This document shows, piece by piece, positions 1 through 58,182 of a DNA stretch of 58,182 bases. The number at the start of each line of letters is the position of its first letter. The first letter of the stretch is position 1. The position numbers were made by a program, and so were the translations under genes. The notes beneath the pieces were generated by a model. That model was not told the DNA's origin. It was given only the letters and a program-made list of their open reading frames with translations, and did not search any database. The DNA is from Streptosporangiales bacterium (lineage in GTDB: Bacteria; Actinomycetota; Actinomycetes; Streptosporangiales; WHST01): assembly GCA_009379825.1 (NCBI GenBank), contig WHTA01000031.1, forward strand, positions 1-58,182. The letters run 5' to 3'.

Positions 1-27
1 GTCGCTCGTTGAGGGCCTGCATGACAC

Positions 28-158
28 TGCCGCCCCCGGTTCTCGCGGGGCCGTGGACCGGCAACAGGGAGACGCGCCGTAGAGCGCCGGTTAGTGACCG
101 CCCGGGTGTCGGCCTCGTCGCCGCCGGGTCGTCGCTGCTGCCTGATGGAGGAGTCTCG
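28..158 (+). ncRNA. Candidate bridge-RNA region of the IS110 element
   Basis: In the IS110 group the non-coding left end upstream of the transposase is transcribed into a structured bridge RNA that specifies target and donor DNA. This stretch lies in that place. It can form a stem ACCGGC (57-62) with GCCGGT (86-91) enclosing an internal loop, and a smaller CCCCG/CGGGG hairpin near 34-51. Exact guide loops cannot be assigned by eye. Function is inferred from position and folding potential only. Confidence 0.3.
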
Positions 159-1387
159 TTGTCTCTTGCGCTGCCTGCTGCGCTGTACTTCGTTGGGATC
201 GACTGGGCCGCTGCGATCCACGCGGTGTGCGTGATGGATGCGGCCGGGGTGGTTGTGGCGGAGTTCACCGTCGCCCACTCCGCGGACGGGATCACAGCGT
301 TGATCCGTCGTCTCGCTCGTCTGGGTGATCCCGCCGATGTGCCGGTCAGGATCGAACGGCCGAACGGCCGCCTGGTCGACCTGCTGCTCGAGGCCGGTCA
401 CCCAGTGGTGCCGGTGTCCCCGAACGCGATCAAGACCTGGCGTGACGGCGAGGTGCGCTCCGGCGCGAAGTCTGATGCCGGCGACGCCGCGGTGATCGCG
501 GAGTACCTGCGGCTGCGGGCGCACCGGCTGCGTGTCGCAGCGCCGTACTCGCCCGAGACGAAGGCGCTGCGGACCGTGGTGCGGTCGCGAGACGACCTGG
601 TCGAAATGCGGGTCGCCGCGACCAACCAGCTCTCCGCACTGCTGGACGCGTACTGGCCAGGGGCCAACGCCGTCTTCGCCGACGTCGAGAGCCCGATCAG
701 CCTGGCGTTCCTGACCCGCTACCCCACCCCGGCCGCCGCAGCCCGGCTCGGCGTCAAGCGGATTGCCGCGTTCATGGTCAAGCACGGCTACTCCGGCCGC
801 CGCACCGCTACCGAGCTGCTCACTCGGCTGCACGGCGCCCCACCGGTGTCAGCGACGACGCCGTGACCGAAGCACTGCGCGACGCCGTCCTCGCCCACGT
901 CGCCGTGCTGACCGCGTTGAACACCGCGATCAAGGACCTCGACCGGTCCGTGACCGCCCACCTCGGGGAGCACCCGGACGCCGCGATCTTCACGTCGCTG
1001 CCAACGTCGGGTCAGATCAACGTCGCCCAGGTGCTCGCCGAGTGGGGCGATGTCCGGCAAGCCTACGACTCTCCCGACGCCGTCGCCGCGCTCGCCGGCT
1101 GCACACCTGTCACCAAGGAGTCCGGCAAGCACCGCGCGGTGCACTTCCGGTGGGCCTGCAACAAGCGGTTCCGCAAGGCGATCACCACCTTCGCCGACAA
1201 CAGCCGCCACGCCAGCCCCTGGGCCGCCGACATCTACACCCGCGCCCGCGCCAGCGGCAAGGACCACCCACACGCGATCCGCGTCCTGGCCCGCGCCTGG
1301 ATCCGCGTCATCTGGCGCTGCTGGCACGACAACAACCCCTACGACCCCGCCAAACACGGCACCGCAGCCACCCTCACAGCGGCCTGA
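159..1387 (+). pseudogene. IS110 transposase, frameshifted
   Basis: This is a site-specific recombinase of the DEDD plus C-terminal Tnp_20 type. The first frame carries the RuvC-like domain: GIDWA (first Asp), IERPNG (Glu) and KSDAGDA (Asp pair). The second frame carries the C-terminal domain with GCTPVTKESGKHR, which contains the conserved Ser region. The frames join at a run of four C at 838-841. One extra C would restore a continuous reading (HGAP-TGVSDDAVTEAL). As it stands, frame one stops at 866 and frame two can begin at GTG 863. The start chosen is TTG 159, preceded by GGAGGAG. The split could be decay, a sequencing error or recoding; decay or error seems likeliest because no classical slippery heptamer is visible. 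Confidence 0.8.
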
Positions 1388-1404
1388 GGTTGACACAGGG
1401 AGTG

Positions 1405-1854
1405 TCATGACCGCACCCCCGTCCGTTCCGTCACGAGCGTCTTCAGGCTCGCCGCGACCACGGTCTCGTCGCGCTGGTTGAGCACGGTGAAGTCGGAGGT
1501 GACCACGCCGGTACCGTCACCGCGCGGCGTCTTGTCGGTGACCACCGTGCGGACCCGGATCGTGTCGCCGATCCTGGTGGGCGTGACGAACCGCAGCCGG
1601 TCGATCCCGTAGAACGCCTTCATCGCCTGCGGCCAGAAGGTGACCAGGCCGAGCGCCACCGAGAGGACGAGCGCGCCGTGCGCGACGCGGCCACCGAACA
1701 CCGGGTCGGACTCGGCGTACGTGACGTCGGTGTGCGCGGGGTGCCAGTCACCGGTGAACATCGCGAACGTGACGATGTCCGTCTCGGTGACCGTGCGCGC
1801 CATGCTGACGTGCTCGTCGCCGACGGCGATCGCGTCGAAGTAGTCGGTGATCAC
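1405..1854 (-). CDS. MaoC-like (R)-enoyl-CoA hydratase, first of pair
   Basis: This 149-residue single hot-dog-domain protein hydrates a trans-2-enoyl-CoA. The hydratase-2 motif is visible as [11 protein letters not shown], with Asp and His in the expected D-x4-H spacing, followed by [10 protein letters not shown]. The GTG start at 1854 overlaps the stop of the upstream MaoC gene by 4 bp, so the two are translationally coupled. A longer reading to 1908 would run deep into its neighbour and is not preferred. The last few codons and the stop lie in the presumed right end of the IS110 element, so the native C-terminus may have been replaced. It is the last gene of the ligase-hydratase-transporter operon. 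Confidence 0.8.
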
Positions 1855-2339
1855 GCATGCGCCTCCTGCGGTCTGCGGTACATCAACCCGGTGCGGCGGC
1901 ATCGGCACACCAGCACGTCGTCCTGGTTGTACGCGCGGTGCTCGAACACCACGATCCCCGCGCCCGCGCGGGACTTCGACGCCCGTGCGTCGACGACCTC
2001 GCTCTCCACGCGCACCGTGTCTCCCGCGAACACCGGGGCGGGGAACTGCACGTCGGTCAGGCCGAGCTGGGCGACGATGGTGCCCAGGGTGAGCTCGGGT
2101 ACGGACAACCCGACCACCAGAGCGACGGTGAACATACTGTTCACGAGCGGCTTGCCGAACTCCGTGCGCGCGGCGTACTCGGCGTCAAGGTGCATCGGCG
2201 CCGGGTTCATCGTCATGGTGGTGAACAGCACGTTGTCGGTCTCGGTCACCGTGCGCCGGGTGGCGTGCTGCACGACGGTGCCGACGGTGAGCTCCTCGAA
2301 CCACCGGCCGGACACCCGACGTCGCGGGTCCACGGTCAC
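1851..2339 (-). CDS. MaoC-like hydratase, second of pair
   Basis: This 162-residue hot-dog protein of the MaoC/mesaconyl-CoA hydratase-like type starts with GTG at 2339 and overlaps the transporter stop by 4 bp. The motif region reads [15 protein letters not shown], so Asn occupies the place where the partner has the catalytic Asp, while the His is kept. Such variants occur in the NPAP-H subgroup. In several actinobacterial systems two MaoC chains form heteromers in which only one chain is catalytic. The coupled arrangement with the 1405-1854 gene suggests the same here. The CoA substrate is not deducible. Confidence 0.75.
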
Positions 2340-3670
2340 GAGCGGTCCTCCACGGCGGCGCCGTCCATGTCGCGGCTGCCGCGGGCGAGGTCACGCTGGC
2401 TGACCAGCAGCACGCTGAACAGCGACACGAGCGAAACCGCGGCGACGTACACCGCGACAGACATCGACGTTCCGGTGGCGGCGACGAGCGAGGCGGCCAC
2501 CAGCGGGGCTACCGCACCCCCGAGGAGCACGCCGAGCTGGAACGACGTGGACGAGGCACTGAACCGCACCCGTGCGTCGAACAGCTCGGTGATGAACGTC
2601 GCCTGCGGGCCGTAGGAGACGCTGAACAGCACCGCGCCGACGAGGTACGCGAGCACGACCAGCGGAACGATCCCGCTGTCGATGGCGAGGAACGTCGGGA
2701 AGATCCACACGCACATCCCGGCGAGCCCGATGAGGATCAGCCGGCGGCGGCCGTGGCGCTGGGCCAGTGCGCCGAAGAACGGCAGGGCGAACACCGCGAC
2801 CACGGCCGAGAGCAGGACGGCGACCAGCATGACGCTGCGGCTCATCACCTCCGTGGAGGCGGCGTAGGACAGCGAGTAGGTGTTGACGACGTAGAAGTAG
2901 GCGCCGGTGCTGATCATCGAGCCGGTGGCGAGCAGGACTTGCTTCGGGTAGGTGCGGAATGCCTCGACCAACGGCACCCGCACGACCTCCCGCCCCTGCG
3001 TGACCCGCTCGAAGACCGGTGTCTCCGTGAGCGTGAAGCGGACGATCATGCCGATGACCACGAGCACGATGCTCACCAGGAACGGGATCCGCCACCCCCA
3101 GCTCAGGAACGCCTGCTCGGGCATCTGCGCGACGAGGAAGAACGCGCCGGTGGCGAGGAACAGCCCGGCCGGTACGCCGATCTGGGGGAGACTTCCGTAG
3201 AAACCGCGTCGTCCGGGGCTCGAGTACTCGACGGCGGTGAGCACCGCACCACCCCACTCGCCGCCGACACCGAAGCCCTGTACCAACCGCAGCAGGACGA
3301 GGATGATCGGCGCCGCGACGCCGATGGTGGCGTACGTCGGCAGGGCTCCCATGAGGAACGTCGCCACGCCCATCATCGACAGCGACAGCACGAGCATCTT
3401 CTTGCGGCCGACCCGGTCGCCGAAGTGTCCGAGGACGATCCCGCCCAGTGGCCGCGCGAAGAAGCCGACCGCGAACGTGCTGAACGCGAGCAGCGTCGAT
3501 GCGACGGGGTCGGACGACGGGAAGTACAGCGGACCGAGGACCAGGGCGGCCGCCGACCCGTAGAGGATGAAGTCGTACCACTCGATGGTGGTCCCGATGA
3601 GGACGGAGGCGGCCACCCGCCGCATGGGCGGCGCCTGAGCGGTCGTGAGCTCGGTTCTGGAATCGGTCAT
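2336..3670 (-). CDS. MHS-family MFS transporter
   Basis: This metabolite:H+ symporter (major facilitator, MHS subfamily) is 444 residues with about 12 membrane segments. Family signatures are [12 protein letters not shown] at the first helix, [11 protein letters not shown] in the loop between helices 2 and 3, and [12 protein letters not shown] near helix 4. The ATG at 3670 follows GAAGGAGCC, a good ribosome site; the more upstream ATG at 3715 lacks this context. It sits between the enoyl-CoA hydratase and the MaoC pair, so it probably imports the carboxylate that the CoA ligase activates. MHS members carry organic acids, betaine-like compounds or aromatic acids; which one cannot be read here. 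Confidence 0.88.
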
Positions 3671-3711
3671 CGTCAGGCTCCTTCGTCGACGTCCCGCGGG
3701 CACTTGGTCGG

Positions 3712-4536
3712 TCACGGAGCGACCGGCGCCGGCGCCGTGCGGCGGAAGTCCGGGTTACGGCGTTCCGCGAACGCGGAAAGCCCCTCCCGTGCGGTCGCGC
3801 TGCCCAGGTGGTCGAGCAGCGCGTCTCTTTCTGCTGCGATCGCCCGCGCCGGCTCGGCGGCACGAGCATTGGTGTGCAGGCGTCTCATGAGCGCCAGGGC
3901 GTCCGGGCCGTGCCTGGCCAGCCGGTCGACGAGCGCGTCGACGGCGGTGTCCAGGTTGGCTGCCGGGACGACGTGGCTCACCAGCCCGAGCTGGCCGGCG
4001 GTACGGCCGTCGAGCATCTCGCCGGTATACAGCAACCGGCGCGCCAGCATCGGCGGCAGCGCTCGCGTGAGCCGGACCGAACCGCCCGCGCCCGGCACCA
4101 GCCCGTACTCGAGATGCCGGTCGCCGATGGCCGACGTCTCGCTGACGACGGCGAGGTCGCAGGCGAGCATGATCTCGCAGCCGCCGGCCAGCGCGTACCC
4201 GTCCACCACGCAGACCGAGACGAAGGGCGCGGCCTCCAGCCGGTCGACGGTCGCCCCGATCGACGTGATGTAGTCGCGCAGTGCCCCCGGTTCGTCCACG
4301 ACGCCGAGCAGGTGCTTGAGGTCGGCGCCGGCCGACAGGGTGCCGTGCGCACCCCGGACCACCACGACGCCGCACCGCGCGTCCGTCGCGGCGTCGACGG
4401 CCGCGTCGAGCCCGGCGACCACGGACGGACTGAGCGCGTTGCGGGATCTCGGCCGGTTGATCGTGACCCGACCGACCGGCCCGTCGACCTCCACCAGGAC
4501 GGCGCCGTCCGCGAGCTCCTCACCTGCCGATGACAA
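3712..4536 (-). CDS. Enoyl-CoA hydratase/isomerase (crotonase family)
   Basis: This is a crotonase-fold enzyme acting on an acyl-CoA intermediate. The oxyanion-hole segments are visible: SAGADLKHL near the N-terminus and DGYALAGGCEIMLACDLAV in the middle, followed by EYGLVPGAGGSVRL. The first catalytic Glu position holds CEIM and the second lies in YGLVPG, where many crotonases have Glu. The start is uncertain. GTG 4566 would overlap the ligase by 47 bases; TTG 4536 (with GAGAGG upstream) gives a 17-base overlap and a normal family N-terminus. It is followed 41 bases later by the MHS transporter in the same operon. Confidence 0.85.
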   Translation of the reverse strand: MSSAGEELADGAVLVEVDGPVGRVTINRPRSRNALSPSVVAGLDAAVDAATDARCGVVVVRGAHGTLSAGADLKHLLGVVDEPGALRDYITSIGATVDRLEAAPFVSVCVVDGYALAGGCEIMLACDLAVVSETSAIGDRHLEYGLVPGAGGSVRLTRALPPMLARRLLYTGEMLDGRTAGQLGLVSHVVPAANLDTAVDALVDRLARHGPDALALMRRLHTNARAAEPARAIAAERDALLDHLGSATAREGLSAFAERRNPDFRRTAPAPVAP

Positions 4537-6145
4537 TGCCGGCCGCCTCTCTGTCCCACAGTTCACCGAGGCGTTCGGCCGCTGCGGTCTTCAGCTTGTA
4601 CTTCTCGATCTTCTCGCTGGGCGTCTTGGGGAGCTCGTCGATGACGTCGAGGTAGCGCGGCACCATGAAGTACGGCATCTGGTCGGCGCAGAACGCGATG
4701 ATCTCCTCGTACGTGATCGTCGCGCCGTCGGCGGCGACCAGGTACACCATCACGTCGTCCTCGCCGAGCTCGGATGCCACGGGGACGGCGGCCGCCTCGT
4801 GCACCGCCGGATGCTGGCAGATGATGGTCTCGACCTCGTACGCGGAGATGTTCTCGCCCCGCCTGCGGATGGCTTCCTTCTTGCGGTCCGAGAAGTACAG
4901 GTACCCGTCACCGTCCAGCCAGCCGCGGTCGCCGGTGTGGAACCAGCCGTCCTTGTGCGTCTCGGCGGTGGCCTCAGGCATGTTGTAGTACCCGAGCATC
5001 GTCATGCCGGGCTCGGCCGGCTTGATCCGGATCTCGCCGACCGCGCCGACCGGGACCTCGACCCCGTCGTCGTCCACGATCTGCACCGCGACGCCGTCGC
5101 GTACCCGCCCGGCGGACGGCACCTTCTCCTGTGGGTCGTCCGGGCCGAACACGGTGACCGCGCAGTTCTCGGTCATCGCGTAAACCGAGGTGACGGTGAT
5201 GCCGTACCTGTCGAGGAAGCCGCGGCTGAGCTCGCGCGAGTTCGGCACCATCATGCAGATCCGGGCGCGGTGCTCGCGGTCCGCGGGCGACGGCGGCTGC
5301 TGCCAGATGATGTTCGCCATCGCGCCGAGACAGTTGAACACGGTCGCGTTCGACTGCTGGATCTGCGCCCAGAACCGGCTGGCCGAGAAGGGCGGGTACA
5401 GCGCCACCGATGCCTCGGCCCAGAGCGCCGCGTAGACCGTGTACCAGAGCGCGTTGCCGTGGAAGACCGGCAGGCAGGTGTAGAGCACGTCGTCCGGCCG
5501 GTAGCCGTTGATCGAACTCATCTGGTGGCCGACCGCGTGGCCCTGCGACTGTGGGCAGATGGCGCCCTTGGACGGCCCGGTGGTGCCCGACGTGTAGAGG
5601 ATCAGGTGCGGGTCCTCGGCACGTACCGGCACCGCAGGCTCCGGCGGCGTGTCGGGGCCGGTGGCGAGCTCGGTCAGCTCGTGCGTGCGCACCCCGTCCG
5701 GCAGGCCGGCGGCGGTGAGCGCGTCGGCGTCGACGCCGTGGCCGAGCACGGTGCGTACGGCAGGCACCTGGCCGAGGACGTCGACCGCGCGCTGCAGCAG
5801 CGATCGGTCCACGCACAACATCACCGAGTCGGACTGGTCGAGGAAGTAACGCAGCAGCTCGCCCTTCGCCGCGGTGTTCAGCGGCACCGCGACCGCACCG
5901 AGCTTGCCGAGACCCCACAGCGTCCAGAGGAACTCCGGGCAGTTGGGCATGAGGAGCGCGACGTGGTCGCCCCGGCCGACGCCGAGGTCGGCGAACCCGT
6001 TCGCGTACCTGTTGGTCATCGCGTCGAGGTCGCGGTACGCGTACGTGCGGCCCTGCCAGTGGAGGAACGGCCGGTCACCGACGGTCGCCGCCTTGTCGGC
6101 GAGGATCCGGGTCGTCGTCCGGTCGCTGGCGTCGTAGTAGCGCAT
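4520..6145 (-). CDS. Acyl-CoA ligase (CaiC-like, AMP-forming)
   Basis: This 541-residue ANL-superfamily ligase activates a carboxylic acid to its CoA thioester through an acyl-adenylate. The phosphate loop YTSGTTGPSKG is at residues 184-194. The hinge region has KKEAIRRRGENISAYEVE, and the C-terminal catalytic lysine is about K512 in TPSEKIEKYKLK. Overall it resembles crotonobetaine/carnitine-CoA ligases (CaiC) and short-chain fatty acid ligases, but substrate cannot be fixed. It is the first gene of an operon with an enoyl-CoA hydratase, MHS transporter and two MaoC hydratases. It diverges from a TetR gene, with an operator at 6201-6216 in the shared promoter. Confidence 0.88.
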   Translation of the reverse strand: MRYYDASDRTTTRILADKAATVGDRPFLHWQGRTYAYRDLDAMTNRYANGFADLGVGRGDHVALLMPNCPEFLWTLWGLGKLGAVAVPLNTAAKGELLRYFLDQSDSVMLCVDRSLLQRAVDVLGQVPAVRTVLGHGVDADALTAAGLPDGVRTHELTELATGPDTPPEPAVPVRAEDPHLILYTSGTTGPSKGAICPQSQGHAVGHQMSSINGYRPDDVLYTCLPVFHGNALWYTVYAALWAEASVALYPPFSASRFWAQIQQSNATVFNCLGAMANIIWQQPPSPADREHRARICMMVPNSRELSRGFLDRYGITVTSVYAMTENCAVTVFGPDDPQEKVPSAGRVRDGVAVQIVDDDGVEVPVGAVGEIRIKPAEPGMTMLGYYNMPEATAETHKDGWFHTGDRGWLDGDGYLYFSDRKKEAIRRRGENISAYEVETIICQHPAVHEAAAVPVASELGEDDVMVYLVAADGATITYEEIIAFCADQMPYFMVPRYLDVIDELPKTPSEKIEKYKLKTAAAERLGELWDREAAGIVIGR

Positions 6146-6200
6146 TGGGTGCTCCGCCTCTGCTCTCGACCGAGACGGTAACCGGGGCCACGGCCAGAGT

Positions 6201-6216
6201 CAACAAACACTTGTTG
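6201..6216. promoter_or_regulatory. Probable TetR operator, copy 1
   Basis: Perfect inverted repeat CAACAA-ACAC-TTGTTG in the 124-bp gap between the divergent CoA-ligase operon and the TetR gene. Its position suits repression of both promoters. The same pattern, xAACAAnnnnTTGTTG, recurs at 6940-6955, which supports a shared binding protein. Binding by this TetR is inferred. Confidence 0.65.
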
Positions 6217-6269
6217 CATCGCCTCGCCTGGATCGTCACCTCGATCGCCCGGTGGTGTGTAATGGGCGG

Positions 6270-6887
6270 ATGACCGAACGCGCTACAGGCAGTAACGACT
6301 ACGCGGCTCCGATCGTGCAGACCGCCGCCGCGCTCTTCGCCCGGCAGGGCTACCGCGGCACGTCGATGCGGGACATCGGCAGGGCGGTCGGCGTCCACGC
6401 GGGCAGCCTGTACGTGCACATCTCGAGCAAGGAGGACCTGCTCGAGGAGATCGTCTTCCACATCATGGAGCGCTCCGAGCAGGACATGGCCGATGTGCTC
6501 GCCGGCGGCGGCACGGCGACCGAGCAGCTCTACCGGATCGCCGCCAAGGACCTCGAGCTCATCGGCGAGAACAAGGAGTTCGCCACCGTCTTCTTCCACG
6601 AGTGGCGGAACCTGAGCGAGGAGCGCCAGCAGAAGGTGATCGCGAGCCGGGACCGCTGGGAGGCCAACCTGCGGAGCGTGCTCGCGCGGGGGATCGCCAC
6701 CGGCGAGTTCCGCGACATCGAGCCGCGGATCGCCGGTATCGCCCTCACCAGTATCCTGAACTGGGCATACGTCTGGTACTCGCCCGACGGCGACCTGTCT
6801 ACCGACCAGCTCGCGAAGCGATTCGTGGACATCGTGATCAACGGCATCCGGGCGCCGCGCAAGGGTGGCGAGATGGGAGTCGGCTAA
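6270..6887 (+). CDS. TetR/AcrR-family repressor
   Basis: This 205-residue regulator has an N-terminal helix-turn-helix (TAAALFARQGYRGTSMRDIG then AVGVHAGSLYVHISSKEDLL) and a ligand-binding C-terminal domain of the kind found in KstR2/FadR-type acyl-CoA-responsive regulators. The ATG at 6270 was chosen because the preceding in-frame ATG at 6252 would precede the usual N-terminus. It diverges from the CoA-ligase operon, and palindromes lie on both sides of the gene. It probably represses the ligase operon, itself and the downstream hydrolase, with an acyl-CoA or acid as inducer; the ligand is an inference. Confidence 0.88.
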   Translation: MTERATGSNDYAAPIVQTAAALFARQGYRGTSMRDIGRAVGVHAGSLYVHISSKEDLLEEIVFHIMERSEQDMADVLAGGGTATEQLYRIAAKDLELIGENKEFATVFFHEWRNLSEERQQKVIASRDRWEANLRSVLARGIATGEFRDIEPRIAGIALTSILNWAYVWYSPDGDLSTDQLAKRFVDIVINGIRAPRKGGEMGVG

Positions 6888-6939
6888 GCCGGTCGAGATC
6901 GTCCGTCGACCAGCGGGGGAGGGGTGTTTCAAGATCATG

Positions 6940-6955
6940 TAACAACTGTTTGTTG
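6940..6955. promoter_or_regulatory. Probable TetR operator, copy 2
   Basis: TAACAA-CTGT-TTGTTG lies 118 bases before the alpha/beta hydrolase start. The inner AACAA/TTGTT arms and 4-base spacer match the copy at 6201-6216; only one outer base departs from symmetry. This ties the now broken hydrolase to the same regulon. Confidence 0.6.
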
Positions 6956-7073
6956 ATTGCGTGCAGTGATTGTGGTTTGCTTCCCTGCAACCGCGCGGGA
7001 CCGAGACAAGGAAACCAAGCCTTCGGGGTGCGACACCACCGTGCACCGGGGCGCGGTCGCAGGGGAGCGGATA

Positions 7074-7890
7074 TGCCATTCGTCCCGGCATCGGACGGTG
7101 TCCTGCTGCACTACTCTCGACCGGCACCGGCCGGCCGATCGTTCTGATCCACGGGTGGACGATGAACGGCCGACTGTTCCACAAGAACGTCGACGCGCTG
7201 GCCGCCGACCATCGGGTGATCACTATCGACTCCCGCGGCCACGGCAGGTCGGGTAAGGAGTTCATGCACCTGACCATGGAACAGGTCGGCCGTGACATCG
7301 AGACCGTGTTGGCCGCCCTGGACCTGCGCGACGTCGTGCTCGCCCGGCTGGTCGATGGGCATGGCGACCGTGGACAACTACCTCGCCCAGTTCGGCACCG
7401 AGCGGCTCGCCGGGATCGTGGACATCGACATGACCCCGTACCTGTTCGCTGACGGCGACTGGCCGCACGGCGTCTTCGGGAACCTGGATGCCAGGAGCTC
7501 GCTGGACGTGCAGCGCCAGATGATCGCCGACCGCACCGGCCTGATGGAGGTCTGATCCCGGCCATGTTCGCGGCCGGCTCCACCCAGGACCCCGAGACGA
7601 TCGCCTGGTGGTCCGACGAGTCGACCACGGTCCCCGACCTGACGGCGCTCGCCCTGTGGGTGCCCTTCTCCAGCCAGGACAGGCGACCGCTGCTGCCGAC
7701 CATCGACGTACCGGTGCTGCTCGCGCACGGCCGGAAGAGCCAGATCTACCCGACGCCGGTGTGGGAGGCGCTGAGCGACCTGATCCCGCAGACCTCCCTC
7801 GCCCTCTTCGACGATAGCGGCCACTCGCCGTTCTGGGAGCCACCCGAGGAGTTCAACGCCGTCGTCATCGACTTCGTCAAGACGCTGTAG
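7074..7890 (+). pseudogene. Alpha/beta hydrolase, broken by three frameshifts
   Basis: Pieced together, the product is an alpha/beta-hydrolase of about 270 residues. It starts MPFVPASDGVLLHYS, continues TGTGRPIVLIHGWTMNG (oxyanion region HGW), reaches the nucleophile elbow GWSMGM and ends with DDSGHSPFWE, which holds the catalytic His. The reading frame changes near 7115, near 7352 (one extra C in GCCCGG just before the nucleophile elbow) and near 7555, where a TGA intervenes. Three independent indels in 440 bases make a functional product unlikely unless the sequence contains errors. The homologue would be a haloperoxidase/esterase-like hydrolase. It sits behind the second TetR operator. Confidence 0.75.
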
Positions 7891-8108
7891 CGCGCCGCCC
7901 GCATCTGATCTGCGACAACACGAGCCCCTCGGGCCTTCGTCACACATTCCACACGAAGCCGGCTCACTGCGGATTTGCTTGAATAGCTCCCCCGGCGACG
8001 CCAATGGGGACGGTATTCGTCCAGACGATTGCGCCGTACTCCTTGCGAAGTGCGCGGCGACCTCCCAGTGGTCCTACGAAAGGTGTGCCAGGTGCGCCTG
8101 CTGGACGG
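7891..8108. other. Non-coding stretch between remnants
   Basis: I see no convincing gene, RNA or repeat here. It separates the broken hydrolase from the HsdM tail and is probably junction debris from earlier insertions or deletions. Confidence 0.4.
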
Positions 8109-8366
8109 CTACCCATCCCGCGATTGGTTCTCGGACGCGGCCTCGAGCGCAATCGCGACCGCCTCGAACTCCTCCAGAGCAGCGGTGAGGTCCTCGACGA
8201 TCTCTCGGGCGATCACCTCGGGGACGGGGAGGTTGTCCGTGTCCTCGAGGGACTCGTCCCGCAGCCAGGTCAGGTCGAGGTTGACCTTGTCGCGGGCGAG
8301 CAGCTCGTCATAGGTGTAGGACTTCCAGCGTTCGGATTCGACGCGCTCGGCGCGGTCTTTGCTGGG
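8109..8366 (-). pseudogene. Type I restriction-modification HsdM C-terminal remnant
   Basis: About 85 residues match the extreme C-terminus of N6-adenine methyltransferase subunits: KDRAERVESERWKSYTYDEL, then LLARDKVNLDLTWLRDESLE and NLPVPEVIAREIVEDLTAAL. This tail is characteristic of HsdM proteins of about 500 residues. All catalytic parts, including the NPPF motif and SAM site, are absent. At about 8366-8460 the sequence changes abruptly to unrelated sequence next to a transposase fragment, which suggests that an insertion or deletion removed the rest. No hsdS or hsdR is visible nearby. Confidence 0.65.
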
Positions 8367-8458
8367 CAGCAAGGACGACAAGATCACCCGTAAGCCCCGA
8401 CCAGTGGTTGGGAATTTAGAACACCAACTGGTGCATTTGGTCAGACGCACCTTGTCAA

Positions 8459-8680
8459 GGCGGACAGGCCATGCAACGCCTGCAACGTGATCACACTAGC
8501 CATCACCTCCGCCGGCACACTCGGCCGACCCCGACCCGAGGGAAACAAATCCGCGAACATCTCATCCGGGAACAACACCCCCCGATACTCAGCCAAGAAC
8601 CAGAACACACCACCATCTCCGGAAACGCCGGGATGGTTCAGACCAAGGACACGGAGAACCGGCGAGCACAGCGCCGGGAC
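8459..8680 (-). pseudogene. Transposase N-terminal fragment (IS1182/IS5-like)
   Basis: One continuous minus-strand reading of 74 codons includes FWFLAEYRGVLFPDEMFADL and the following FPSGRGRPSVPAEVMASVIT then LQALHGLS. This is the typical N-terminal domain of IS1182/IS5-group DDE transposases, in which LFPDE-FADLFP precedes a xxLQALxGLSD stretch. A frame break or stop occurs upstream near 8683, and the gene ends abruptly after GLSA at 8459. Catalytic DDE residues are all missing. It is a small leftover of an insertion, adjoining the HsdM tail. The family name is from recall of the motif, not a database match. Confidence 0.55.
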
Positions 8681-8860
8681 TCAACCACGCCCGTCCATCA
8701 CCCACGCTCAACCCAACTGTCGACCCCGTCATCTGACAGCGACGCGAAAGATCGAGGCTAGGTGGTTGGTCCAGACCCCGACCCGGTGTGCCAGCACCGG
8801 ATCGGCCGCTATCGGATCGCCATCCAGACAAGAGCCACTAATTTGATCTCAGCCTGGATC

Positions 8861-9190
8861 GACGGCAAGGGCAGGAGGTGGACGCTGCGTACGGCCGCGC
8901 GGTACGCGGACGTGTGGAACATGCCGGGACCCGGCGAGTCGACGGCGGAGTTCGAGGATCTCTGCCGGGTACTCGACCGACACTGCGCCGATGCCGGCCG
9001 CGATCCAGCGGAGATCCGCAGGTCCATCCAGCTCGCCGTCACCGACGACCACGACGAGCTGCTCGCCACCGTCGAGACGTACGCACGGGCCGGGGTCACC
9101 GACTTCGTACTGATCCTCCGCGGCGCGGACCCGGTCGCCCAGGCGGACCGCAGCGCGGAGCTGCTGCCCCGGCTGCGGTCGGTCGCCTGA
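8861..9190 (+). pseudogene. Luciferase-like (F420/FMN) monooxygenase C-terminal remnant
   Basis: About 108 residues match the C-terminal part of LLM-class oxidoreductases: GRRWTLRTAARYADVWN, VLDRHCADAGRDPAEIRRS and a final AGVTDFVL segment. Intact members are about 280-330 residues with a TIM barrel; the N-terminal two thirds are missing. The open frame runs upstream to 8762, but the residues before GKGRRW show no family resemblance. The sequence therefore appears truncated by the rearrangement that also left the HsdM and transposase fragments. Confidence 0.6.
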
Positions 9191-9199
9191 GCCGTACGG

Positions 9200-9616
9200 T
9201 CAGAAGGTGCCTGGGATGGACTGACTGATGTTGTGGGTCAGATCGGTGACCATGACGTCGGTGAACTCGACGGTCATCGGCGGGCTGCACGACGGCTGGA
9301 AGGTTGCGGTCGCCGTGAGTGTGAAGTTGGCCTTGCCGTTCTGAACGGGGAACGTCCCTTCGGCGGCGAGGCTCTGCTTGTTCCCCGCCTGTGGCTTGTT
9401 GCTGCCCGGGTTCACGCACTGAGCGGTTGCAGTGAGCTGGACCTGGACCTGGTCCTCGTTGCCGAGCCCGGCGATCTTGCCGGTCGCGGTGAGGCTGGTG
9501 TCGGCGCGCGTGATGCTGGTCGTACCGACGAAGTGTGGGCTGCCGGCGTATGCGGCAGGCGCGAAGAGCAGTGAGGCGAGCATGGCCATCACGGCAGCAA
9601 TGACTAGTCGGCGCAC
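9200..9616 (-). CDS. Small secreted protein, unknown function
   Basis: This 138-residue protein begins at GTG 9616 after a GGAGGA site. A clear signal peptide (RRLVIAAVMAMLASLLFAPAAYA) is followed by a Thr/Ser/Val-rich domain likely to be all-beta, with two cysteines (in AQCVNPG and PSCSPP) that could form a disulfide. No catalytic motif is recognisable. Similar short exported proteins of unknown role are common in actinobacteria. It is convergent with the monooxygenase remnant, ten bases away, and stands apart from the deaminase operon. Confidence 0.65.
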   Translation of the reverse strand: MRRLVIAAVMAMLASLLFAPAAYAGSPHFVGTTSITRADTSLTATGKIAGLGNEDQVQVQLTATAQCVNPGSNKPQAGNKQSLAAEGTFPVQNGKANFTLTATATFQPSCSPPMTVEFTDVMVTDLTHNISQSIPGTF

Positions 9617-9733
9617 GGAAGTCCTCCGTCTCGGTGACCGCTGACGCGGCCACTGAGCCGAGGTTCGCGGGTACCGAGCGGTGCGGCCAGTGACAGTACC
9701 CTGACGAGGCCCTGACGAGCCGCCCGGCGATCT

Positions 9734-10735
9734 TCAGGGCGCCGAGTACCGGTCGAGCTCGGCGAGGTACGCGTCGCGCCGTGACGTTCCGAGCCAGGCG
9801 ATCTCGAACGCGTTTCGCTGCAACCGCACGATGTCGGCGGCCGACAGGTCGAGGGCGTCCTGCACCGCGAGCAGGTTCTCCGTCACGTAGCCGCCGAAGT
9901 ACGCGGGATCGTCGGAGTTCACCGTCACCTTGACGCCGGCGTCGAGCAGCTTGCGCACCTCCGTGGCCTTGAGCCCGTCGGTGACCCAGCCGTTCGAGAT
10001 CGGGCAGACGGTCAGGCCGAGCCCGCGGTCGCGGATCTCGGCGAGCAGCGCTTCGTCGTCCAGTGCGTTCACGCCGTGGTCGATGCGGTCCACCGCGATG
10101 ACGTCGAGACACTGGCGGATGTGCTCGGTGGCGTTCTCCTGGTCGACGTCGCAGTGCATGGTGAGGAAGTAGCCCTCCGTGCGCGCGTGTTCGAAGACCG
10201 CGGTGAACTTCGTCGGCGGGTTGCCCTTCTCGTCGGAGTCCAGCCCGACGCCGATGATCCAGTCCTTGTACGGCAACGACTCCATCAGCGTGGCCATGGC
10301 GTACTCGGCGGAGAGGTCGCGCAGGAAGCAGAGGATCAGCTCGGCGTGCAGGTCGTACGCACTGCGCGCGTCGACGAGCGCGCGGCGCAGGCCGCGGATC
10401 ACCGTGCTGAACGGCACGCCGCGCGACGTGTGCGCCTGCGGGTCGAAGAAGATCTCCACGTAGCGCACGTTCTGCTCGTGGGCGCGCGTGAGGTACGCCC
10501 ACGCGAGGTCGTAGAAGTCCGCCTCGGCGACGAGCACCCGCATCCCGTCGTAGTACGACGCGAGGAACGACGGGAGGTCGTCGAAGGCGTACGAGTCGCG
10601 CAGCGCCTCGGCGTCCGCGTAGGGGAGCGTGCGGCCGTTGCGGCGGGCCAGCTCGAACCGCAGCTCGGGTTCGAGCGTGCCCTCTATGTGGAGGTGCAGC
10701 TCGCACTTGGGGATGCCGGCTATGAAGTCCTTCAC
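9734..10735 (-). CDS. Adenosine/adenine deaminase (ADA fold)
   Basis: This 333-residue zinc hydrolase of the ADA superfamily starts with GTG 10735 and overlaps the upstream adenine deaminase by 4 bp. Visible motifs are KCELHLHIEGT (metal-binding HxH), TMHCDVDQ, DRIDHGVNAL (catalytic-region His) and NSDDPAYFGGYVTEN near the C-terminus. The last motif is typical of the ADE branch (Aah1-like adenine deaminases) rather than the nucleoside-specific branch, so adenine may be the substrate; adenosine remains possible. It is the third gene of the permease-Ade-ADA operon, which would convert imported adenine compounds to hypoxanthine or inosine. Confidence 0.85.
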   Translation of the reverse strand: MKDFIAGIPKCELHLHIEGTLEPELRFELARRNGRTLPYADAEALRDSYAFDDLPSFLASYYDGMRVLVAEADFYDLAWAYLTRAHEQNVRYVEIFFDPQAHTSRGVPFSTVIRGLRRALVDARSAYDLHAELILCFLRDLSAEYAMATLMESLPYKDWIIGVGLDSDEKGNPPTKFTAVFEHARTEGYFLTMHCDVDQENATEHIRQCLDVIAVDRIDHGVNALDDEALLAEIRDRGLGLTVCPISNGWVTDGLKATEVRKLLDAGVKVTVNSDDPAYFGGYVTENLLAVQDALDLSAADIVRLQRNAFEIAWLGTSRRDAYLAELDRYSAP

Positions 10736-12510
10736 GGGGTCGCCTCCTTCGCGACGTCGAGCAGCGGGTCGACGTGCTGTTGTGCGTGGTAGTCGACGAG
10801 GCCACCATCGGTCACCGCGTAGTCCGGTATCGCCGTGATGGCCAGGAACATCAGGTACCCGAACGCCGACGGCAGCCGGCAGCCGAGCTCGCCGGCCGCT
10901 GCGTCCAGCCGGCGTTCCGCCTCGGCCATCTGCTCCGCGGGCAGGTCGGCCACGATGCCGCCGACGGGCAGGGCGAGGAACTCGCGTACGGTGCCTTCGG
11001 CCGCGACGGCGAGGCCGCCGCCGGTAGCGAGCACCTGGTTGACGGCGACCGCCATGTCGGCCGCGTTCGTGCCGACGCAGACGATGTTGTTGTCGTCCGG
11101 GGCCGCGCTCGTGGCCAGCGCGCCGGTGCGCAGCTCGAACCCGGTGACGAACGCGGTGCGGATCGGCGTCTCGTTGCCGTAGCGCTCTACCACGCATACG
11201 TAGAGCACGTCCTGCGCCACGGAAGGCGGGAGCACGCCGTCGACGGCGGCGAGCACCACGTCGCGCCTGCGACGGACGAACGGCACCTGCCGGTCGAGGT
11301 CCATGGCGAGCACCCGCACGCTCGGGGCGCCCGCCGGTGCCCGGACGGCGATCTGGTCCTGGCGTACGGGTGCCCGGCGCATGGTGTGGAGCAGCGCAGG
11401 GTCGCGTACCGGCGGGGTCGGCGCGGTCAGCATCTGCCCACCGGCGGCGACGAGCCGGCCACCCGCGACCACCTGCCGTACGTCGAACGCCTGCAGGTCG
11501 CCGGCCACGAGCAGGTCGGCGTACTTGCCAGGTGCCACGGAACCCACCAGGTGGTCGATGCGGTACATCTGCGCGCAGTTGATGGTGGCCATCTGCACGG
11601 CGGTCACCGGTGGCACGCCCGCGGCGATCGCCAGCCGCACCAGGTGGTCGATGTGCCCGTGCTCGAGCATGTCGGACACGGTGACGTCGTCGGTGCAGAA
11701 CGCGACCCGCGACGGGTCGGCGCCGAGCTCCGTCACCACCTTTATGTTCTCCTCGAGGAAGTGCGCGACCGACGACTCGCGGACGAGGAAGTACATGCCG
11801 GCGCGCAGCTTCGCGAGCGCCTCAGCGGCGCTGTAGCTCTCGTGGTCGAGCCGTATCCCGGCGACGCACAGCGCCGGCAGGGTCGCCTCGGCGGCCATCG
11901 GCGCGCAGCCGAACGCGGGCAGCCGGTTGCGCCTGGCCAGCTCCAGGGTCTCGAGCACGGCAGGGTCGCGGCCGAGCACGAACTCCGACACCGTCTCCCA
12001 GACGCCGACGCACTCCGGCCAGGCCTGCGCGACCCGGTGTTCGGCGGGGCCGAGGTAGTGCCCCACGGTAGACCGCGGGAGCGTGTACGGCGTCTGGAAC
12101 GGCGCTCCCCAGAACACCCGCAGCGGGCTCGCCGCCGCCTCGTCGAGCGCCGACCTGGCGCCGTCCAGGCCGGCGACCACGCACATCTGGTCGAGCCCGG
12201 AGACCACGCTCGTGGTGCCGCACCGCACCACGGCGTCGGCGAACATGGTGACGGAGAGCTTGCTGCACTCGATGTGCAGGTGGCCGTCGACCAGGCCTGG
12301 CACCACGTACCCGCCGGCCGCGTCGACCTGCTCGGTGTCCGCGCCCCGGTACCTGTCGACGGCGCCGACCGCGACGATCCGGTCGCCGGCGACGGCGACG
12401 TCCGCGGGATAGATCTCGCCGGTGAACACGTTCACCAGCCGGCCGCCGGTCACCACGAGATCGGCCGGGCGTGCGGCGGTCGCCGCGTCGATCAGCTGGT
12501 CGAGCCTCAC
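10732..12510 (-). CDS. ade: Adenine deaminase
   Basis: This 592-residue amidohydrolase of the bacterial adenine deaminase (Ade) type converts adenine to hypoxanthine and ammonia. The N-terminal composite domain leads into VPGLVDGHLHIECSKLS (HxH metal motif). The barrel continues through CTDDVTVSDMLEHGHID, and the C-terminal Ade-specific domain contains SAAPDDNNIVCVGTN. Start GTG 12510 overlaps the permease stop. The length is normal for the family. It lies between a cytosine/purine permease and an ADA-type deaminase, under a divergent LacI regulator, so the operon seems dedicated to purine-base uptake and deamination. Confidence 0.92.
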   Translation of the reverse strand: MRLDQLIDAATAARPADLVVTGGRLVNVFTGEIYPADVAVAGDRIVAVGAVDRYRGADTEQVDAAGGYVVPGLVDGHLHIECSKLSVTMFADAVVRCGTTSVVSGLDQMCVVAGLDGARSALDEAAASPLRVFWGAPFQTPYTLPRSTVGHYLGPAEHRVAQAWPECVGVWETVSEFVLGRDPAVLETLELARRNRLPAFGCAPMAAEATLPALCVAGIRLDHESYSAAEALAKLRAGMYFLVRESSVAHFLEENIKVVTELGADPSRVAFCTDDVTVSDMLEHGHIDHLVRLAIAAGVPPVTAVQMATINCAQMYRIDHLVGSVAPGKYADLLVAGDLQAFDVRQVVAGGRLVAAGGQMLTAPTPPVRDPALLHTMRRAPVRQDQIAVRAPAGAPSVRVLAMDLDRQVPFVRRRRDVVLAAVDGVLPPSVAQDVLYVCVVERYGNETPIRTAFVTGFELRTGALATSAAPDDNNIVCVGTNAADMAVAVNQVLATGGGLAVAAEGTVREFLALPVGGIVADLPAEQMAEAERRLDAAAGELGCRLPSAFGYLMFLAITAIPDYAVTDGGLVDYHAQQHVDPLLDVAKEATP

Positions 12511-13925
12511 CGCTGCGCCTCCCGCACCTGCGGCTCGGCGACCGCCTCGGCCTCGGTCCGTACCCGCTTCCTGGCCAGCAGCCAGTACACCCCGCCGCCG
12601 ACCAGCATGCCGGCGAAGACGCTGAGGTCGGAGCCGCCGGTGGCCGCAGAGAGCGGGCCGACGACGAGCACCGAGTTGATCCACGCGGTGGCGGCGGCCA
12701 TGCCGAGCAGCAGCGCGACGATCGCCGGCACGTGCACGCCGCCGGAGCGCCAGTAGATCCCCGTGCTGCCCGTCTCGCTCGGGAACAGCGACTCGGCGTG
12801 GTAGCGCCCGCGGCGCAGCAGCCAGTCGACCAGGTAGAAGGCCGCCCACGGCGCGAGCCAGATCACCAGGATCGCGAGGAAGTTCTCCAGCAGCTCGTAG
12901 AACGACTCGGCGAACACCGCCCAGAACGCGATGGCCACGCAGATCACCAGGTCGACGATCACGGTGATCGACCTGCGGATGCGGACGCCCATCGTCTGCA
13001 GGTTGAGCCCGGACGAGTACAGGTCGCTGGTGTTCACCGCGAGCAGGGTCACGATGGCGAGCAGCAGGTACGGGACCACGAACCAGGCCGGCAGCACGTC
13101 CGGCAGTCCGGAGATCGGGTCGCTCGCGTCGACGGTGATCGAGGCCACCGCGGCGCCGAGCGTCATCAGCAGCGTGTACGCGGCGCAGCCGCCGGCCGCC
13201 GAGCACAGGAACGTCGCGCGGGGGCTCGCCCGCGGCGACAGGTAGCGGGAGTAGTCGCTGCCCATCACCGCCCAGGACAGCCCGCCCGCGGCGATGACGA
13301 GTGCGATTGCCGCCGTGACCAGCGGGACGGGCGCAGGCTCGGCCGCGGCGCCGAGGTCGACCTGCGGCACCACGACGATCGCCATGACCGTGAACATGGC
13401 GATGGCCAGGTAGCTGAAGTACCGCTGCGCGCGCATGATCAGGCCGTAGCCGAACAGCGGCAGCACCAGCTGGATCGCCGCGGCGACGAGGATGACGACC
13501 GTGCTGACGAACGCGTTGTCCGGCACGCCGAGCTGGCCGAGCAGCGCGAGCGCGGCGAACACGATGAGGATCAGCCCGCCGGCCTCGAAACCGACCAGGG
13601 TGAGCCAGGAGAAGAACGCGAGCAGCCGGCCGCCGTTCGGCCCGAACGCCGCGCGCGAGATCGTCTGGGTGGACGTGCCCACCACCGGGCCCTGCAGGCT
13701 GGTCAGCCCGGTCAGCGTGAAGCCGATCAGGTTGCCGAGCACGATCGCGAACAGCGCCTGCGGGAACGACAGGCCGATCGCGACGAGCAGCGCGCCGTAG
13801 GCGAAGGTGAAGACGGTTGCCGTGGTGCCCACCCACAGCCAGATGAGGGACCGCGGGCGGGTGTGTCGTTCGGCCAGCGGCACCAGGTCGATGCCGCGGC
13901 GCTCGATGCGGAACGGATGAGACAT
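12507..13925 (-). CDS. Cytosine/purine permease (NCS1 family, CodB-like)
   Basis: This 472-residue membrane transporter has about 12 hydrophobic helices. NCS1 features include WVGTTATVFTFAYGALLVAI at helix 1, GPVVGTSTQTISRAAFGPNG, and GSDYSRYLSP in the middle. Members import cytosine, purines, allantoin or hydantoins with Na+ or H+. The ATG at 13925 follows GGAGGACGG. As the first gene of an operon with two adenine-type deaminases, adenine or hypoxanthine is the likeliest substrate, by inference. Confidence 0.88.
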   Translation of the reverse strand: MSHPFRIERRGIDLVPLAERHTRPRSLIWLWVGTTATVFTFAYGALLVAIGLSFPQALFAIVLGNLIGFTLTGLTSLQGPVVGTSTQTISRAAFGPNGGRLLAFFSWLTLVGFEAGGLILIVFAALALLGQLGVPDNAFVSTVVILVAAAIQLVLPLFGYGLIMRAQRYFSYLAIAMFTVMAIVVVPQVDLGAAAEPAPVPLVTAAIALVIAAGGLSWAVMGSDYSRYLSPRASPRATFLCSAAGGCAAYTLLMTLGAAVASITVDASDPISGLPDVLPAWFVVPYLLLAIVTLLAVNTSDLYSSGLNLQTMGVRIRRSITVIVDLVICVAIAFWAVFAESFYELLENFLAILVIWLAPWAAFYLVDWLLRRGRYHAESLFPSETGSTGIYWRSGGVHVPAIVALLLGMAAATAWINSVLVVGPLSAATGGSDLSVFAGMLVGGGVYWLLARKRVRTEAEAVAEPQVREAQR

Positions 13926-13944
13926 GAGGACCGTCCTCCGCTGA

Positions 13945-13956
13945 TTAAACCTTTAA
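13945..13956. promoter_or_regulatory. Probable LacI-family operator
   Basis: TTAAACCTTTAA in the 107-bp gap between the divergent permease operon and LacI gene. It resembles the AAACGTTT-centred palindromes bound by LacI/PurR-type regulators, with CC in place of the central CG. It is AT-rich against a very GC-rich background. Binding is inferred from position and symmetry. Confidence 0.5.
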
Positions 13957-14032
13957 GCAGGCTGGCAGACAACGTACTTGAGACGATCTGACACATTCAA
14001 GGGGGACGCGGCAGCGTGTGCGAGGAGGCGAT

Positions 14033-15043
14033 GTGACGAAACGGCCCGGGGCCCGGGTGGGCATCCGCGAGGTGGCGCAGGCAGCGGGAGTTTCGACCGC
14101 GTCGGTGTCGAACGCGCTGAACGGCACCGGGCGCATCGACCCGCGTACCCGGGACCGGATCGTCGAGGTAGCCAGGCAGCTAGGTTATCGGGCCAACCCG
14201 AGCGCCAGGCAGCTGCGTCAGCAGCGCACCGGCGTGCTCGCCGTCACCGCCAGGGAGCCGAAGGGTGACGGCTACGGCCTGATGGACGTCGAGTACTTCG
14301 TGGAGATGCTGATGTCCGCCGCGTCGGTCGCCCTGGCCAAGGGGTACTCGCTGACGTTGGTGCCGATGGCGACGGCCGGGGACACGCTCGACCAGATCGC
14401 CGTCGACGGCACGCTGCTGTTCGACGTGCTCAGCGCCGACCCGCTGCTCGCCGAGCTGAGCGCCGCCGGCACACCCGTCGTGACGGTGGGCCGCGACACC
14501 GCGCTGCCCGAGACCACCGGCTGGTGGGTCGACAACGACCTGGCCGTCGGCGTCACCGGCCTGCTCGACCACCTCAGCGACGCGGGCGCGCGGCGGATCG
14601 GACTGCTCACCGGCCCGGCCGAGTACTCGTACTGCGTGGACGCCGAACAGGCCTACCTCGCCTGGGTGGCCGCACGCGGCGGCGAACCGCTGGTCGCGCA
14701 CGTCGACGAGGAGCCGGGACACGCCGCCGCCGCGGCGTTGCTCGACCGGCCGGACCCGCCGGACGCCGTCTGCGCCGTGCTGGAGCGGTACGCGGTCGCG
14801 GTGGTCGACGAGGCCGGTCGGCGGCGGCTGCGGGTGCCGCAGGACCTGTTGGTCGCCGCCGCGTCGGACAGCGCCGCGGCCCGGCGTGGCGAGGTGCCGA
14901 TCACCGTGCTCGACCTCCATCCGGGCGAGGTCGGCCGGCAGGCGGCGGAGCTGCTCATCGGCCGGGTCGAGGGCAGCGAGGCGGAACCCGCGCACCGGCT
15001 GATCGGCGCCGACCTCGTGGCGCGGCGCTCGACCACGTCGTAG
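14033..15043 (+). CDS. LacI-family transcriptional regulator
   Basis: This 336-residue regulator has an N-terminal LacI helix-turn-helix (GIREVAQAAGVSTASVSNAL, hinge region LGYRANPSARQLRQQRTG) and a periplasmic-binding-protein-like ligand domain. Start GTG 14033 follows GAGGAGG; an earlier GTG at 14018 precedes that site. It diverges from the permease-deaminase operon, which it probably represses through the TTAAACCTTTAA site. The ligand would by context be a purine or related base, as for PurR; this is inference. Confidence 0.88.
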   Translation: MTKRPGARVGIREVAQAAGVSTASVSNALNGTGRIDPRTRDRIVEVARQLGYRANPSARQLRQQRTGVLAVTAREPKGDGYGLMDVEYFVEMLMSAASVALAKGYSLTLVPMATAGDTLDQIAVDGTLLFDVLSADPLLAELSAAGTPVVTVGRDTALPETTGWWVDNDLAVGVTGLLDHLSDAGARRIGLLTGPAEYSYCVDAEQAYLAWVAARGGEPLVAHVDEEPGHAAAAALLDRPDPPDAVCAVLERYAVAVVDEAGRRRLRVPQDLLVAAASDSAAARRGEVPITVLDLHPGEVGRQAAELLIGRVEGSEAEPAHRLIGADLVARRSTTS

Positions 15044-15225
15044 CGTGCACGTGCCGTTCGGCGCGGTAGTGCTGCCGTCTGTCGAACACTGCCAGTGATT
15101 GTCTTCTCTCGGAGCGGGTACAGCTCCTTACCATGCCGTCGACCGGTTTTTGGACAGCAGACGGTGTCCGAGCCGGGGGGCCCAGTGCGTCGTCACCGCC
15201 TGCCCGCATGGAAGTGGGTGTGACG

Positions 15226-18200
15226 ATGGTGGACGGCGACGTCGTGCGTGGGTTCAGCCGGAGAACGTTCATGGCGGGTGTCGGTGGCTCCGCGCTGGTT
15301 GCGCCGGCCGTGCTGACCGCTCCAGGTGCGCACGCGCAACCCAGGGCCGGGGGCAGCAGGCAGGTGCGGTTGCGGCAGGGCACGGACATCGCCGCCCAGG
15401 TCTCCCCGGCCGGCCGGCAGGTCGCGATCGACCTGGTGGGCGTGCTGTGGGTGTTCTCCGCGTCCGGCGGTACGGCGCGGCGGCTGACCGGTGACTTCTT
15501 CGACATCGCGCAGCCCAGTTGGTCGCCTGACGGGCAGACGCTCGCGTTCCAGTCGTACCGCGACGGTGTCTTCGACCTCTGGACGATCCGCGCCGACGGC
15601 AGCAAGCTCAGGCGCCTCACCCGCGGCCCTTACGACCATCGCGAGCCGCGGTTCTCGCCGGACGGCAAGCACCTGGCGTTCTCCTCGGACGCCTCGGGCC
15701 GCTACGCGATCTACACCTACGACCTGGCGGACGGCACCATCGCCACGGTCGCCGACACCGCCGACGAGGAGTACGAGCCGGCGTGGTCGCCGGACGGTTC
15801 GCGGCTGGCGTTCGTCGTGGCCGACACGAAGATCGACGCGGTCGACGTGCAGTCGGGGGAGCGGGAGACGCTGGTGTCGCGCGAGAGCGGCGAGATCCTG
15901 CACGGCCCGGCCTGGACACCGGACGGCGAGGACGTCGTCTACACGCTGACCACGCCGGCGGCCACCCAGCTGATGCGCGGGAACACGGCGCTCGTGGACG
16001 GCGAGGAGGTGTTCCCGTTCACCGTGTCGTGGCTGGACGACGAGCGGTTCGTCTACACCGCGGACGGTGCGGTGAAGAAGCGCTCGCTAGCTGGCGGCAG
16101 CGTGGCCACCATCGGCTTCACCGCCGCGATCGACGTGGTGCGGCCCGCGTACGAGAAGCGGCGCCGCGACTTCAGCTCGACCCGCAGGCACCCGGTGCGC
16201 GGCATCGGCAGCCCGGTGCTGTCCCCGGACGGGAAGCAGGTGGCGTTCCGCGCGCTCGGCGACATCTACACGATGCGGGTCGGTGGCCGGCCCCGGCCGC
16301 TCACCAGGGACCACTGGTGGAAGTCGGATCCCGCCTGGTCGCCGGATGGCAGCAAGCTGGCGTTCTCCACCGACCGGGCGGGCAAGCTGGACATCTGGAT
16401 CCGCGACCTCGCGACCGGCGACGAGCGGCAGCTGACCAACCTGCCCGACGCGGCCGCCGTCTCCGGCAGCTGGTCGCCGGACGGCGCTTTCCTGGCGTTC
16501 CTCGACCAGAACGGCGCGCTGCACACGGTCGAGGTGGCGACCGGAGTGGTGCAGCGCGTCTTCCCCGCGACGTTCGAGCCCGGCCGGCCGACCTGGTCGC
16601 CGGACGGCAACGTCATCGCGCTCGCCGCCGTCTACCCGTACTCCGCGAGATACCGCGAGGGCCTGAGCAAGATCATGCTCGTCGACCGGACGACCGGCCT
16701 GGCGACGTACGTGGACCCGCTGCCCGACCGGTCGATCCAGACCCGCGGTGACGACGGGCCCGTCTGGTCACCCGACGGCACGAAGATGGCGTTCGTCGTG
16801 GCGAGCGTGCTGTGGGTGATGGACGTAGCGCCTGACGGCACGCCGAAGTCGGAGGCACGACAGCTCACCGAGGAGGTCACCGATGCGCCGTCGTGGAGCG
16901 GCGACTCGCGGTCGCTGCTCTACCTGAACAACGGCCGGTTGCGGCTGGTGTCCGCCGACGGCGGCGAGCCGGAGACCGTTGCCGTGCCGCTCACCTGGGT
17001 CAACGTGCAACCGCGCGGGCGTACCGTGATCCGCGCCGGGCGGATGTGGGACGGCACGAGCGAGACCGTGCAGCGTGACGTCGACATCGTCGTCGACGGG
17101 CAACGCATCGCCGCCGTCGAGCCGCACCGGGCCGGACGCGACGGCCGCCGTATCGACGCGCGCGACCTGGTGGTCACGCCGGGCATCGTCGACATGCACC
17201 ACCACAGGGAGATGCAGGGCTACTCCTACGGCGACCGGCAGGGCCGGCTCTGGCTGTCGCTCGGGATCACCACGACCAGGTCGCCCGGCAGCCCCGCGTA
17301 CCACATGGTCGAGGAGCGGGAGGCCATCCAGTCCGGTGCGCGCATCGGGCCGCGGTACTTCGCCACCGGGGAGGCGATCGACGGGGCGCGCATCTACTAC
17401 AACTTCATGCGCCCGACGTTCGACGCCGACCAGCTCGCGCTCGAGCTGGAACGCGCCGAGGCGCTCGACTACGACCTGCTGAAGGCGTACGTGCGGCTGC
17501 CCACCGCGTGGCAGCAGAAGGTCATCGACGCGGCGCACCGGATGGGGGTCCATGCCAGCTCGCACTACCACTACCCGGCGTTCGCGTTCGGCGGTGACGC
17601 GATGGAGCACACCGGTGCGACGAACAGGTTCGGCTACTCGCGGACCATCACGGCGCACGGGCACGGTTACTCCGACGTCATCGACATCTTCACCGCGTCC
17701 CGGGCGGCGCGGATGCCGACGTACTTCATCTCGAGGACGCTGTACCGCGAGGACACCTCGCTGGTGACCGACCGTAGGGTGACCACCCTGTACCCGAGCT
17801 GGGAGTACGCGAAGCTGCAGGCGAACGTGCGGTCGGCGCAGACCACCGACCAGACGGCGATCCGCGCGAACCTGCGCCGCCAGGTGCAGCAGGCGGTGGA
17901 CATGCTGGCCGGCGGCGGGCGGGTGCTCAACGGCACCGACTCGCCGATCGACCACAACGCGGTGAGCACGCACATGAACCTGCGCGCGCTGGTGAAGTAC
18001 GGCCTCACGCCGCACCAGGCGATGGTCGCCACCACGAGCGAGCCAGGTCGCTTCCTCGGCGAACCGATCGGCCGGGTAGCGGTCGGCATGTACGCCGACC
18101 TGGCCCTGCTGGCCGGCAACCCGCTCGAGGACATCACGGAGGCGGCGAACGTACGTCAGGTGCTGGTCGGCGGCGTCAGCCACACCGTCGACGAGCTGCT

Positions 18201-18347
18201 CGAGCCGTTCGCCGTGACGGCGAAGCGGGCCAACGGCCGGACAACCGCGTCGCGTGGCCGGTGCCCGAGCACCCGGACAACAAGAAGTACTGGTGGCACG
18301 ACCCGAAGTACGTCGAGGAGGCCAGAACCGCCTGCTGCGACGACTGA
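15226..18347 (+). CDS. Exported TolB-type beta-propeller/amidohydrolase, 3' frameshift
   Basis: This gene encodes about 1,040 residues in three parts. A Tat signal (FSRRTFMAGVGGSALVAPAV) is followed by a long series of WSPDG-type TolB/WD40-like blades over roughly residues 60-600. The last part is an amidohydrolase-superfamily barrel with DMHHHREMQG as metal motif, HASSHYHY, and NGTDSPIDHNAVS near the end. Propeller-amidohydrolase fusions act outside the cytoplasm on unknown substrates. The frame shifts near 18228-18240: after AKRANG the family-like tail continues in another frame as RVAWPVPEHPDNKKYWWHDP and ends at TGA 18347. Without the shift the frame would run antisense through the next gene. 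Start ATG 15226 is tentative. Confidence 0.75.
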
Positions 18348-18354
18348 CCCTCGA

Positions 18355-19653
18355 CTACCAGTCGCGCAGGTCGCCGTCCGCGGAGAACAGCTCCGCGGAC
18401 GGCGACCCGGCCGGTTCGAGCGCCGGGTCGGCCGCCACCTCGTCGAGCAGTGCCGGCGAGACGTACATGCTGTCGAGGGCGAGCGTGTCGCGGATGCGCA
18501 CGATGCGCTGTTGCGCGCCGTCGGCCACGCCGCAGCTGCGCACGGCGGCCGCGACCGCGTCGCGGTCGGTGGGGAGCACGACCGGCAGCTGGATCTTGCG
18601 TACGGCGCTGAGTCCGGCGGTGAGCCCGTTCGTGTATGTCTTGGCCAGGTCGATCTGCTCCATCAGGCGCAGTGGCACGAAGTCGGCGAGGCCGATGCCG
18701 GTGGCGTTGCCCCGGGACGCGGGCGTGAGGTGATGGGCGGTGATCAGGGTCACCTCGGGCCCGCCGAACAGCTCGGGCACCCCCGGCACGCCGATCCGCC
18801 CGATCACGTTGGGGTCGATGCCGGCACCCGACTTGTCCTTGCCGAACTCGTCGATGACGAGCACGTCGACCCGTTCGAACGGGAGGCGCGGCAGCATCGC
18901 CCTGGCCCGCTCGAGCAGCGCTGCCTCGCCGGCACCGCCGATGCCGTCGGCCGGCAGGAACTCGACCGCGGCGACCTCGTGGCACGCGTTCTCCACGAGC
19001 GCCAGCCCGCCGAGCACCTTGCCGGTCCCGGCGAGCGTGCGGTACGCGGCGGGGATCCAGTGCTGCAGCTGGCTGGGGCCGAACGCGTGGATCCCTTCCG
19101 CGCCGCGCTGCTTGCCGAGCCCGATCGCCGCGATCTTCGCCAGCCCGCTCTCCACCTCGCCGCGGAAGCTCGTGTGCGGCTTGACCCGGTTGAGCAGCAG
19201 GATGGCGTCGGCCGCGGCGGCGTTCGCGTCCAGGTGCACGACCGGCCCGTCCGGCAGCCGGCCGAGCTCGACGGTGTCCATGGTCGCGCGGATCGGGGCG
19301 CCGACCGTGTCCTCGGTCACGCCGAGCTCGGCGAGCAGCGCGCGCTGACCGTCGGCGGTGGCGCCACCGTGCGACCCCATCGCCGGCACCACGAACGGCT
19401 CCGCGCCCGCGCGACGCAACGTCTGCACCACCGCCCGGACGGTGCAGGCGAAGTCGGCGATACCGCGGCTGCCCGCCGTGACGGCCACGCTCGCGCCTGC
19501 GGGGAGCTCGTCGAGCCGGGGAGCCAGCGCCTCTTCCACGGCGGCGGCGGTGTCCGGCACCCTGGGTGCGGGGACGTCCTGGCGGACTGGTGTGAACGCG
19601 GGGAACGGGGCGTCGACGCGCAGCTCACGGATCGCGGCAAAGGGACCGTACAT
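18355..19653 (-). CDS. LarA-like (nickel-dependent lactate racemase fold, DUF2088) protein
   Basis: This is a 432-residue protein of the lactate racemase N-domain superfamily. Recognisable segments are AVTAGSRGIADF, VVPAMGSHGGATADGQ, LLNRVKPHTSFRGEVESGLA and IAAIGLGKQRGAEGIH. LarA itself needs a pyridinium-NiN cofactor made by LarB, LarC and LarE; none of these is in the window. Members of this subgroup are often near sugar-acid or hydroxy-acid genes. The start could be ATG 19653 or GTG 19665; both lie near GGAGG. It diverges from a GntR regulator and converges on the exported amidohydrolase with eight bases between stops. Confidence 0.75.
   Translation of the reverse strand: MYGPFAAIRELRVDAPFPAFTPVRQDVPAPRVPDTAAAVEEALAPRLDELPAGASVAVTAGSRGIADFACTVRAVVQTLRRAGAEPFVVPAMGSHGGATADGQRALLAELGVTEDTVGAPIRATMDTVELGRLPDGPVVHLDANAAAADAILLLNRVKPHTSFRGEVESGLAKIAAIGLGKQRGAEGIHAFGPSQLQHWIPAAYRTLAGTGKVLGGLALVENACHEVAAVEFLPADGIGGAGEAALLERARAMLPRLPFERVDVLVIDEFGKDKSGAGIDPNVIGRIGVPGVPELFGGPEVTLITAHHLTPASRGNATGIGLADFVPLRLMEQIDLAKTYTNGLTAGLSAVRKIQLPVVLPTDRDAVAAAVRSCGVADGAQQRIVRIRDTLALDSMYVSPALLDEVAADPALEPAGSPSAELFSADGDLRDW
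18371..18405. terminator. Perfect 15-bp hairpin, likely bidirectional terminator
   Basis: TCGCCGTCCGCGGAG, loop AACAG, CTCCGCGGACGGCGA. The arms pair without mismatch. It lies in the last codons of the LarA-like gene, 16 bases before its stop, and about 24 bases beyond the amidohydrolase stop on the other strand. There is no T tract, as is common for actinobacterial terminators. Confidence 0.6.
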
Positions 19654-19700
19654 GGGCGTTGCCACCCCTCCGTGCGGCGGAAACCGAGGTGATCTGGTGT

Positions 19701-19724
19701 ATCGTATCTCGTGTCTTATCCGAT
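19701..19724. promoter_or_regulatory. Candidate GntR operator
   Basis: Imperfect inverted repeat ATCGTAT (19701-19707) and ATCCGAT (19718-19724) in the 101-bp gap between the LarA-like and GntR genes. Six of seven bases match across the dyad. Position suits autoregulation, but no strong family consensus is present. Confidence 0.35.
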
Positions 19725-19754
19725 GGCACCGTTGACCGGGGGAAGGTGACGAGT

Positions 19755-20447
19755 GTGAACGCCGAGGGCGACGCCACGAGATCCGGGCTGCCGTCGCTCA
19801 CGCTGCAGGGCTCGCGGTCCCAGGTGGTCGCGGATACTGTAAGAACGGCCATCCTGTCCGGCCAGCTCGCTCCCGGGCAGCAGCTCGTGGAACGCGAGCT
19901 CTCCGAGCTGTTCGGGGTCTCCAAGACGCCCGTGCGCGAGGCACTCATCGGCCTCGTCGGCACCGGCCTGGTGGAGCAGAACCCGTACCGCGGCATGGTG
20001 GTACGCACGGTCACGCCGGAGCTGGTCCAGTCGGTCTACGACACCAGGGAGCTGCTCGAGCCGCCGGCGGTGGCCAGGTCGGCCGAGCGCATCCCGGAAA
20101 CGTCCATGGCGCGGGCGAGCGAGCTGCTCGACGAGGCGTACAAGCACGGCAGCGCGGGCGACCAGGTCGGGCTGCAGCTGCGCAACAGGGAGTTCCATCG
20201 GGTGCTCTACTCCAGCTGCGCCAACTTGGTGCAGTGCCACTACCTCGACGGCCTGCAGGATCTCGTCGCGCTCATCTCCGTCACCGGCTGGACGAAGAAG
20301 CAGACCTGGGAGGTCGAGTACGAGGAGCACAGGGGGATCCTCGCCGCCGTCACCAGCCGCGACGTCGAGGCCGCCGAGGCCCGTACCCGCGAGCACGTGC
20401 ACGCGTTCGCCGCGCAGCTGCTGCAGCGGTTCGGGTCGGAAGGATGA
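19755..20447 (+). CDS. GntR-family regulator (FCD/FadR subfamily)
   Basis: This 230-residue protein has an N-terminal winged helix (RTAILSGQLAPGQQLVERELSE then LFGVSKTPVREALIGL) and a C-terminal all-helical FCD domain. The metal/ligand site is consistent with the visible DTRELLEPPAV, EFHRVLY and EEHRGILAAV segments, in which Asp and several His residues usually bind metal. GTG 19755 was chosen because GGGGAAGG lies just upstream. FCD regulators commonly sense sugar acids, hydroxy acids or lactate. It probably controls the following dehydrogenase-ThDP-dehydratase genes and the divergent LarA-like gene. Confidence 0.88.
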   Translation: MNAEGDATRSGLPSLTLQGSRSQVVADTVRTAILSGQLAPGQQLVERELSELFGVSKTPVREALIGLVGTGLVEQNPYRGMVVRTVTPELVQSVYDTRELLEPPAVARSAERIPETSMARASELLDEAYKHGSAGDQVGLQLRNREFHRVLYSSCANLVQCHYLDGLQDLVALISVTGWTKKQTWEVEYEEHRGILAAVTSRDVEAAEARTREHVHAFAAQLLQRFGSEG

Positions 20448-20471
20448 ATCCACGGTACTGGGAGGGCTAGC

Positions 20472-21389
20472 GTGCCAGAGCGGGAACTCACGCCCGGAGA
20501 CACGAAGGTCGGGTTCGTCGGCCTCGGCATCATGGGCGAGCCGATGGCCGGCAACCTCGTGCAGGCCGGCTACCAGGTCACCGTGCACAACCGGAGCAGC
20601 CCCGCGGTCGAGCGTCTCGCCGCCGCCGGTGCGCAGCCGGCCGGCACGCCGGCCGAGGCGGCCAAGGGCGCCGACGTAGTGATCCTCATGCTGCCGGACT
20701 CACCGGACGTCGAGCTCGTGATGAACGGGGAGAACGGCGTCGCCGGCGCCCTGCGCGAGGGTGCCGTGCTGATCGACATGAGCACGATCTCGCCCGAGGT
20801 GACCAGGCGGCTGGCCGGTGAGCTCGCCGGCCGTGGCGTACGGATGCTGGACGCGCCGGTCAGCGGCGGGCAACAGGGCGCGATCGCCGGCACCCTCACC
20901 ATCATGGTCGGCGGCGACGCGGACACCTTCGCCTCGGCCGAGCCGCTGTTCGACGTGCTCGGCGGGAGCGTCACGCTCATCGGGGACTCGGGCGCGGGCC
21001 AGGTGGCCAAGGCCTGCAACCAGACCATCGTCGCGTGCACCCTCCAGAACGTCGCGGAGGCGCTCGTGCTGGCGAAGCGCTCCGGCGTCGACCCGGCGCG
21101 GGTCAGGCAGGCACTGCTCGGCGGCTTCGCTGGCAGCAAGATCCTCGAGATCCACGGGCAGCGGATGCTCGACGAGGCGTACGAGCCTGGCTTCAAGGTG
21201 CGGCTGCATGCCAAGGACCTGGACATCGCGCTACGTACCGCCGCCGAGGCGGGCGTCGCCCTGCCGAGTACGGCTGCGGTGCGCCAGTTCCTCACCACGC
21301 TGGTCGCCTCCGGGCGGGGCGAGCTCGACCACTCGGCACTCGCCCTCGTGGTGGAACAGCTGGCGGCCGGCCAGGAGCCGACGGCGTGA
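20472..21389 (+). CDS. 3-hydroxyisobutyrate/tartronate-semialdehyde reductase-type dehydrogenase
   Basis: This is a 305-residue beta-hydroxyacid dehydrogenase. The N-terminal Rossmann motif is VGFVGLGIMGEPMAGNL, the substrate-binding region is DAPVSGGQQGAIAGTLTIM, and the catalytic lysine lies in GQVAKACNQ. Members reduce tartronate semialdehyde or oxidise 3-hydroxyisobutyrate or related acids. GTG 20472 follows GGAGGG. The ThDP-enzyme gene starts within its stop codon (4-bp overlap). The neighbouring GntR, LarA-like and IlvD-type genes suggest hydroxy-acid or sugar-acid catabolism rather than valine breakdown. Confidence 0.87.
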   Translation: MPERELTPGDTKVGFVGLGIMGEPMAGNLVQAGYQVTVHNRSSPAVERLAAAGAQPAGTPAEAAKGADVVILMLPDSPDVELVMNGENGVAGALREGAVLIDMSTISPEVTRRLAGELAGRGVRMLDAPVSGGQQGAIAGTLTIMVGGDADTFASAEPLFDVLGGSVTLIGDSGAGQVAKACNQTIVACTLQNVAEALVLAKRSGVDPARVRQALLGGFAGSKILEIHGQRMLDEAYEPGFKVRLHAKDLDIALRTAAEAGVALPSTAAVRQFLTTLVASGRGELDHSALALVVEQLAAGQEPTA

Positions 21390-23041
21390 GCGAGGAGATG
21401 CACGAGGCCGGCCGAGCGCTGGTCGACGTACTCGCCGCGCGCGGTGTGCGCCGCTTCTACACGGTTCCCGGCGAGAGCTTCCTGCCGGTGCTGGAGGCCG
21501 CGTCGTCCGACCCGAGGCTGCAGCTGGTGTCCACCAGGCACGAGTCAGGTGCGGCGTTCATGGCGGAGGCCGACGCGAAGCTGACCGGGCAGCCGGCGGT
21601 CGCCATGGGCACCCGCGGGGTGGGCGCGTCGAACCTCGCGATCGGCGTGCACACCGCGTACCAGGACGCTACGCCGATGATCGTGCTGCTCGGCCAGGTC
21701 GAGACCCAGCACCTGCACAAGGAGGCGTTCCAGGAGGTCGACCTCACCGCGTACTTCGCGCCGATCACGAAGTGGTCGGTGACGGCACACCGCGCCGACC
21801 GGGTCTGCGAGCTGGTCGCCCGTGCGTACCAGGTGGCGGTGTCCGGTCGCCCCGGCCCGGTGCTCGTCGCGTTGCCGGCCGACCTGCTCTCGGTTCATGT
21901 CCCCGTGCCTGCCACGGTGGCGGAGGGCATGACCGGGCCGCAGGCGAGCGACGCCGACGTGGCCGAGCTCGCCGAGCAGCTGCGCGGCGCCGACCGGCCG
22001 GTGCTCATCGCCGGCGGCGGAGTGCGGCACGCCAGGCGTGAGCTGGTTGCGGTGGCCGAGAGCTACTCCTGCGGCGTGTACACCAGCTTCCGCCGGCAGG
22101 ACGTGTTCCCCAACGACCATCCGCACTACCTGGGCATCCTCGGGCTGCGCCCGGAGAAGACGACGCGTGCGCTGCGCGACGCCGACCTGGTCGTGCTCGC
22201 CGGTTCCGGGCTGGACGAGATCACCAGCCAGGGGTACACGCTGCCGGCACCCACGGCGCGGGTGGTGCAGATCGACGTCGACCCCCGGCCGCTCGGCGTG
22301 GACACCGCGTCGGCGTGGCACCTCGCTGCGGACGCCGGCAGCGTGCTGGCCGCGCTCGCGCGTACGGCACCCGCCGTGCCGCCGGAGCGCGACTGGTCGG
22401 CCGAGCGGCAGCTCTTCGAGGACTACCACCGGGTCGACACCGCCGACACGGCGCAGGGCAGCGGGCTCGACCCGGCTCGGGTGGTGGCCGCACTGCACCG
22501 GCACTTCCCGCGCGACACCGTCGTCACCAACGACGCAGGCAACTTCTCCGGGTTCGTGCAGCGGCACTGGCTTTTCACCGAGCCGCACACCCAGCTCGGT
22601 CCGGTCAACGGCGCCATGGGGTACGCGGTGCCAGCGGCGGTCGCGGCGAAGCTCGCCGACCCGCAGCGTACGGTCCTCGCCGCCGTGGGCGACGGTGGTT
22701 TCCTCATGACGGGAGCGGAGCTGGAGACCGCAGTGCGGCTCGGGCTCTCGTTCACCGTCGTCGTCTTCCGCAACGGTCTCTACGGCACGATCGCCATGCA
22801 CCAGGCGCAGACGTACGGCCGGCTGGCCGGGGTCGACATCGGCCCGGTGGACGTCGCCACCGTCGCGCGTGGTCTCGGCGCCCGTGCCGCCACCGTCCGC
22901 ACGGAGGACGAGCTGGAGCGCGAGCTGTCCGGTGTGCACGCGGCCGGCTCGCCACCGGTGCCCATGGTGCTGGACGTCGTCACCGATCCCGACCTCATCG
23001 CACCGGGGCGACGGCTGGCCACCGACCTACATCCGGACTGA
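21386..23041 (+). CDS. ThDP-dependent enzyme, acetolactate synthase-like
   Basis: This 551-residue three-domain ThDP enzyme has the activating Glu in STRHESGAAFMAEADAK. The cofactor motif is GDGGFLMTGAELET, ending about 30 residues later at the FRNGLYG Asn. Because the Glu is present, it is unlikely to be glyoxylate carboligase, where that position is Val. It resembles the large subunit of acetolactate synthase and ThDP decarboxylases or lyases, but lacks features that settle the reaction. It overlaps the dehydrogenase by 4 bp and precedes the dehydratase by ten bases, so it acts in the same pathway. Confidence 0.82.
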   Translation: MSEEMHEAGRALVDVLAARGVRRFYTVPGESFLPVLEAASSDPRLQLVSTRHESGAAFMAEADAKLTGQPAVAMGTRGVGASNLAIGVHTAYQDATPMIVLLGQVETQHLHKEAFQEVDLTAYFAPITKWSVTAHRADRVCELVARAYQVAVSGRPGPVLVALPADLLSVHVPVPATVAEGMTGPQASDADVAELAEQLRGADRPVLIAGGGVRHARRELVAVAESYSCGVYTSFRRQDVFPNDHPHYLGILGLRPEKTTRALRDADLVVLAGSGLDEITSQGYTLPAPTARVVQIDVDPRPLGVDTASAWHLAADAGSVLAALARTAPAVPPERDWSAERQLFEDYHRVDTADTAQGSGLDPARVVAALHRHFPRDTVVTNDAGNFSGFVQRHWLFTEPHTQLGPVNGAMGYAVPAAVAAKLADPQRTVLAAVGDGGFLMTGAELETAVRLGLSFTVVVFRNGLYGTIAMHQAQTYGRLAGVDIGPVDVATVARGLGARAATVRTEDELERELSGVHAAGSPPVPMVLDVVTDPDLIAPGRRLATDLHPD

Positions 23042-23051
23042 GGAGCCAGCG

Positions 23052-24780
23052 ATGCCGAACGAGTTCGATCCGGCGAAGCTACGCAGCCAGCGGTGGTTCT
23101 GACCGGACGACCTGCGCAGCTTCAGCCACCGGTCCCGCGCCAAGCAGCTCGGCTACAGCGAGGCGGACTTCCAGGGCCGCCCGGCCATCGCCGTGCTGAA
23201 CACGTGGAGCGACATCAACCCCTGTCACAGCCACTTAAGGGACCGCGCCGAGGAGATCAAGCGCGGGGTGTGGCAGGCCGGCGGCTTCCCGCTCGAGCTG
23301 CCGGCAATCTCGCTCGCCGAGCCGTTCCAGAAGCCGTCGACCATGCTCTACCGCAACCTGCTGGCTATCGAGGCCGAGGAGCTGCTGCGTTCTTACCCGG
23401 TCGACGGCGTCGTGCTGATGGGCGGCTGCGACAAGACGACGCCGGCTCTCGTCATGGGCGCTGCGAGCGTCGACCTGCCGGCGATCTATGTGCCCGCGGG
23501 ACCGATGCTGCGCGGCCGCTGGCGCGGCGACCTGCTCGGCAGCGGTACCGACCAGTGGCGCTACTGGAACGAGCGCGAAGCCGGCCAGATCACCGAGTGC
23601 GACTGGCGCGAGATCGAGGGCGGCATCGCACGTTCCGCGGGTCACTGCATGACCATGGGCACCGCGTCCACCATGACCTCGGTGGTGGAGACGCTGGGGC
23701 TCACACTGCCCGGTGCGGCTTCGATACCGGCGCCGGACTCCGGTCACTCGCGGATGGCCGCCGACAGCGGCCGGCGGATCGTCGACCTCGTACGCGACGA
23801 CGCCCGCCCGTCCCGCATCTGCACGAGGGCGGCGTTCCGTAACGCGGTGATCGTGGTGCTCGCGCTCGGCGGGTCCACGAACGCCCTCATCCACCTGGTT
23901 GCCATGGCACGGCGGTTCGGCGTCGACTTCGCGCTGGACGAGTTCGACGAGCTCAGCCGCGAGGTACCCGTGCTGGCGAACATCCGCCCGTCGGGCGCGT
24001 ACCTGATGGAGGACTTCGCGTACGCCGGTGGCCTGCTGGGGCTGATGACGCGGCTGACCGACCTGCTCGACCTGTCGTGCCCGACGGTGAGCGGAGCAAC
24101 GCTCGGCGAGAACCTGGAGCGCGCCGGCGTGTACGACGACGACGTGATCAGGGACCGGGCCAACCCGGTGCCCGCCGAGGGCGGTCTGGCCGTGCTGCGC
24201 GGCAACCTGGCCCCCGCAGGTTGCGTCATCAAGCACAGCGCCGCCGACCCGCGGCTGCTCACGCACACCGGCGCCACGGTGGTGTTCGACGACTACAACG
24301 ACATGGCGGCACGGATCAACGACCCGGCGCGCGGCGTGGACGAGAACTCGGTGCTCGTGCTGCGCGGCTCGGGCCCGCAGGGCGGTCCTGGCATGCCGGA
24401 ATGGGGGATGCTGCCGATACCGCGTCACCTGTTGCGGCAGGGGGTGCGCGACATGGTCCGGATCTCCGACGCGCGGATGAGCGGCACCAGCTACGGCACG
24501 TGCGTGCTGCACGTGGCCCCGGAGTCGCACATCGGCGGGCCGCTCGCCCTGGTGAGCGACGGCCGACCAGATCCGCCTGGACGTGCCGGCCCGCCGGCTC
24601 GACCTGCTCGTGGACGACGCCGAGCTGGACCGCCGCAGAGCCGAGTGGTCACCCCCGCCGGTGCGCTACACCCGCGGCTACGCCGCCATGTTCTGCCAAC
24701 ACGTCAGCCAAGCCCACGACGGCTGCGACTTCGACTTCCTCGCCCGCCCAGGCACCACCCAGGAGCCGGAGATCCACTAG
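23052..24780 (+). pseudogene. IlvD/Edd-family dehydratase, nonsense codon and frameshift
   Basis: This resembles an Fe-S dehydratase of about 575 residues that removes water from dihydroxy acids or sugar acids. The three cluster cysteines are in NPCHSHL, MGGCDKTTP and SAGHCMTMG; LALGGSTNALIHL is also typical. Codon 17 is TGA between RSQRWF and PDDLRSFSHRSR, a stretch that is otherwise typical of the family. Near 24557 a one-base shift moves the reading from LALVSDG into another frame, which supplies a correct C-terminus (LDVPARRLDLLVDDAELDRR to PGTTQEPEIH). Two lesions make it a probable pseudogene, or the sequence has errors. The resemblance is closer to sugar-acid dehydratases than to branched-chain IlvD. 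Confidence 0.78.
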
Positions 24781-25613
24781 GCCGTCACGAGGTCGCTCGG
24801 GCGGGTGTCGAGCTCGCCGCTGCGGGCCGAGGGAGACAGCCAGCCGAACGGGTCGGGTGTGGTGCTGCGGTACTCCAGGCCCACCATGCCGCTGTAGCCG
24901 GTGTCCTGCAGTGCGTCGAGCACCCGGCCGAACGCGATCTCGCCGGTGCCCGGCGTGCTGCGGCCGGGGGAGTCGGCCAGCTGGATGTGGGCGAACTCGG
25001 CGCCGTGCCGGCTGATCGTGTCGATCAGGTTCCCTTCCATCCGCTGCATGTGGTACGCGTCGTACAGCAGGCCGATCGACGTGCCGCCGGTGGCCTGCAC
25101 CTGGCGGATCACGTCGAGGCCGTGTGTCGTGTGCAGCACCGGATAGCGCGGGTTCTCGTACGAGTTCAACGGTTCGAGCACGACCGTCGCGACGCCGTGC
25201 GCGGCGTCCGCCGCCCACGCGAGGTTGGCGAGCGCACACTCGTCCTGCCGCCACGGGGCCACGTCCTCCTGCCGGTTGCCGTACAGCGCGTTGATCACCC
25301 GGCAACCGGTGCGCTTCGCGATGTCCACCGCCACAGGGACGTTGGCGCGGAACCTGGCCTGCTGGTCGGGCAGCGACACCAGCCCGCGGTCGCCGGCGGG
25401 CATGTCGCCGGCGTCGAAGTTCAACCCGGTGAGCTCGACGCCGGCGTCGTCGATGCTGCTCAACAGGGCGTCCACCTCGGCGTCCGCGGGCTCAGGTGTG
25501 GTGAACGGCCACCACATCTCCACCGCGTCGAACCCAGCCTGTTTCGCGGCTTCCGGTCGTCGGTTCATCGGCAGGTCGACGAACAGCATGGACACGTTGA
25601 CGGCGAATCTCAT
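24777..25613 (-). CDS. Hydroxypyruvate isomerase-like sugar-phosphate isomerase/epimerase family protein
   Basis: This 278-residue AP-endonuclease-2/TIM-barrel protein resembles Hyi. Key segments are VEMWWPF, LNFDAGDMPAGDRGL, VLEPLNSYENPRYPV (catalytic Glu region), LYDAYHMQRMEGNL and GLEYRS (second Glu). Hyi interconverts hydroxypyruvate and tartronate semialdehyde. It is the last gene of the tripartite-transporter operon, and its stop overlaps the stop of the dehydratase on the other strand at CTAG. The tartronate-semialdehyde-reductase-like gene next door could act on its product, though it is in a different transcription unit. Confidence 0.8.
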   Translation of the reverse strand: MRFAVNVSMLFVDLPMNRRPEAAKQAGFDAVEMWWPFTTPEPADAEVDALLSSIDDAGVELTGLNFDAGDMPAGDRGLVSLPDQQARFRANVPVAVDIAKRTGCRVINALYGNRQEDVAPWRQDECALANLAWAADAAHGVATVVLEPLNSYENPRYPVLHTTHGLDVIRQVQATGGTSIGLLYDAYHMQRMEGNLIDTISRHGAEFAHIQLADSPGRSTPGTGEIAFGRVLDALQDTGYSGMVGLEYRSTTPDPFGWLSPSARSGELDTRPSDLVTA

Positions 25614-25641
25614 CGCGGCTCGGCTCCTCTCGGGTGAGCGG

Positions 25642-26136
25642 TCACGGTAGCGGCATGGAGAAGACGTACGGGATGACGAAGCCGGTCAGTACGACACCGA
25701 CGGCAGTAGCGACCGCGATCTGCACCCAGCTGCCCGAGCGCAGGAACACGAAGGTGGCCACCAGGTAGGCGCCCGTCACGATGGGGAAGGGCACCAGCCC
25801 GATCAGCATCGCGTAGCCGACCATCAGCGCGAACAGCACCACCGCGCGGCGCGACTCCGCACTGTGGGCCAGTTCCCGCAACCGCGGCGCCAGGGCGCGC
25901 AGCGCGCCCCCGCGCACGGCTTTCGCCAGCACGACGAGGCTGAGCAAGGCGATCGCGCAGCTGACGAGGATCGGCGTGAAACCCGGGCTGGTCATCAAGC
26001 CGAGGTCGCCGCGATGCGGCATGCCAAGGGCTTCCCTGACGATCCACGCGCACAGCGGCAGCAGCACGATCGCGACGACGAGGTCGCCGGCAGCCGTCGG
26101 CGGTGCCTCCGGCTGCCGGGAACCCTCGTCCGTCAC
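25642..26136 (-). CDS. Tripartite tricarboxylate transporter small subunit (TctB)
   Basis: This protein of about 164 residues has four hydrophobic segments, typical of TctB. Starting at GTG 26136 gives a 4-bp overlap with the solute-binding gene; an ATG at 26151 would overlap by 19 bases. It pairs with the large membrane subunit TctA at 29012-30517 and the lipoprotein at 26133-27257 to form a secondary carboxylate importer. Confidence 0.8.
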   Translation of the reverse strand: MTDEGSRQPEAPPTAAGDLVVAIVLLPLCAWIVREALGMPHRGDLGLMTSPGFTPILVSCAIALLSLVVLAKAVRGGALRALAPRLRELAHSAESRRAVVLFALMVGYAMLIGLVPFPIVTGAYLVATFVFLRSGSWVQIAVATAVGVVLTGFVIPYVFSMPLP

Positions 26137-27257
26137 TGGTCCTTCGGCCACGGCTCGGCCTTCTTCGCGCGGTCGTGGGGCGGCCAGAAGAACTTCTCCA
26201 CCGTCGGGATGCCCACCTTCTCCGGGTCGTTCTTCGTGGCGCCGAGCTCGTACAGAGCCCAGGCTCGCCCGGACTCCAGCCTCGCCATCGCCTTGTCGGA
26301 GTCCGTTCCCGTGGTGAAGTCCACGATGCCACCGAGATCGCCCTCGTACAGGTTCTTGAAGTCCTTCTGCTCGGTCGCGTGCTTCACTGCCTTGCTCAGC
26401 CGCTGGAGGACCGCCGGTGGCGTGTCACGTGACACGTAGATGCCGAACCACGGGTTGACGGCCGTGTAGGCGCCGAGCTTCGGGTACTCGTCGGTGATCG
26501 GCGGCACGGTGTGCCCGGCGACCTCGACGGGTTCCTCGTAGAGGTTGACCAGCGGCCGCATGTCACCTGCTTCTGCCATGTCGATGAGGTCGCCCTGGGT
26601 GACGGCGGCCCAGTCGATCTCGCCCGCCTTCAGGAACTTGCCGGCTTCGCTGCCGCCGGTGTACGGGACGTGCTTGGCCTTGACCCCGGCCTCGTCCTTG
26701 AGCAGCTCACCGAAGATCTGCCCGTTGCTGCCGGGCCCCGGTGTCCCGTAACGCATCGACGGGTCCTTCTTCATGGCCGCGACGAGGTCGCCGACCGTCT
26801 CGTACTCGCTGTCGTCCTTGACGTAGATGGTCGTCGGTGACGGCCCGGCGAGCAGTGCGTAGAAGTCCTCCCAGCCGACGTCCGCCTCGTCCATGACCGG
26901 CCAGACCCCGGCGACGTTGGCGCCGCCGAACAACGAGTAGCCGTTCGGCTCCTCCTTCGCCACCTGGCCGCCGCCCACGCCGCCGTTGGCGCCCTCGACG
27001 TTGACGACGTTGATGTTCACGCCGAGGTCGTCCTTCATCTCCTTGGCGAGGCCGCGGGTGGTCAGGTCGGAGCTGCCACCGGCCGACCAGCCGACGGTGA
27101 TCTTTATGGGACGCAACGGGAACTCGTCCGTGGCGGTGCGGGTCTGGCAAGCGGTCGCCGCAAGAGCGACCACCGCCAACGCCGCACCGGCGACGCGGAG
27201 TCCCGGCGTGCCGCCTCGTCTCGATGGGTGGTGACTGTGCGGACGGGTGCGCAACAT
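26133..27257 (-). CDS. Tripartite tricarboxylate transporter solute-binding lipoprotein (TctC/Bug)
   Basis: This 374-residue extracytoplasmic binding protein has an N-terminal signal peptide ending in the lipobox LAATAC, so it is membrane anchored. Bug-family segments include PLRPIKITVGWSAGGSSDLT, MRYGTPGPGSNGQIFGELL, AKHVPYTGGSEAGKF and GWEDFYALLAG. ATG 27257 has GGAGG five bases upstream and is preferred over the ATG at 27278, which overlaps the aldolase. Bug proteins bind carboxylates such as citrate, tartrate or amino acids. The enzymes in this operon suggest a hydroxy-carboxylate. Confidence 0.87.
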   Translation of the reverse strand: MLRTRPHSHHPSRRGGTPGLRVAGAALAVVALAATACQTRTATDEFPLRPIKITVGWSAGGSSDLTTRGLAKEMKDDLGVNINVVNVEGANGGVGGGQVAKEEPNGYSLFGGANVAGVWPVMDEADVGWEDFYALLAGPSPTTIYVKDDSEYETVGDLVAAMKKDPSMRYGTPGPGSNGQIFGELLKDEAGVKAKHVPYTGGSEAGKFLKAGEIDWAAVTQGDLIDMAEAGDMRPLVNLYEEPVEVAGHTVPPITDEYPKLGAYTAVNPWFGIYVSRDTPPAVLQRLSKAVKHATEQKDFKNLYEGDLGGIVDFTTGTDSDKAMARLESGRAWALYELGATKNDPEKVGIPTVEKFFWPPHDRAKKAEPWPKDQ

Positions 27258-27274
27258 GGGTCCTCCCACATGGT

Positions 27275-28045
27275 TCACTGCTGCAGCGATTCGCGTATCT
27301 TCCTGGTGTTCTCGGCGGCTTGGTCGACGATCATGTTGATGTCACTGCTCACCGAGCACACCTGCATGCCCTCGGCGAAGAGCTCGATGGCCGTGTCCGG
27401 CTCCTGTACGTGGATCGCCGAGACGATCCCGTGCTGCTCGGCCACGTCGATGACCTTCCGGAAGGCGGCCCGCACGTCGGGATGGTTCACCTCCGCGGGC
27501 AGCCCCATGTCGACGGACAGGTCGAACGGTCCGATGAGGAAGCCGCCGAGACCGTCGATCTTGGCGAGCTGCTCGAGATTGTCCAGCCCGCGTCTGGTCT
27601 CGATCTGCACCAGGACGAGCGTCTCCTCGTTCGCCTGCTGCATGTACTCGGTGGCGTTGCGCGCGGCGTAGGCGCTGTGCGCGCGGCGAAGCGCGACACC
27701 GCGACGGCCGGTGTCCGGGTACCTCGCGTGCGCGAGCACCTCCTCGACCTGCGCGACCTCCTCCACCTGCGGGACCACGAGTCCGGTGGCGCCCGCGTCC
27801 AGCGGCTTGAGCACGGTCTCGCGCCGGATTTCCGGGATGCGGACCATGGGGGTGATGCCCCAGCCGCGTGCGGTGGAGACCAGCGCGGCCATGTCGGACC
27901 AGTCGCAGGTGCCGTGCTCCATGTCGATGATGAAGAAGTCCAGTCCCGCCGTCGCGAGCATCACCGCCAGGTTGGGATTGGTGACGTCCGACATCATCGC
28001 GCCGACGAGCTGCTCGCCGCCTCGTACTCTCTCCCGAAAGGACAC
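27275..28045 (-). CDS. HpcH/HpaI-family class II aldolase
   Basis: This 256-residue phosphoenolpyruvate-fold aldolase splits 2-keto-4-hydroxy acids to pyruvate (or another 2-oxo acid) and an aldehyde. Visible motifs are DMEHGTCDW with the active-site His, MVRIPE with the conserved Arg, LVQIETRRGLDN with the metal Glu, and IGPFDLSVDMG with the metal Asp. GTG 28045 has AGGAGGA in front. It lies between the 2-hydroxyacid dehydrogenase and the TctC gene; both may act on the compound imported by the transporter. Confidence 0.86.
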   Translation of the reverse strand: MSFRERVRGGEQLVGAMMSDVTNPNLAVMLATAGLDFFIIDMEHGTCDWSDMAALVSTARGWGITPMVRIPEIRRETVLKPLDAGATGLVVPQVEEVAQVEEVLAHARYPDTGRRGVALRRAHSAYAARNATEYMQQANEETLVLVQIETRRGLDNLEQLAKIDGLGGFLIGPFDLSVDMGLPAEVNHPDVRAAFRKVIDVAEQHGIVSAIHVQEPDTAIELFAEGMQVCSVSSDINMIVDQAAENTRKIRESLQQ

Positions 28046-28064
28046 GTGTTCCTCCTGATCTGCA

Positions 28065-29015
28065 CTAGCCCCGATTGACGGCGGTGACCTCGGCGGCGGG
28101 CTCGTCACCGCCGAGCACCCTCGTGATGTTGTGCGCTGCGTCGATCGACATCCGCCGAATGGCTTCTGCGGTGTGCGCAGCGATGTGCGGCGTGAGGATC
28201 ACGTTGTCCAGGCCGAGCAGGGGCGAGTGCACGGGCGGTTCGGTGGCGAAGACGTCGACTCCCGCTGCCGACAGGCGTCCGTCGCGCAGCCGTTCGGCCA
28301 GTGCCGCCTCGTCGACGACGCCGCCTCGTGCGGTGTTGACGACGATGGCGGCGGGTGCGAGCAGGTCCAGCTCGCGTGCACCGACCAGCGAGCTGGTCTG
28401 CGGCGTCAGCGGTACGTGCACCGTGAGCGCGTCCGCAGCGTCGAGCGCGGTCTCCAGCCGTTCGTGTGCTGTGGGCAGCGCCTCGCTCGGCAGGTACGGG
28501 TCGTGGACGCGTACGTCCATCTGGAGTGCCTCGGCCACGGCGCCGACCCTGCGCCCGATCCGGCCGTAACCGACCACTGCCAGGGTCCTGCCGGCGAGCT
28601 GGGTGCCGACGAGCTGGTCGCGGCGCCCGAACTCGCCCTCGGACACCACTGTGGTCGTCTCGCGGTACCGCCTGGCAGCGGCGATCAGCAGACCGACGGT
28701 GTGCTCGGCGACCGATGCGGCGTTCGCCTGCGAGGTGATGAGCACGAGGACACCCGCGCGGGTCGCCGCCTCGACGTCGATGGAGTCCAGGCCGACGCCG
28801 TGCCGCGCGATCACCCGCAGGTGCGGCGCGTTCGCGATCACGTCGGCGTCGAGACGGCCGGTGCGCATGAGGATCCCGGCCACCCGGTCGCACACCTCCG
28901 TCACCGGGACGGCGTGCGGCCCGAACCCGAGCGCGACGTCGCCGTGCTCCTCCAACAGCGCCATGGCTTCGGGGTGGATGGGGCCCTCGACGTAGACGAG
29001 GTCTCGCACGGTCAT
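28065..29015 (-). CDS. D-2-hydroxyacid dehydrogenase (phosphoglycerate dehydrogenase-like)
   Basis: This 316-residue NAD-dependent dehydrogenase has the nucleotide fold VVGYGRIGRRVG, catalytic Arg in NTARGGVVDE, acidic residue in VDVFATEPP and catalytic His in LTPHIAAHT. ATG 29015 overlaps the TctA stop by 4 bp, so the pair is coupled. It probably oxidises or reduces a 2-hydroxy acid linked to the transported substrate. It lacks the ACT domain of biosynthetic SerA enzymes. Confidence 0.86.
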   Translation of the reverse strand: MTVRDLVYVEGPIHPEAMALLEEHGDVALGFGPHAVPVTEVCDRVAGILMRTGRLDADVIANAPHLRVIARHGVGLDSIDVEAATRAGVLVLITSQANAASVAEHTVGLLIAAARRYRETTTVVSEGEFGRRDQLVGTQLAGRTLAVVGYGRIGRRVGAVAEALQMDVRVHDPYLPSEALPTAHERLETALDAADALTVHVPLTPQTSSLVGARELDLLAPAAIVVNTARGGVVDEAALAERLRDGRLSAAGVDVFATEPPVHSPLLGLDNVILTPHIAAHTAEAIRRMSIDAAHNITRVLGGDEPAAEVTAVNRG

Positions 29016-30517
29016 CTCGTGCCCTCCCGGCGTCGGCGCCACCAGTTCTGGGCGAGCATGAGCACCAGCACGGCGATGAGTACCAGCGCGACCGGACGGG
29101 TCAGCATGCCGATGAAGTCACCCTCGTAGGTGAGGATCGCCCTGCGCAGTGACCTGTCCGCGATGGGGCCGACGAGAATGCCGAGCACCAGGGGCGCGAG
29201 TGGGAAGCCGCGGCTGCGCAAGATGTAGCCGACGAGCCCGAAGACCAGCACGACCTGGATGTCGAAGGTCGTGAAGCCGACACCCCAGGCGCCCACGAAC
29301 CCCAGGGTGACCGCGATCGGCAGGATGACGCCACGGGGGACGGAGAGCAACCGGATGAAGTACGTGGACGCGAAGTAGGCGAGCAGCCGCATGACGATCG
29401 CGGACATCAGGAACAGGGCGATGGTCGTGGCGATGAACCCCGGTTCCTCGACGATCAGATTGGGGCCTGGCTGTACCCCGTACATGAACAACGCGGCGAG
29501 CAGGATCGCCGTCGGCCCGCTGCCCGGGATGCCAAGGGTCAGCGTCGGTACGAGCGCTCCACCGGACGTCGCGTTGTTGGCCGTCTCCGCGGCGATCAGC
29601 CCTTCGTGCGAGCCCTTGCCGAACAGCTCGGGCTCCTTGGACCGCCGCTTGGCGAGGTCGTAGGCGAGCCACGGGGCGGCCGACTCGCCGGCGCCGGGGA
29701 CGATGCCCATGCCGACGCCGACGAGCCCGGACCGGACGATGTTCAGGATGCTGGCAGGCTTGCGCAGGATGTCCCAGCGGGTGATGGCACGGCCGGGCTC
29801 CCCGGTCAACCGGTACGGGTGCTTCGAGCGGAGCACGAAGAGCACCTCGGCGACGCCGAAGAGGCCGATGAGCGCGGGGACGAAGTCGATGCCGCGCATC
29901 AGCTCCGGGGTGTAGCCGAACCGCTCGGTGCCGTAGATCGGGTCGGTGCCGATCATGGCGACGCTGATGCCGAGCAGGGCGGCGATCCAGCCCTTGGTGG
30001 GGCTGCTGCCCGCGAGTCCGCCGGCGAGTAGCACGCCGACCATCGCGACGAGGAAGAGCTCCCAGTCGCCGAGCAGCATCGCGAGCACCGCGACGAACGG
30101 CAGGAGCAGGAAACCGACGATCTCCCCGACCCACTCGCCGAAGAAGCTCGCCCACGTCACCGTGCCGACGGCCTCGCGCGAACGGCCCTGCTTGGCCAGC
30201 GGGAACCCGTCCAGCGTGGTCGCGGCGGCCGCGGGCGTACCCGGGATGTTGAGCATGACCGCCGTGATGCTGCCGGAGTAGATGGCGCCGGTGTAGACGC
30301 CGATCAGCAGGCCCATGCCGGCCTCGACCGGGAGGCCGAGCATGAAGCCGAGCAGCAACGACATCGCCATGACCGCAGTCAGGCCGGGCAACATCCCGAC
30401 GCAGATGCCGATGAGCCCGCCGACGACGAGGGAGAGGAGCGTGACCGGGCTGGTGAAGATCTCGAGGAAGGCGCCGGGCAGCAGCAGCCACTCCTGAACG
30501 ACCAGGCTCCAGTCCAC
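29012..30517 (-). CDS. Tripartite tricarboxylate transporter large membrane subunit (TctA)
   Basis: This 501-residue integral membrane protein has about 12 helices. TctA signatures include GGLIGICVGMLPGLTAVMA, AIYSGSITAVMLNIPGTPAA, and ALVPTLTLGIPGSGPTAILL. GTG 30517 follows GAGGAGGA; the longer reading to 30562 would run into the promoter. First gene of the operon, divergent from the IclR regulator. It is unusual that two enzyme genes separate it from TctC and TctB. Confidence 0.88.
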   Translation of the reverse strand: MDWSLVVQEWLLLPGAFLEIFTSPVTLLSLVVGGLIGICVGMLPGLTAVMAMSLLLGFMLGLPVEAGMGLLIGVYTGAIYSGSITAVMLNIPGTPAAAATTLDGFPLAKQGRSREAVGTVTWASFFGEWVGEIVGFLLLPFVAVLAMLLGDWELFLVAMVGVLLAGGLAGSSPTKGWIAALLGISVAMIGTDPIYGTERFGYTPELMRGIDFVPALIGLFGVAEVLFVLRSKHPYRLTGEPGRAITRWDILRKPASILNIVRSGLVGVGMGIVPGAGESAAPWLAYDLAKRRSKEPELFGKGSHEGLIAAETANNATSGGALVPTLTLGIPGSGPTAILLAALFMYGVQPGPNLIVEEPGFIATTIALFLMSAIVMRLLAYFASTYFIRLLSVPRGVILPIAVTLGFVGAWGVGFTTFDIQVVLVFGLVGYILRSRGFPLAPLVLGILVGPIADRSLRRAILTYEGDFIGMLTRPVALVLIAVLVLMLAQNWWRRRREGTR

Positions 30518-30553
30518 CAGTCCTCCTCGTCGAGGGATGGCATGCCGTGCAGC

Positions 30554-30564
30554 GTATACCATAC
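30554..30564. promoter_or_regulatory. Short inverted repeat in the tctA promoter
   Basis: GTAT-ACC-ATAC, 37 bases upstream of the TctA start. On the minus strand it reads TGGTATAC in context, similar to half-sites often seen for GntR-type regulators. It may be an operator or part of a promoter; evidence is weak. Confidence 0.3.
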
Positions 30565-30593
30565 ATTCTCTTCCAACCGGATGCGATCCACAT

Positions 30594-30610
30594 GTGAACT
30601 AGCGGTTCAC
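30594..30610. promoter_or_regulatory. Candidate IclR operator
   Basis: Perfect inverted repeat GTGAAC-TAGCG-GTTCAC in the 237-bp divergent region between tctA and the IclR gene. Its location fits a single site controlling both directions. It is the strongest dyad in that gap. Confidence 0.55.
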
Positions 30611-30754
30611 TAGAGTTACGGGAGGTCACGAAGGCCGCCGTGTGGGCGTCGATCGAGAGGCCCACGCGCGGCGAGATGTCCTGGTTGACCGCGTATGGGC
30701 GGTGCTCTGCGTGTTCGGGCACTGCGACGGACAGCGAGGTGCGGAGGTGGTGCA

Positions 30755-31564
30755 GTGACAGCCGGCAGCAGCGGGGAGTCCAGGAAGTACGCCGCGCCCG
30801 CCGCCGCGGCCGCGGCGGAGACGCTGCTGCTCCTGGCCCGTACCAGCGGCGGGGTGTCGGTCGCCGAGATCGCCACCCGCACCGGTCGGACGAAGTCGCT
30901 GATCTACCGTGTCGTCGCCGAGCTGGAGTCCCGGAGCTTCGTGGTACGCGGACCGGCGGGCGACTATAGGCTCGGCGTGGCCGCGGTCGAGCTCGGCGGC
31001 GCGTTCTCCGCGTCCGTGCCGGTGCTGGCGTCCGTACGGCAGGTACTCCGCCGGCTCGCCGAGTTCACCCGCGAGACCGCCAACCTCGGCATCCTCCAGG
31101 GCGACCAGGTGCTGTACCTGGCGCGCGAGGAGGGCGACCTCTCGGTCGTGTCGGTGTCGCGGGTCGGCAAGCTACTGCCGGCGAACACCACGGCCATCGG
31201 GAAGGCGCTGCTCGCCGACCGCTCCGACGACGAGGTCAGGGAGATCTTCGCGGGACGCCTCGCCGAGCACGGTGAGCTGAGCCCGCTGACGCGACGCAGC
31301 CGCACGTCGATCGACGACCTGCTGCAGGACCTGGGCGAGGCCCGCGCGGCCGGCTACTCGGAGGAACACGGCGAGACGGTCGTCGGCCGCTGCTGCCTCG
31401 GCGTCACCGTGCCGTTCGGCGAACGCGGCGCGACCGACGCGGCCATCAGCGTCTCCATCTCCGACCACCGCTTCGGCCCGATGCGCGACGAGATACTGAA
31501 CCGCCTCCTCGACGCCAAGCGAGACCTGGTGACCGAACACCGCGCCCGTGCCGCGATCGGCTGA
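30755..31564 (+). CDS. IclR-family transcriptional regulator
   Basis: This 269-residue regulator has an N-terminal winged helix (LLLLARTSGGVSVAEIAT then RTGRTKSLIYRVVAELES) and a C-terminal effector domain with GILQGDQVLYLAREEGD, TAIGKALLADRSDDEV and GRCCLGVTVPFGE. GTG 30755 follows GGAGGTGG. It diverges from the tricarboxylate-transporter operon and probably regulates it through the dyad at 30594-30610. IclR effectors are small carboxylates; the specific one is unknown. Confidence 0.87.
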   Translation: MTAGSSGESRKYAAPAAAAAAETLLLLARTSGGVSVAEIATRTGRTKSLIYRVVAELESRSFVVRGPAGDYRLGVAAVELGGAFSASVPVLASVRQVLRRLAEFTRETANLGILQGDQVLYLAREEGDLSVVSVSRVGKLLPANTTAIGKALLADRSDDEVREIFAGRLAEHGELSPLTRRSRTSIDDLLQDLGEARAAGYSEEHGETVVGRCCLGVTVPFGERGATDAAISVSISDHRFGPMRDEILNRLLDAKRDLVTEHRARAAIG

Positions 31565-31571
31565 CGCAACG

Positions 31572-31610
31572 ACGACGGGCCGCGCGGTCGATGACCGCGC
31601 GGACCGTCGT
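31572..31610. terminator. Bidirectional hairpin terminator
   Basis: ACGACGG-G-CCGCGCGGTC, loop GAT, GACCGCGCGG-A-CCGTCGT: 17 base pairs with one internal mismatch, no T tract. It lies exactly between the convergent IclR and methyltransferase genes, so it can stop both. Confidence 0.75.
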
Positions 31611-31626
31611 GGTGTCGTACGTGGGG

Positions 31627-33309
31627 TCAGGCCCTGGCGTGGAAGATGCCCCAGGCGAGGTTGCCGGCGTTGCCGCCGTTGACCCAGTTCCGCAGGCCTT
31701 CCTTCATCTTTGTGCGGTACTCCGCGCTGACCTTGCCCTCCAGCTCGGACTCGACCTGCTCGAGGACGGCGAGCACCCGGCCGTAGTGCCGCGGCAGCTG
31801 CTCGGTGAGGTCGTGGAACTCCACCGACTTCATGCCCACGCGGCCGAGCTGCTCCCGGTAGAAGTCCGGGCTGGCCATGGTGTCCAGGTTGAGCCTGGCC
31901 AGGATCGGCGTCAGGTTCTCCTTCGGGCAGCCGTCCGCCGCCATCGGGTCGGTGAAGACGATGTGCCCGCCGGGGACGAGCACTCGGCCCGCCTCCTCGA
32001 GCACCCGCTCGCGGTCACCGCTGTGCAGGAACGCGTCCTGCGACCAGACGACGTCGAAGCCGTTGTCCTGGAACGGCAGCTCCTCGAAGGACCCGTCGGC
32101 GACGTTGATCAGGTGGTCGAGGTTCTGCTCGACGTTCATCTGCCGGTTGCGCTCGTTCTCGACCTCGCTGAGGTTGAGACACGTCACCTGGCAGCCGTAG
32201 GTGGCGGCCAGGTAGCGGGCCGCGCCGCCGTAGCCGGCGCCCAGGTCGAGCACCCGGGTCGACGGGGTGAGCGTGACCTGGCTGGCCATCGTCTCGACGG
32301 TGCGCCTGCTGGCGTCGAAGATGTCCTCGTCGGGCGTCTGGTAGAGGCCGACGTGAATGTCCTCGCCACCCCACACGTGGAAATAGAAGTTGTCTGCGTC
32401 GTCGGAATTGTAGTAATCACGCGCAGTGTGCACGGCAGTGGAATACGTAGCGGTCAGCTCGTCATCCTTGACATAGCCCTTCTCGGCTACGTGGATGAAG
32501 AAGTCCGGCTCGTCCTCCGCGTACGTCTCCTGGAAATCGCCGTACGTTTCGATAGCCTGAAATCCCGCCTCGCGTAGCAGTTTGCGCGTGTAGTTCTTGC
32601 GCAGCGGGTACATGTTCAGGTGGAACTGCGACTGGTCAGGGAACGTGTAGCGGAACCGCGTGAGACCCTCGTCGACGTACTCGGGCTCCGCGGACACCTC
32701 TTCGCCGCAGTAGTAGTACGTGTGCTTCGTCGAGAACGAGTTGTCGAGGATCGCGTCGTAGTTGCGCTGATCGAGGATCAGTACGCCGTCATGCTTGAGC
32801 ATGGCGTAGAACTCGGCGAGTGCCTTGCGACGATCGCGCTCGGAGAAGAGATGGGTGAACGAGTTCCCCAGGCAGATGATCGCGTCGTACTCGCCGTGGA
32901 CGTCACGGCTGAGCCAGCGCCAGTCGGCGTGCACGAGCCGGAGAATCTTGTTGTCGTTCTTGATGCCGTTGGCGAACGCCTTGGCGAGCATCTCGGCGCT
33001 GCCGTCGGCGCTGACGGTCTCGAAACCTTCTTCGAGGAGGCGTACGGAGTGAAATCCGGTACCCGTCGCCACATCCAAGACCGATGTGACACCACGCGAC
33101 TTCAGCTGGTCAATAAAGAAGCGACCCTCGCTTTTCGAGCGTCGCTTCCAATCGATGAGTTCATCCCACTTGTCGACGAAGTCTTCCACGTACTCCGCCG
33201 TGTAGTGGTCGGTGTCACGGACCTCGATGGGGTCGTCACCAAAGAGCTGTTGACTGTTGCTCGTCACCTCGAAGGTCGAGGGATCGTGCTCGGTCGTATG
33301 GCTCGGCAT
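31627..33309 (-). CDS. Fused glycine/sarcosine and dimethylglycine N-methyltransferase
   Basis: This 560-residue enzyme has two SAM-dependent methyltransferase domains. The N-terminal half matches glycine-sarcosine N-methyltransferase: DHYTAEYVEDFVDKWDELID, SAM motif SVLDVATGTGFHSVRLLEEG at about 77-96, and LDQRNYD. The C-terminal half matches sarcosine-dimethylglycine methyltransferase: FHVWGGEDIHVGLYQTPDED, second SAM motif RVLDLGAGYGGAARYL from about 352, and WSQDAFLHS. Together they would methylate glycine three times to glycine betaine, an osmoprotectant. Separate proteins do this in many halophiles; fusions are known from halophilic actinomycetes. ATG 33309 follows GGAGAGG. It is transcribed alone after a 438-bp upstream region. 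Confidence 0.92.
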   Translation of the reverse strand: MPSHTTEHDPSTFEVTSNSQQLFGDDPIEVRDTDHYTAEYVEDFVDKWDELIDWKRRSKSEGRFFIDQLKSRGVTSVLDVATGTGFHSVRLLEEGFETVSADGSAEMLAKAFANGIKNDNKILRLVHADWRWLSRDVHGEYDAIICLGNSFTHLFSERDRRKALAEFYAMLKHDGVLILDQRNYDAILDNSFSTKHTYYYCGEEVSAEPEYVDEGLTRFRYTFPDQSQFHLNMYPLRKNYTRKLLREAGFQAIETYGDFQETYAEDEPDFFIHVAEKGYVKDDELTATYSTAVHTARDYYNSDDADNFYFHVWGGEDIHVGLYQTPDEDIFDASRRTVETMASQVTLTPSTRVLDLGAGYGGAARYLAATYGCQVTCLNLSEVENERNRQMNVEQNLDHLINVADGSFEELPFQDNGFDVVWSQDAFLHSGDRERVLEEAGRVLVPGGHIVFTDPMAADGCPKENLTPILARLNLDTMASPDFYREQLGRVGMKSVEFHDLTEQLPRHYGRVLAVLEQVESELEGKVSAEYRTKMKEGLRNWVNGGNAGNLAWGIFHARA

Positions 33310-33747
33310 ACCTCTCCCGCCTGCTCGTCGTGCGGTCCCTGTAAGAGCGGACCGCTTGGCGCTCCGGCGGACGACGGCTCGCGCGCATCTCGAGCACGCA
33401 GATCGCCGGCTTTCGCCCACCAGTCATCCGCACGCGCGGGTCGCGCCGTCGTCCTTCGAACCGGCCCCATTGCCAGTTCTCGCGCGATTGCGAAAGTTCA
33501 CGCCCGCTGGATCGCGTACTCGGCATCTAAGTTAGGGCATCCGCAGGAGATATCAAGTCCGCGATCGGCCAATTCTGCCGCTAGCTGCGCGCGTGTGCGC
33601 GCGGAAGGCTCGCCACTTTCTCGGTCTGACCAGCGTTGATGACGGCTCCCGCGAAAGCTCCGGAGGACGCGTGAAATGTTTCTCGGGATTCTTCGCAGGT
33701 CTCAGTTTGCGAGACGCATCGCTCATTATATGAGAACAGCGTGTCCC
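33310..33747. other. Long upstream region of the betaine-synthesis gene
   Basis: This 438-bp non-coding stretch is less GC-rich than its surroundings. It holds one good minus-strand promoter candidate (33529-33556), a second possible -10 box (33725-33730 reads TATAAT on the minus strand) and a short dyad, GTCTC-AGTTTGC-GAGAC, near 33700. I looked for glycine and c-di-AMP riboswitch landmarks and found none convincing. The length leaves room for osmotic or salt-responsive control, which I infer only from gene function. Confidence 0.4.
33529..33556 (-). promoter_or_regulatory. Candidate promoter for the betaine methyltransferase gene
   Basis: On the minus strand TTGATA (33551-33556) and TAACTT (33529-33534) are separated by 16 bases, close to the housekeeping sigma consensus. 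A transcript would start near 33522 and have a leader of about 210 bases before the ATG at 33309. Confidence 0.45.
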
Positions 33748-34206
33748 TCACAGTGAGATGGAGGGCATCGTCGCGCGGTCGAGCAAGCGGGAGAGAACGA
33801 TGACGCTCTTGGTCTGTACGACGTTCGGTTCGTCCCTGATGCGTTCCAGTGCGCTCTCCAGGTGCCCGGTGTCGGCGGCGAGCATGTGGATGAGCGCGTC
33901 GGCGTCTCCGGTGATGGTGTACGCGGCGACGACCTCGGGGTGTCTGACCAGGCTCTTCTTGATCTGCTCCGGTGAGGTGCGGCCCTGGCAGTACAGCTCG
34001 ACGAACGCCTCCGTCTGCCAGCCGAGCGCCGCCGGGTCCACGGCCACGGTGTAGCCGGTGATCACGCCGCCTGCCTGCAGCTTGTCCACCCGCCGCTTGA
34101 CCGCAGGCGCGGAGAGGCCGACGGCGGCGCCGATGCGCGCGTAGCTCGCCCTGCTGTCGGCCAGCAGGAGCGCGACGATCCGTTCGTCCAGGCGGTCGAG
34201 CCGCAC
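33748..34206 (-). CDS. Lrp/AsnC-family regulator
   Basis: This 152-residue protein has an N-terminal helix-turn-helix (LDRLDERIVALLLADSRASY, then ARIGAAVGLSAPAVKRRVDK) and a C-terminal RAM ligand domain (VVAAYTITGDADALIHMLA). GTG 34206 follows AGGGGGCC and leaves 14 bases after the dimethylargininase stop; a longer reading would overlap that gene. The pair is probably one transcript. AsnC members sense amino acids, and arginine or ornithine derivatives would fit this context. Confidence 0.87.
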   Translation of the reverse strand: MRLDRLDERIVALLLADSRASYARIGAAVGLSAPAVKRRVDKLQAGGVITGYTVAVDPAALGWQTEAFVELYCQGRTSPEQIKKSLVRHPEVVAAYTITGDADALIHMLAADTGHLESALERIRDEPNVVQTKSVIVLSRLLDRATMPSISL

Positions 34207-34220
34207 GGTAGGCCCCCTGA

Positions 34221-35084
34221 TCAGCTGCGAAGCTCCAGGGTGCAGCACTTTACGCTGCCGCCGGCCTTCACCAGCTCGGACATCTCCACGCCGAGCGGGA
34301 TGAACTCGTGGTCGGCGAGCTGTGCCGCCAGCTGCTGCGCCTCGGCCGCGAGGACGACGTGCCGGCCGTCAGAGACGGCGTTGAGGCCGAGCACGGCGGC
34401 GTCTGCGCGGCTCGCGAGGATCGCGTCAGGGAAGAGCTCGGCGAGCACGGCGCGGCTGCCGGCGGAGAACGCCTCCGGGTAGTACATGACCTGGTCGCCG
34501 TCGAGCACGGCCAGCGCCGTGTCGAGGTGGTAGAAGCGCGGGTCGACCAGCCGCAGGCCGATGACCGGCCGGCCGAACCACTCCTGCGCCTCTGCGTGCG
34601 ACGACGGCTCGCTGCGGAAGCCGGTGCCGGCGAGCAGCCAGCGGTCGGTGACGAGGAAGTCGCCCTCGCCCTCGTTGACGAACTCCGCCGCGCGGACCTG
34701 GTACCTGCCGGCGGCGACCAGCCAGTCCCGGTACGCGGGCGCCTCGGCGGCCCGTTGCTCGCTGTGGAACCGCGCCGTGAGCGCGTGGCCGGCGACGACG
34801 GTGGCGCCGTTCGCGGCGAACACCATGTCCGGCAGGCCGGCCACCGGGTCGATCAGGTCGACCGTGTGGCCAAGGTCACGGTAGACCTCGACGAGACGTC
34901 GCCACTGCCGCACGGCGAGCTCGTGGTCAACCGGGACGGTGACGTCCATCCACGGGTTGATCGCGTAGCGCACGTCGAAGTAGGTGGGCGGGCACATCAG
35001 GTAGTGCCGGGGCCGCGCGGTCCGCGCGGTCGGCAGCGGTGTCGGACGCGCCACTGTCTCGAGCTGCACCACAACTACCTCCAT
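34221..35084 (-). CDS. Dimethylarginine dimethylaminohydrolase (DDAH-like)
   Basis: This 287-residue amidinotransferase-fold enzyme hydrolyses N-methylated arginine to citrulline and a methylamine, or acts on a related guanidino compound. Visible are the substrate segments MCPPTYFDVRYAINPWMD and DMVFAANGA, EGEGDFL, the catalytic His in DPRFYHLDTAL and the catalytic Cys near the C-terminus in SVKCCTLELR. ATG 35084 has GGAGG just in front. In many actinobacteria this gene stands with an AsnC regulator and an ornithine aminotransferase; the aminotransferase is absent here, but a MocR gene lies upstream. Confidence 0.88.
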   Translation of the reverse strand: MEVVVVQLETVARPTPLPTARTARPRHYLMCPPTYFDVRYAINPWMDVTVPVDHELAVRQWRRLVEVYRDLGHTVDLIDPVAGLPDMVFAANGATVVAGHALTARFHSEQRAAEAPAYRDWLVAAGRYQVRAAEFVNEGEGDFLVTDRWLLAGTGFRSEPSSHAEAQEWFGRPVIGLRLVDPRFYHLDTALAVLDGDQVMYYPEAFSAGSRAVLAELFPDAILASRADAAVLGLNAVSDGRHVVLAAEAQQLAAQLADHEFIPLGVEMSELVKAGGSVKCCTLELRS

Positions 35085-35139
35085 CGCCTCCGGGATACGG
35101 CTCGTTCAGCGTATGGACGCGGATCTTGCGCAGGCAGCG

Positions 35140-35186
35140 GCGATTCGTTGCGTACTTCCGCCGTACTGGCGCGATTCGTTGCGTAC
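35140..35186. promoter_or_regulatory. Two 16-bp direct repeats upstream of the DDAH gene
   Basis: GCGATTCGTTGCGTAC occurs identically at 35140-35155 and 35171-35186, 31 bases apart, close to three helical turns. They lie in the 105-bp gap between the MocR and DDAH genes, 56 bases before the DDAH start. Direct-repeat operators are used by MocR regulators and multimeric AsnC regulators, so either neighbour could bind. Confidence 0.55.
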
Positions 35187-35189
35187 GGC

Positions 35190-36587
35190 TCAGACCATCC
35201 GGGAGGAGCGTGGCCGGCCGGCGGCGGCGAGCAGGTCGGCGACCGTCTCCGCGTCCTCCGGCCGCAGCCGCGAGGTGGCCACGCGCAGGTGGTCGCCGCC
35301 GGGGATGGGCGGCAGCGCGAACCGGCTGCCGGGGCCGGCGCCCAGGCCGTGCGAGGCAAGCTCCACGAGCGCCGTGCGCTCGTCGTGTACGGGGACCCAG
35401 AGGGCGAGCCCGTCGCGGGCGTACGTCGGCACGCCCCGGGCCGCGAGCGCGTCCGCCAGCAGCTCTCTGCGCCTGGTGTACTCGCCGGCGGCCTTCGCCA
35501 CCCGGCGGCGCGAGCCGGCGTCGGCGAGCATGGCGGCGAACGCGCCCTGGAGCAGTCGGGACGTCCACACGGCACCGAGTTGGCGGTGGCCGATCGCCCG
35601 CTCCACGATGTCCGCAGCGCCGCCGATCAGCGCCAGCCGCAGGTCCGGGCCGTGTGACTTGCTCCACCCCCGGATGTGCACGACCTGGTCGGGCAGCCGG
35701 GTGCCGAGCGTGACCGGCGGCGTCTGCGCGAGCTCGGGGATCGCGTCGTCCTCGATGACCACCGGTTTGGCCGGGCACTTCGCGATCGCCGTCGCGAGCT
35801 CCTTCGCCCTGGCCGGGGTCAGCGAGCGGCCGTCCGGGCACGCGCAGCGCGGCTGCACGAGCACGGCCGCCGGGTTCTTGGCCAGTGCTGCGCGCAGCTG
35901 CTCGGGCAGCATGCCCTTGTCGTCGCACGGCACCGGCAGCATCTCACCGCCGAGCGCCTCGATGATCTCGATCGCCGTCGCGCTCGTCGGGTTCTCCACC
36001 ACGACGCGGCGACCCGGCTTGATCAGCACCTCGCAGAGCAGGAAGAGCGCGTCGTAGCCGCCGTACGCACAGGTGAGCCGCTGGAACGGGAACGGCCAGG
36101 TCCGTTGCGCGTACTCGACGAGCGGGCCGATGACCTGGTCCGCGTGGTACTCGTTCAGGCCGGTGTCGACGTAGTCGGCCGCGCGGGCCAGCGCGCGCCG
36201 CATGTCCGGCAGGAACTCCGGTTCCGGCACCGCCAGCCGCAGGTCGTAGAGCAGCTCCGCCTTCCTGCCGAGCGCGTTGTCCGGCAGGTACGCGGTGGGG
36301 TCCCAGCCGGTGACGAACGTGCCGCGGCGGCCGAGCGTCTCGATGGTGCCGGCGGAGCTGAGCACCCGCCAGGCCTCCGCGACGGTGGTCGGGCTCATCC
36401 GCAGTGCGGTGGCGAGCGCGCGGACGGTGGGCAGCGCCGTGCCGGCGCGCAGCCGGCCGGTTCGTACCAGGTGGTCGACGCCGGCAGCGATGCCCTTGGC
36501 CGTCGGCTCGTCGATGGCGGCGGCGAGATCGGCCGCCGGGATCCGAGCCGGGCCGAGGGCGTCGGCTGCCGGCGAGTTCGACTCCAC
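35190..36587 (-). CDS. MocR-type GntR regulator with aminotransferase domain
   Basis: This 465-residue protein has an N-terminal GntR winged helix (VRTGRLRAGTALPTVRALAT, MSPTTVAEAWRVLSSAGTIE) joined to a PLP-dependent fold-type-I aminotransferase domain. The PLP lysine lies in RGWSKSHGPDLRLAL; YGGYDALF and QPRCACPDGRSLT are also typical. MocR proteins use PLP-ligand adducts as signals, often for amine, taurine, GABA or vitamin B6 metabolism. It is 38 bases after the nitrilase gene and may be cotranscribed with it, and faces the direct repeats at 35140-35186. Confidence 0.87.
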   Translation of the reverse strand: MESNSPAADALGPARIPAADLAAAIDEPTAKGIAAGVDHLVRTGRLRAGTALPTVRALATALRMSPTTVAEAWRVLSSAGTIETLGRRGTFVTGWDPTAYLPDNALGRKAELLYDLRLAVPEPEFLPDMRRALARAADYVDTGLNEYHADQVIGPLVEYAQRTWPFPFQRLTCAYGGYDALFLLCEVLIKPGRRVVVENPTSATAIEIIEALGGEMLPVPCDDKGMLPEQLRAALAKNPAAVLVQPRCACPDGRSLTPARAKELATAIAKCPAKPVVIEDDAIPELAQTPPVTLGTRLPDQVVHIRGWSKSHGPDLRLALIGGAADIVERAIGHRQLGAVWTSRLLQGAFAAMLADAGSRRRVAKAAGEYTRRRELLADALAARGVPTYARDGLALWVPVHDERTALVELASHGLGAGPGSRFALPPIPGGDHLRVATSRLRPEDAETVADLLAAAGRPRSSRMV

Positions 36588-36625
36588 CTGGGTCCACTAC
36601 CTCCGCGTCACCGCAGGCAGGATGC

Positions 36626-37411
36626 TCAGTGCATCACGACGGAGTACCTGCGGTGTTCGAGTGAGGGTAGCTTGGCGCGGACGGTGCGGACGCGCTCGGC
36701 CTCGACGTGCGCGTAGCAGGTAGTGGTCTCCTCGCCGGCGCCGGCGACGATCACGCCGAACGGGTCGATCACCTGGCTGTTGCCGCTGTTGCGTGGCCCG
36801 ACCTCGCCGCTGGCCACGATCCAGGTGGTGTTCTCGATCGCCCGCGCCCGCAGCAACGTGTTCCAGTGCTCCTCCTTGTAGAGCCCGCGCACCCAGGCGG
36901 CGGAGATGGTGATCGCCTCCGCGCCGGCGTCGACGAGCACCCGGAACACCTCGGGGAAGCGCAGGTCGTAGCAGGTGAGCACGCCGATCTTCATGCCGTC
37001 GATGTGCACGACAGGTGGCGTGTCCGAGCCAGGCGTCACGTGCTCGGACTCCTGGTTGCCGAGGGCGTCGTAGAGGTGCAGCTTGCGGTACGCGGCGACC
37101 AGCTCACCGTCGTCGACGACGACGTTCGTGTTGTACACGCGGTCCTGCCCACTGGGCTCGTGCACGCCGACGATGACGGCGGTGCCCGTCTCCTTGCTCA
37201 GCTCCCGCAGCCCGGTGACGAACGGGCCGTCCATCGGCTCGGCCGCCGTACGGATGCGCTCGCGGCCCGCCTCGAAGGCCACCATCGCGGCCTCGGGCAG
37301 CACCGCCAGGCGCGCGCCCGCCTCCGCGGCGGAGTGCACGGCCTTGCGGATCTGCTGCAGGTTGGTGTCCTTGTCCTCGGACACGTCGAACTGGTGGGCG
37401 GCGACGTACAT
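36626..37411 (-). CDS. Nitrilase-superfamily carbon-nitrogen hydrolase
   Basis: This 261-residue amidase of the nitrilase superfamily shows the full triad: Glu40 in LAVLPEAAM, Lys110 in AYRKLHLYD and Cys147 in VLTCYDLRFPE. This length and motif set fit omega-amidase, N-carbamoyl amidase or aliphatic amidase branches. It begins 13 bases after the ABC ATPase gene and so belongs to the transporter operon. With the creatininase-family gene, it suggests hydrolysis of an imported amide or ureido compound. Confidence 0.85.
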   Translation of the reverse strand: MYVAAHQFDVSEDKDTNLQQIRKAVHSAAEAGARLAVLPEAAMVAFEAGRERIRTAAEPMDGPFVTGLRELSKETGTAVIVGVHEPSGQDRVYNTNVVVDDGELVAAYRKLHLYDALGNQESEHVTPGSDTPPVVHIDGMKIGVLTCYDLRFPEVFRVLVDAGAEAITISAAWVRGLYKEEHWNTLLRARAIENTTWIVASGEVGPRNSGNSQVIDPFGVIVAGAGEETTTCYAHVEAERVRTVRAKLPSLEHRRYSVVMH

Positions 37412-37424
37412 CGCGGTTCTCCTT

Positions 37425-38453
37425 CTAGCTGGCCGGTGCTGCGGGTGTGGTGGACACGGGACGTTCTGGGTGGTGGCACGCGACCTGGTGCCCGGCGGGG
37501 CCGACCAGTGGCGGCTCCTCGGTGGCGCAGATCTCCGTCGCCTTCCAGCACCTGGTGCGGAACCGGCAGCCGCTCGGCGGGTTCGTCGGCTTCGGCACGT
37601 CGCCGCTGAGCACGACCCGTTGCCGCTCGCGTTCGAGCTTCGGGTCGGGCGCGGGCACCGCGGACAGCAGCGCCGTCGTGTACGGGTGGGCCGGCGGCTC
37701 GTACACCGCGTCGGCGTCGCCGAGCTCGACGATCTTGCCGAGGTACATGACCGCGATCCGGTCGCTGATGTGGTGCACGACGGAGAGGTCGTGCGCGATG
37801 AACAGGTACGCGAGGTCGTGCGCCCGCTGCAGCTCGTCGAGCAGATTGAGCACGCCGGCCTGCACCGAGACGTCGAGCGCGGAGACCGGTTCGTCGAGGA
37901 TCAGCAGGTCGGGCTGCAACGCCAGCGCCCTGGCGATGCCTATCCGTTGCCGCTGCCCGCCGGAGAACTCGTGCGGGTAGCGGGACGCGTGGTCGGCCTC
38001 CAGACCCACCTCGGTGAGCAGCTTGGCCACCGTCTCGCGGCCGGTGCTGCCGTTCCACCTGCCGTGGATCTTCAGCGGCTCCGCGACCAGGTCGCCGACG
38101 GACAGCCGTGGGTTCAGCGAGGCGAACGGGTCCTGGAACACCATCTGCGCACGGGCGCACAGTGCACGGGTGCTGCCGTAGCTGCGGCCCAGGATCTCCT
38201 CGCCGCAGATCCGGACGGTTCCCGCGGCGCCCTTCTCCAGGCCGAGCACGCTGCGGCCGAGCGTCGACTTACCGCAGCCGGACTCGCCGACCACGCCGAC
38301 GGTCTCGGCCCCGTGCACGGTCAGCGAGACCGACGACACCGCATGCACCGTGCCGCGGGGCCGGCCGAGGACGTCATACGGCGGGGCCGGGTAGGTGGTG
38401 ACCAGATCCTCGACGGCGAGGACCGGTGTCGCTGTGACCGTCGTTGTGCTCAC
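37425..38453 (-). CDS. Oligopeptide-type ABC transporter ATP-binding protein (DppF/OppF-like)
   Basis: This 342-residue ATPase has Walker A GESGCGKST, signature HEFSGGQRQRIGIARAL, Walker B LLILDEPVSALD and the C-terminal oligopeptide-transporter extension with its cysteines (SGCRFRTRCWKATEIC) seen in Dpp/Opp ATPases. GTG 38453 overlaps the DppD-like gene by 4 bp. The pair energises the permeases encoded upstream. Confidence 0.92.
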   Translation of the reverse strand: MSTTTVTATPVLAVEDLVTTYPAPPYDVLGRPRGTVHAVSSVSLTVHGAETVGVVGESGCGKSTLGRSVLGLEKGAAGTVRICGEEILGRSYGSTRALCARAQMVFQDPFASLNPRLSVGDLVAEPLKIHGRWNGSTGRETVAKLLTEVGLEADHASRYPHEFSGGQRQRIGIARALALQPDLLILDEPVSALDVSVQAGVLNLLDELQRAHDLAYLFIAHDLSVVHHISDRIAVMYLGKIVELGDADAVYEPPAHPYTTALLSAVPAPDPKLERERQRVVLSGDVPKPTNPPSGCRFRTRCWKATEICATEEPPLVGPAGHQVACHHPERPVSTTPAAPAS

Positions 38454-39439
38454 GGCTGGCCTCCCGAGTCCGGGTGATGGCAGGCCGCCAGGTGGGCGTC
38501 GGACACCTGCGTGAGCGCGGGCTCTTCCGCGGTGCAGACGTCGTCGGCCTTCTGACAGCGGGGTGCGAACGGGCAGCCGGCCGGCAGCCGGCTCATCGAC
38601 GGGGGCTGACCGGGGATGGGGTGCAGCGCCTCCCGGCGGCTCGCGGCGCCCGGCAGCGCATGCAGTAGCGCCGTGGTGTACGGCATGGCCGGGTGCGCGA
38701 ACAGGTCGTCGACGGTCGCCAGCTCCACCGGGCGCCCCGCGTACATCACGATGACCCGGTCGGCGACCCGCGCGATCACACCGAGGTCGTGGGTGATGAG
38801 GAGCACGCCGACGCCCAGCCGCTCCCGCAGCGACAGCACCAGCTCGAGCACCTGCGCCTGCACCGTGACGTCGAGCGCGGTCGTGGGTTCGTCGGCGACG
38901 AGCACGGCCGGGTCGTTGACGAGCGCCATCGCCACGACCACGCGCTGGCGCATCCCGCCGGAGTACTCGTGCGGGTAGGCACGTGCGCGCGTCGCGGCGT
39001 CCGGGATGCCGACCAGGTCGAGCATCTCCACCGCACGCTCGTACGCCTCCTCCTTGGATGCGCCCCTGTGGTGCGCCCGGTACGCCTCGGCGATCTGGGC
39101 GCCGACCCGTACCACCGGGTTGAGCGCCGTCATCGGGTCCTGGTAGATCATGGCGATCCGGTTGCCGCGCTGCGCGTCCAGGTCGGCGCGGGTCAGCCGG
39201 GTCAGGTCGACGTCGTCGAGGTACGCGCCGCCGCGCACGGTGGCGTTGTCGGGCAGCAGGCCGAGCAGCGCCAGGCTCGCGGTGGACTTGCCCGACCCGG
39301 ACTCGCCGACGATGCCGACGATCTCGCCGCGGCGCAGCTCCAGGTCGAGCCCGCGCACCGCCCGCACCTCGCCGCCTTCGGTGTGGAACGAGACATGTAG
39401 GTCGTCGACCCGCAGGATGACGTCCTGGTCGGTGGTCAC
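38450..39439 (-). CDS. Oligopeptide-type ABC transporter ATP-binding protein (DppD/OppD-like)
   Basis: This ATPase of about 329 residues has Walker A GESGSGKSTAS, signature HEYSGGMRQRVVVAMAL, DEPTTALDVTVQAQ and the C-terminal CPFAPRCQKADDVC segment that can bind an Fe-S cluster in some homologues. GTG 39439 gives a 4-bp overlap with the creatininase-family gene and is preferred to ATG 39457, which would overlap by 22 bases. It works with DppF, DppB, DppC and the binding lipoprotein of the same operon. Confidence 0.9.
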   Translation of the reverse strand: MTTDQDVILRVDDLHVSFHTEGGEVRAVRGLDLELRRGEIVGIVGESGSGKSTASLALLGLLPDNATVRGGAYLDDVDLTRLTRADLDAQRGNRIAMIYQDPMTALNPVVRVGAQIAEAYRAHHRGASKEEAYERAVEMLDLVGIPDAATRARAYPHEYSGGMRQRVVVAMALVNDPAVLVADEPTTALDVTVQAQVLELVLSLRERLGVGVLLITHDLGVIARVADRVIVMYAGRPVELATVDDLFAHPAMPYTTALLHALPGAASRREALHPIPGQPPSMSRLPAGCPFAPRCQKADDVCTAEEPALTQVSDAHLAACHHPDSGGQP

Positions 39440-40254
39440 TCCGGTTGCTGTGCCCATGAGGTGTCCTTGGTGTTCGCGTCGAACTCGCGGACGAACGCGG
39501 TGCAGAAGCCGATCACCCGCTCCACCCAGACCTTGCCGGTCTCCTCGCTGGCGACCGAGGTGTCGCCGCTGACACCGCTTCGGCTCACGTCGGAGAAGTC
39601 CCAGTAGACCGTGCCCGGCACGTCGTAACCGGGTACGGCGACGCCGTTGTAGCTGTGCGGCCGCCAGCCCTCGATGCCCTGCAGCTCACCGCCTTCGATG
39701 CGGTCGTGCTGCACCTGCTCGGGGAACATCACGAGCATCGCCGACAGCTCGGGCTCAGCGCCGTGCCCGTAGACCTTGTCCGGGTCGTCGTACGCCGAGC
39801 GCATCAGCTGGTAGCCGAGCTGCCACGGGTAGAGCGAGCCCATCAGGATGCCGTGCTTGGTGCGCATCTCGAACGCGGCCGCCATCACCGACGCCTGGTT
39901 GCCGCCGTTGTTGTCGACGAACACCAGGCGGCGGAAGCCGTGCGACACCAAGCCTTCGCAGATGTCGACCATGACCGCCGTGAGGGTCTCCCTGCGCAGG
40001 CTGAGCGTGCCTGCGTACGCGGCGAACATGGGGGAGTGGCCGTAGTTCATCACCGGTGCGACGAGCGCGCCGGTCGCGGCGGCGACCTGCTTCGCGACGT
40101 GGTCGGCGACGATCGCGTCCTCGTGCAACGGTAGGTGCGGGCCGTGCTGCTCGATGGCGCCGACGGGGATGAGGACGACGGGGTTGTCCGCTGCCGCCTC
40201 TCGAGCTTCCGTCCACGACATCCTGCCGAGCTCGTAGGTGCGCGGGTTGGTCAT
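39436..40254 (-). CDS. Creatininase-family amidohydrolase
   Basis: This 272-residue metalloenzyme has the metal-binding motif IPVGAIEQHGPHLPLHEDAI, then VMNYGHSPMF, FVDNNGGNQAS and a C-terminal HGAEPELSAM motif with Glu/His ligands. The family includes creatininase, formamidopyrimidine hydrolase (ArfB) and mycofactocin protein E-like peptidases, and opens cyclic amides or formamides. Its place inside the ABC transporter operon, between a permease and an ATPase gene, suggests it acts on the transported solute. The substrate cannot be read from sequence. Confidence 0.85.
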   Translation of the reverse strand: MTNPRTYELGRMSWTEAREAAADNPVVLIPVGAIEQHGPHLPLHEDAIVADHVAKQVAAATGALVAPVMNYGHSPMFAAYAGTLSLRRETLTAVMVDICEGLVSHGFRRLVFVDNNGGNQASVMAAAFEMRTKHGILMGSLYPWQLGYQLMRSAYDDPDKVYGHGAEPELSAMLVMFPEQVQHDRIEGGELQGIEGWRPHSYNGVAVPGYDVPGTVYWDFSDVSRSGVSGDTSVASEETGKVWVERVIGFCTAFVREFDANTKDTSWAQQPE

Positions 40255-40272
40255 TGCGTGTCTCCTGTCGGG

Positions 40273-41142
40273 TCAGTGGCGACGGCGTGGGTCGAACACG
40301 TCACGGAGGCCGTCACCGAGCACGTTCAGCGCGAGCACGGTGATGGCGATGACGACGGCTGGAGCGATGAGCAGCATCGGCCGCACCTCGAGGAAGTCAC
40401 GGCCGGTGGCGATCAGGCTGCCCCACGACGGCAGCGGCGGCTGCGCGCCGAGACCGAGGAAGCTCAGCCCGGACTCGATCTGGATGGCGAACCCGAGGCT
40501 CAGCGACGTCTGCACGAGGATCGGTGCCGTGACGTTGGGGAGCACGCTCTTCGCCAGGATCCGCAGCGAGCCCGAGCCCATCGAGCGGGCCGCCGTGACG
40601 TACTCCATCTTCGCCACCGAGAGCACCGCGCCGTAGACGATGCGCGCGAACCGTGGGACGTAGAGCACCCCGATGATGATCACTACGTTGCGCAGCTCGG
40701 GACCGAGGGCGGCGACCGCGGCGACGGCGAGCACGACCGGCGGGAACGACAGCAGGATGTCCATGCCCCGCATGGTGACGGTCTCCGTCGCACCGCGGAA
40801 GTACCCGGCGACCAGACCGATGAGGGTGCCGAAGAAGACGGCGATCGCGACGGCCAGCACGGAGACGCCGAGCGACACCCGGCTGCCGTGGATCAGCCGG
40901 GAGAGTACGTCCCTGCCGAAGTCGTCGGTGCCGATCCAGCCGACGCTGCCGGCCGCGGACAGCGGCAGCCCCACCGGGTCGCGGTAGTCGTACGGTGCGA
41001 TCCACGGGGCGAACAGCGCGAGCAGGCCGACGACCACGAGCACCGCGCCGCAGACGGCGACCCGGCGGTTGCGCAGCATCCGCCGCGCCATCCCGGTGCT
41101 CTGCCCGGTGAGTACGGGGAGCTGGATCGTGGTGGCACTCAT
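40273..41142 (-). CDS. ABC transporter permease (DppC/OppC-like)
   Basis: This 289-residue inner-membrane permease has an N-terminal helix followed by the typical DppC segment GTDDFGRDVLSRLIHGSRVS and the cytoplasmic coupling loop EYVTAARSMGSGSLRILAKS that contacts the ATPases. ATG 41142 overlaps the DppB-like stop by 4 bp. Confidence 0.9.
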   Translation of the reverse strand: MSATTIQLPVLTGQSTGMARRMLRNRRVAVCGAVLVVVGLLALFAPWIAPYDYRDPVGLPLSAAGSVGWIGTDDFGRDVLSRLIHGSRVSLGVSVLAVAIAVFFGTLIGLVAGYFRGATETVTMRGMDILLSFPPVVLAVAAVAALGPELRNVVIIIGVLYVPRFARIVYGAVLSVAKMEYVTAARSMGSGSLRILAKSVLPNVTAPILVQTSLSLGFAIQIESGLSFLGLGAQPPLPSWGSLIATGRDFLEVRPMLLIAPAVVIAITVLALNVLGDGLRDVFDPRRRH

Positions 41143-42086
41143 GTCGAGACTCCGATCCGCGGGTCGATGAGCCGGTACGCGACGTCGACGGCCAGGTTGA
41201 TGAGGATGGTCAGCGCTGCGATCACCAGCACGACGCCCTGGATCACCGGGTAGTCCCGCGACTCCACGCCGGACATCAGCAGCGAGCTGAGCCCCGGCCA
41301 GCCGAAGATCGTCTCCACGATGACCGTGCCACCGAGCAGCGTCGCAAGCTCGAGGCCGACAACGCTGGTCACCGGGTTCATCGAGTTGCGCAGTGCGTGG
41401 GCGACCACCACGCGGCGCTCACCGATGCCCTTGCCCCGCGCCGTCCGTACGAAGTCGGAGGAGAGCACCTCCAACATGGCGGACCTGGTCATCCGCACCA
41501 CGACGGCCGTCGTGCTCGCGGCGAGCGTCACCACAGGGAGCACGATCAGCCTGAGGTGGGTGAGCGGATCCTCGGTGAACGTCACGAACCGGGTCGGCGG
41601 CAGGACGGGGATGGTCACGCTGAACAGCAGCACGAGCAGGGTGCCCAGCACGAACACCGGCAATGAGAGCCCGACCACCGCGGTGGACGTGATGACGTAG
41701 TCGTGCGCCCGGTCCGCGCGGCGGGCCGCGGCGACGCCGAGCGGGATGCCGATGACCACCGCGAGGAGCACGCTGAGCAGCACGAGCTCCAGCGTGTTGC
41801 CGAAGCGCAGGCCGATGTCGGTGAGCACCGGTCGGCCGCTGATCAGGCTCTCGCCGAGCGAGCCGCGGAACAGGTCGGCCCAGAACTGGCCGAACTGCAC
41901 GAGCAACGGCTGGTCCAGGCCGAGCTTTGCGTGGATCTCGGCGACCTGTTCCTTGGTGGCCGTGTCACCCAGGGCCGCGCGTGCGGGGTCGCCGGGAATG
42001 AGTCGTACCACGACGAAGATCAACGAGCCCGCGATGAACAGCTGCACGAGCAGCAGGCCGAGCCGGCGGATCAGGAAAGTTCCCAT
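41139..42086 (-). CDS. ABC transporter permease (DppB/OppB-like)
   Basis: This 315-residue permease has six predicted helices and starts MGTFLIRRLGLLLVQLF, as in DppB. The family extracytoplasmic segment with FRGSLGESL and the coupling loop DFVRTARGKGIGERRVVVAH are present. ATG 42086 lies five bases after the binding-protein stop. It forms the membrane channel together with the DppC-like subunit. Confidence 0.9.
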   Translation of the reverse strand: MGTFLIRRLGLLLVQLFIAGSLIFVVVRLIPGDPARAALGDTATKEQVAEIHAKLGLDQPLLVQFGQFWADLFRGSLGESLISGRPVLTDIGLRFGNTLELVLLSVLLAVVIGIPLGVAAARRADRAHDYVITSTAVVGLSLPVFVLGTLLVLLFSVTIPVLPPTRFVTFTEDPLTHLRLIVLPVVTLAASTTAVVVRMTRSAMLEVLSSDFVRTARGKGIGERRVVVAHALRNSMNPVTSVVGLELATLLGGTVIVETIFGWPGLSSLLMSGVESRDYPVIQGVVLVIAALTILINLAVDVAYRLIDPRIGVST

Positions 42087-42091
42087 CGCTG

Positions 42092-43699
42092 TTATTCCCG
42101 CCTCTCCAGCCACACCTTGCGTAGCGCCGTCTGGGTCCAGGCGCCCTTCCGCGGGTGCGCGTAGCCCTTGACGTAGTCGCGCATTGCCTCGGCCTGCACC
42201 CGGCGCACGGTGTACGTCCACGGCAGCAGGTCGAGGGTGCGGTTCTCCACCTCGCGGTAGATGTCGGCGCGCTTGCCCTCGTCGGTCTCCCTGCGTCCCT
42301 GGGCGAGCAGCGAGTCGATGCGCTCGTCCTTGAACTCCAGGTACTGCGCGTTGGGGCTGTCGGAGCCGAGCACGACACTCAGCGCGTCCGGGTCGCTGTG
42401 CTCGATGGCGGTGCCCCACGCGTGCGTGGGGAACGTCTTCGCCTCGACGGTCTTCCTGAACGTCAGCCACTCCTGGCGTACGAGCTTCGTGTCCTCGCCG
42501 GAACCGCGCAGCGACGGCAGCATGCCCTGAGCCGGCCGGTCGATGACCGAGTACGAGCTGGTGGTGACCATGTCGATGTCGAGCTTGCCGAAACCGGCCT
42601 TGCGCAGCAGGCTCTTCGCGCGGTCCGGGTCGTAGGGGTACCTGTCGGCGAGGTCCGGGTCGTACCCGAGCATGCCCTTGGCGAGCAGGCCGCCGGTCAT
42701 CGGCTCGCCGTGGTCGAGGAACGCGGTCTGTAGCACGGCCTTGCGGTCGATGCCGTACGCGAACGCCTGCCTGACCCGGATGTCGCGCAGTGGCTTGCGG
42801 CCGAGCACGAAACCTACGTAGCCGAAACCGAACGTGCTGTCCGAGGCGATGCGCACACCGCGGGCCTTCGTCAGTACGTCCAGGTGCGTGGGCGGCACGT
42901 AGTCGATGAAGTCGACGACCGCACTGCGCAGTGCGCTGACCCGTGCGTAGTCGTCCTCCATCGGGAGGAACTGGATGCCGTTGAGGTACGGCAGGCCGTC
43001 CTCGAAGTACTCGTCGAACCGCTTCAGCGTGATGCTCACGCCCGGTACGCGTTCGACGAGCCGGAACGGACCAGTGCCCATCGTCTGCGTACGCGGGTCG
43101 ACGCCCTTCTCGATCCACGCCTTCGACACGATCGGCGAGCTGGCGGACGCCAGCGCGTGTGGCAGCACGACGTTCGGCTGGCGCAGGTGGAAAACCACCT
43201 TGTCGGCGCCGATCGCCTCGACCCGCGTGACGTCGGCGTACTGCGACGCGTCGGTCGCGGCGGTCTTCTCGTCCATGATGCGCTCGATCGTGAACACCAC
43301 GTCGTCGACGGTGAGGGTCGAGCCGTCGTGGAACTTGACGCCGCGGTGGATGGTGACCTCGTAGGTCTTCGGGTCGCTGAAGCCGAAGTCCGTGGCGAGG
43401 TCGCCGACGATGTCGCCGTTGTCGTCGTACTTCAGCAGCGAGTTGTAGATGAGCTGCTTGACGGTGTTGGACGCGGAGCCGGTGCTGACATGCGGCTCGA
43501 GGTCACTGGTGTCCGTGGACAGCCCGTAACGCAACACGCCGCCGCGGTTGGGTTTGCCCGCGGCACGTTCGGTGAGCTCGTCGCTGACGACGGACGGGTC
43601 GGTGGGGTTGACGCAGCCGCTGAGCGCGCCCATCACCCCGAGAGCGGCGGAGCCGCGGAGTAACGCTCGGCGGTTGAAGATCGGAGAGGAGTCGTGCAT
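42092..43699 (-). CDS. Peptide/opine-type ABC transporter substrate-binding lipoprotein
   Basis: This 535-residue SBP_bac_5 protein carries a Tat-like lipoprotein signal (FNRRALLRGSAALGVMGALSGC). The family signature region is VTIHRGVKFHDGSTLTVDDVVFTIER, shown here as VTIHRGVKFHDGS and LTVDDVVFTIERIMD. Members bind peptides, opines, nickel or other solutes. It is the first gene of the ABC operon, with a promoter region containing repeats at 43741-43783. Confidence 0.9.
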   Translation of the reverse strand: MHDSSPIFNRRALLRGSAALGVMGALSGCVNPTDPSVVSDELTERAAGKPNRGGVLRYGLSTDTSDLEPHVSTGSASNTVKQLIYNSLLKYDDNGDIVGDLATDFGFSDPKTYEVTIHRGVKFHDGSTLTVDDVVFTIERIMDEKTAATDASQYADVTRVEAIGADKVVFHLRQPNVVLPHALASASSPIVSKAWIEKGVDPRTQTMGTGPFRLVERVPGVSITLKRFDEYFEDGLPYLNGIQFLPMEDDYARVSALRSAVVDFIDYVPPTHLDVLTKARGVRIASDSTFGFGYVGFVLGRKPLRDIRVRQAFAYGIDRKAVLQTAFLDHGEPMTGGLLAKGMLGYDPDLADRYPYDPDRAKSLLRKAGFGKLDIDMVTTSSYSVIDRPAQGMLPSLRGSGEDTKLVRQEWLTFRKTVEAKTFPTHAWGTAIEHSDPDALSVVLGSDSPNAQYLEFKDERIDSLLAQGRRETDEGKRADIYREVENRTLDLLPWTYTVRRVQAEAMRDYVKGYAHPRKGAWTQTALRKVWLERRE

Positions 43700-43740
43700 C
43701 CGCTGCCTCCAGTCGGCGGGATGACGGAGACGACGCTAGT

Positions 43741-43783
43741 GATACAGAAGGGCCGGAACAAGAGCCTATTTGTATCGGAACAA
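43741..43783. promoter_or_regulatory. Repeat-containing promoter region of the ABC operon
   Basis: GATACA (43741-43746) and TGTATC (43771-43776) form a spaced dyad. CGGAACAA occurs twice in direct orientation, at 43754-43761 and 43776-43783, 22 bases apart (about two helical turns). The AT-rich patch sits 42 bases before the binding-protein start. Which regulator binds is unknown. Confidence 0.4.
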
Positions 43784-43856
43784 AATCTGGTCACGCGGCG
43801 CGTTCGGCCGCCGCGGGGTCGGGCTGGCCGGCGGCTGCACCGGCACGACGGCAAGC

Positions 43857-43886
43857 GGCCACGCTGACCAGCTGGTCGGCGTGGCC
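43857..43886. terminator. Hairpin terminator after the ureohydrolase gene
   Basis: GGCCACGC-T-GACCAG/CTGGTC-G-GCGTGGCC can fold over 15 pairs (the T/G position is a wobble pair in one transcript). It begins about 18 bases after the agmatinase-family stop on the minus strand and has no T tract. It separates that operon from the ABC operon promoter. Confidence 0.65.
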
Positions 43887-43904
43887 GTGGCGTGGTCGAC
43901 CGCC

Positions 43905-44855
43905 CTATTGGGCGCGGAGGTGGGCGAGCAGGCCGACCAGGTCGTAGGTGACGTGGGCCGCTGCGACTGCGGTGATGTCCGCGTGGTCGTAGGCGGGCGA
44001 GACCTCCACGACGTCCGCGGCGACGAGCTGGCAGCCGACCAGGCCGCGGAGGATCTCCAGCAGCTCACGGCTGGTCAGGCCGCCCGCCTCCGGCGTGCCC
44101 GTGCCGGGTGCGTGCGACGGGTCGAGCACGTCGATGTCCACCGAGACGTACACCGGGCGCTGGCCGATCCGCTCGCGCAACATGCCGGCGATCTCGTCCG
44201 CACCGCGGCGCATCACGTCGGCAGAGCTGACGATGCCGAACCCGAACCGCTGGTCGTCGGCGAGGTCGCGCTTGCCGTACAGCGGCCCGCGGATGCCGAC
44301 GTGGCACAGCGCGTCGGTGTCGAGCAGGCCCTCCTCGACGGCGCGGCGGAACGGCGTGCCGTGGGTGTACCGCTCGCCGAAGTAGGTGTCCCAGGTGTCC
44401 AGGTGCGCGTCGAAGTGCAGCAGCGCCACCGGGCCGTGCTTGGCCGCCGCGGCGCGCAGCAGCGGCAGCGCGATCGCGTGGTCGCCGCCGATGGTGACCA
44501 GCTGCGTGTCGGCGGTCAGCAGCTCTCCGGCACGGGACTCGATGGTGCCGAGTGCGGCGGTGATGTCGTACGGGTTGGCGACGATGTCGCCGGCGTCGAC
44601 GACCTGCACCACGCCGAACGGTTCGACGTCGAGGGCGGGATGGTACGGCCGCAGCAGCCGGCTCGCCTCCCGTACGGAGGATGGGCCGAACCGTGCGCCC
44701 GGCCGGAACGAGACCGCCGTGTCGAACGGGATGCCGACCACGGCGATGTCCGTGTTGGTCACCTGGTCGATCCGGGGGAGGCGGGCGAACGTGGCGGGTC
44801 CTGCATACCTGGGGACCTGCGAGGCGTCGACCGGGCCGAGCGGTTCTTGCGTCAT
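43905..44855 (-). CDS. Agmatinase-family ureohydrolase
   Basis: This 316-residue binuclear Mn enzyme splits a guanidino compound into urea and an amine. Metal motifs are [28 protein letters not shown] and [21 protein letters not shown]-terminal [20 protein letters not shown] is also typical. The family covers agmatinase, guanidinobutyrase, guanidinopropionase and proclavaminate amidinohydrolase, and sequence alone does not choose among them. ATG 44855 has AAGGAG in front. It is the last gene of a minus-strand unit with two amidohydrolases, an MHS transporter and a ThDP enzyme similar to 2-ketoarginine decarboxylase, which would favour guanidinobutyrate. Confidence 0.87.
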
Positions 44856-44874
44856 CGGATGCGCTCCTTCGTTG

Positions 44875-46479
44875 TCATGCGGCGAATACGCGTTCGCCGC
44901 CGATCCAGGTCTCGAGCACGGCCGCCGTGCGCAGGCGCTCGACGGCTTGCGTCGGGTCGGTGTCGAGCACGACGAAGTCGGCCAGACTGCCAGGGGCGAG
45001 CGCACCGACGTCGTGGCACCCCAACAGCCTGGCGGCCGTCGTGGTCACACCGGCGAACGCCGTCGCCGTCGCAACGCCCTGGTTCGCGACGGAGCCTGCG
45101 GTGCCACCGGCGACCAGGTCGCCGACCGTCTGTCTGGTGACCGCGGAGTGCACCGCGCGCAACGGGTCCGGCATGGTGACCGGCCCGTCGGAGCTGAGCA
45201 CGACGGGCAGGCCGGCGCGGTGGAAGTCGCCGGTCGGGTAGAACCGGCCGCCGTAGTCGCCGTACTCGTCGATCAGCGAGTCCGCGAACAGTGTTACCTG
45301 CATCGGCTGCGGTACCGGCACGACGCGCAACTCGGCCATCCGGGCGATCTGGGCGGTGGTGGGGAAGCCGCAGTGTTCGATGCGGTGGACGAGGTCCGTG
45401 CGTGGGTCTGCACGACGGCAGCGTTCCACGGCGTCGAGCACGATGTCTATCGGCAGCTCGCCCTGCGCGTGCGTGGCGGTCGGCAGGCCGAGCCGGTGGG
45501 CGCGGCCGATCAGGGCGATCAGCTCGTCCGGTTCGTGGTAGAGGTACCCGTCCGGCCGCGCGCAGCCGTCGCAGTGCTGCCCGAGGTACGCAGTGCGTGC
45601 GGTGACCGAGCCGTCGGCGTAGAGCTTGACGCCAAGCGGCACCGGCGACGGGTTCACCCGTGCCTCCAGCTCGTCGAGCCCGCTCGAAAGTGTGAGCTGG
45701 TGGGTACGCAGCCGCAGGCTGCCGTCCTGCTCTGCCTCCTGGTACGCCAGCCGTTCCCTGGCGGTGACCTGCGCGTCGCACACGGTCGTGACGCCGACGG
45801 ACAGCAGCTGGCGCTGGCCGAGCGCGAGCGTCGCGGCCCGTCCTGGTACGTCGAGCGGGAGGTGGAAGTTCGGTCCGTGGCCCTCGATCTTCACGCCGGA
45901 CGGCCCGGTCAGCAGGTCGCAGGCGGCGTCGAAGACGACACCGGTGGGCTCGCCCGCGGCGTCCCTGTCGATTCGGCCGCCGGGCGGGGTGACGGTGTCC
46001 GCGGTGATACCGCTCTCGCGCAGAGCAGTGCTGTTCACCACGTAACCGTGCCCGCTGACGTGCTGCACGCGCACCGTGCGATCCGTGGACACGGCGTCCA
46101 GGTCGGCGCGCGACGGATGCCTGCGCTCGGCCAGCTTGGACTGGTCGTAGCCGTAACCGGTGACGGCGGCCGGTTCTGGGACGGTCGCGGCGTGCCGGCG
46201 CAGCAGCTGTACGAGCTCGGCGATCGAGCGTGCGGGGGACAGGTCCACGCTGCCGAGCGCGTCGCCTAGCAGCAACGGGTGGACGTGTGCGTCGACGAAC
46301 CCTGGCAGCACCGTGCGGCCGGCCAGGTCGTACGACCGCGGGGTGCCGGCGGCCGCGCGGCGGCAGTCGTCGGCGGAGCCGACCGCCGCCACCCGTCCGT
46401 CGCGTACCAACATCGCGGGCACGACGCCTTCGGTGAAGGTGTGGATCGTCCCGCCGTGGAGCACGAGCTCCGCCGTCAT
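44875..46479 (-). CDS. YtcJ-like metal-dependent amidohydrolase
   Basis: This 534-residue amidohydrolase-superfamily protein has the metal motif [13 protein letters not shown], mid-barrel VHRIEHCGF and late Asp in [13 protein letters not shown], followed by the C-terminal composite domain. YtcJ-type enzymes hydrolyse amides, formamides or other cyclic C-N bonds; substrates are mostly unknown. ATG 46479 overlaps the M20 gene stop by 4 bp. It precedes the ureohydrolase gene by 19 bases. Confidence 0.82.
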
Positions 46480-48047
46480 GTCACGACCCCCGGTTCCGGT
46501 ACGCACCAACGGGTGCCGTCGTCGACGTAGTCGGGCCAGCCGTAGTCGTGCGGCGCGGTGAAGTCGGCGGGCAGCAGCGGGGCGAGGTCGCCGTACTCCT
46601 CCCGCCTGCGGGCGAGCTCGTCGTGCGCGGCGGCGAGGGCCTCCCGGTCACGTACCAGGTCGAGCAACGACCCGCCGATCGTCTTCGCGGCGCACTCGAT
46701 CGTGGGGTCGATGGTCGCCGGCATGCCGCCGAGCGCGTTCATCACCCAGTCGGGGTACGCATGGCCGTCGCCGCGCGGGGCGAGCGCGGGCCGGCCGACG
46801 TACAGCCGTGCGGTCGGTGCGTACCAGGACATCTCGACGTAGTCGTCGGAGGTCCAGCTGCGCTGGCTGGGTGGCAGCAGCTCGCGCACGCGCCGCTCCG
46901 CCTCCCACGGTTCGACCAGCTGGGTGAGGTCGGCGAGCAACGGCTGGTCGGTCGGTTCGACGCCGGCCGCCCGCTGCATCTCCTGCGCGGTACGTACGGC
47001 GTCGTCGCCGTAGCGCGGCGGCCCGACGTCGTGCAGGTTGGACCAGACGAGCTCGGTCACCGTGTGGTTCGGCAGACCTGGACGGCTGCGCGCAACCCAC
47101 CTGTCGTGTACAGAGCAGTGCGTCGCGGCGGCCGCCGTCTGCGCGTTGCGGTCGAGCACCGCGAGGATCTGTTCCGCGGTGGCGAGGTCGGGGGCGCGCC
47201 AGGTGTACTGGATCTGCGCGAGCCGCGGCGCCAGGTTGTCCGCGGTCGCCTGGCCGCTGTGCAGGATCGCCTCGTTCAGCGACCAGCCGCCGAACGCAGG
47301 CGCCATGGCGTCGTGGGTGGTCTTCGTCAGCTGGTACATGGTGAACAGTGCGGCGTTCGCGCCAGGTGCCCGCGCCGCGGAGTGCGAAGCGGGGATCGGG
47401 CTGTCCGTGCCGCCGGCTGCCCAGGTCTGCGGCTCGTCGCAGCGGAACGTGTAGATCTTGCTGTAGCACAGTCCGCAGTGCGTGTCCCAGCGCAATGTGT
47501 TGCACCACGGCAGCAGGTAGAACGGGTGGAAGCTGACGATGGCGTCGACGTCGTCGTAGTAGCCGCGCAGGCCGTGTACGGGTTTCGAGCCGTGCATCTT
47601 CTCCGCCGGCTCGCCCGTGTAGCGCAGGGTGCCGGGGATGTCGTGCCGCTGCATCGCCTCCTTCGCCGCCAGGAGCGCGGCCAGGGTGGAGATGCCGAGC
47701 GCCGAGTGCGGGTCGGTGTGGCCTGGCGCGTAGCTGTTGGTGCCTGGCCGCGGCTCCCGCCTGGTGGTCGCCGCCTGGCTGTTGTGCGGCACGGCGTCGT
47801 ACTCCGCGTACGTGAGCACCGTCGGGCCCGGGCCGTTGGTCCAGCTGGCGGCGAACGCCGTGGGCATGCCGCCGCTGCCCTCCTCGACGTCGAAGCCCGC
47901 GGCGCGCAGTCGGGCGACGTACCACGCCGCGGACCGGTACTCCCGCCATGCGGGCTCGGCGTAGTTCCAGATCGTCGTGTGCCACTGCGACACCTCGTCG
48001 CGGTGTGCGTCGACCCAGGCGTGTGCGGTGGTCTTCGCCGGGTCCAC
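46476..48047 (-). CDS. M20-family amidohydrolase (AbgB-like)
   Basis: This 523-residue M20 metallohydrolase resembles aminobenzoyl-glutamate hydrolase subunit B and related amidohydrolases. Metal-binding parts are visible as YAEYDAVPH, APGHTDPHSALG and VSFHPFYLLPW, and the late Glu/His region is present. GTG 48047 follows GGGGAGG, three bases before the end of the transporter gene. The enzyme probably removes an acyl or aminoacyl group from an imported amide. The true substrate is unknown. Confidence 0.8.
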   Translation of the reverse strand: MDPAKTTAHAWVDAHRDEVSQWHTTIWNYAEPAWREYRSAAWYVARLRAAGFDVEEGSGGMPTAFAASWTNGPGPTVLTYAEYDAVPHNSQAATTRREPRPGTNSYAPGHTDPHSALGISTLAALLAAKEAMQRHDIPGTLRYTGEPAEKMHGSKPVHGLRGYYDDVDAIVSFHPFYLLPWCNTLRWDTHCGLCYSKIYTFRCDEPQTWAAGGTDSPIPASHSAARAPGANAALFTMYQLTKTTHDAMAPAFGGWSLNEAILHSGQATADNLAPRLAQIQYTWRAPDLATAEQILAVLDRNAQTAAAATHCSVHDRWVARSRPGLPNHTVTELVWSNLHDVGPPRYGDDAVRTAQEMQRAAGVEPTDQPLLADLTQLVEPWEAERRVRELLPPSQRSWTSDDYVEMSWYAPTARLYVGRPALAPRGDGHAYPDWVMNALGGMPATIDPTIECAAKTIGGSLLDLVRDREALAAAHDELARRREEYGDLAPLLPADFTAPHDYGWPDYVDDGTRWCVPEPGVVT

Positions 48048-48049
48048 GG

Positions 48050-49360
48050 CTACCTCCCCGTTGCCGGTGTCATCGGTGTGGTCACGGGTTCGGCGAGATG
48101 GTCCCTGCCGCGGTAGCCGAGCACGCAGGTCATGGAGAGCAGGCTCATGGCGGCGAGGAACACGGCGACCCACAGGTACGCGGGGTTGCTGATCGCGTAG
48201 AGCGCGGTCGCGACGACCGGGGCCAGGCCGGAGCCGAGCACCCCGGAGACCTGGTAGGCCACGGAGATGCCGCTGCTACGCACCTGCGCAGGGAACCAGC
48301 CGGACAACAGGCCGGACAGCGCGCCGTACGCGAAGCTGTTCGCCACCATCACGAGGCTCATGCCGATCCACATCCAGCCGACCACGCCGGTCTCGGTCAG
48401 CCAGAACATCGGGAAGCTGACGAGCGCGCACGCCAGGGTGGCCCAGATCATCGTGCCGCGCGCGCCGTAGCGGTCGCCGAGGATGCCGCCGAGCGGTGTC
48501 GCGATGATCGCCATCAGCCCGGTGAACGTGACGCCGTTGAGCATCTGGCTCTCGTCGAACAGCCGTTGGTCGACGCCGTAGAAGATCATGAACGTGCTGG
48601 AGAGGTAGAAGCCGCTGATGGTGATCAGCACGGCCCCGACGCCGAGTACCAGCGGCCGCCAGTGCTGACCTACGAGCGCGGCCAGCGGCACCGACGCCGT
48701 CGCCTCCTGCCGCTGCACCTCGGTGAACTCCGGCGTCTCCTCGACCGAGCGCACCCACAGCCCGATGGCGATGAACGGCGCGGCGATCAGGAACGGCACC
48801 CGCCAACCCCAGGCGAGCAGCGCGTCGTTGCCGGCGAGGGCGAGCAGCCCGAAGATGCCCGTGGAGAGCATGAGCGCCACGGCGGAGCTGGTCTGCGGCA
48901 GCGAGCCGTAGAACATCCTGCGCTTCTTCGGGGCGTGCTCGACGGCGAGCAGCACCGCGCCGCCCCACTCGCCGCCGACCCCGAACGACTGCACCAGTCG
49001 CAGGAACGTCAGCAGGATCGGCACCCAGATGCCTATCGTCGCGTGGCTCGGCAGCACACCGATGAGCACCGTGGCCAACCCCATCAGCGTCAGCGTGACG
49101 GTGAGCACGAGCTTGCGGCCGGCCTTGTCGCCGACGTGGCCGAAGACGATCGCGCCGAGCGGTCGTCCCACCGAGCCGACGGCGTACGTCGCGAACGCCA
49201 GCAGTGTGCCGGTGCCGGTCGCGTGGCCGGGGAAGAACAGCTTGGCGAACACCAGCGAGGCGGCGGTCGCGTAGATGTAGAAGTCGTACCACTCGACGGT
49301 CGTGCCGATGAACGACGCGAGCGCGACCCGGCGCATCCGGCGGTCGGGAGTCGGGGCCAT
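48050..49360 (-). CDS. MHS-family MFS transporter
   Basis: This 436-residue major facilitator has TTVEWYDFYIYA at helix 1, GHVGDKAGRKL in the loop between helices 2 and 3, and [12 protein letters not shown] at helix 4, as in the MHS subfamily. ATG 49360 follows AGGAGG. Being in an operon with an M20 hydrolase, a YtcJ-like hydrolase and a ureohydrolase, it may import a guanidino or amide compound. It resembles the MHS gene at 2336-3670 in signature motifs, but the operon context is different. Confidence 0.87.
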   Translation of the reverse strand: MAPTPDRRMRRVALASFIGTTVEWYDFYIYATAASLVFAKLFFPGHATGTGTLLAFATYAVGSVGRPLGAIVFGHVGDKAGRKLVLTVTLTLMGLATVLIGVLPSHATIGIWVPILLTFLRLVQSFGVGGEWGGAVLLAVEHAPKKRRMFYGSLPQTSSAVALMLSTGIFGLLALAGNDALLAWGWRVPFLIAAPFIAIGLWVRSVEETPEFTEVQRQEATASVPLAALVGQHWRPLVLGVGAVLITISGFYLSSTFMIFYGVDQRLFDESQMLNGVTFTGLMAIIATPLGGILGDRYGARGTMIWATLACALVSFPMFWLTETGVVGWMWIGMSLVMVANSFAYGALSGLLSGWFPAQVRSSGISVAYQVSGVLGSGLAPVVATALYAISNPAYLWVAVFLAAMSLLSMTCVLGYRGRDHLAEPVTTPMTPATGR

Positions 49361-49438
49361 TGGTGCCTCCTGGAAGCAGGGCATGCCGCAGTAGACCCGC
49401 GGCGGTACGCGAGCCGGTGGTCGGTGCGGTGTGGTCGG

Positions 49439-51025
49439 TTAGCCGACGGGTACTTCGATGACCGTCGGGCGCGGTGTGCTCAACGCCTCCCGGAGTGCGC
49501 CGGGCAGCTGGTCGAGCCGGTCGAGAGTGCGGCCCTCGCCGCCGCAGGCTCTGCCCAACGCGGCGAAGTCGACGACATCGAAGTCGACGCCGACGCGCGG
49601 GATCCCCAATCCGTCCATCTCCTCGCGGATCTCCGCGTAGCCGCGGTTGTTCATCACGACGATGGGGATGCAGAGTCCCTCGGCGGCCGCGGCCGCGGTC
49701 GCGAGCTCGAGTGCAGTGAACTGGAACCCGCCGTCGCCGCACAGTACGGCAGCGGTGCGTTCCGGCGCGGCGATCTTCGCGCCGATCGCGGCCGGCAGCC
49801 CGTAGCCGAGGGTGGCGTAGCCGGCGGGGTAGATGAACTGCCGCGGCTGGCTCGCCGGCCAGAAGTGCACGGTGCCGAAGTACGAGACCTGCGCGCTGTC
49901 CCCGGCGACGATCGCGTCCGCAGGCAGCTCGCTCGCGAGGATCTCGTTCACCTCCCGCCACGCGCCGCCGTCCGTGGCAGCCTGCTCGGCGAAGGTCCCC
50001 CTGAGCTTGGCGGCACGCGCGCCGCCCTCGCCCGCGGACGTACGTGCCGCAGCCGCGCGCAGTGCGGTCAGCGCCGCGCCGGCGTCGGCGTGGAGGGTGC
50101 TGTCGGCGGGCGCGTTCTTCTGCAGCTGGCGCTCGTCGATGTCGACCCTGATCACCGTGCCCTTCGGGCGCAGCTGGTGCCCCCACAGGTCGGAGTCGCC
50201 GAGCTCGCTGCCCACGACGAGCACGGCGTCGGCCGCCTCGATCTCCGCCCAGGCACCCGCAAGCCGGATCGACGCGCCGGCGGACAGCGGGTGGTTCTCG
50301 GGCACCACGCCCTTGCCGTTGACGGTCGTGAGCACCGGCGCGTCGAGCGCCTCCGCGAGGGCTACCGCGGCGCCGGCCGCGCCCGCGGCGCCACCGCCGA
50401 GCACGAGCAGCGGCTGCTGTGCGGAGGACAGCGCCGCGCCGGCCGCGCGGACCGCCGCCTCGTCGAGCGCCGGCGGCGACAGCGGCGCGGCTCGGCGTGC
50501 CTCGCCGTCCCAGCTCTCCTCCAGTACGTCCACGGGGATCTCGACGTGCACCGGACGTGGCCGCTCGACCTGCCAGCGGGCGAACGCCTCGTCGATGGCG
50601 GCGTACGCCTCGCCTGGACTCTCGACCCGCACGCTGCGGTCGAGCAGCCGGTCCATGTGGCCGGACTGGTCCTTCACCTCGTGCAGCCAGCCGACGTCGG
50701 CGCCCTCCATGCCGCGCGGCACGCCGGGGGAGATCACCAGCATCGGTATCGAGTCGCCGTAGGCGGTGCCCGCTGCCGTGGAGATGTTCGTCAGCCCTGG
50801 CCCAGTCGTGGTGATGCAGACGCCTGGCCGCCCGGTGACCCTGGCGTAGCCGTCGGCCGCGTACCCGCCGCCCTGCTCGTGCCGCGGCGCGACGTGCCGG
50901 ACGGAGAACGCGGACAGCTGCCGGTAGATCTCCAGGTTGTGGGTGCCGGGGATGCCGAACACGGTGTCTACGCCGTTGTCGCGCAACGCCTGGACGACTG
51001 CTGACCCACCGGTGTTCGTGCTCAC
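49439..51025 (-). CDS. ThDP-dependent decarboxylase, AruI-like
   Basis: This 528-residue three-domain ThDP enzyme has the activating Glu in HVAPRHEQGGGYAADGYAR and the cofactor motif GDGGFQFTALEL with MNNRGY about 30 residues on. The N-terminal pattern FGIPGTHNLEIYRQL, RHEQG and TTGPGLTNI resembles 5-guanidino-2-oxopentanoate (2-ketoarginine) decarboxylase, though acetolactate synthase-like and benzoylformate-like enzymes share parts of it. GTG 51025 follows GAGGAG. It is the first gene of the minus-strand unit and diverges from a tandem AsnC regulator. Confidence 0.78.
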   Translation of the reverse strand: MSTNTGGSAVVQALRDNGVDTVFGIPGTHNLEIYRQLSAFSVRHVAPRHEQGGGYAADGYARVTGRPGVCITTTGPGLTNISTAAGTAYGDSIPMLVISPGVPRGMEGADVGWLHEVKDQSGHMDRLLDRSVRVESPGEAYAAIDEAFARWQVERPRPVHVEIPVDVLEESWDGEARRAAPLSPPALDEAAVRAAGAALSSAQQPLLVLGGGAAGAAGAAVALAEALDAPVLTTVNGKGVVPENHPLSAGASIRLAGAWAEIEAADAVLVVGSELGDSDLWGHQLRPKGTVIRVDIDERQLQKNAPADSTLHADAGAALTALRAAAARTSAGEGGARAAKLRGTFAEQAATDGGAWREVNEILASELPADAIVAGDSAQVSYFGTVHFWPASQPRQFIYPAGYATLGYGLPAAIGAKIAAPERTAAVLCGDGGFQFTALELATAAAAAEGLCIPIVVMNNRGYAEIREEMDGLGIPRVGVDFDVVDFAALGRACGGEGRTLDRLDQLPGALREALSTPRPTVIEVPVG

Positions 51026-51088
51026 GCGCGCTCCTCGCTTGACGGCTGCGGATGGCCGAGACAATATGTCCTCCACTACGGGTCGTCA

Positions 51089-51160
51089 ACGGATCATCCG
51101 TAAGTCGATCCGAGGATCACCGACGAATCGATGGTCGATCGCGGCTCGTGGGTTACGGAT
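51089..51160. promoter_or_regulatory. Probable AsnC operator sites
   Basis: A perfect dyad ACGGAT-C-ATCCGT lies at 51089-51101. A further ACGGAT half-site lies at 51155-51160, 66 bases from the first. The sites are in the 234-bp gap between the divergent ThDP-enzyme operon and the AsnC gene, so one regulator could control both sides. Confidence 0.55.
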
Positions 51161-51259
51161 TGGCAGTCGTCGCCCCGGTGGTGGTCGGCCCGGCGTTGCG
51201 GGTTTGTCGCGGTGCCGCTGTCGAATCGTGTGACTTGGCCGAGGGAGGCGGGCAGCGAC

Positions 51260-52204
51260 GTGGACCTGGACGCCGTCGACACCTCGCTGGTGCGTGCGCT
51301 GCAGGCCGACGGTCGGGCCAGCTTCGAGACGCTGGCCGGAGTGGTCGGGTTGTCCCGGGTGGCGACGAGCAACCGGGTGCAGCGGCTGCTCGACAGCGGC
51401 GCGATCCGGGTGGCCGCCGTGGTGCATCCGGCCGCCCGCGGGCTGTCCACCCTCGGGCACCTGGCGATCGACGTCAGTGCGGACGCCGCGAAGGTGGCGG
51501 CGACGATCGCCGCCAAGCCGGAGATGCCGCTGGTGTCGATCGTGGCCGGCAGGCACGCGGTGATCGCCGAGGTGCGTACCGAGGACATGGGCCACCTGCG
51601 GGCGACCGTCACCGAGGTGCGCGAGCTGCCCGAGGTGCACACCGTCACTACGGCCGTCTACACCCGAGGCGTAAAGGACGTCTACGCACCCGGTCAGGGA
51701 CGCGCGCCCGCGGCGGCCGTACCGCAGCCGACGGAGCTCGACCCCATCGACCAGGGGCTGGTGTCGCTGCTGCAGCACGATGGCCGCAGCTCGTACGCGG
51801 AGCTCGGGCGCGCGGTCAGCATCTCGCCGAGCTCGGCGCGCGCCCGGGTGCGCGCCCTGCTCGACGCGGGGGTCGTGCACATCGCCGCGATGATCCGCCC
51901 GGGCATGCTCGGCCTGAGCTCGATGTGCGGGTTCGGGCTCACCCTGGACACCGGGCCCGGCATCACCGACCGGATCGCGGAGCACCCCGAGGTGTACTAC
52001 CTCACCGAGACGATCGGCACCTGGGACGCGCTCGGCACCGTGCTGTGCTCGTCCTCGGAGACGGTCAGCGTGACGCTCGACCAGATCAGGAACATCCCTG
52101 GCGTGGTGCACCTGGAGGCGTGGATGCACTTGCACGTCGTCAGGGAGGACTACTCGCTGCCCGCGTTGTCCGGCGGCGACACCGAAGGAGAGGGGACACG
52201 TTGA
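51260..52204 (+). CDS. Tandem-domain Lrp/AsnC-family regulator
   Basis: This 314-residue protein contains two complete AsnC units. The first has DTSLVRALQADGRASFETLA with VATSNRVQRLLD; the second begins near residue 165 with DQGLVSLLQHDGRSSYAELG and SSARARVRALLD, each followed by a RAM-like ligand domain. Single AsnC proteins are about 150 residues and dimerise, so the duplication links two DNA-binding units in one chain. GTG 51260 follows GGGAGGC. It overlaps the 2-hydroxyacid dehydrogenase gene by 4 bp and diverges from the AruI-like operon. Confidence 0.87.
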   Translation: MDLDAVDTSLVRALQADGRASFETLAGVVGLSRVATSNRVQRLLDSGAIRVAAVVHPAARGLSTLGHLAIDVSADAAKVAATIAAKPEMPLVSIVAGRHAVIAEVRTEDMGHLRATVTEVRELPEVHTVTTAVYTRGVKDVYAPGQGRAPAAAVPQPTELDPIDQGLVSLLQHDGRSSYAELGRAVSISPSSARARVRALLDAGVVHIAAMIRPGMLGLSSMCGFGLTLDTGPGITDRIAEHPEVYYLTETIGTWDALGTVLCSSSETVSVTLDQIRNIPGVVHLEAWMHLHVVREDYSLPALSGGDTEGEGTR

Positions 52205-53172
52205 CCACGGCCGGAGCAGAGCGCGACGGTGGCAGGCCGGCCGCGATCTACCTGCCGATCGCCGGCGTCGACGTCGAGCCCGGCACGCGGGCGCTCACCG
52301 CGGCCGGGTTCGACGTCCACCACCTGGCCGAGCCGCGGCTGGACGACACCGCGCCGAGGGACGCGGTCGCGCTGTTCGTCGGCTACGACCCGGTCGACGC
52401 CAGGATCCTCGATGCGCTGCCGCAGCTGCGGATCGTCGTCACGCACTCCGCCGGCTACGACATGGTCGACGTGGCGGAGGCGCGTCGGCGCGACATCTGG
52501 GTGTGCAACGTCCCTGCGGGCGCGACCGAGGAGGTCGCCGTGCATGCGTTCGCCATGGCGCTGGCCCTGCTGCGGCGGCTGCCCGGCTGGGACAGCTACG
52601 TCCGCGGCGGGGTGTGGGACGAGAACATGCCGCACGGTATGCGCAGGCCGAGCGCGTTGCGTTGTGGTGTGCTCGGCATGGGCCGGATCGGGCAACGCTT
52701 CGCCCAGCTCGCGAGCGGCGTGTTCGGTGAGGTGGTGGGCGCCGACCCCTACCTGCCGCAGGAGGTGTGGCCGGCGGGCGTGACGCGGGTCGAGGTGGAC
52801 GAGCTCTTCGACAGTGACGTGGTGACCCTGCACCTGCCGCTGACCGCGGACAGCCGTGGGATCGTCGACGCCGCCCGGCTGGCGCGGTTGCCGTCGGACG
52901 CGGTGCTCGTCAACACGTCCAGGGGTGCGCTCATCGACGAGGCCGCGCTGCTCGCGGCGCTGGACGCCAGCCGGTTGGCCGGGGCCGGTCTGGACGTGCT
53001 CGACGGTGAGCCGCCCGCGCCGGACAACCCGTTGCTGCGCCACGGGCGGGTGCTGGTCTCACCGCACGTCGGGTACCTGTCCGCGGAGTCGGACGCGGAG
53101 TACGCGCGGGCGCCGGCGGAGAACGTCGTCGCCTGGTACCGCAGCGGCCGGCCGAACACCCCGATCGCCTGA
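52201..53172 (+). CDS. D-2-hydroxyacid dehydrogenase family protein
   Basis: This 323-residue NAD-dependent dehydrogenase has GMGRIGQRFAQL as nucleotide motif, catalytic Arg in NTSRGALIDE, Glu in LDVLDGEPP and His in SPHVGYLS. The start is TTG 52201, overlapping the AsnC stop by 4 bp. An N-terminal reading from further upstream is not plausible because it would overlap the whole AsnC gene. It may reduce a 2-oxo acid related to the decarboxylase substrate. Confidence 0.83.
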   Translation: MTTAGAERDGGRPAAIYLPIAGVDVEPGTRALTAAGFDVHHLAEPRLDDTAPRDAVALFVGYDPVDARILDALPQLRIVVTHSAGYDMVDVAEARRRDIWVCNVPAGATEEVAVHAFAMALALLRRLPGWDSYVRGGVWDENMPHGMRRPSALRCGVLGMGRIGQRFAQLASGVFGEVVGADPYLPQEVWPAGVTRVEVDELFDSDVVTLHLPLTADSRGIVDAARLARLPSDAVLVNTSRGALIDEAALLAALDASRLAGAGLDVLDGEPPAPDNPLLRHGRVLVSPHVGYLSAESDAEYARAPAENVVAWYRSGRPNTPIA

Positions 53173-53184
53173 GGCCGGAAACAG

Positions 53185-53218
53185 CGTTGGCGCCCTCCCA
53201 TCTGGGAGGGCGCCAACG
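53185..53218. terminator. Perfect bidirectional hairpin terminator
   Basis: CGTTGGCGCCCTCCC, loop ATCT, GGGAGGGCGCCAACG: 15 pairs without mismatch and no T tract. It sits between the convergent dehydrogenase and BCCT transporter genes, 13 bases after each stop. Confidence 0.8.
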
Positions 53219-53230
53219 ATTGGGTGCCGA

Positions 53231-54976
53231 CTAGTCGTCCAGTCGGTCCCTGGGCTCGGTCGACTCCCGCGTGAGCGTGGCCGTCGCGGTGCCCGACGTG
53301 CTCGTGCCGCCCGCGCCGTCCGGCTCGGGCTCGTCGATCAAGCCTTCCTTGATCAGCGACTGCGACACGTGCTCGGTGAGCTCCTCGCGCTGGCGACGCC
53401 GCTGCACGCGCAGCACCGCCTGCCGCTCGGCGTGCAGCTCCTTGTACGTCGCGAAGCACATCAGGATCATCACGATGCTGAACGGCAACGCGATGAGGAT
53501 GGACATCGTCTGCAGTGCGACGAGCCCACCCGCGGTGAGCAACGCGATGGCGACTGCGCCTTCTGCGACCGCCCAGAAGATCCGGCTCCAGGTGGGTGGC
53601 TCCGGGTCGCCGCCGGACGCGAGCATGTCGACGACTAGCGATCCCGAGTCCGACGAGGTCACGAAGAACAGCGTGATCAGGATGATCGCGAGGATGCTGA
53701 CGAAGAACCCGCCTGGCAGGCCCTCGAGGAGGTTGAACAGGGCGCCGTCGGTGCTGACCGGCGGGTCCTGGCTCCTGTCGATGAAGTTGCCGTTCTGGAA
53801 CAGCTGCTTGTAGATGCCGGAACCGCCGAACACGGAGAACCAGAGGAACGTGATGACGCTCGGCACGAGCAGCACGCCACCGACGAACTGGCGGACCGTG
53901 CGCCCGCGGGAGATGCGGGCGATGAACACACCGACGAACGGTGCCCAGGAGATCCACCAACCCCAGTAGAACGAGGTCCACGTGGCCTGCCACGTCTGAC
54001 CGTCGCCACCCTGCAGGGCGGTGACGTCGAAGCTCAGCGACAGGATGTTCTGTACGTAGAGCCCGATCGACTGCATGAACTCGCGGGCGATGAACAGCGT
54101 CGGGCCGGTGAGGAGCACGAACAGCAGCATCCCACCGGCGAGACCCATGTTCAGGTTCGACAGCCACTTGATGCCCCGCTTCACACCGGTCACCACCGAC
54201 AGCGTGGCGAGAAGCGTGATGCTGCCGATCAGGATGATGTAGAGCATCGTGGACGGCTCGATGCCCATGGTGAAGCCGAGTCCGGCGCCGATCTGCATCA
54301 CACCGAGACCGAGCGACGTGGCGACACCGAACAGGGTGCCGACGATCGCGACGATGTCGATGAGGTCGCCGACCCAGCCCTTCACCCGGTCGCCGAACAG
54401 CGGCTCGAGTGCCCAGCGGATGGAGATCGGCCGGCCTTTGCGGTGCACCGCGTACGCGATCGCGAGGCCGATGACGACGTAGATCGCCCACGGGTGGATG
54501 CCCCAGTGGAGGAACGTCTGGATCATCGCCTGCTGGCCGGCCTCTTCGCGGGTCCCGTCGAAGCCCGGCTTCGGCTCGGCGAGGTGGCGCAGTGGCTCGG
54601 CGACGCCCCAGTACACCAGGCCGATGCCCATGCCGGCGGCGAACAGCATCGACAACCAGGCGACGACGCCGAACTCCGGCTCCTCGTCGTCCGGGCCGAG
54701 CTTGATGTCGCCGAAGTGTCCGACGCCGAGCCAGACGGCGAACACTACGAAGGCGGAGACCAGGCCGACGTAGTACCAGCTGAACCCGGCGACGATCGCC
54801 GACTGCACGGCCAGGATGAGAGTCTCTGCCTGCTTCGGCAGTGCGACGCCGTAGATGACGAAGGCGACGATGACGATGGCGGCAGGTATGAACACGCGTG
54901 GCGCGACCGAATGTCGCTGCGTACCGGTTGGACTGCTGCCGCCCGACGATTCTGGTGGCGCTGACGTTGTGGCCAC
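53231..54976 (-). CDS. BCCT-family betaine/carnitine/choline transporter
   Basis: This 581-residue transporter has about 12 helices. The BCCT signatures are clear: AAGMGIGLVYWGVAEPL, then WGIHPWAIYVVIG, and WGWWISWAPFVGVFIARISR with the Trp cluster that binds trimethylammonium compounds. The long charged C-terminal tail is typical of osmosensing members such as BetP. ATG 54976 is the natural start. It would import betaine or choline, complementing the glycine-to-betaine methyltransferase at 31627-33309, although the two genes are 20 kb apart. Confidence 0.9.
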   Translation of the reverse strand: MATTSAPPESSGGSSPTGTQRHSVAPRVFIPAAIVIVAFVIYGVALPKQAETLILAVQSAIVAGFSWYYVGLVSAFVVFAVWLGVGHFGDIKLGPDDEEPEFGVVAWLSMLFAAGMGIGLVYWGVAEPLRHLAEPKPGFDGTREEAGQQAMIQTFLHWGIHPWAIYVVIGLAIAYAVHRKGRPISIRWALEPLFGDRVKGWVGDLIDIVAIVGTLFGVATSLGLGVMQIGAGLGFTMGIEPSTMLYIILIGSITLLATLSVVTGVKRGIKWLSNLNMGLAGGMLLFVLLTGPTLFIAREFMQSIGLYVQNILSLSFDVTALQGGDGQTWQATWTSFYWGWWISWAPFVGVFIARISRGRTVRQFVGGVLLVPSVITFLWFSVFGGSGIYKQLFQNGNFIDRSQDPPVSTDGALFNLLEGLPGGFFVSILAIILITLFFVTSSDSGSLVVDMLASGGDPEPPTWSRIFWAVAEGAVAIALLTAGGLVALQTMSILIALPFSIVMILMCFATYKELHAERQAVLRVQRRRQREELTEHVSQSLIKEGLIDEPEPDGAGGTSTSGTATATLTRESTEPRDRLDD

Positions 54977-55429
54977 TAGTAGGCACCCTCCCGAGCCTGG
55001 GACTCCGCGAGCCGGGTAACGAAGCGCGGAATCCGCTGTCTGTACCGTTGTCGGGGCCTACCGTGTCGTAACTGGCCGCGGAACTCAAAGTCCTGGTCAA
55101 GATTTCGTTACAAGATTCCACGCTGTGGGTCCCGTCAGGTGCCCATCTCGCGCTCCCGGCGCCCCGTGGGACAGCGGCGTACTCACCGGCGATGCATCCC
55201 GCGATGCGGGTCGAGCAGGACTCGAACACTGCGCGTACTGGCCCAGTCATACACCCTGTGACCAGCGACGACGCTCGCTGAACGGCCGCGATGAAGCTGC
55301 TCGACCCGCCGTCGGATGGTCTGGAAGATTCGCAGCCGCCCGTCTACGCTGTGCGGATGTCGGCGGCCGGCCCATCCGGGCACCGCGGGCTAGGGGGCTT
55401 CCTACCCAAAGACGAGATGAGGGAGCCGG
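54977..55429. other. 453-bp divergent intergenic region
   Basis: Promoters for the BCCT gene (minus) and the Nramp-like gene (plus) must lie here. I see a short dyad GCATC-CCGC-GATGC near 55194-55207 but no strong operator, RNA gene or coding frame with family resemblance. A tRNA-like TTCGAGTCC on the minus strand near 55220 lacks a matching stem. Ribosome site GAGGGAG precedes the ATG at 55430. Confidence 0.35.
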
Positions 55430-56866
55430 ATGCCAGAAGTTAACGACGGGCAGACCTCGACGCTACCGAGCAAGTACCTGCCGGCAGTCGAGCAACGGGA
55501 TCTACCAGAACCCGTCCCGCTGAAGCGGGTCAGTGGCGCCAGCGTCATCATCCTGGCGACTGCTATCGGGTCGGGCGAGTTCATCCTCTGGCCCTACATC
55601 ACCACGCAGATCGGGTTCACGTTCATGTGGGCCGCAATCGTCGGGTTCGCCATCCAGTTCGTACTGAACATGGAGATCGAGCGGTACACGCTGGCGACCG
55701 GCGAGAGCGCGGTGACGGGGTTCGCCAGGCTCTTCAAGCCCTGGTGGTGGCTGTTCATCATCTTCGCGCTCCTGCAGAACTTCTGGCCAGGGTGGGCGAC
55801 AGGTGCCGCGACCACCTTCACGTACGTACTCGGGTTGGGCGAGAACGCACCGATCGTGCCGATCACGATCGCCGGCCTGATCGCCATCGGCCTGGCGTTG
55901 ACGCTGTCCCCGGTGGTCTACCAGGTCGTCGAGAAGATCCAGTTCGTGATGGTCATCATCATCATGGCGATCGTGATCGCGGCGATCCCGCTCGCCACCA
56001 CGGGCGAGGCCTGGGGCGCACTGTTCACCGAAGGTGTCGCCGACATCGGCTTCCCCATCGGTCAGGAGGGTCTCACCGCCGCACTGCTCCTCGGTGCGCT
56101 GGCGTTCGCCGGCGCCGGTGGCGCGAACAACCTGGTGCAGAGCAACTACATCAGGGACAAGGGCATGGGCATGGGGCAGCACATCCCCAGGATCGTGTCG
56201 CCGATCACCGGACAGGAAGAAGCCAAGCCCTCGCTCGGCTACACCTTCCCGACCACCGAGGAGAACATGCGTCGCTGGCGCGGCTGGTGGCGCGTGGCGA
56301 ACTGGGAGCAGTTCATCACGTTCTTCCTCGTCGGTGTGGCGTCGTTGATCATCCTGGCGGTGGTTGCGCATTCGTTGCTGCCCGTCGGCGAGGTGAAGGC
56401 ACAGGACCTCGAGTTCATCCTGCTCGAGGGCGAGGCGCTCAAGGAGCAGGTGGCTCCGTGGTTCGGCACCGCATTCTGGGTCGCCGGCACCATCACGTTG
56501 TTCTCCACCAACCTGGGCATCCTCGACTACACCTGCCGGCTGATCGCCGACCAGTTGAAGATCAACGTGTTCATGGAGAGCACGTTCTGGACGGAGAGCA
56601 AGGTGTACGCGGTCTTCGTCTGGCTGATGGTCGCGGTCGGGTCGATCATCCTGCTCGCGGGTGTGGACCAGCCGTTCGTCCTCGTGGTGATCGCGTCGTC
56701 CATCGCCGGTGTGCAGATGTTCATCTACTCCGGTCTGCTCATCGCGCTCAACCGGAAGGCGTTGCCGAAGCAGCTGCAGATCAGTGGTCTGCGACTGGCC
56801 GTGGTAGCGGTGTCGTTCCTCTTCTTCGGCTTCCTTTCTGTGATGCTCGTGCTGGACCAGTTCTGA
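55430..56866 (+). CDS. Nramp-like membrane transporter with non-canonical metal motifs
   Basis: This 478-residue protein has about 11 hydrophobic helices and an Nramp-type overall pattern. At the first helix, where Mn/Fe Nramp proteins have a DPGN motif, it reads ILATAIGSGEFILWPYIT. At the sixth helix, in place of the MPH motif, it reads FAGAGGANNLVQSNYIRDKG. Both canonical metal-binding motifs are thus missing, as in the divergent Nramp-related group, so transport of Mn or Fe is doubtful and another cation or solute is possible. It starts at ATG 55430 and its stop overlaps the start of a 32-residue membrane peptide. Confidence 0.75.
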   Translation: MPEVNDGQTSTLPSKYLPAVEQRDLPEPVPLKRVSGASVIILATAIGSGEFILWPYITTQIGFTFMWAAIVGFAIQFVLNMEIERYTLATGESAVTGFARLFKPWWWLFIIFALLQNFWPGWATGAATTFTYVLGLGENAPIVPITIAGLIAIGLALTLSPVVYQVVEKIQFVMVIIIMAIVIAAIPLATTGEAWGALFTEGVADIGFPIGQEGLTAALLLGALAFAGAGGANNLVQSNYIRDKGMGMGQHIPRIVSPITGQEEAKPSLGYTFPTTEENMRRWRGWWRVANWEQFITFFLVGVASLIILAVVAHSLLPVGEVKAQDLEFILLEGEALKEQVAPWFGTAFWVAGTITLFSTNLGILDYTCRLIADQLKINVFMESTFWTESKVYAVFVWLMVAVGSIILLAGVDQPFVLVVIASSIAGVQMFIYSGLLIALNRKALPKQLQISGLRLAVVAVSFLFFGFLSVMLVLDQF

Positions 56867-56964
56867 TGTCCATCCTGAAGCGGCTGTGGCTGAGGGTGCT
56901 CGTCGCCCTGACCATCTGGATGGTCCTCATCGCGCTGATGTGGGTCTTCGGACTGCTGCGCTGA
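56866..56964 (+). CDS. 32-residue single-helix membrane peptide
   Basis: ATG 56866 shares its A with the TGA of the Nramp-like gene (TGATG), so translation is probably coupled. The product begins MSILKRLWLRVLVAL, a basic amphipathic start, followed by one hydrophobic helix and ends FGLLR. Positive residues at the N-terminus suggest that end stays in the cytoplasm. It could be a small subunit or stabiliser of the transporter, as known for other small membrane proteins. There is no recognisable family. A terminator hairpin follows four bases after the stop. Confidence 0.65.
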   Translation: MSILKRLWLRVLVALTIWMVLIALMWVFGLLR

Positions 56965-56967
56965 CCG

Positions 56968-57004
56968 GTGCCTGACCGCCGGCGTGGAGCAGGCGGTCAG
57001 GCAC
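56968..57004. terminator. Bidirectional hairpin terminator
   Basis: GTGCCTGACCGCC, an 11-base loop, GGCGGTCAGGCAC: 13 perfect pairs. It lies between the convergent Nramp-like/peptide unit and the Rieske gene. No T tract follows. Confidence 0.75.
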
Positions 57005-57032
57005 GATAGCGTGGACGCCCGCCGCTGCGGGG

Positions 57033-57488
57033 TCAGCCCTTGCCTGTGACGACCTTGCCGGACTTCACGTGCACGTCGATGGAACCCAGCGGCGCGTCTG
57101 CGGGGCCACCGAGCACCTCGCCGTTCTCCGGGTCGAACCTGGACTGGTGGCAGGGGCACCGCAGCTCCTTGCCCTGTGGCTTGACGGGGCAGCCCTTGTG
57201 CGTGCACTTCGCGTCGAAGGCGACCGCGGTGTCATCGCCCGACCTGGTGACGATGATGTTCTTGTCACCCGACTTCACGCGGATGGCCGAGCCGACCTCG
57301 ATCTCCGACAACGTCGCCAGCGTGGCGCCCTCGTCGACGGGTGCGCTGCTCTTCTCGCCGCCGGACGAGCGGGTGGGGTCTGCGCTCTCTTCCTCGCCGC
57401 CGCCACAGGCGGCGAGGGCGATGACCCCCAGCCCGGCACTGGCCCCTGCGATCACCCGGCGGCGTGACGGCTGCGTACTGGAGTCCAC
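57033..57488 (-). CDS. Rieske [2Fe-2S] lipoprotein
   Basis: This 151-residue protein has a Tat-type signal with SRRRVIAGASAGLGVIALAAC; Cys28 would carry the lipid. The Rieske fold follows, with ligands Cys95 and His97 in CTHKGC and Cys111 and His114 in CPCHQSRF. Cys100 and Cys113 can form the usual disulfide. A Glu/Ser-rich linker separates the anchor from the domain. Such orphan Rieske lipoproteins are common in actinobacteria and probably carry electrons at the outer face of the membrane. Its redox partner is not visible here. Confidence 0.88.
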   Translation of the reverse strand: MDSSTQPSRRRVIAGASAGLGVIALAACGGGEEESADPTRSSGGEKSSAPVDEGATLATLSEIEVGSAIRVKSGDKNIIVTRSGDDTAVAFDAKCTHKGCPVKPQGKELRCPCHQSRFDPENGEVLGGPADAPLGSIDVHVKSGKVVTGKG

Positions 57489-57616
57489 GATCGTTCCCTT
57501 CCTGTCGGCGTTGTCCTCTACCTACGTGGCGACGGCCCGGTCGGTTCAGACCGAGTTGAACCGACCGGGCGCCGGGCACGTAGTCACCTGCAGCAGGTCG
57601 AGGTGAAGGGGCTGAT

Positions 57617-58042
57617 GTGATCGACATGGCTAGGTCGCAAGCCGGGGTGCGCAGCGGCATCGGGCTTGCCGAGGGCGTCCTACGGGGTGTGGTGGCCGCA
57701 GCGGTGCTGTTGTCCGCAGACATCCACCTGGTGCTCTACGTGGAAGGTTACTCGGACATCCCCGTCATCGGCCCGATGTTCGCCGTGAACGTGGTCGCCG
57801 GCCTGGCCATCGGCGTCGGCGTGCTCGTGTGGCGGCACTGGCTGGCCGCGTTCCTCGCCGCCGGGTTCGGTGCGGCGACGTTCGTCGCGTACCTGCTCTC
57901 CCGTACCGTCGGGCTGTTCGGCGTGCGGGAGATGAGCTGGGATGCCCAAGGTGTGCTCGCCGCCGTGGCAGAGGTGCTCGCCGTCGTCGGCGGTGTGGTA
58001 CTCCTGATCGCTGCCCGTCTACGATCCACTAGTGACAGCTGA
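57617..58042 (+). CDS. Small membrane protein with four helices, unknown function
   Basis: This protein of about 141 residues has hydrophobic stretches near residues 20-45, 50-72, 75-95 and 110-133, predicted as four membrane helices. GTG 57617 follows GAAGGGG; ATG 57626 is possible as well. The segment ADIHLVLYVEGYSDIPVIGP and the residues after it are conserved-looking, but I do not recognise a named domain. It diverges from the Rieske lipoprotein gene with 128 bases between starts, so the two may be jointly regulated. Confidence 0.6.
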   Translation: MIDMARSQAGVRSGIGLAEGVLRGVVAAAVLLSADIHLVLYVEGYSDIPVIGPMFAVNVVAGLAIGVGVLVWRHWLAAFLAAGFGAATFVAYLLSRTVGLFGVREMSWDAQGVLAAVAEVLAVVGGVVLLIAARLRSTSDS

Positions 58043-58074
58043 GAGAAATTGTCAAGACCTGTGGATGAGGTTTG

Positions 58075-58182
58075 TTAGGCGGCTTGCTTCTCCGCGGCTT
58101 GATCGTCGGGTCGTTCGACGAGTTTCCCGTTCTCGAACCGTGCTCCAGTGCGTACCAGTGCGACGAGGTGCGGTGCGTTCAC
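58075..58182 (-). CDS. C-terminal end of a probable transposase, truncated by the window
   Basis: The minus strand reads 35 codons into a TAA at 58075-58077: VNAPHLVALVRTGARFENGK then LVERPDDQAAEKQAA. It looks like the tail of a transposase, but I cannot name the family with certainty and most of the gene lies outside. The low-complexity, AT-richer bases 58043-58074 just after the stop could be an insertion-sequence end. Confidence 0.35.
   Translation of the reverse strand: MNAPHLVALVRTGARFENGKLVERPDDQAAEKQAA

Follow-up and report, generated by a model that had tools for sequence, protein, structure and literature searches.

A 32-codon open reading frame (ORF) that overlaps the 3′ end of an Nramp-fold transporter gene is, as judged from its conservation and substitution pattern, a real gene under selection as a protein. 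Its product is a conserved and overlooked small membrane protein that forms a new family within a known kind, the single-span peptides associated with transporters, with a new type of partner. The ORF lies in the window, the whole 58,182-nucleotide stretch of DNA that was analysed, which is contig 31 of a 6.15-Mb Streptosporangiales genome. Genes for small membrane proteins are annotated particularly poorly, and the peptide described here is conserved together with a defined partner. Because the pair is kept together in distant actinobacterial groups, the peptide very probably works as a partner of the transporter. This partnership is best read as that of an accessory subunit, and the main rival is a brake or turnover adaptor.

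Locus layout and coding signature of the peptide gene

The transporter gene (55430–56866, forward strand) encodes a 478-residue protein, assigned through the NCBIfam model NF037982 and the fold of a relative, L017. The peptide gene (56866–56964, forward strand), recognized by ORF call, conservation and coding signature, consists of an ATG start, 32 codons and a TGA stop and is translated into MSILKRLWLRVLVALTIWMVLIALMWVFGLLR. The two genes share one base in a TGATG junction, formed by the TGA of the transporter (56864–56866) and the ATG of the peptide (56866–56868). The peptide begins with a basic N-terminus and continues into a single hydrophobic helix. An earlier sequence-only reading of this DNA had described both the junction and the basic, one-helix architecture, and both were borne out. 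It had also placed a terminator directly after the peptide stop. A strong and perfect 13-bp hairpin is indeed located there (56968–57004, forward strand) and may mark the transcript end; the 71 bases that contain it (56950–57020) fold with a z value of −4.8, and the 90 bases 3′ of the peptide stop with a z value of −2.5. The hairpin is not followed by a T-run, however, and a terminator scan of 55000–57700 found no terminator with a T-run. Moreover, the 90 bases past the peptide stop fold with z < −2 in only 12 of 38 related loci, and a conserved terminator was rejected as a general feature of the pair. A promoter scan of 55000–57700 returned zero sites, the transporter's own included. In the flanks, a Rieske domain protein gene (57033–57488, reverse strand) converges on the transporter–peptide pair; its product starts, as read by eye, with a twin-arginine-like signal and a Cys residue that could be lipidated. 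On the other side, a BCCT betaine/carnitine/choline-type transporter gene (53231–54976, reverse strand) is divergent from the Nramp-fold transporter gene.

The coding signature was derived from 25 peptides of the window's clade and two further branches. Pairwise differences at the first, second and third codon positions are 0.25, 0.14 and 0.36, respectively, compared with 0.67–0.70 in the flank past the peptide stop. The synonymous share of differing codons is 46% in the peptide frame. It drops to 17% and 9% when the remaining two sense frames are read, to 10–22% in the antisense frames and to 7–8% in the flank. The median dN/dS of the ORF is 0.31. Across 38 loci (L008 is omitted from this table, its peptide being equal to that of L007), the peptide is 29–33 residues long, and the start codons chosen are GTG in 17 loci, ATG in 14 and TTG in 7. 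The earlier claim of a real small protein is thus upheld by conservation behind related transporters and by selection at the protein level.

The peptide falls outside the families searched. Pfam and NCBIfam models gave a single hit to 17 peptides at E values up to 10 (DUF4389, once, E = 1.8), and the best matches of the literature searches include no description of the peptide. In the single annotated relative examined, plasmid NZ_CP031116.1 of Rubrobacter indicoceani, the PLSDB gene list, which is known to be incomplete, contains no gene between the transporter end at 157393 and position 157545, where the peptide is encoded. As far as this list goes, it agrees with the expectation that annotation would usually miss the peptide.

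Conservation and co-inheritance of the transporter–peptide pair

A public-genome scan with the window transporter yielded 14 loci with 72–79% identity, all from Pseudonocardiaceae. All 14 contain a similar short ORF, whose start lies between −4 and +9 bases relative to the transporter stop. Searches with the transporter at three levels brought further loci: 345 genomes of the window's order, 394 of its class and 390 from the family to which a Prauserella genome belongs. The resulting sample comprises 158 distinct loci in which the transporter runs through to its C-terminus and in which the peptide was scored by profile search; it covers all matches with at least 50% identity, and a part of the nine matches at 45–48% and of those returned without a locus. 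L133, whose sequence ends before the transporter C-terminus, is not among the 158.

The peptide is encoded directly behind the transporter on the same strand in 39 of the 158 loci. In the window's clade, it accompanies every transporter (23/23, comprising 22 in a 96-row transporter tree and the broken locus L181). The tree also contains a second clade with the peptide in 10 of 10 members, a third with 4 of 4 and two single peptide-bearing branches. The presence or absence of the peptide requires 3 changes on this tree versus approximately 30 in shuffles; the tree holds 96 of the 158 loci, nine loci having been dropped by name and the rows without the peptide beyond the first 26 thinned to every third. 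The other 119 transporters lack the peptide and are 25–53% identical to that of the window, 95 of them at 38–50% and 13 at 50–53%; one of the 119, L064, has only 23 bases past its transporter stop. The fold therefore works without the peptide, and the pairing is steady but clade-specific. The sequence-only reading had named conservation of the short frame next to related transporters as its own check, and the frame is kept in this clade-specific manner and recurs outside the class.

The peptide and the transporter are also matched in copy number and location. In a whole-genome profile search of 13 genomes, every genome but one contains a single strong match (E < 1e-11); the exception contains two, along with two transporters of the window's clade. 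A second profile match inside the window (E = 0.59) is weak and was taken as chance. Apart from the transporter, no family of at least 90 codons is present in more than 5 of 15 loci within flanks of up to approximately 4 kb. In L007 and L008 (1316–2854), from two Pseudonocardia genomes, an amidase gene is located immediately upstream of the transporter gene (the family scan covered L007 only).

Searches with the peptide alone returned to the same transporter family. Across the class (394 genomes), a 17-peptide profile recovered only the window's own copy plus a weak match of 16 residues. A 38-peptide profile matched 33 of 396 genomes of the phylum at E values up to 0.05, and 18 of these 33, from outside the window's class, share a single family group (code f60). 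A match in this group (G1157) agrees with the Rubrobacter indicoceani plasmid NZ_CP031116.1 in position and transporter identity, and the group should accordingly be Rubrobacteraceae. Among 19 loci opened, a subset of the profile matches that excludes 14 weaker rows and the window's own locus, the same transporter family lies directly upstream of the peptide in 17, one of which is cut by a contig end; loci outside the class were found via the peptide, and absence of the peptide there therefore cannot be read from them. The matches in L215 and L217 (E = 0.001–0.002) have no transporter alongside and were taken as false.

Peptide type agrees with transporter type. Across 54 pairs (L210, at a contig end, L215 and L217 omitted), peptide and transporter distances are correlated with a Mantel r of 0.69, and the largest value in 2000 permutations is 0.20. 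A second tree with 51 peptide-bearing rows was used, which omits L181, L206, L122, L073 and L019 and in which the rows without the peptide were thinned again. On this tree, peptide presence requires 4 changes versus 27 in shuffles, and the identity of a mid-helix peptide residue, W or F, changes once. Both residue types occur in group f60, where W peptides accompany the four transporters nearest to that of the window and F peptides accompany the eleven nearest to the second clade. Such agreement shows inheritance as a unit, not contact, because common descent predicts it if the genes never separate.

Fold, topology and substrate of the transporter

The window transporter scores 501.8 bits against NCBIfam NF037982 'Nramp_1' (cut-off 50) and is thereby labelled an Nramp family divalent metal transporter. 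Pfam assigns no family to it at E values up to 1, and PF01566 is absent from the 8 families that 36 transporter members match at E values up to 1. PDB sequences gave only an antibody chain with the single sequence (E = 0.29) and zero matches by profile. An AlphaFold model was built for L017, a relative 80% identical to the window transporter, with the peptide tethered through the stop codon. The model has a pTM value of 0.86 and, on reading of the helices, 11 transmembrane segments. It superimposes on DraNramp (6d91) with a Z score of 33.2 over 394 residues (rmsd 3.0), followed by other Nramp-like structures (human NRAMP1, 32.6; YcsG 9a52, 31.5; EleNRMT, 30.9), and the best Z score with a carrier that is not Nramp-like is 27.4. 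The earlier label 'Nramp-like' was right for the fold as represented by the L017 model. The window-type transporter resembles Nramp/SLC11 proteins, NRMT, YcsG and PxpT in this fold but differs from Nramp in that it lacks the helix-1 Asp, a PF01566 match and a PDB sequence match.

The positively charged residues suggest an orientation for both proteins. In the L017 model, K and R residues are absent from the outer loops and present in all inner loops except one short one; the transporter C-terminus should thus be outside. Over their first 12 residues, the 54 peptides average a charge of +2.4, by which the peptide N-terminus should stay inside.

Helix 1 of the window transporter contains the sequence ATAIGSGE, without Asp, and placement by eye aligns GSGE with the DxxN motif of Nramp, whose Asp and Asn residues bind metal (PMC8806188). 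All 36 rows compared have Gly49 and Glu50, and the two preceding residues vary. The usual Nramp metal site thus seems to be missing from the window transporter.

The gene context outside the window's class points to organic acids. On the Rubrobacter indicoceani plasmid NZ_CP031116.1, the pair is located near lactate utilization genes, a UxaA-type hydrolase gene and a four-carbon acid sugar kinase gene. Among 21 wider loci, clustering followed by a family scan of one member per cluster placed a LutB-like gene nearby in four (L218, L221, L222 and L227) and a PdxA-like gene nearby in three (L224, L225 and L226); L224 also proved to contain a DeoR-type regulator and an acid-sugar kinase. More broadly, L218 and several of L221–L227 lie near LUD/LutB, lactate racemase-like, PdxA-like, four-carbon acid sugar kinase or DeoR genes. 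The hydroxy-acid catabolism context is limited to loci of the Rubrobacter group, and no conserved organic-acid context was seen in the window or its clade. The missing Asp in helix 1 and the hydroxy-acid genes near several Rubrobacter-group loci make the label 'divalent metal transporter', and with it metal transport by the window transporter, doubtful. Known relatives of the fold include both kinds of function: growth on 5-oxoproline depends on PxpT, a homologue of YcsG (PMC13274462), and YcsG itself is reported as a manganese importer (PMC10448178). Transport of organic acids by this branch is the preferred reading, with about an even chance of being correct. If the partner does import organic acids, the name 'Nramp family divalent metal transporter' misleads for this branch, and expressing the carrier without the peptide could fail for a reason invisible in the annotation.

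A wider proposal is put forward tentatively, its chance being somewhat below even. The peptides would constitute an undescribed family of 28–33-residue single-span subunits, inherited with a large Actinomycetota branch of Nramp-fold carriers that moves organic hydroxy acids and not metals. They would be the first accessory subunits known to serve a carrier with the Nramp fold, and the metal label of the branch would be wrong. Separately, on the Haloarcula plasmid NZ_CP073369.1 (156612–158800), a transporter gene with the same annotation is followed by an overlapping gene for a hypothetical protein, and a gene with FAD and Fe-S domains is found farther on, on the opposite strand.

Role of the peptide

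The transporter and the peptide would form a two-gene unit in which a constitutive, single-span accessory subunit with its N-terminus inside binds, and stabilizes or activates, a carrier that imports organic acids; this combined reading is considered rather probable. A ribosome that ends the transporter would restart at once on the peptide, as the overlap or short gap suggests, and such translational coupling would supply the two proteins in matched amounts. The peptide would insert as one helix, with its basic N-terminus inside, and pack on the outer face of the 11-helix Nramp-fold carrier. The bound peptide may then stabilize or activate the carrier, a role comparable to that of MetS towards MetP or of KdpF towards the Kdp pump. 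Carriers of this branch would import small hydroxy or other organic acids, probably not metals. Since the carrier should end outside and the peptide should begin inside, joining the two directly would give the wrong topology; this may explain why the genes are separate. In the L017 model, the tethered peptide helix has block-mean pLDDT values of 49–65 and no confident placement; this result is neither for nor against binding because the tether makes the peptide start on the wrong side.

Known small proteins also act on transporters as brakes or turnover tags (PMC10710835). By analogy with SgrT and MgtR, the peptide could bind the carrier and inhibit it or hand it to FtsH. Conservation and pairing fit such a brake as well as they fit a subunit. 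However, the peptide is co-encoded within 48 bases of the transporter in all 54 pairs, which suits a constitutive partner better than a conditional inhibitor, and the brake is regarded as unlikely.

The spacing and frame of the genes bear on the other alternatives. The peptide gene overlaps the transporter gene or follows it by fewer than 12 bases in 36 of the 54 pairs, and the gap is 12–48 bases in the other 18. The tight junctions would fit a peptide that aids insertion or folding of the carrier, or that acts in cis via translation of the mRNA end, without staying bound. Against this, some of the wider gaps contain purine-rich stretches that resemble ribosome sites by eye, and conservation is at the amino-acid level, which a cis effect does not need; this alternative is improbable. 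The size and single helix of the peptide would also suit the hydrophobic toxin of a toxin–antitoxin pair that stands behind the transporter by accident. This possibility is very remote, given that the peptide keeps to a single transporter family both within the class and beyond it and that 54900–58000 contains no Rfam family at the gathering score. A C-terminal extension of the transporter, produced by stop readthrough or frameshift, is just as improbable as a toxin: the peptide is in frame with the transporter in 27 of the 54 pairs but lies in the two other frames in 12 and 15 pairs, and this variation argues against a readthrough tail. In addition, a start codon heads each peptide, and the fused topology would be wrong. 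A chance ORF is practically out of the question in view of the conservation behind related transporters, the coding signature and the return of the peptide-only search to the same transporter family. These last three explanations were dropped.

The accessory-subunit reading has precedents in other transporter families. MetS serves as the small subunit of MetPS, an NSS-type methionine/alanine importer found in Corynebacterium glutamicum, and KdpF is a small protein that serves the Kdp pump. Like MetS (PF16951), the peptide is a membrane protein of very small size and goes with an actinobacterial secondary transporter of the LeuT fold. The two differ in that the PF16951 model has 60 positions and represents another family, and that the partner here has the Nramp fold. 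PF16951 gave no match in the window's genome and matched the C. glutamicum control. A table row of PMC2807442 reads 'metS, putative methionine transporter subunit'. MgtS, MgtU, MgtR, AcrZ and similar proteins of 28–49 residues act on a transporter (PMC10710835) and share with the peptide their size class and the link to a transporter, but the partners given for them in that source are P-type ATPases, an RND pump and PitA. The best literature matches listed contain no small subunit of an Nramp-, NRMT- or YcsG-type carrier; the nearest among them is MntS, a small protein induced together with MntH (PMC4361602).

In L135 and L136, whose transporters are 50% identical to that of the window, the transporter stop is overlapped by another hydrophobic ORF, 28 residues long and unlike the peptide. 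The ORF of L135 encodes MKKLLTQFVVFCTVFGLLLSGAIALGMV. Neither of the two ORFs matches the peptide profile, and both were left out of the 39 peptide-bearing loci. They possibly represent a second small partner, unrelated to the peptide or very diverged from it.
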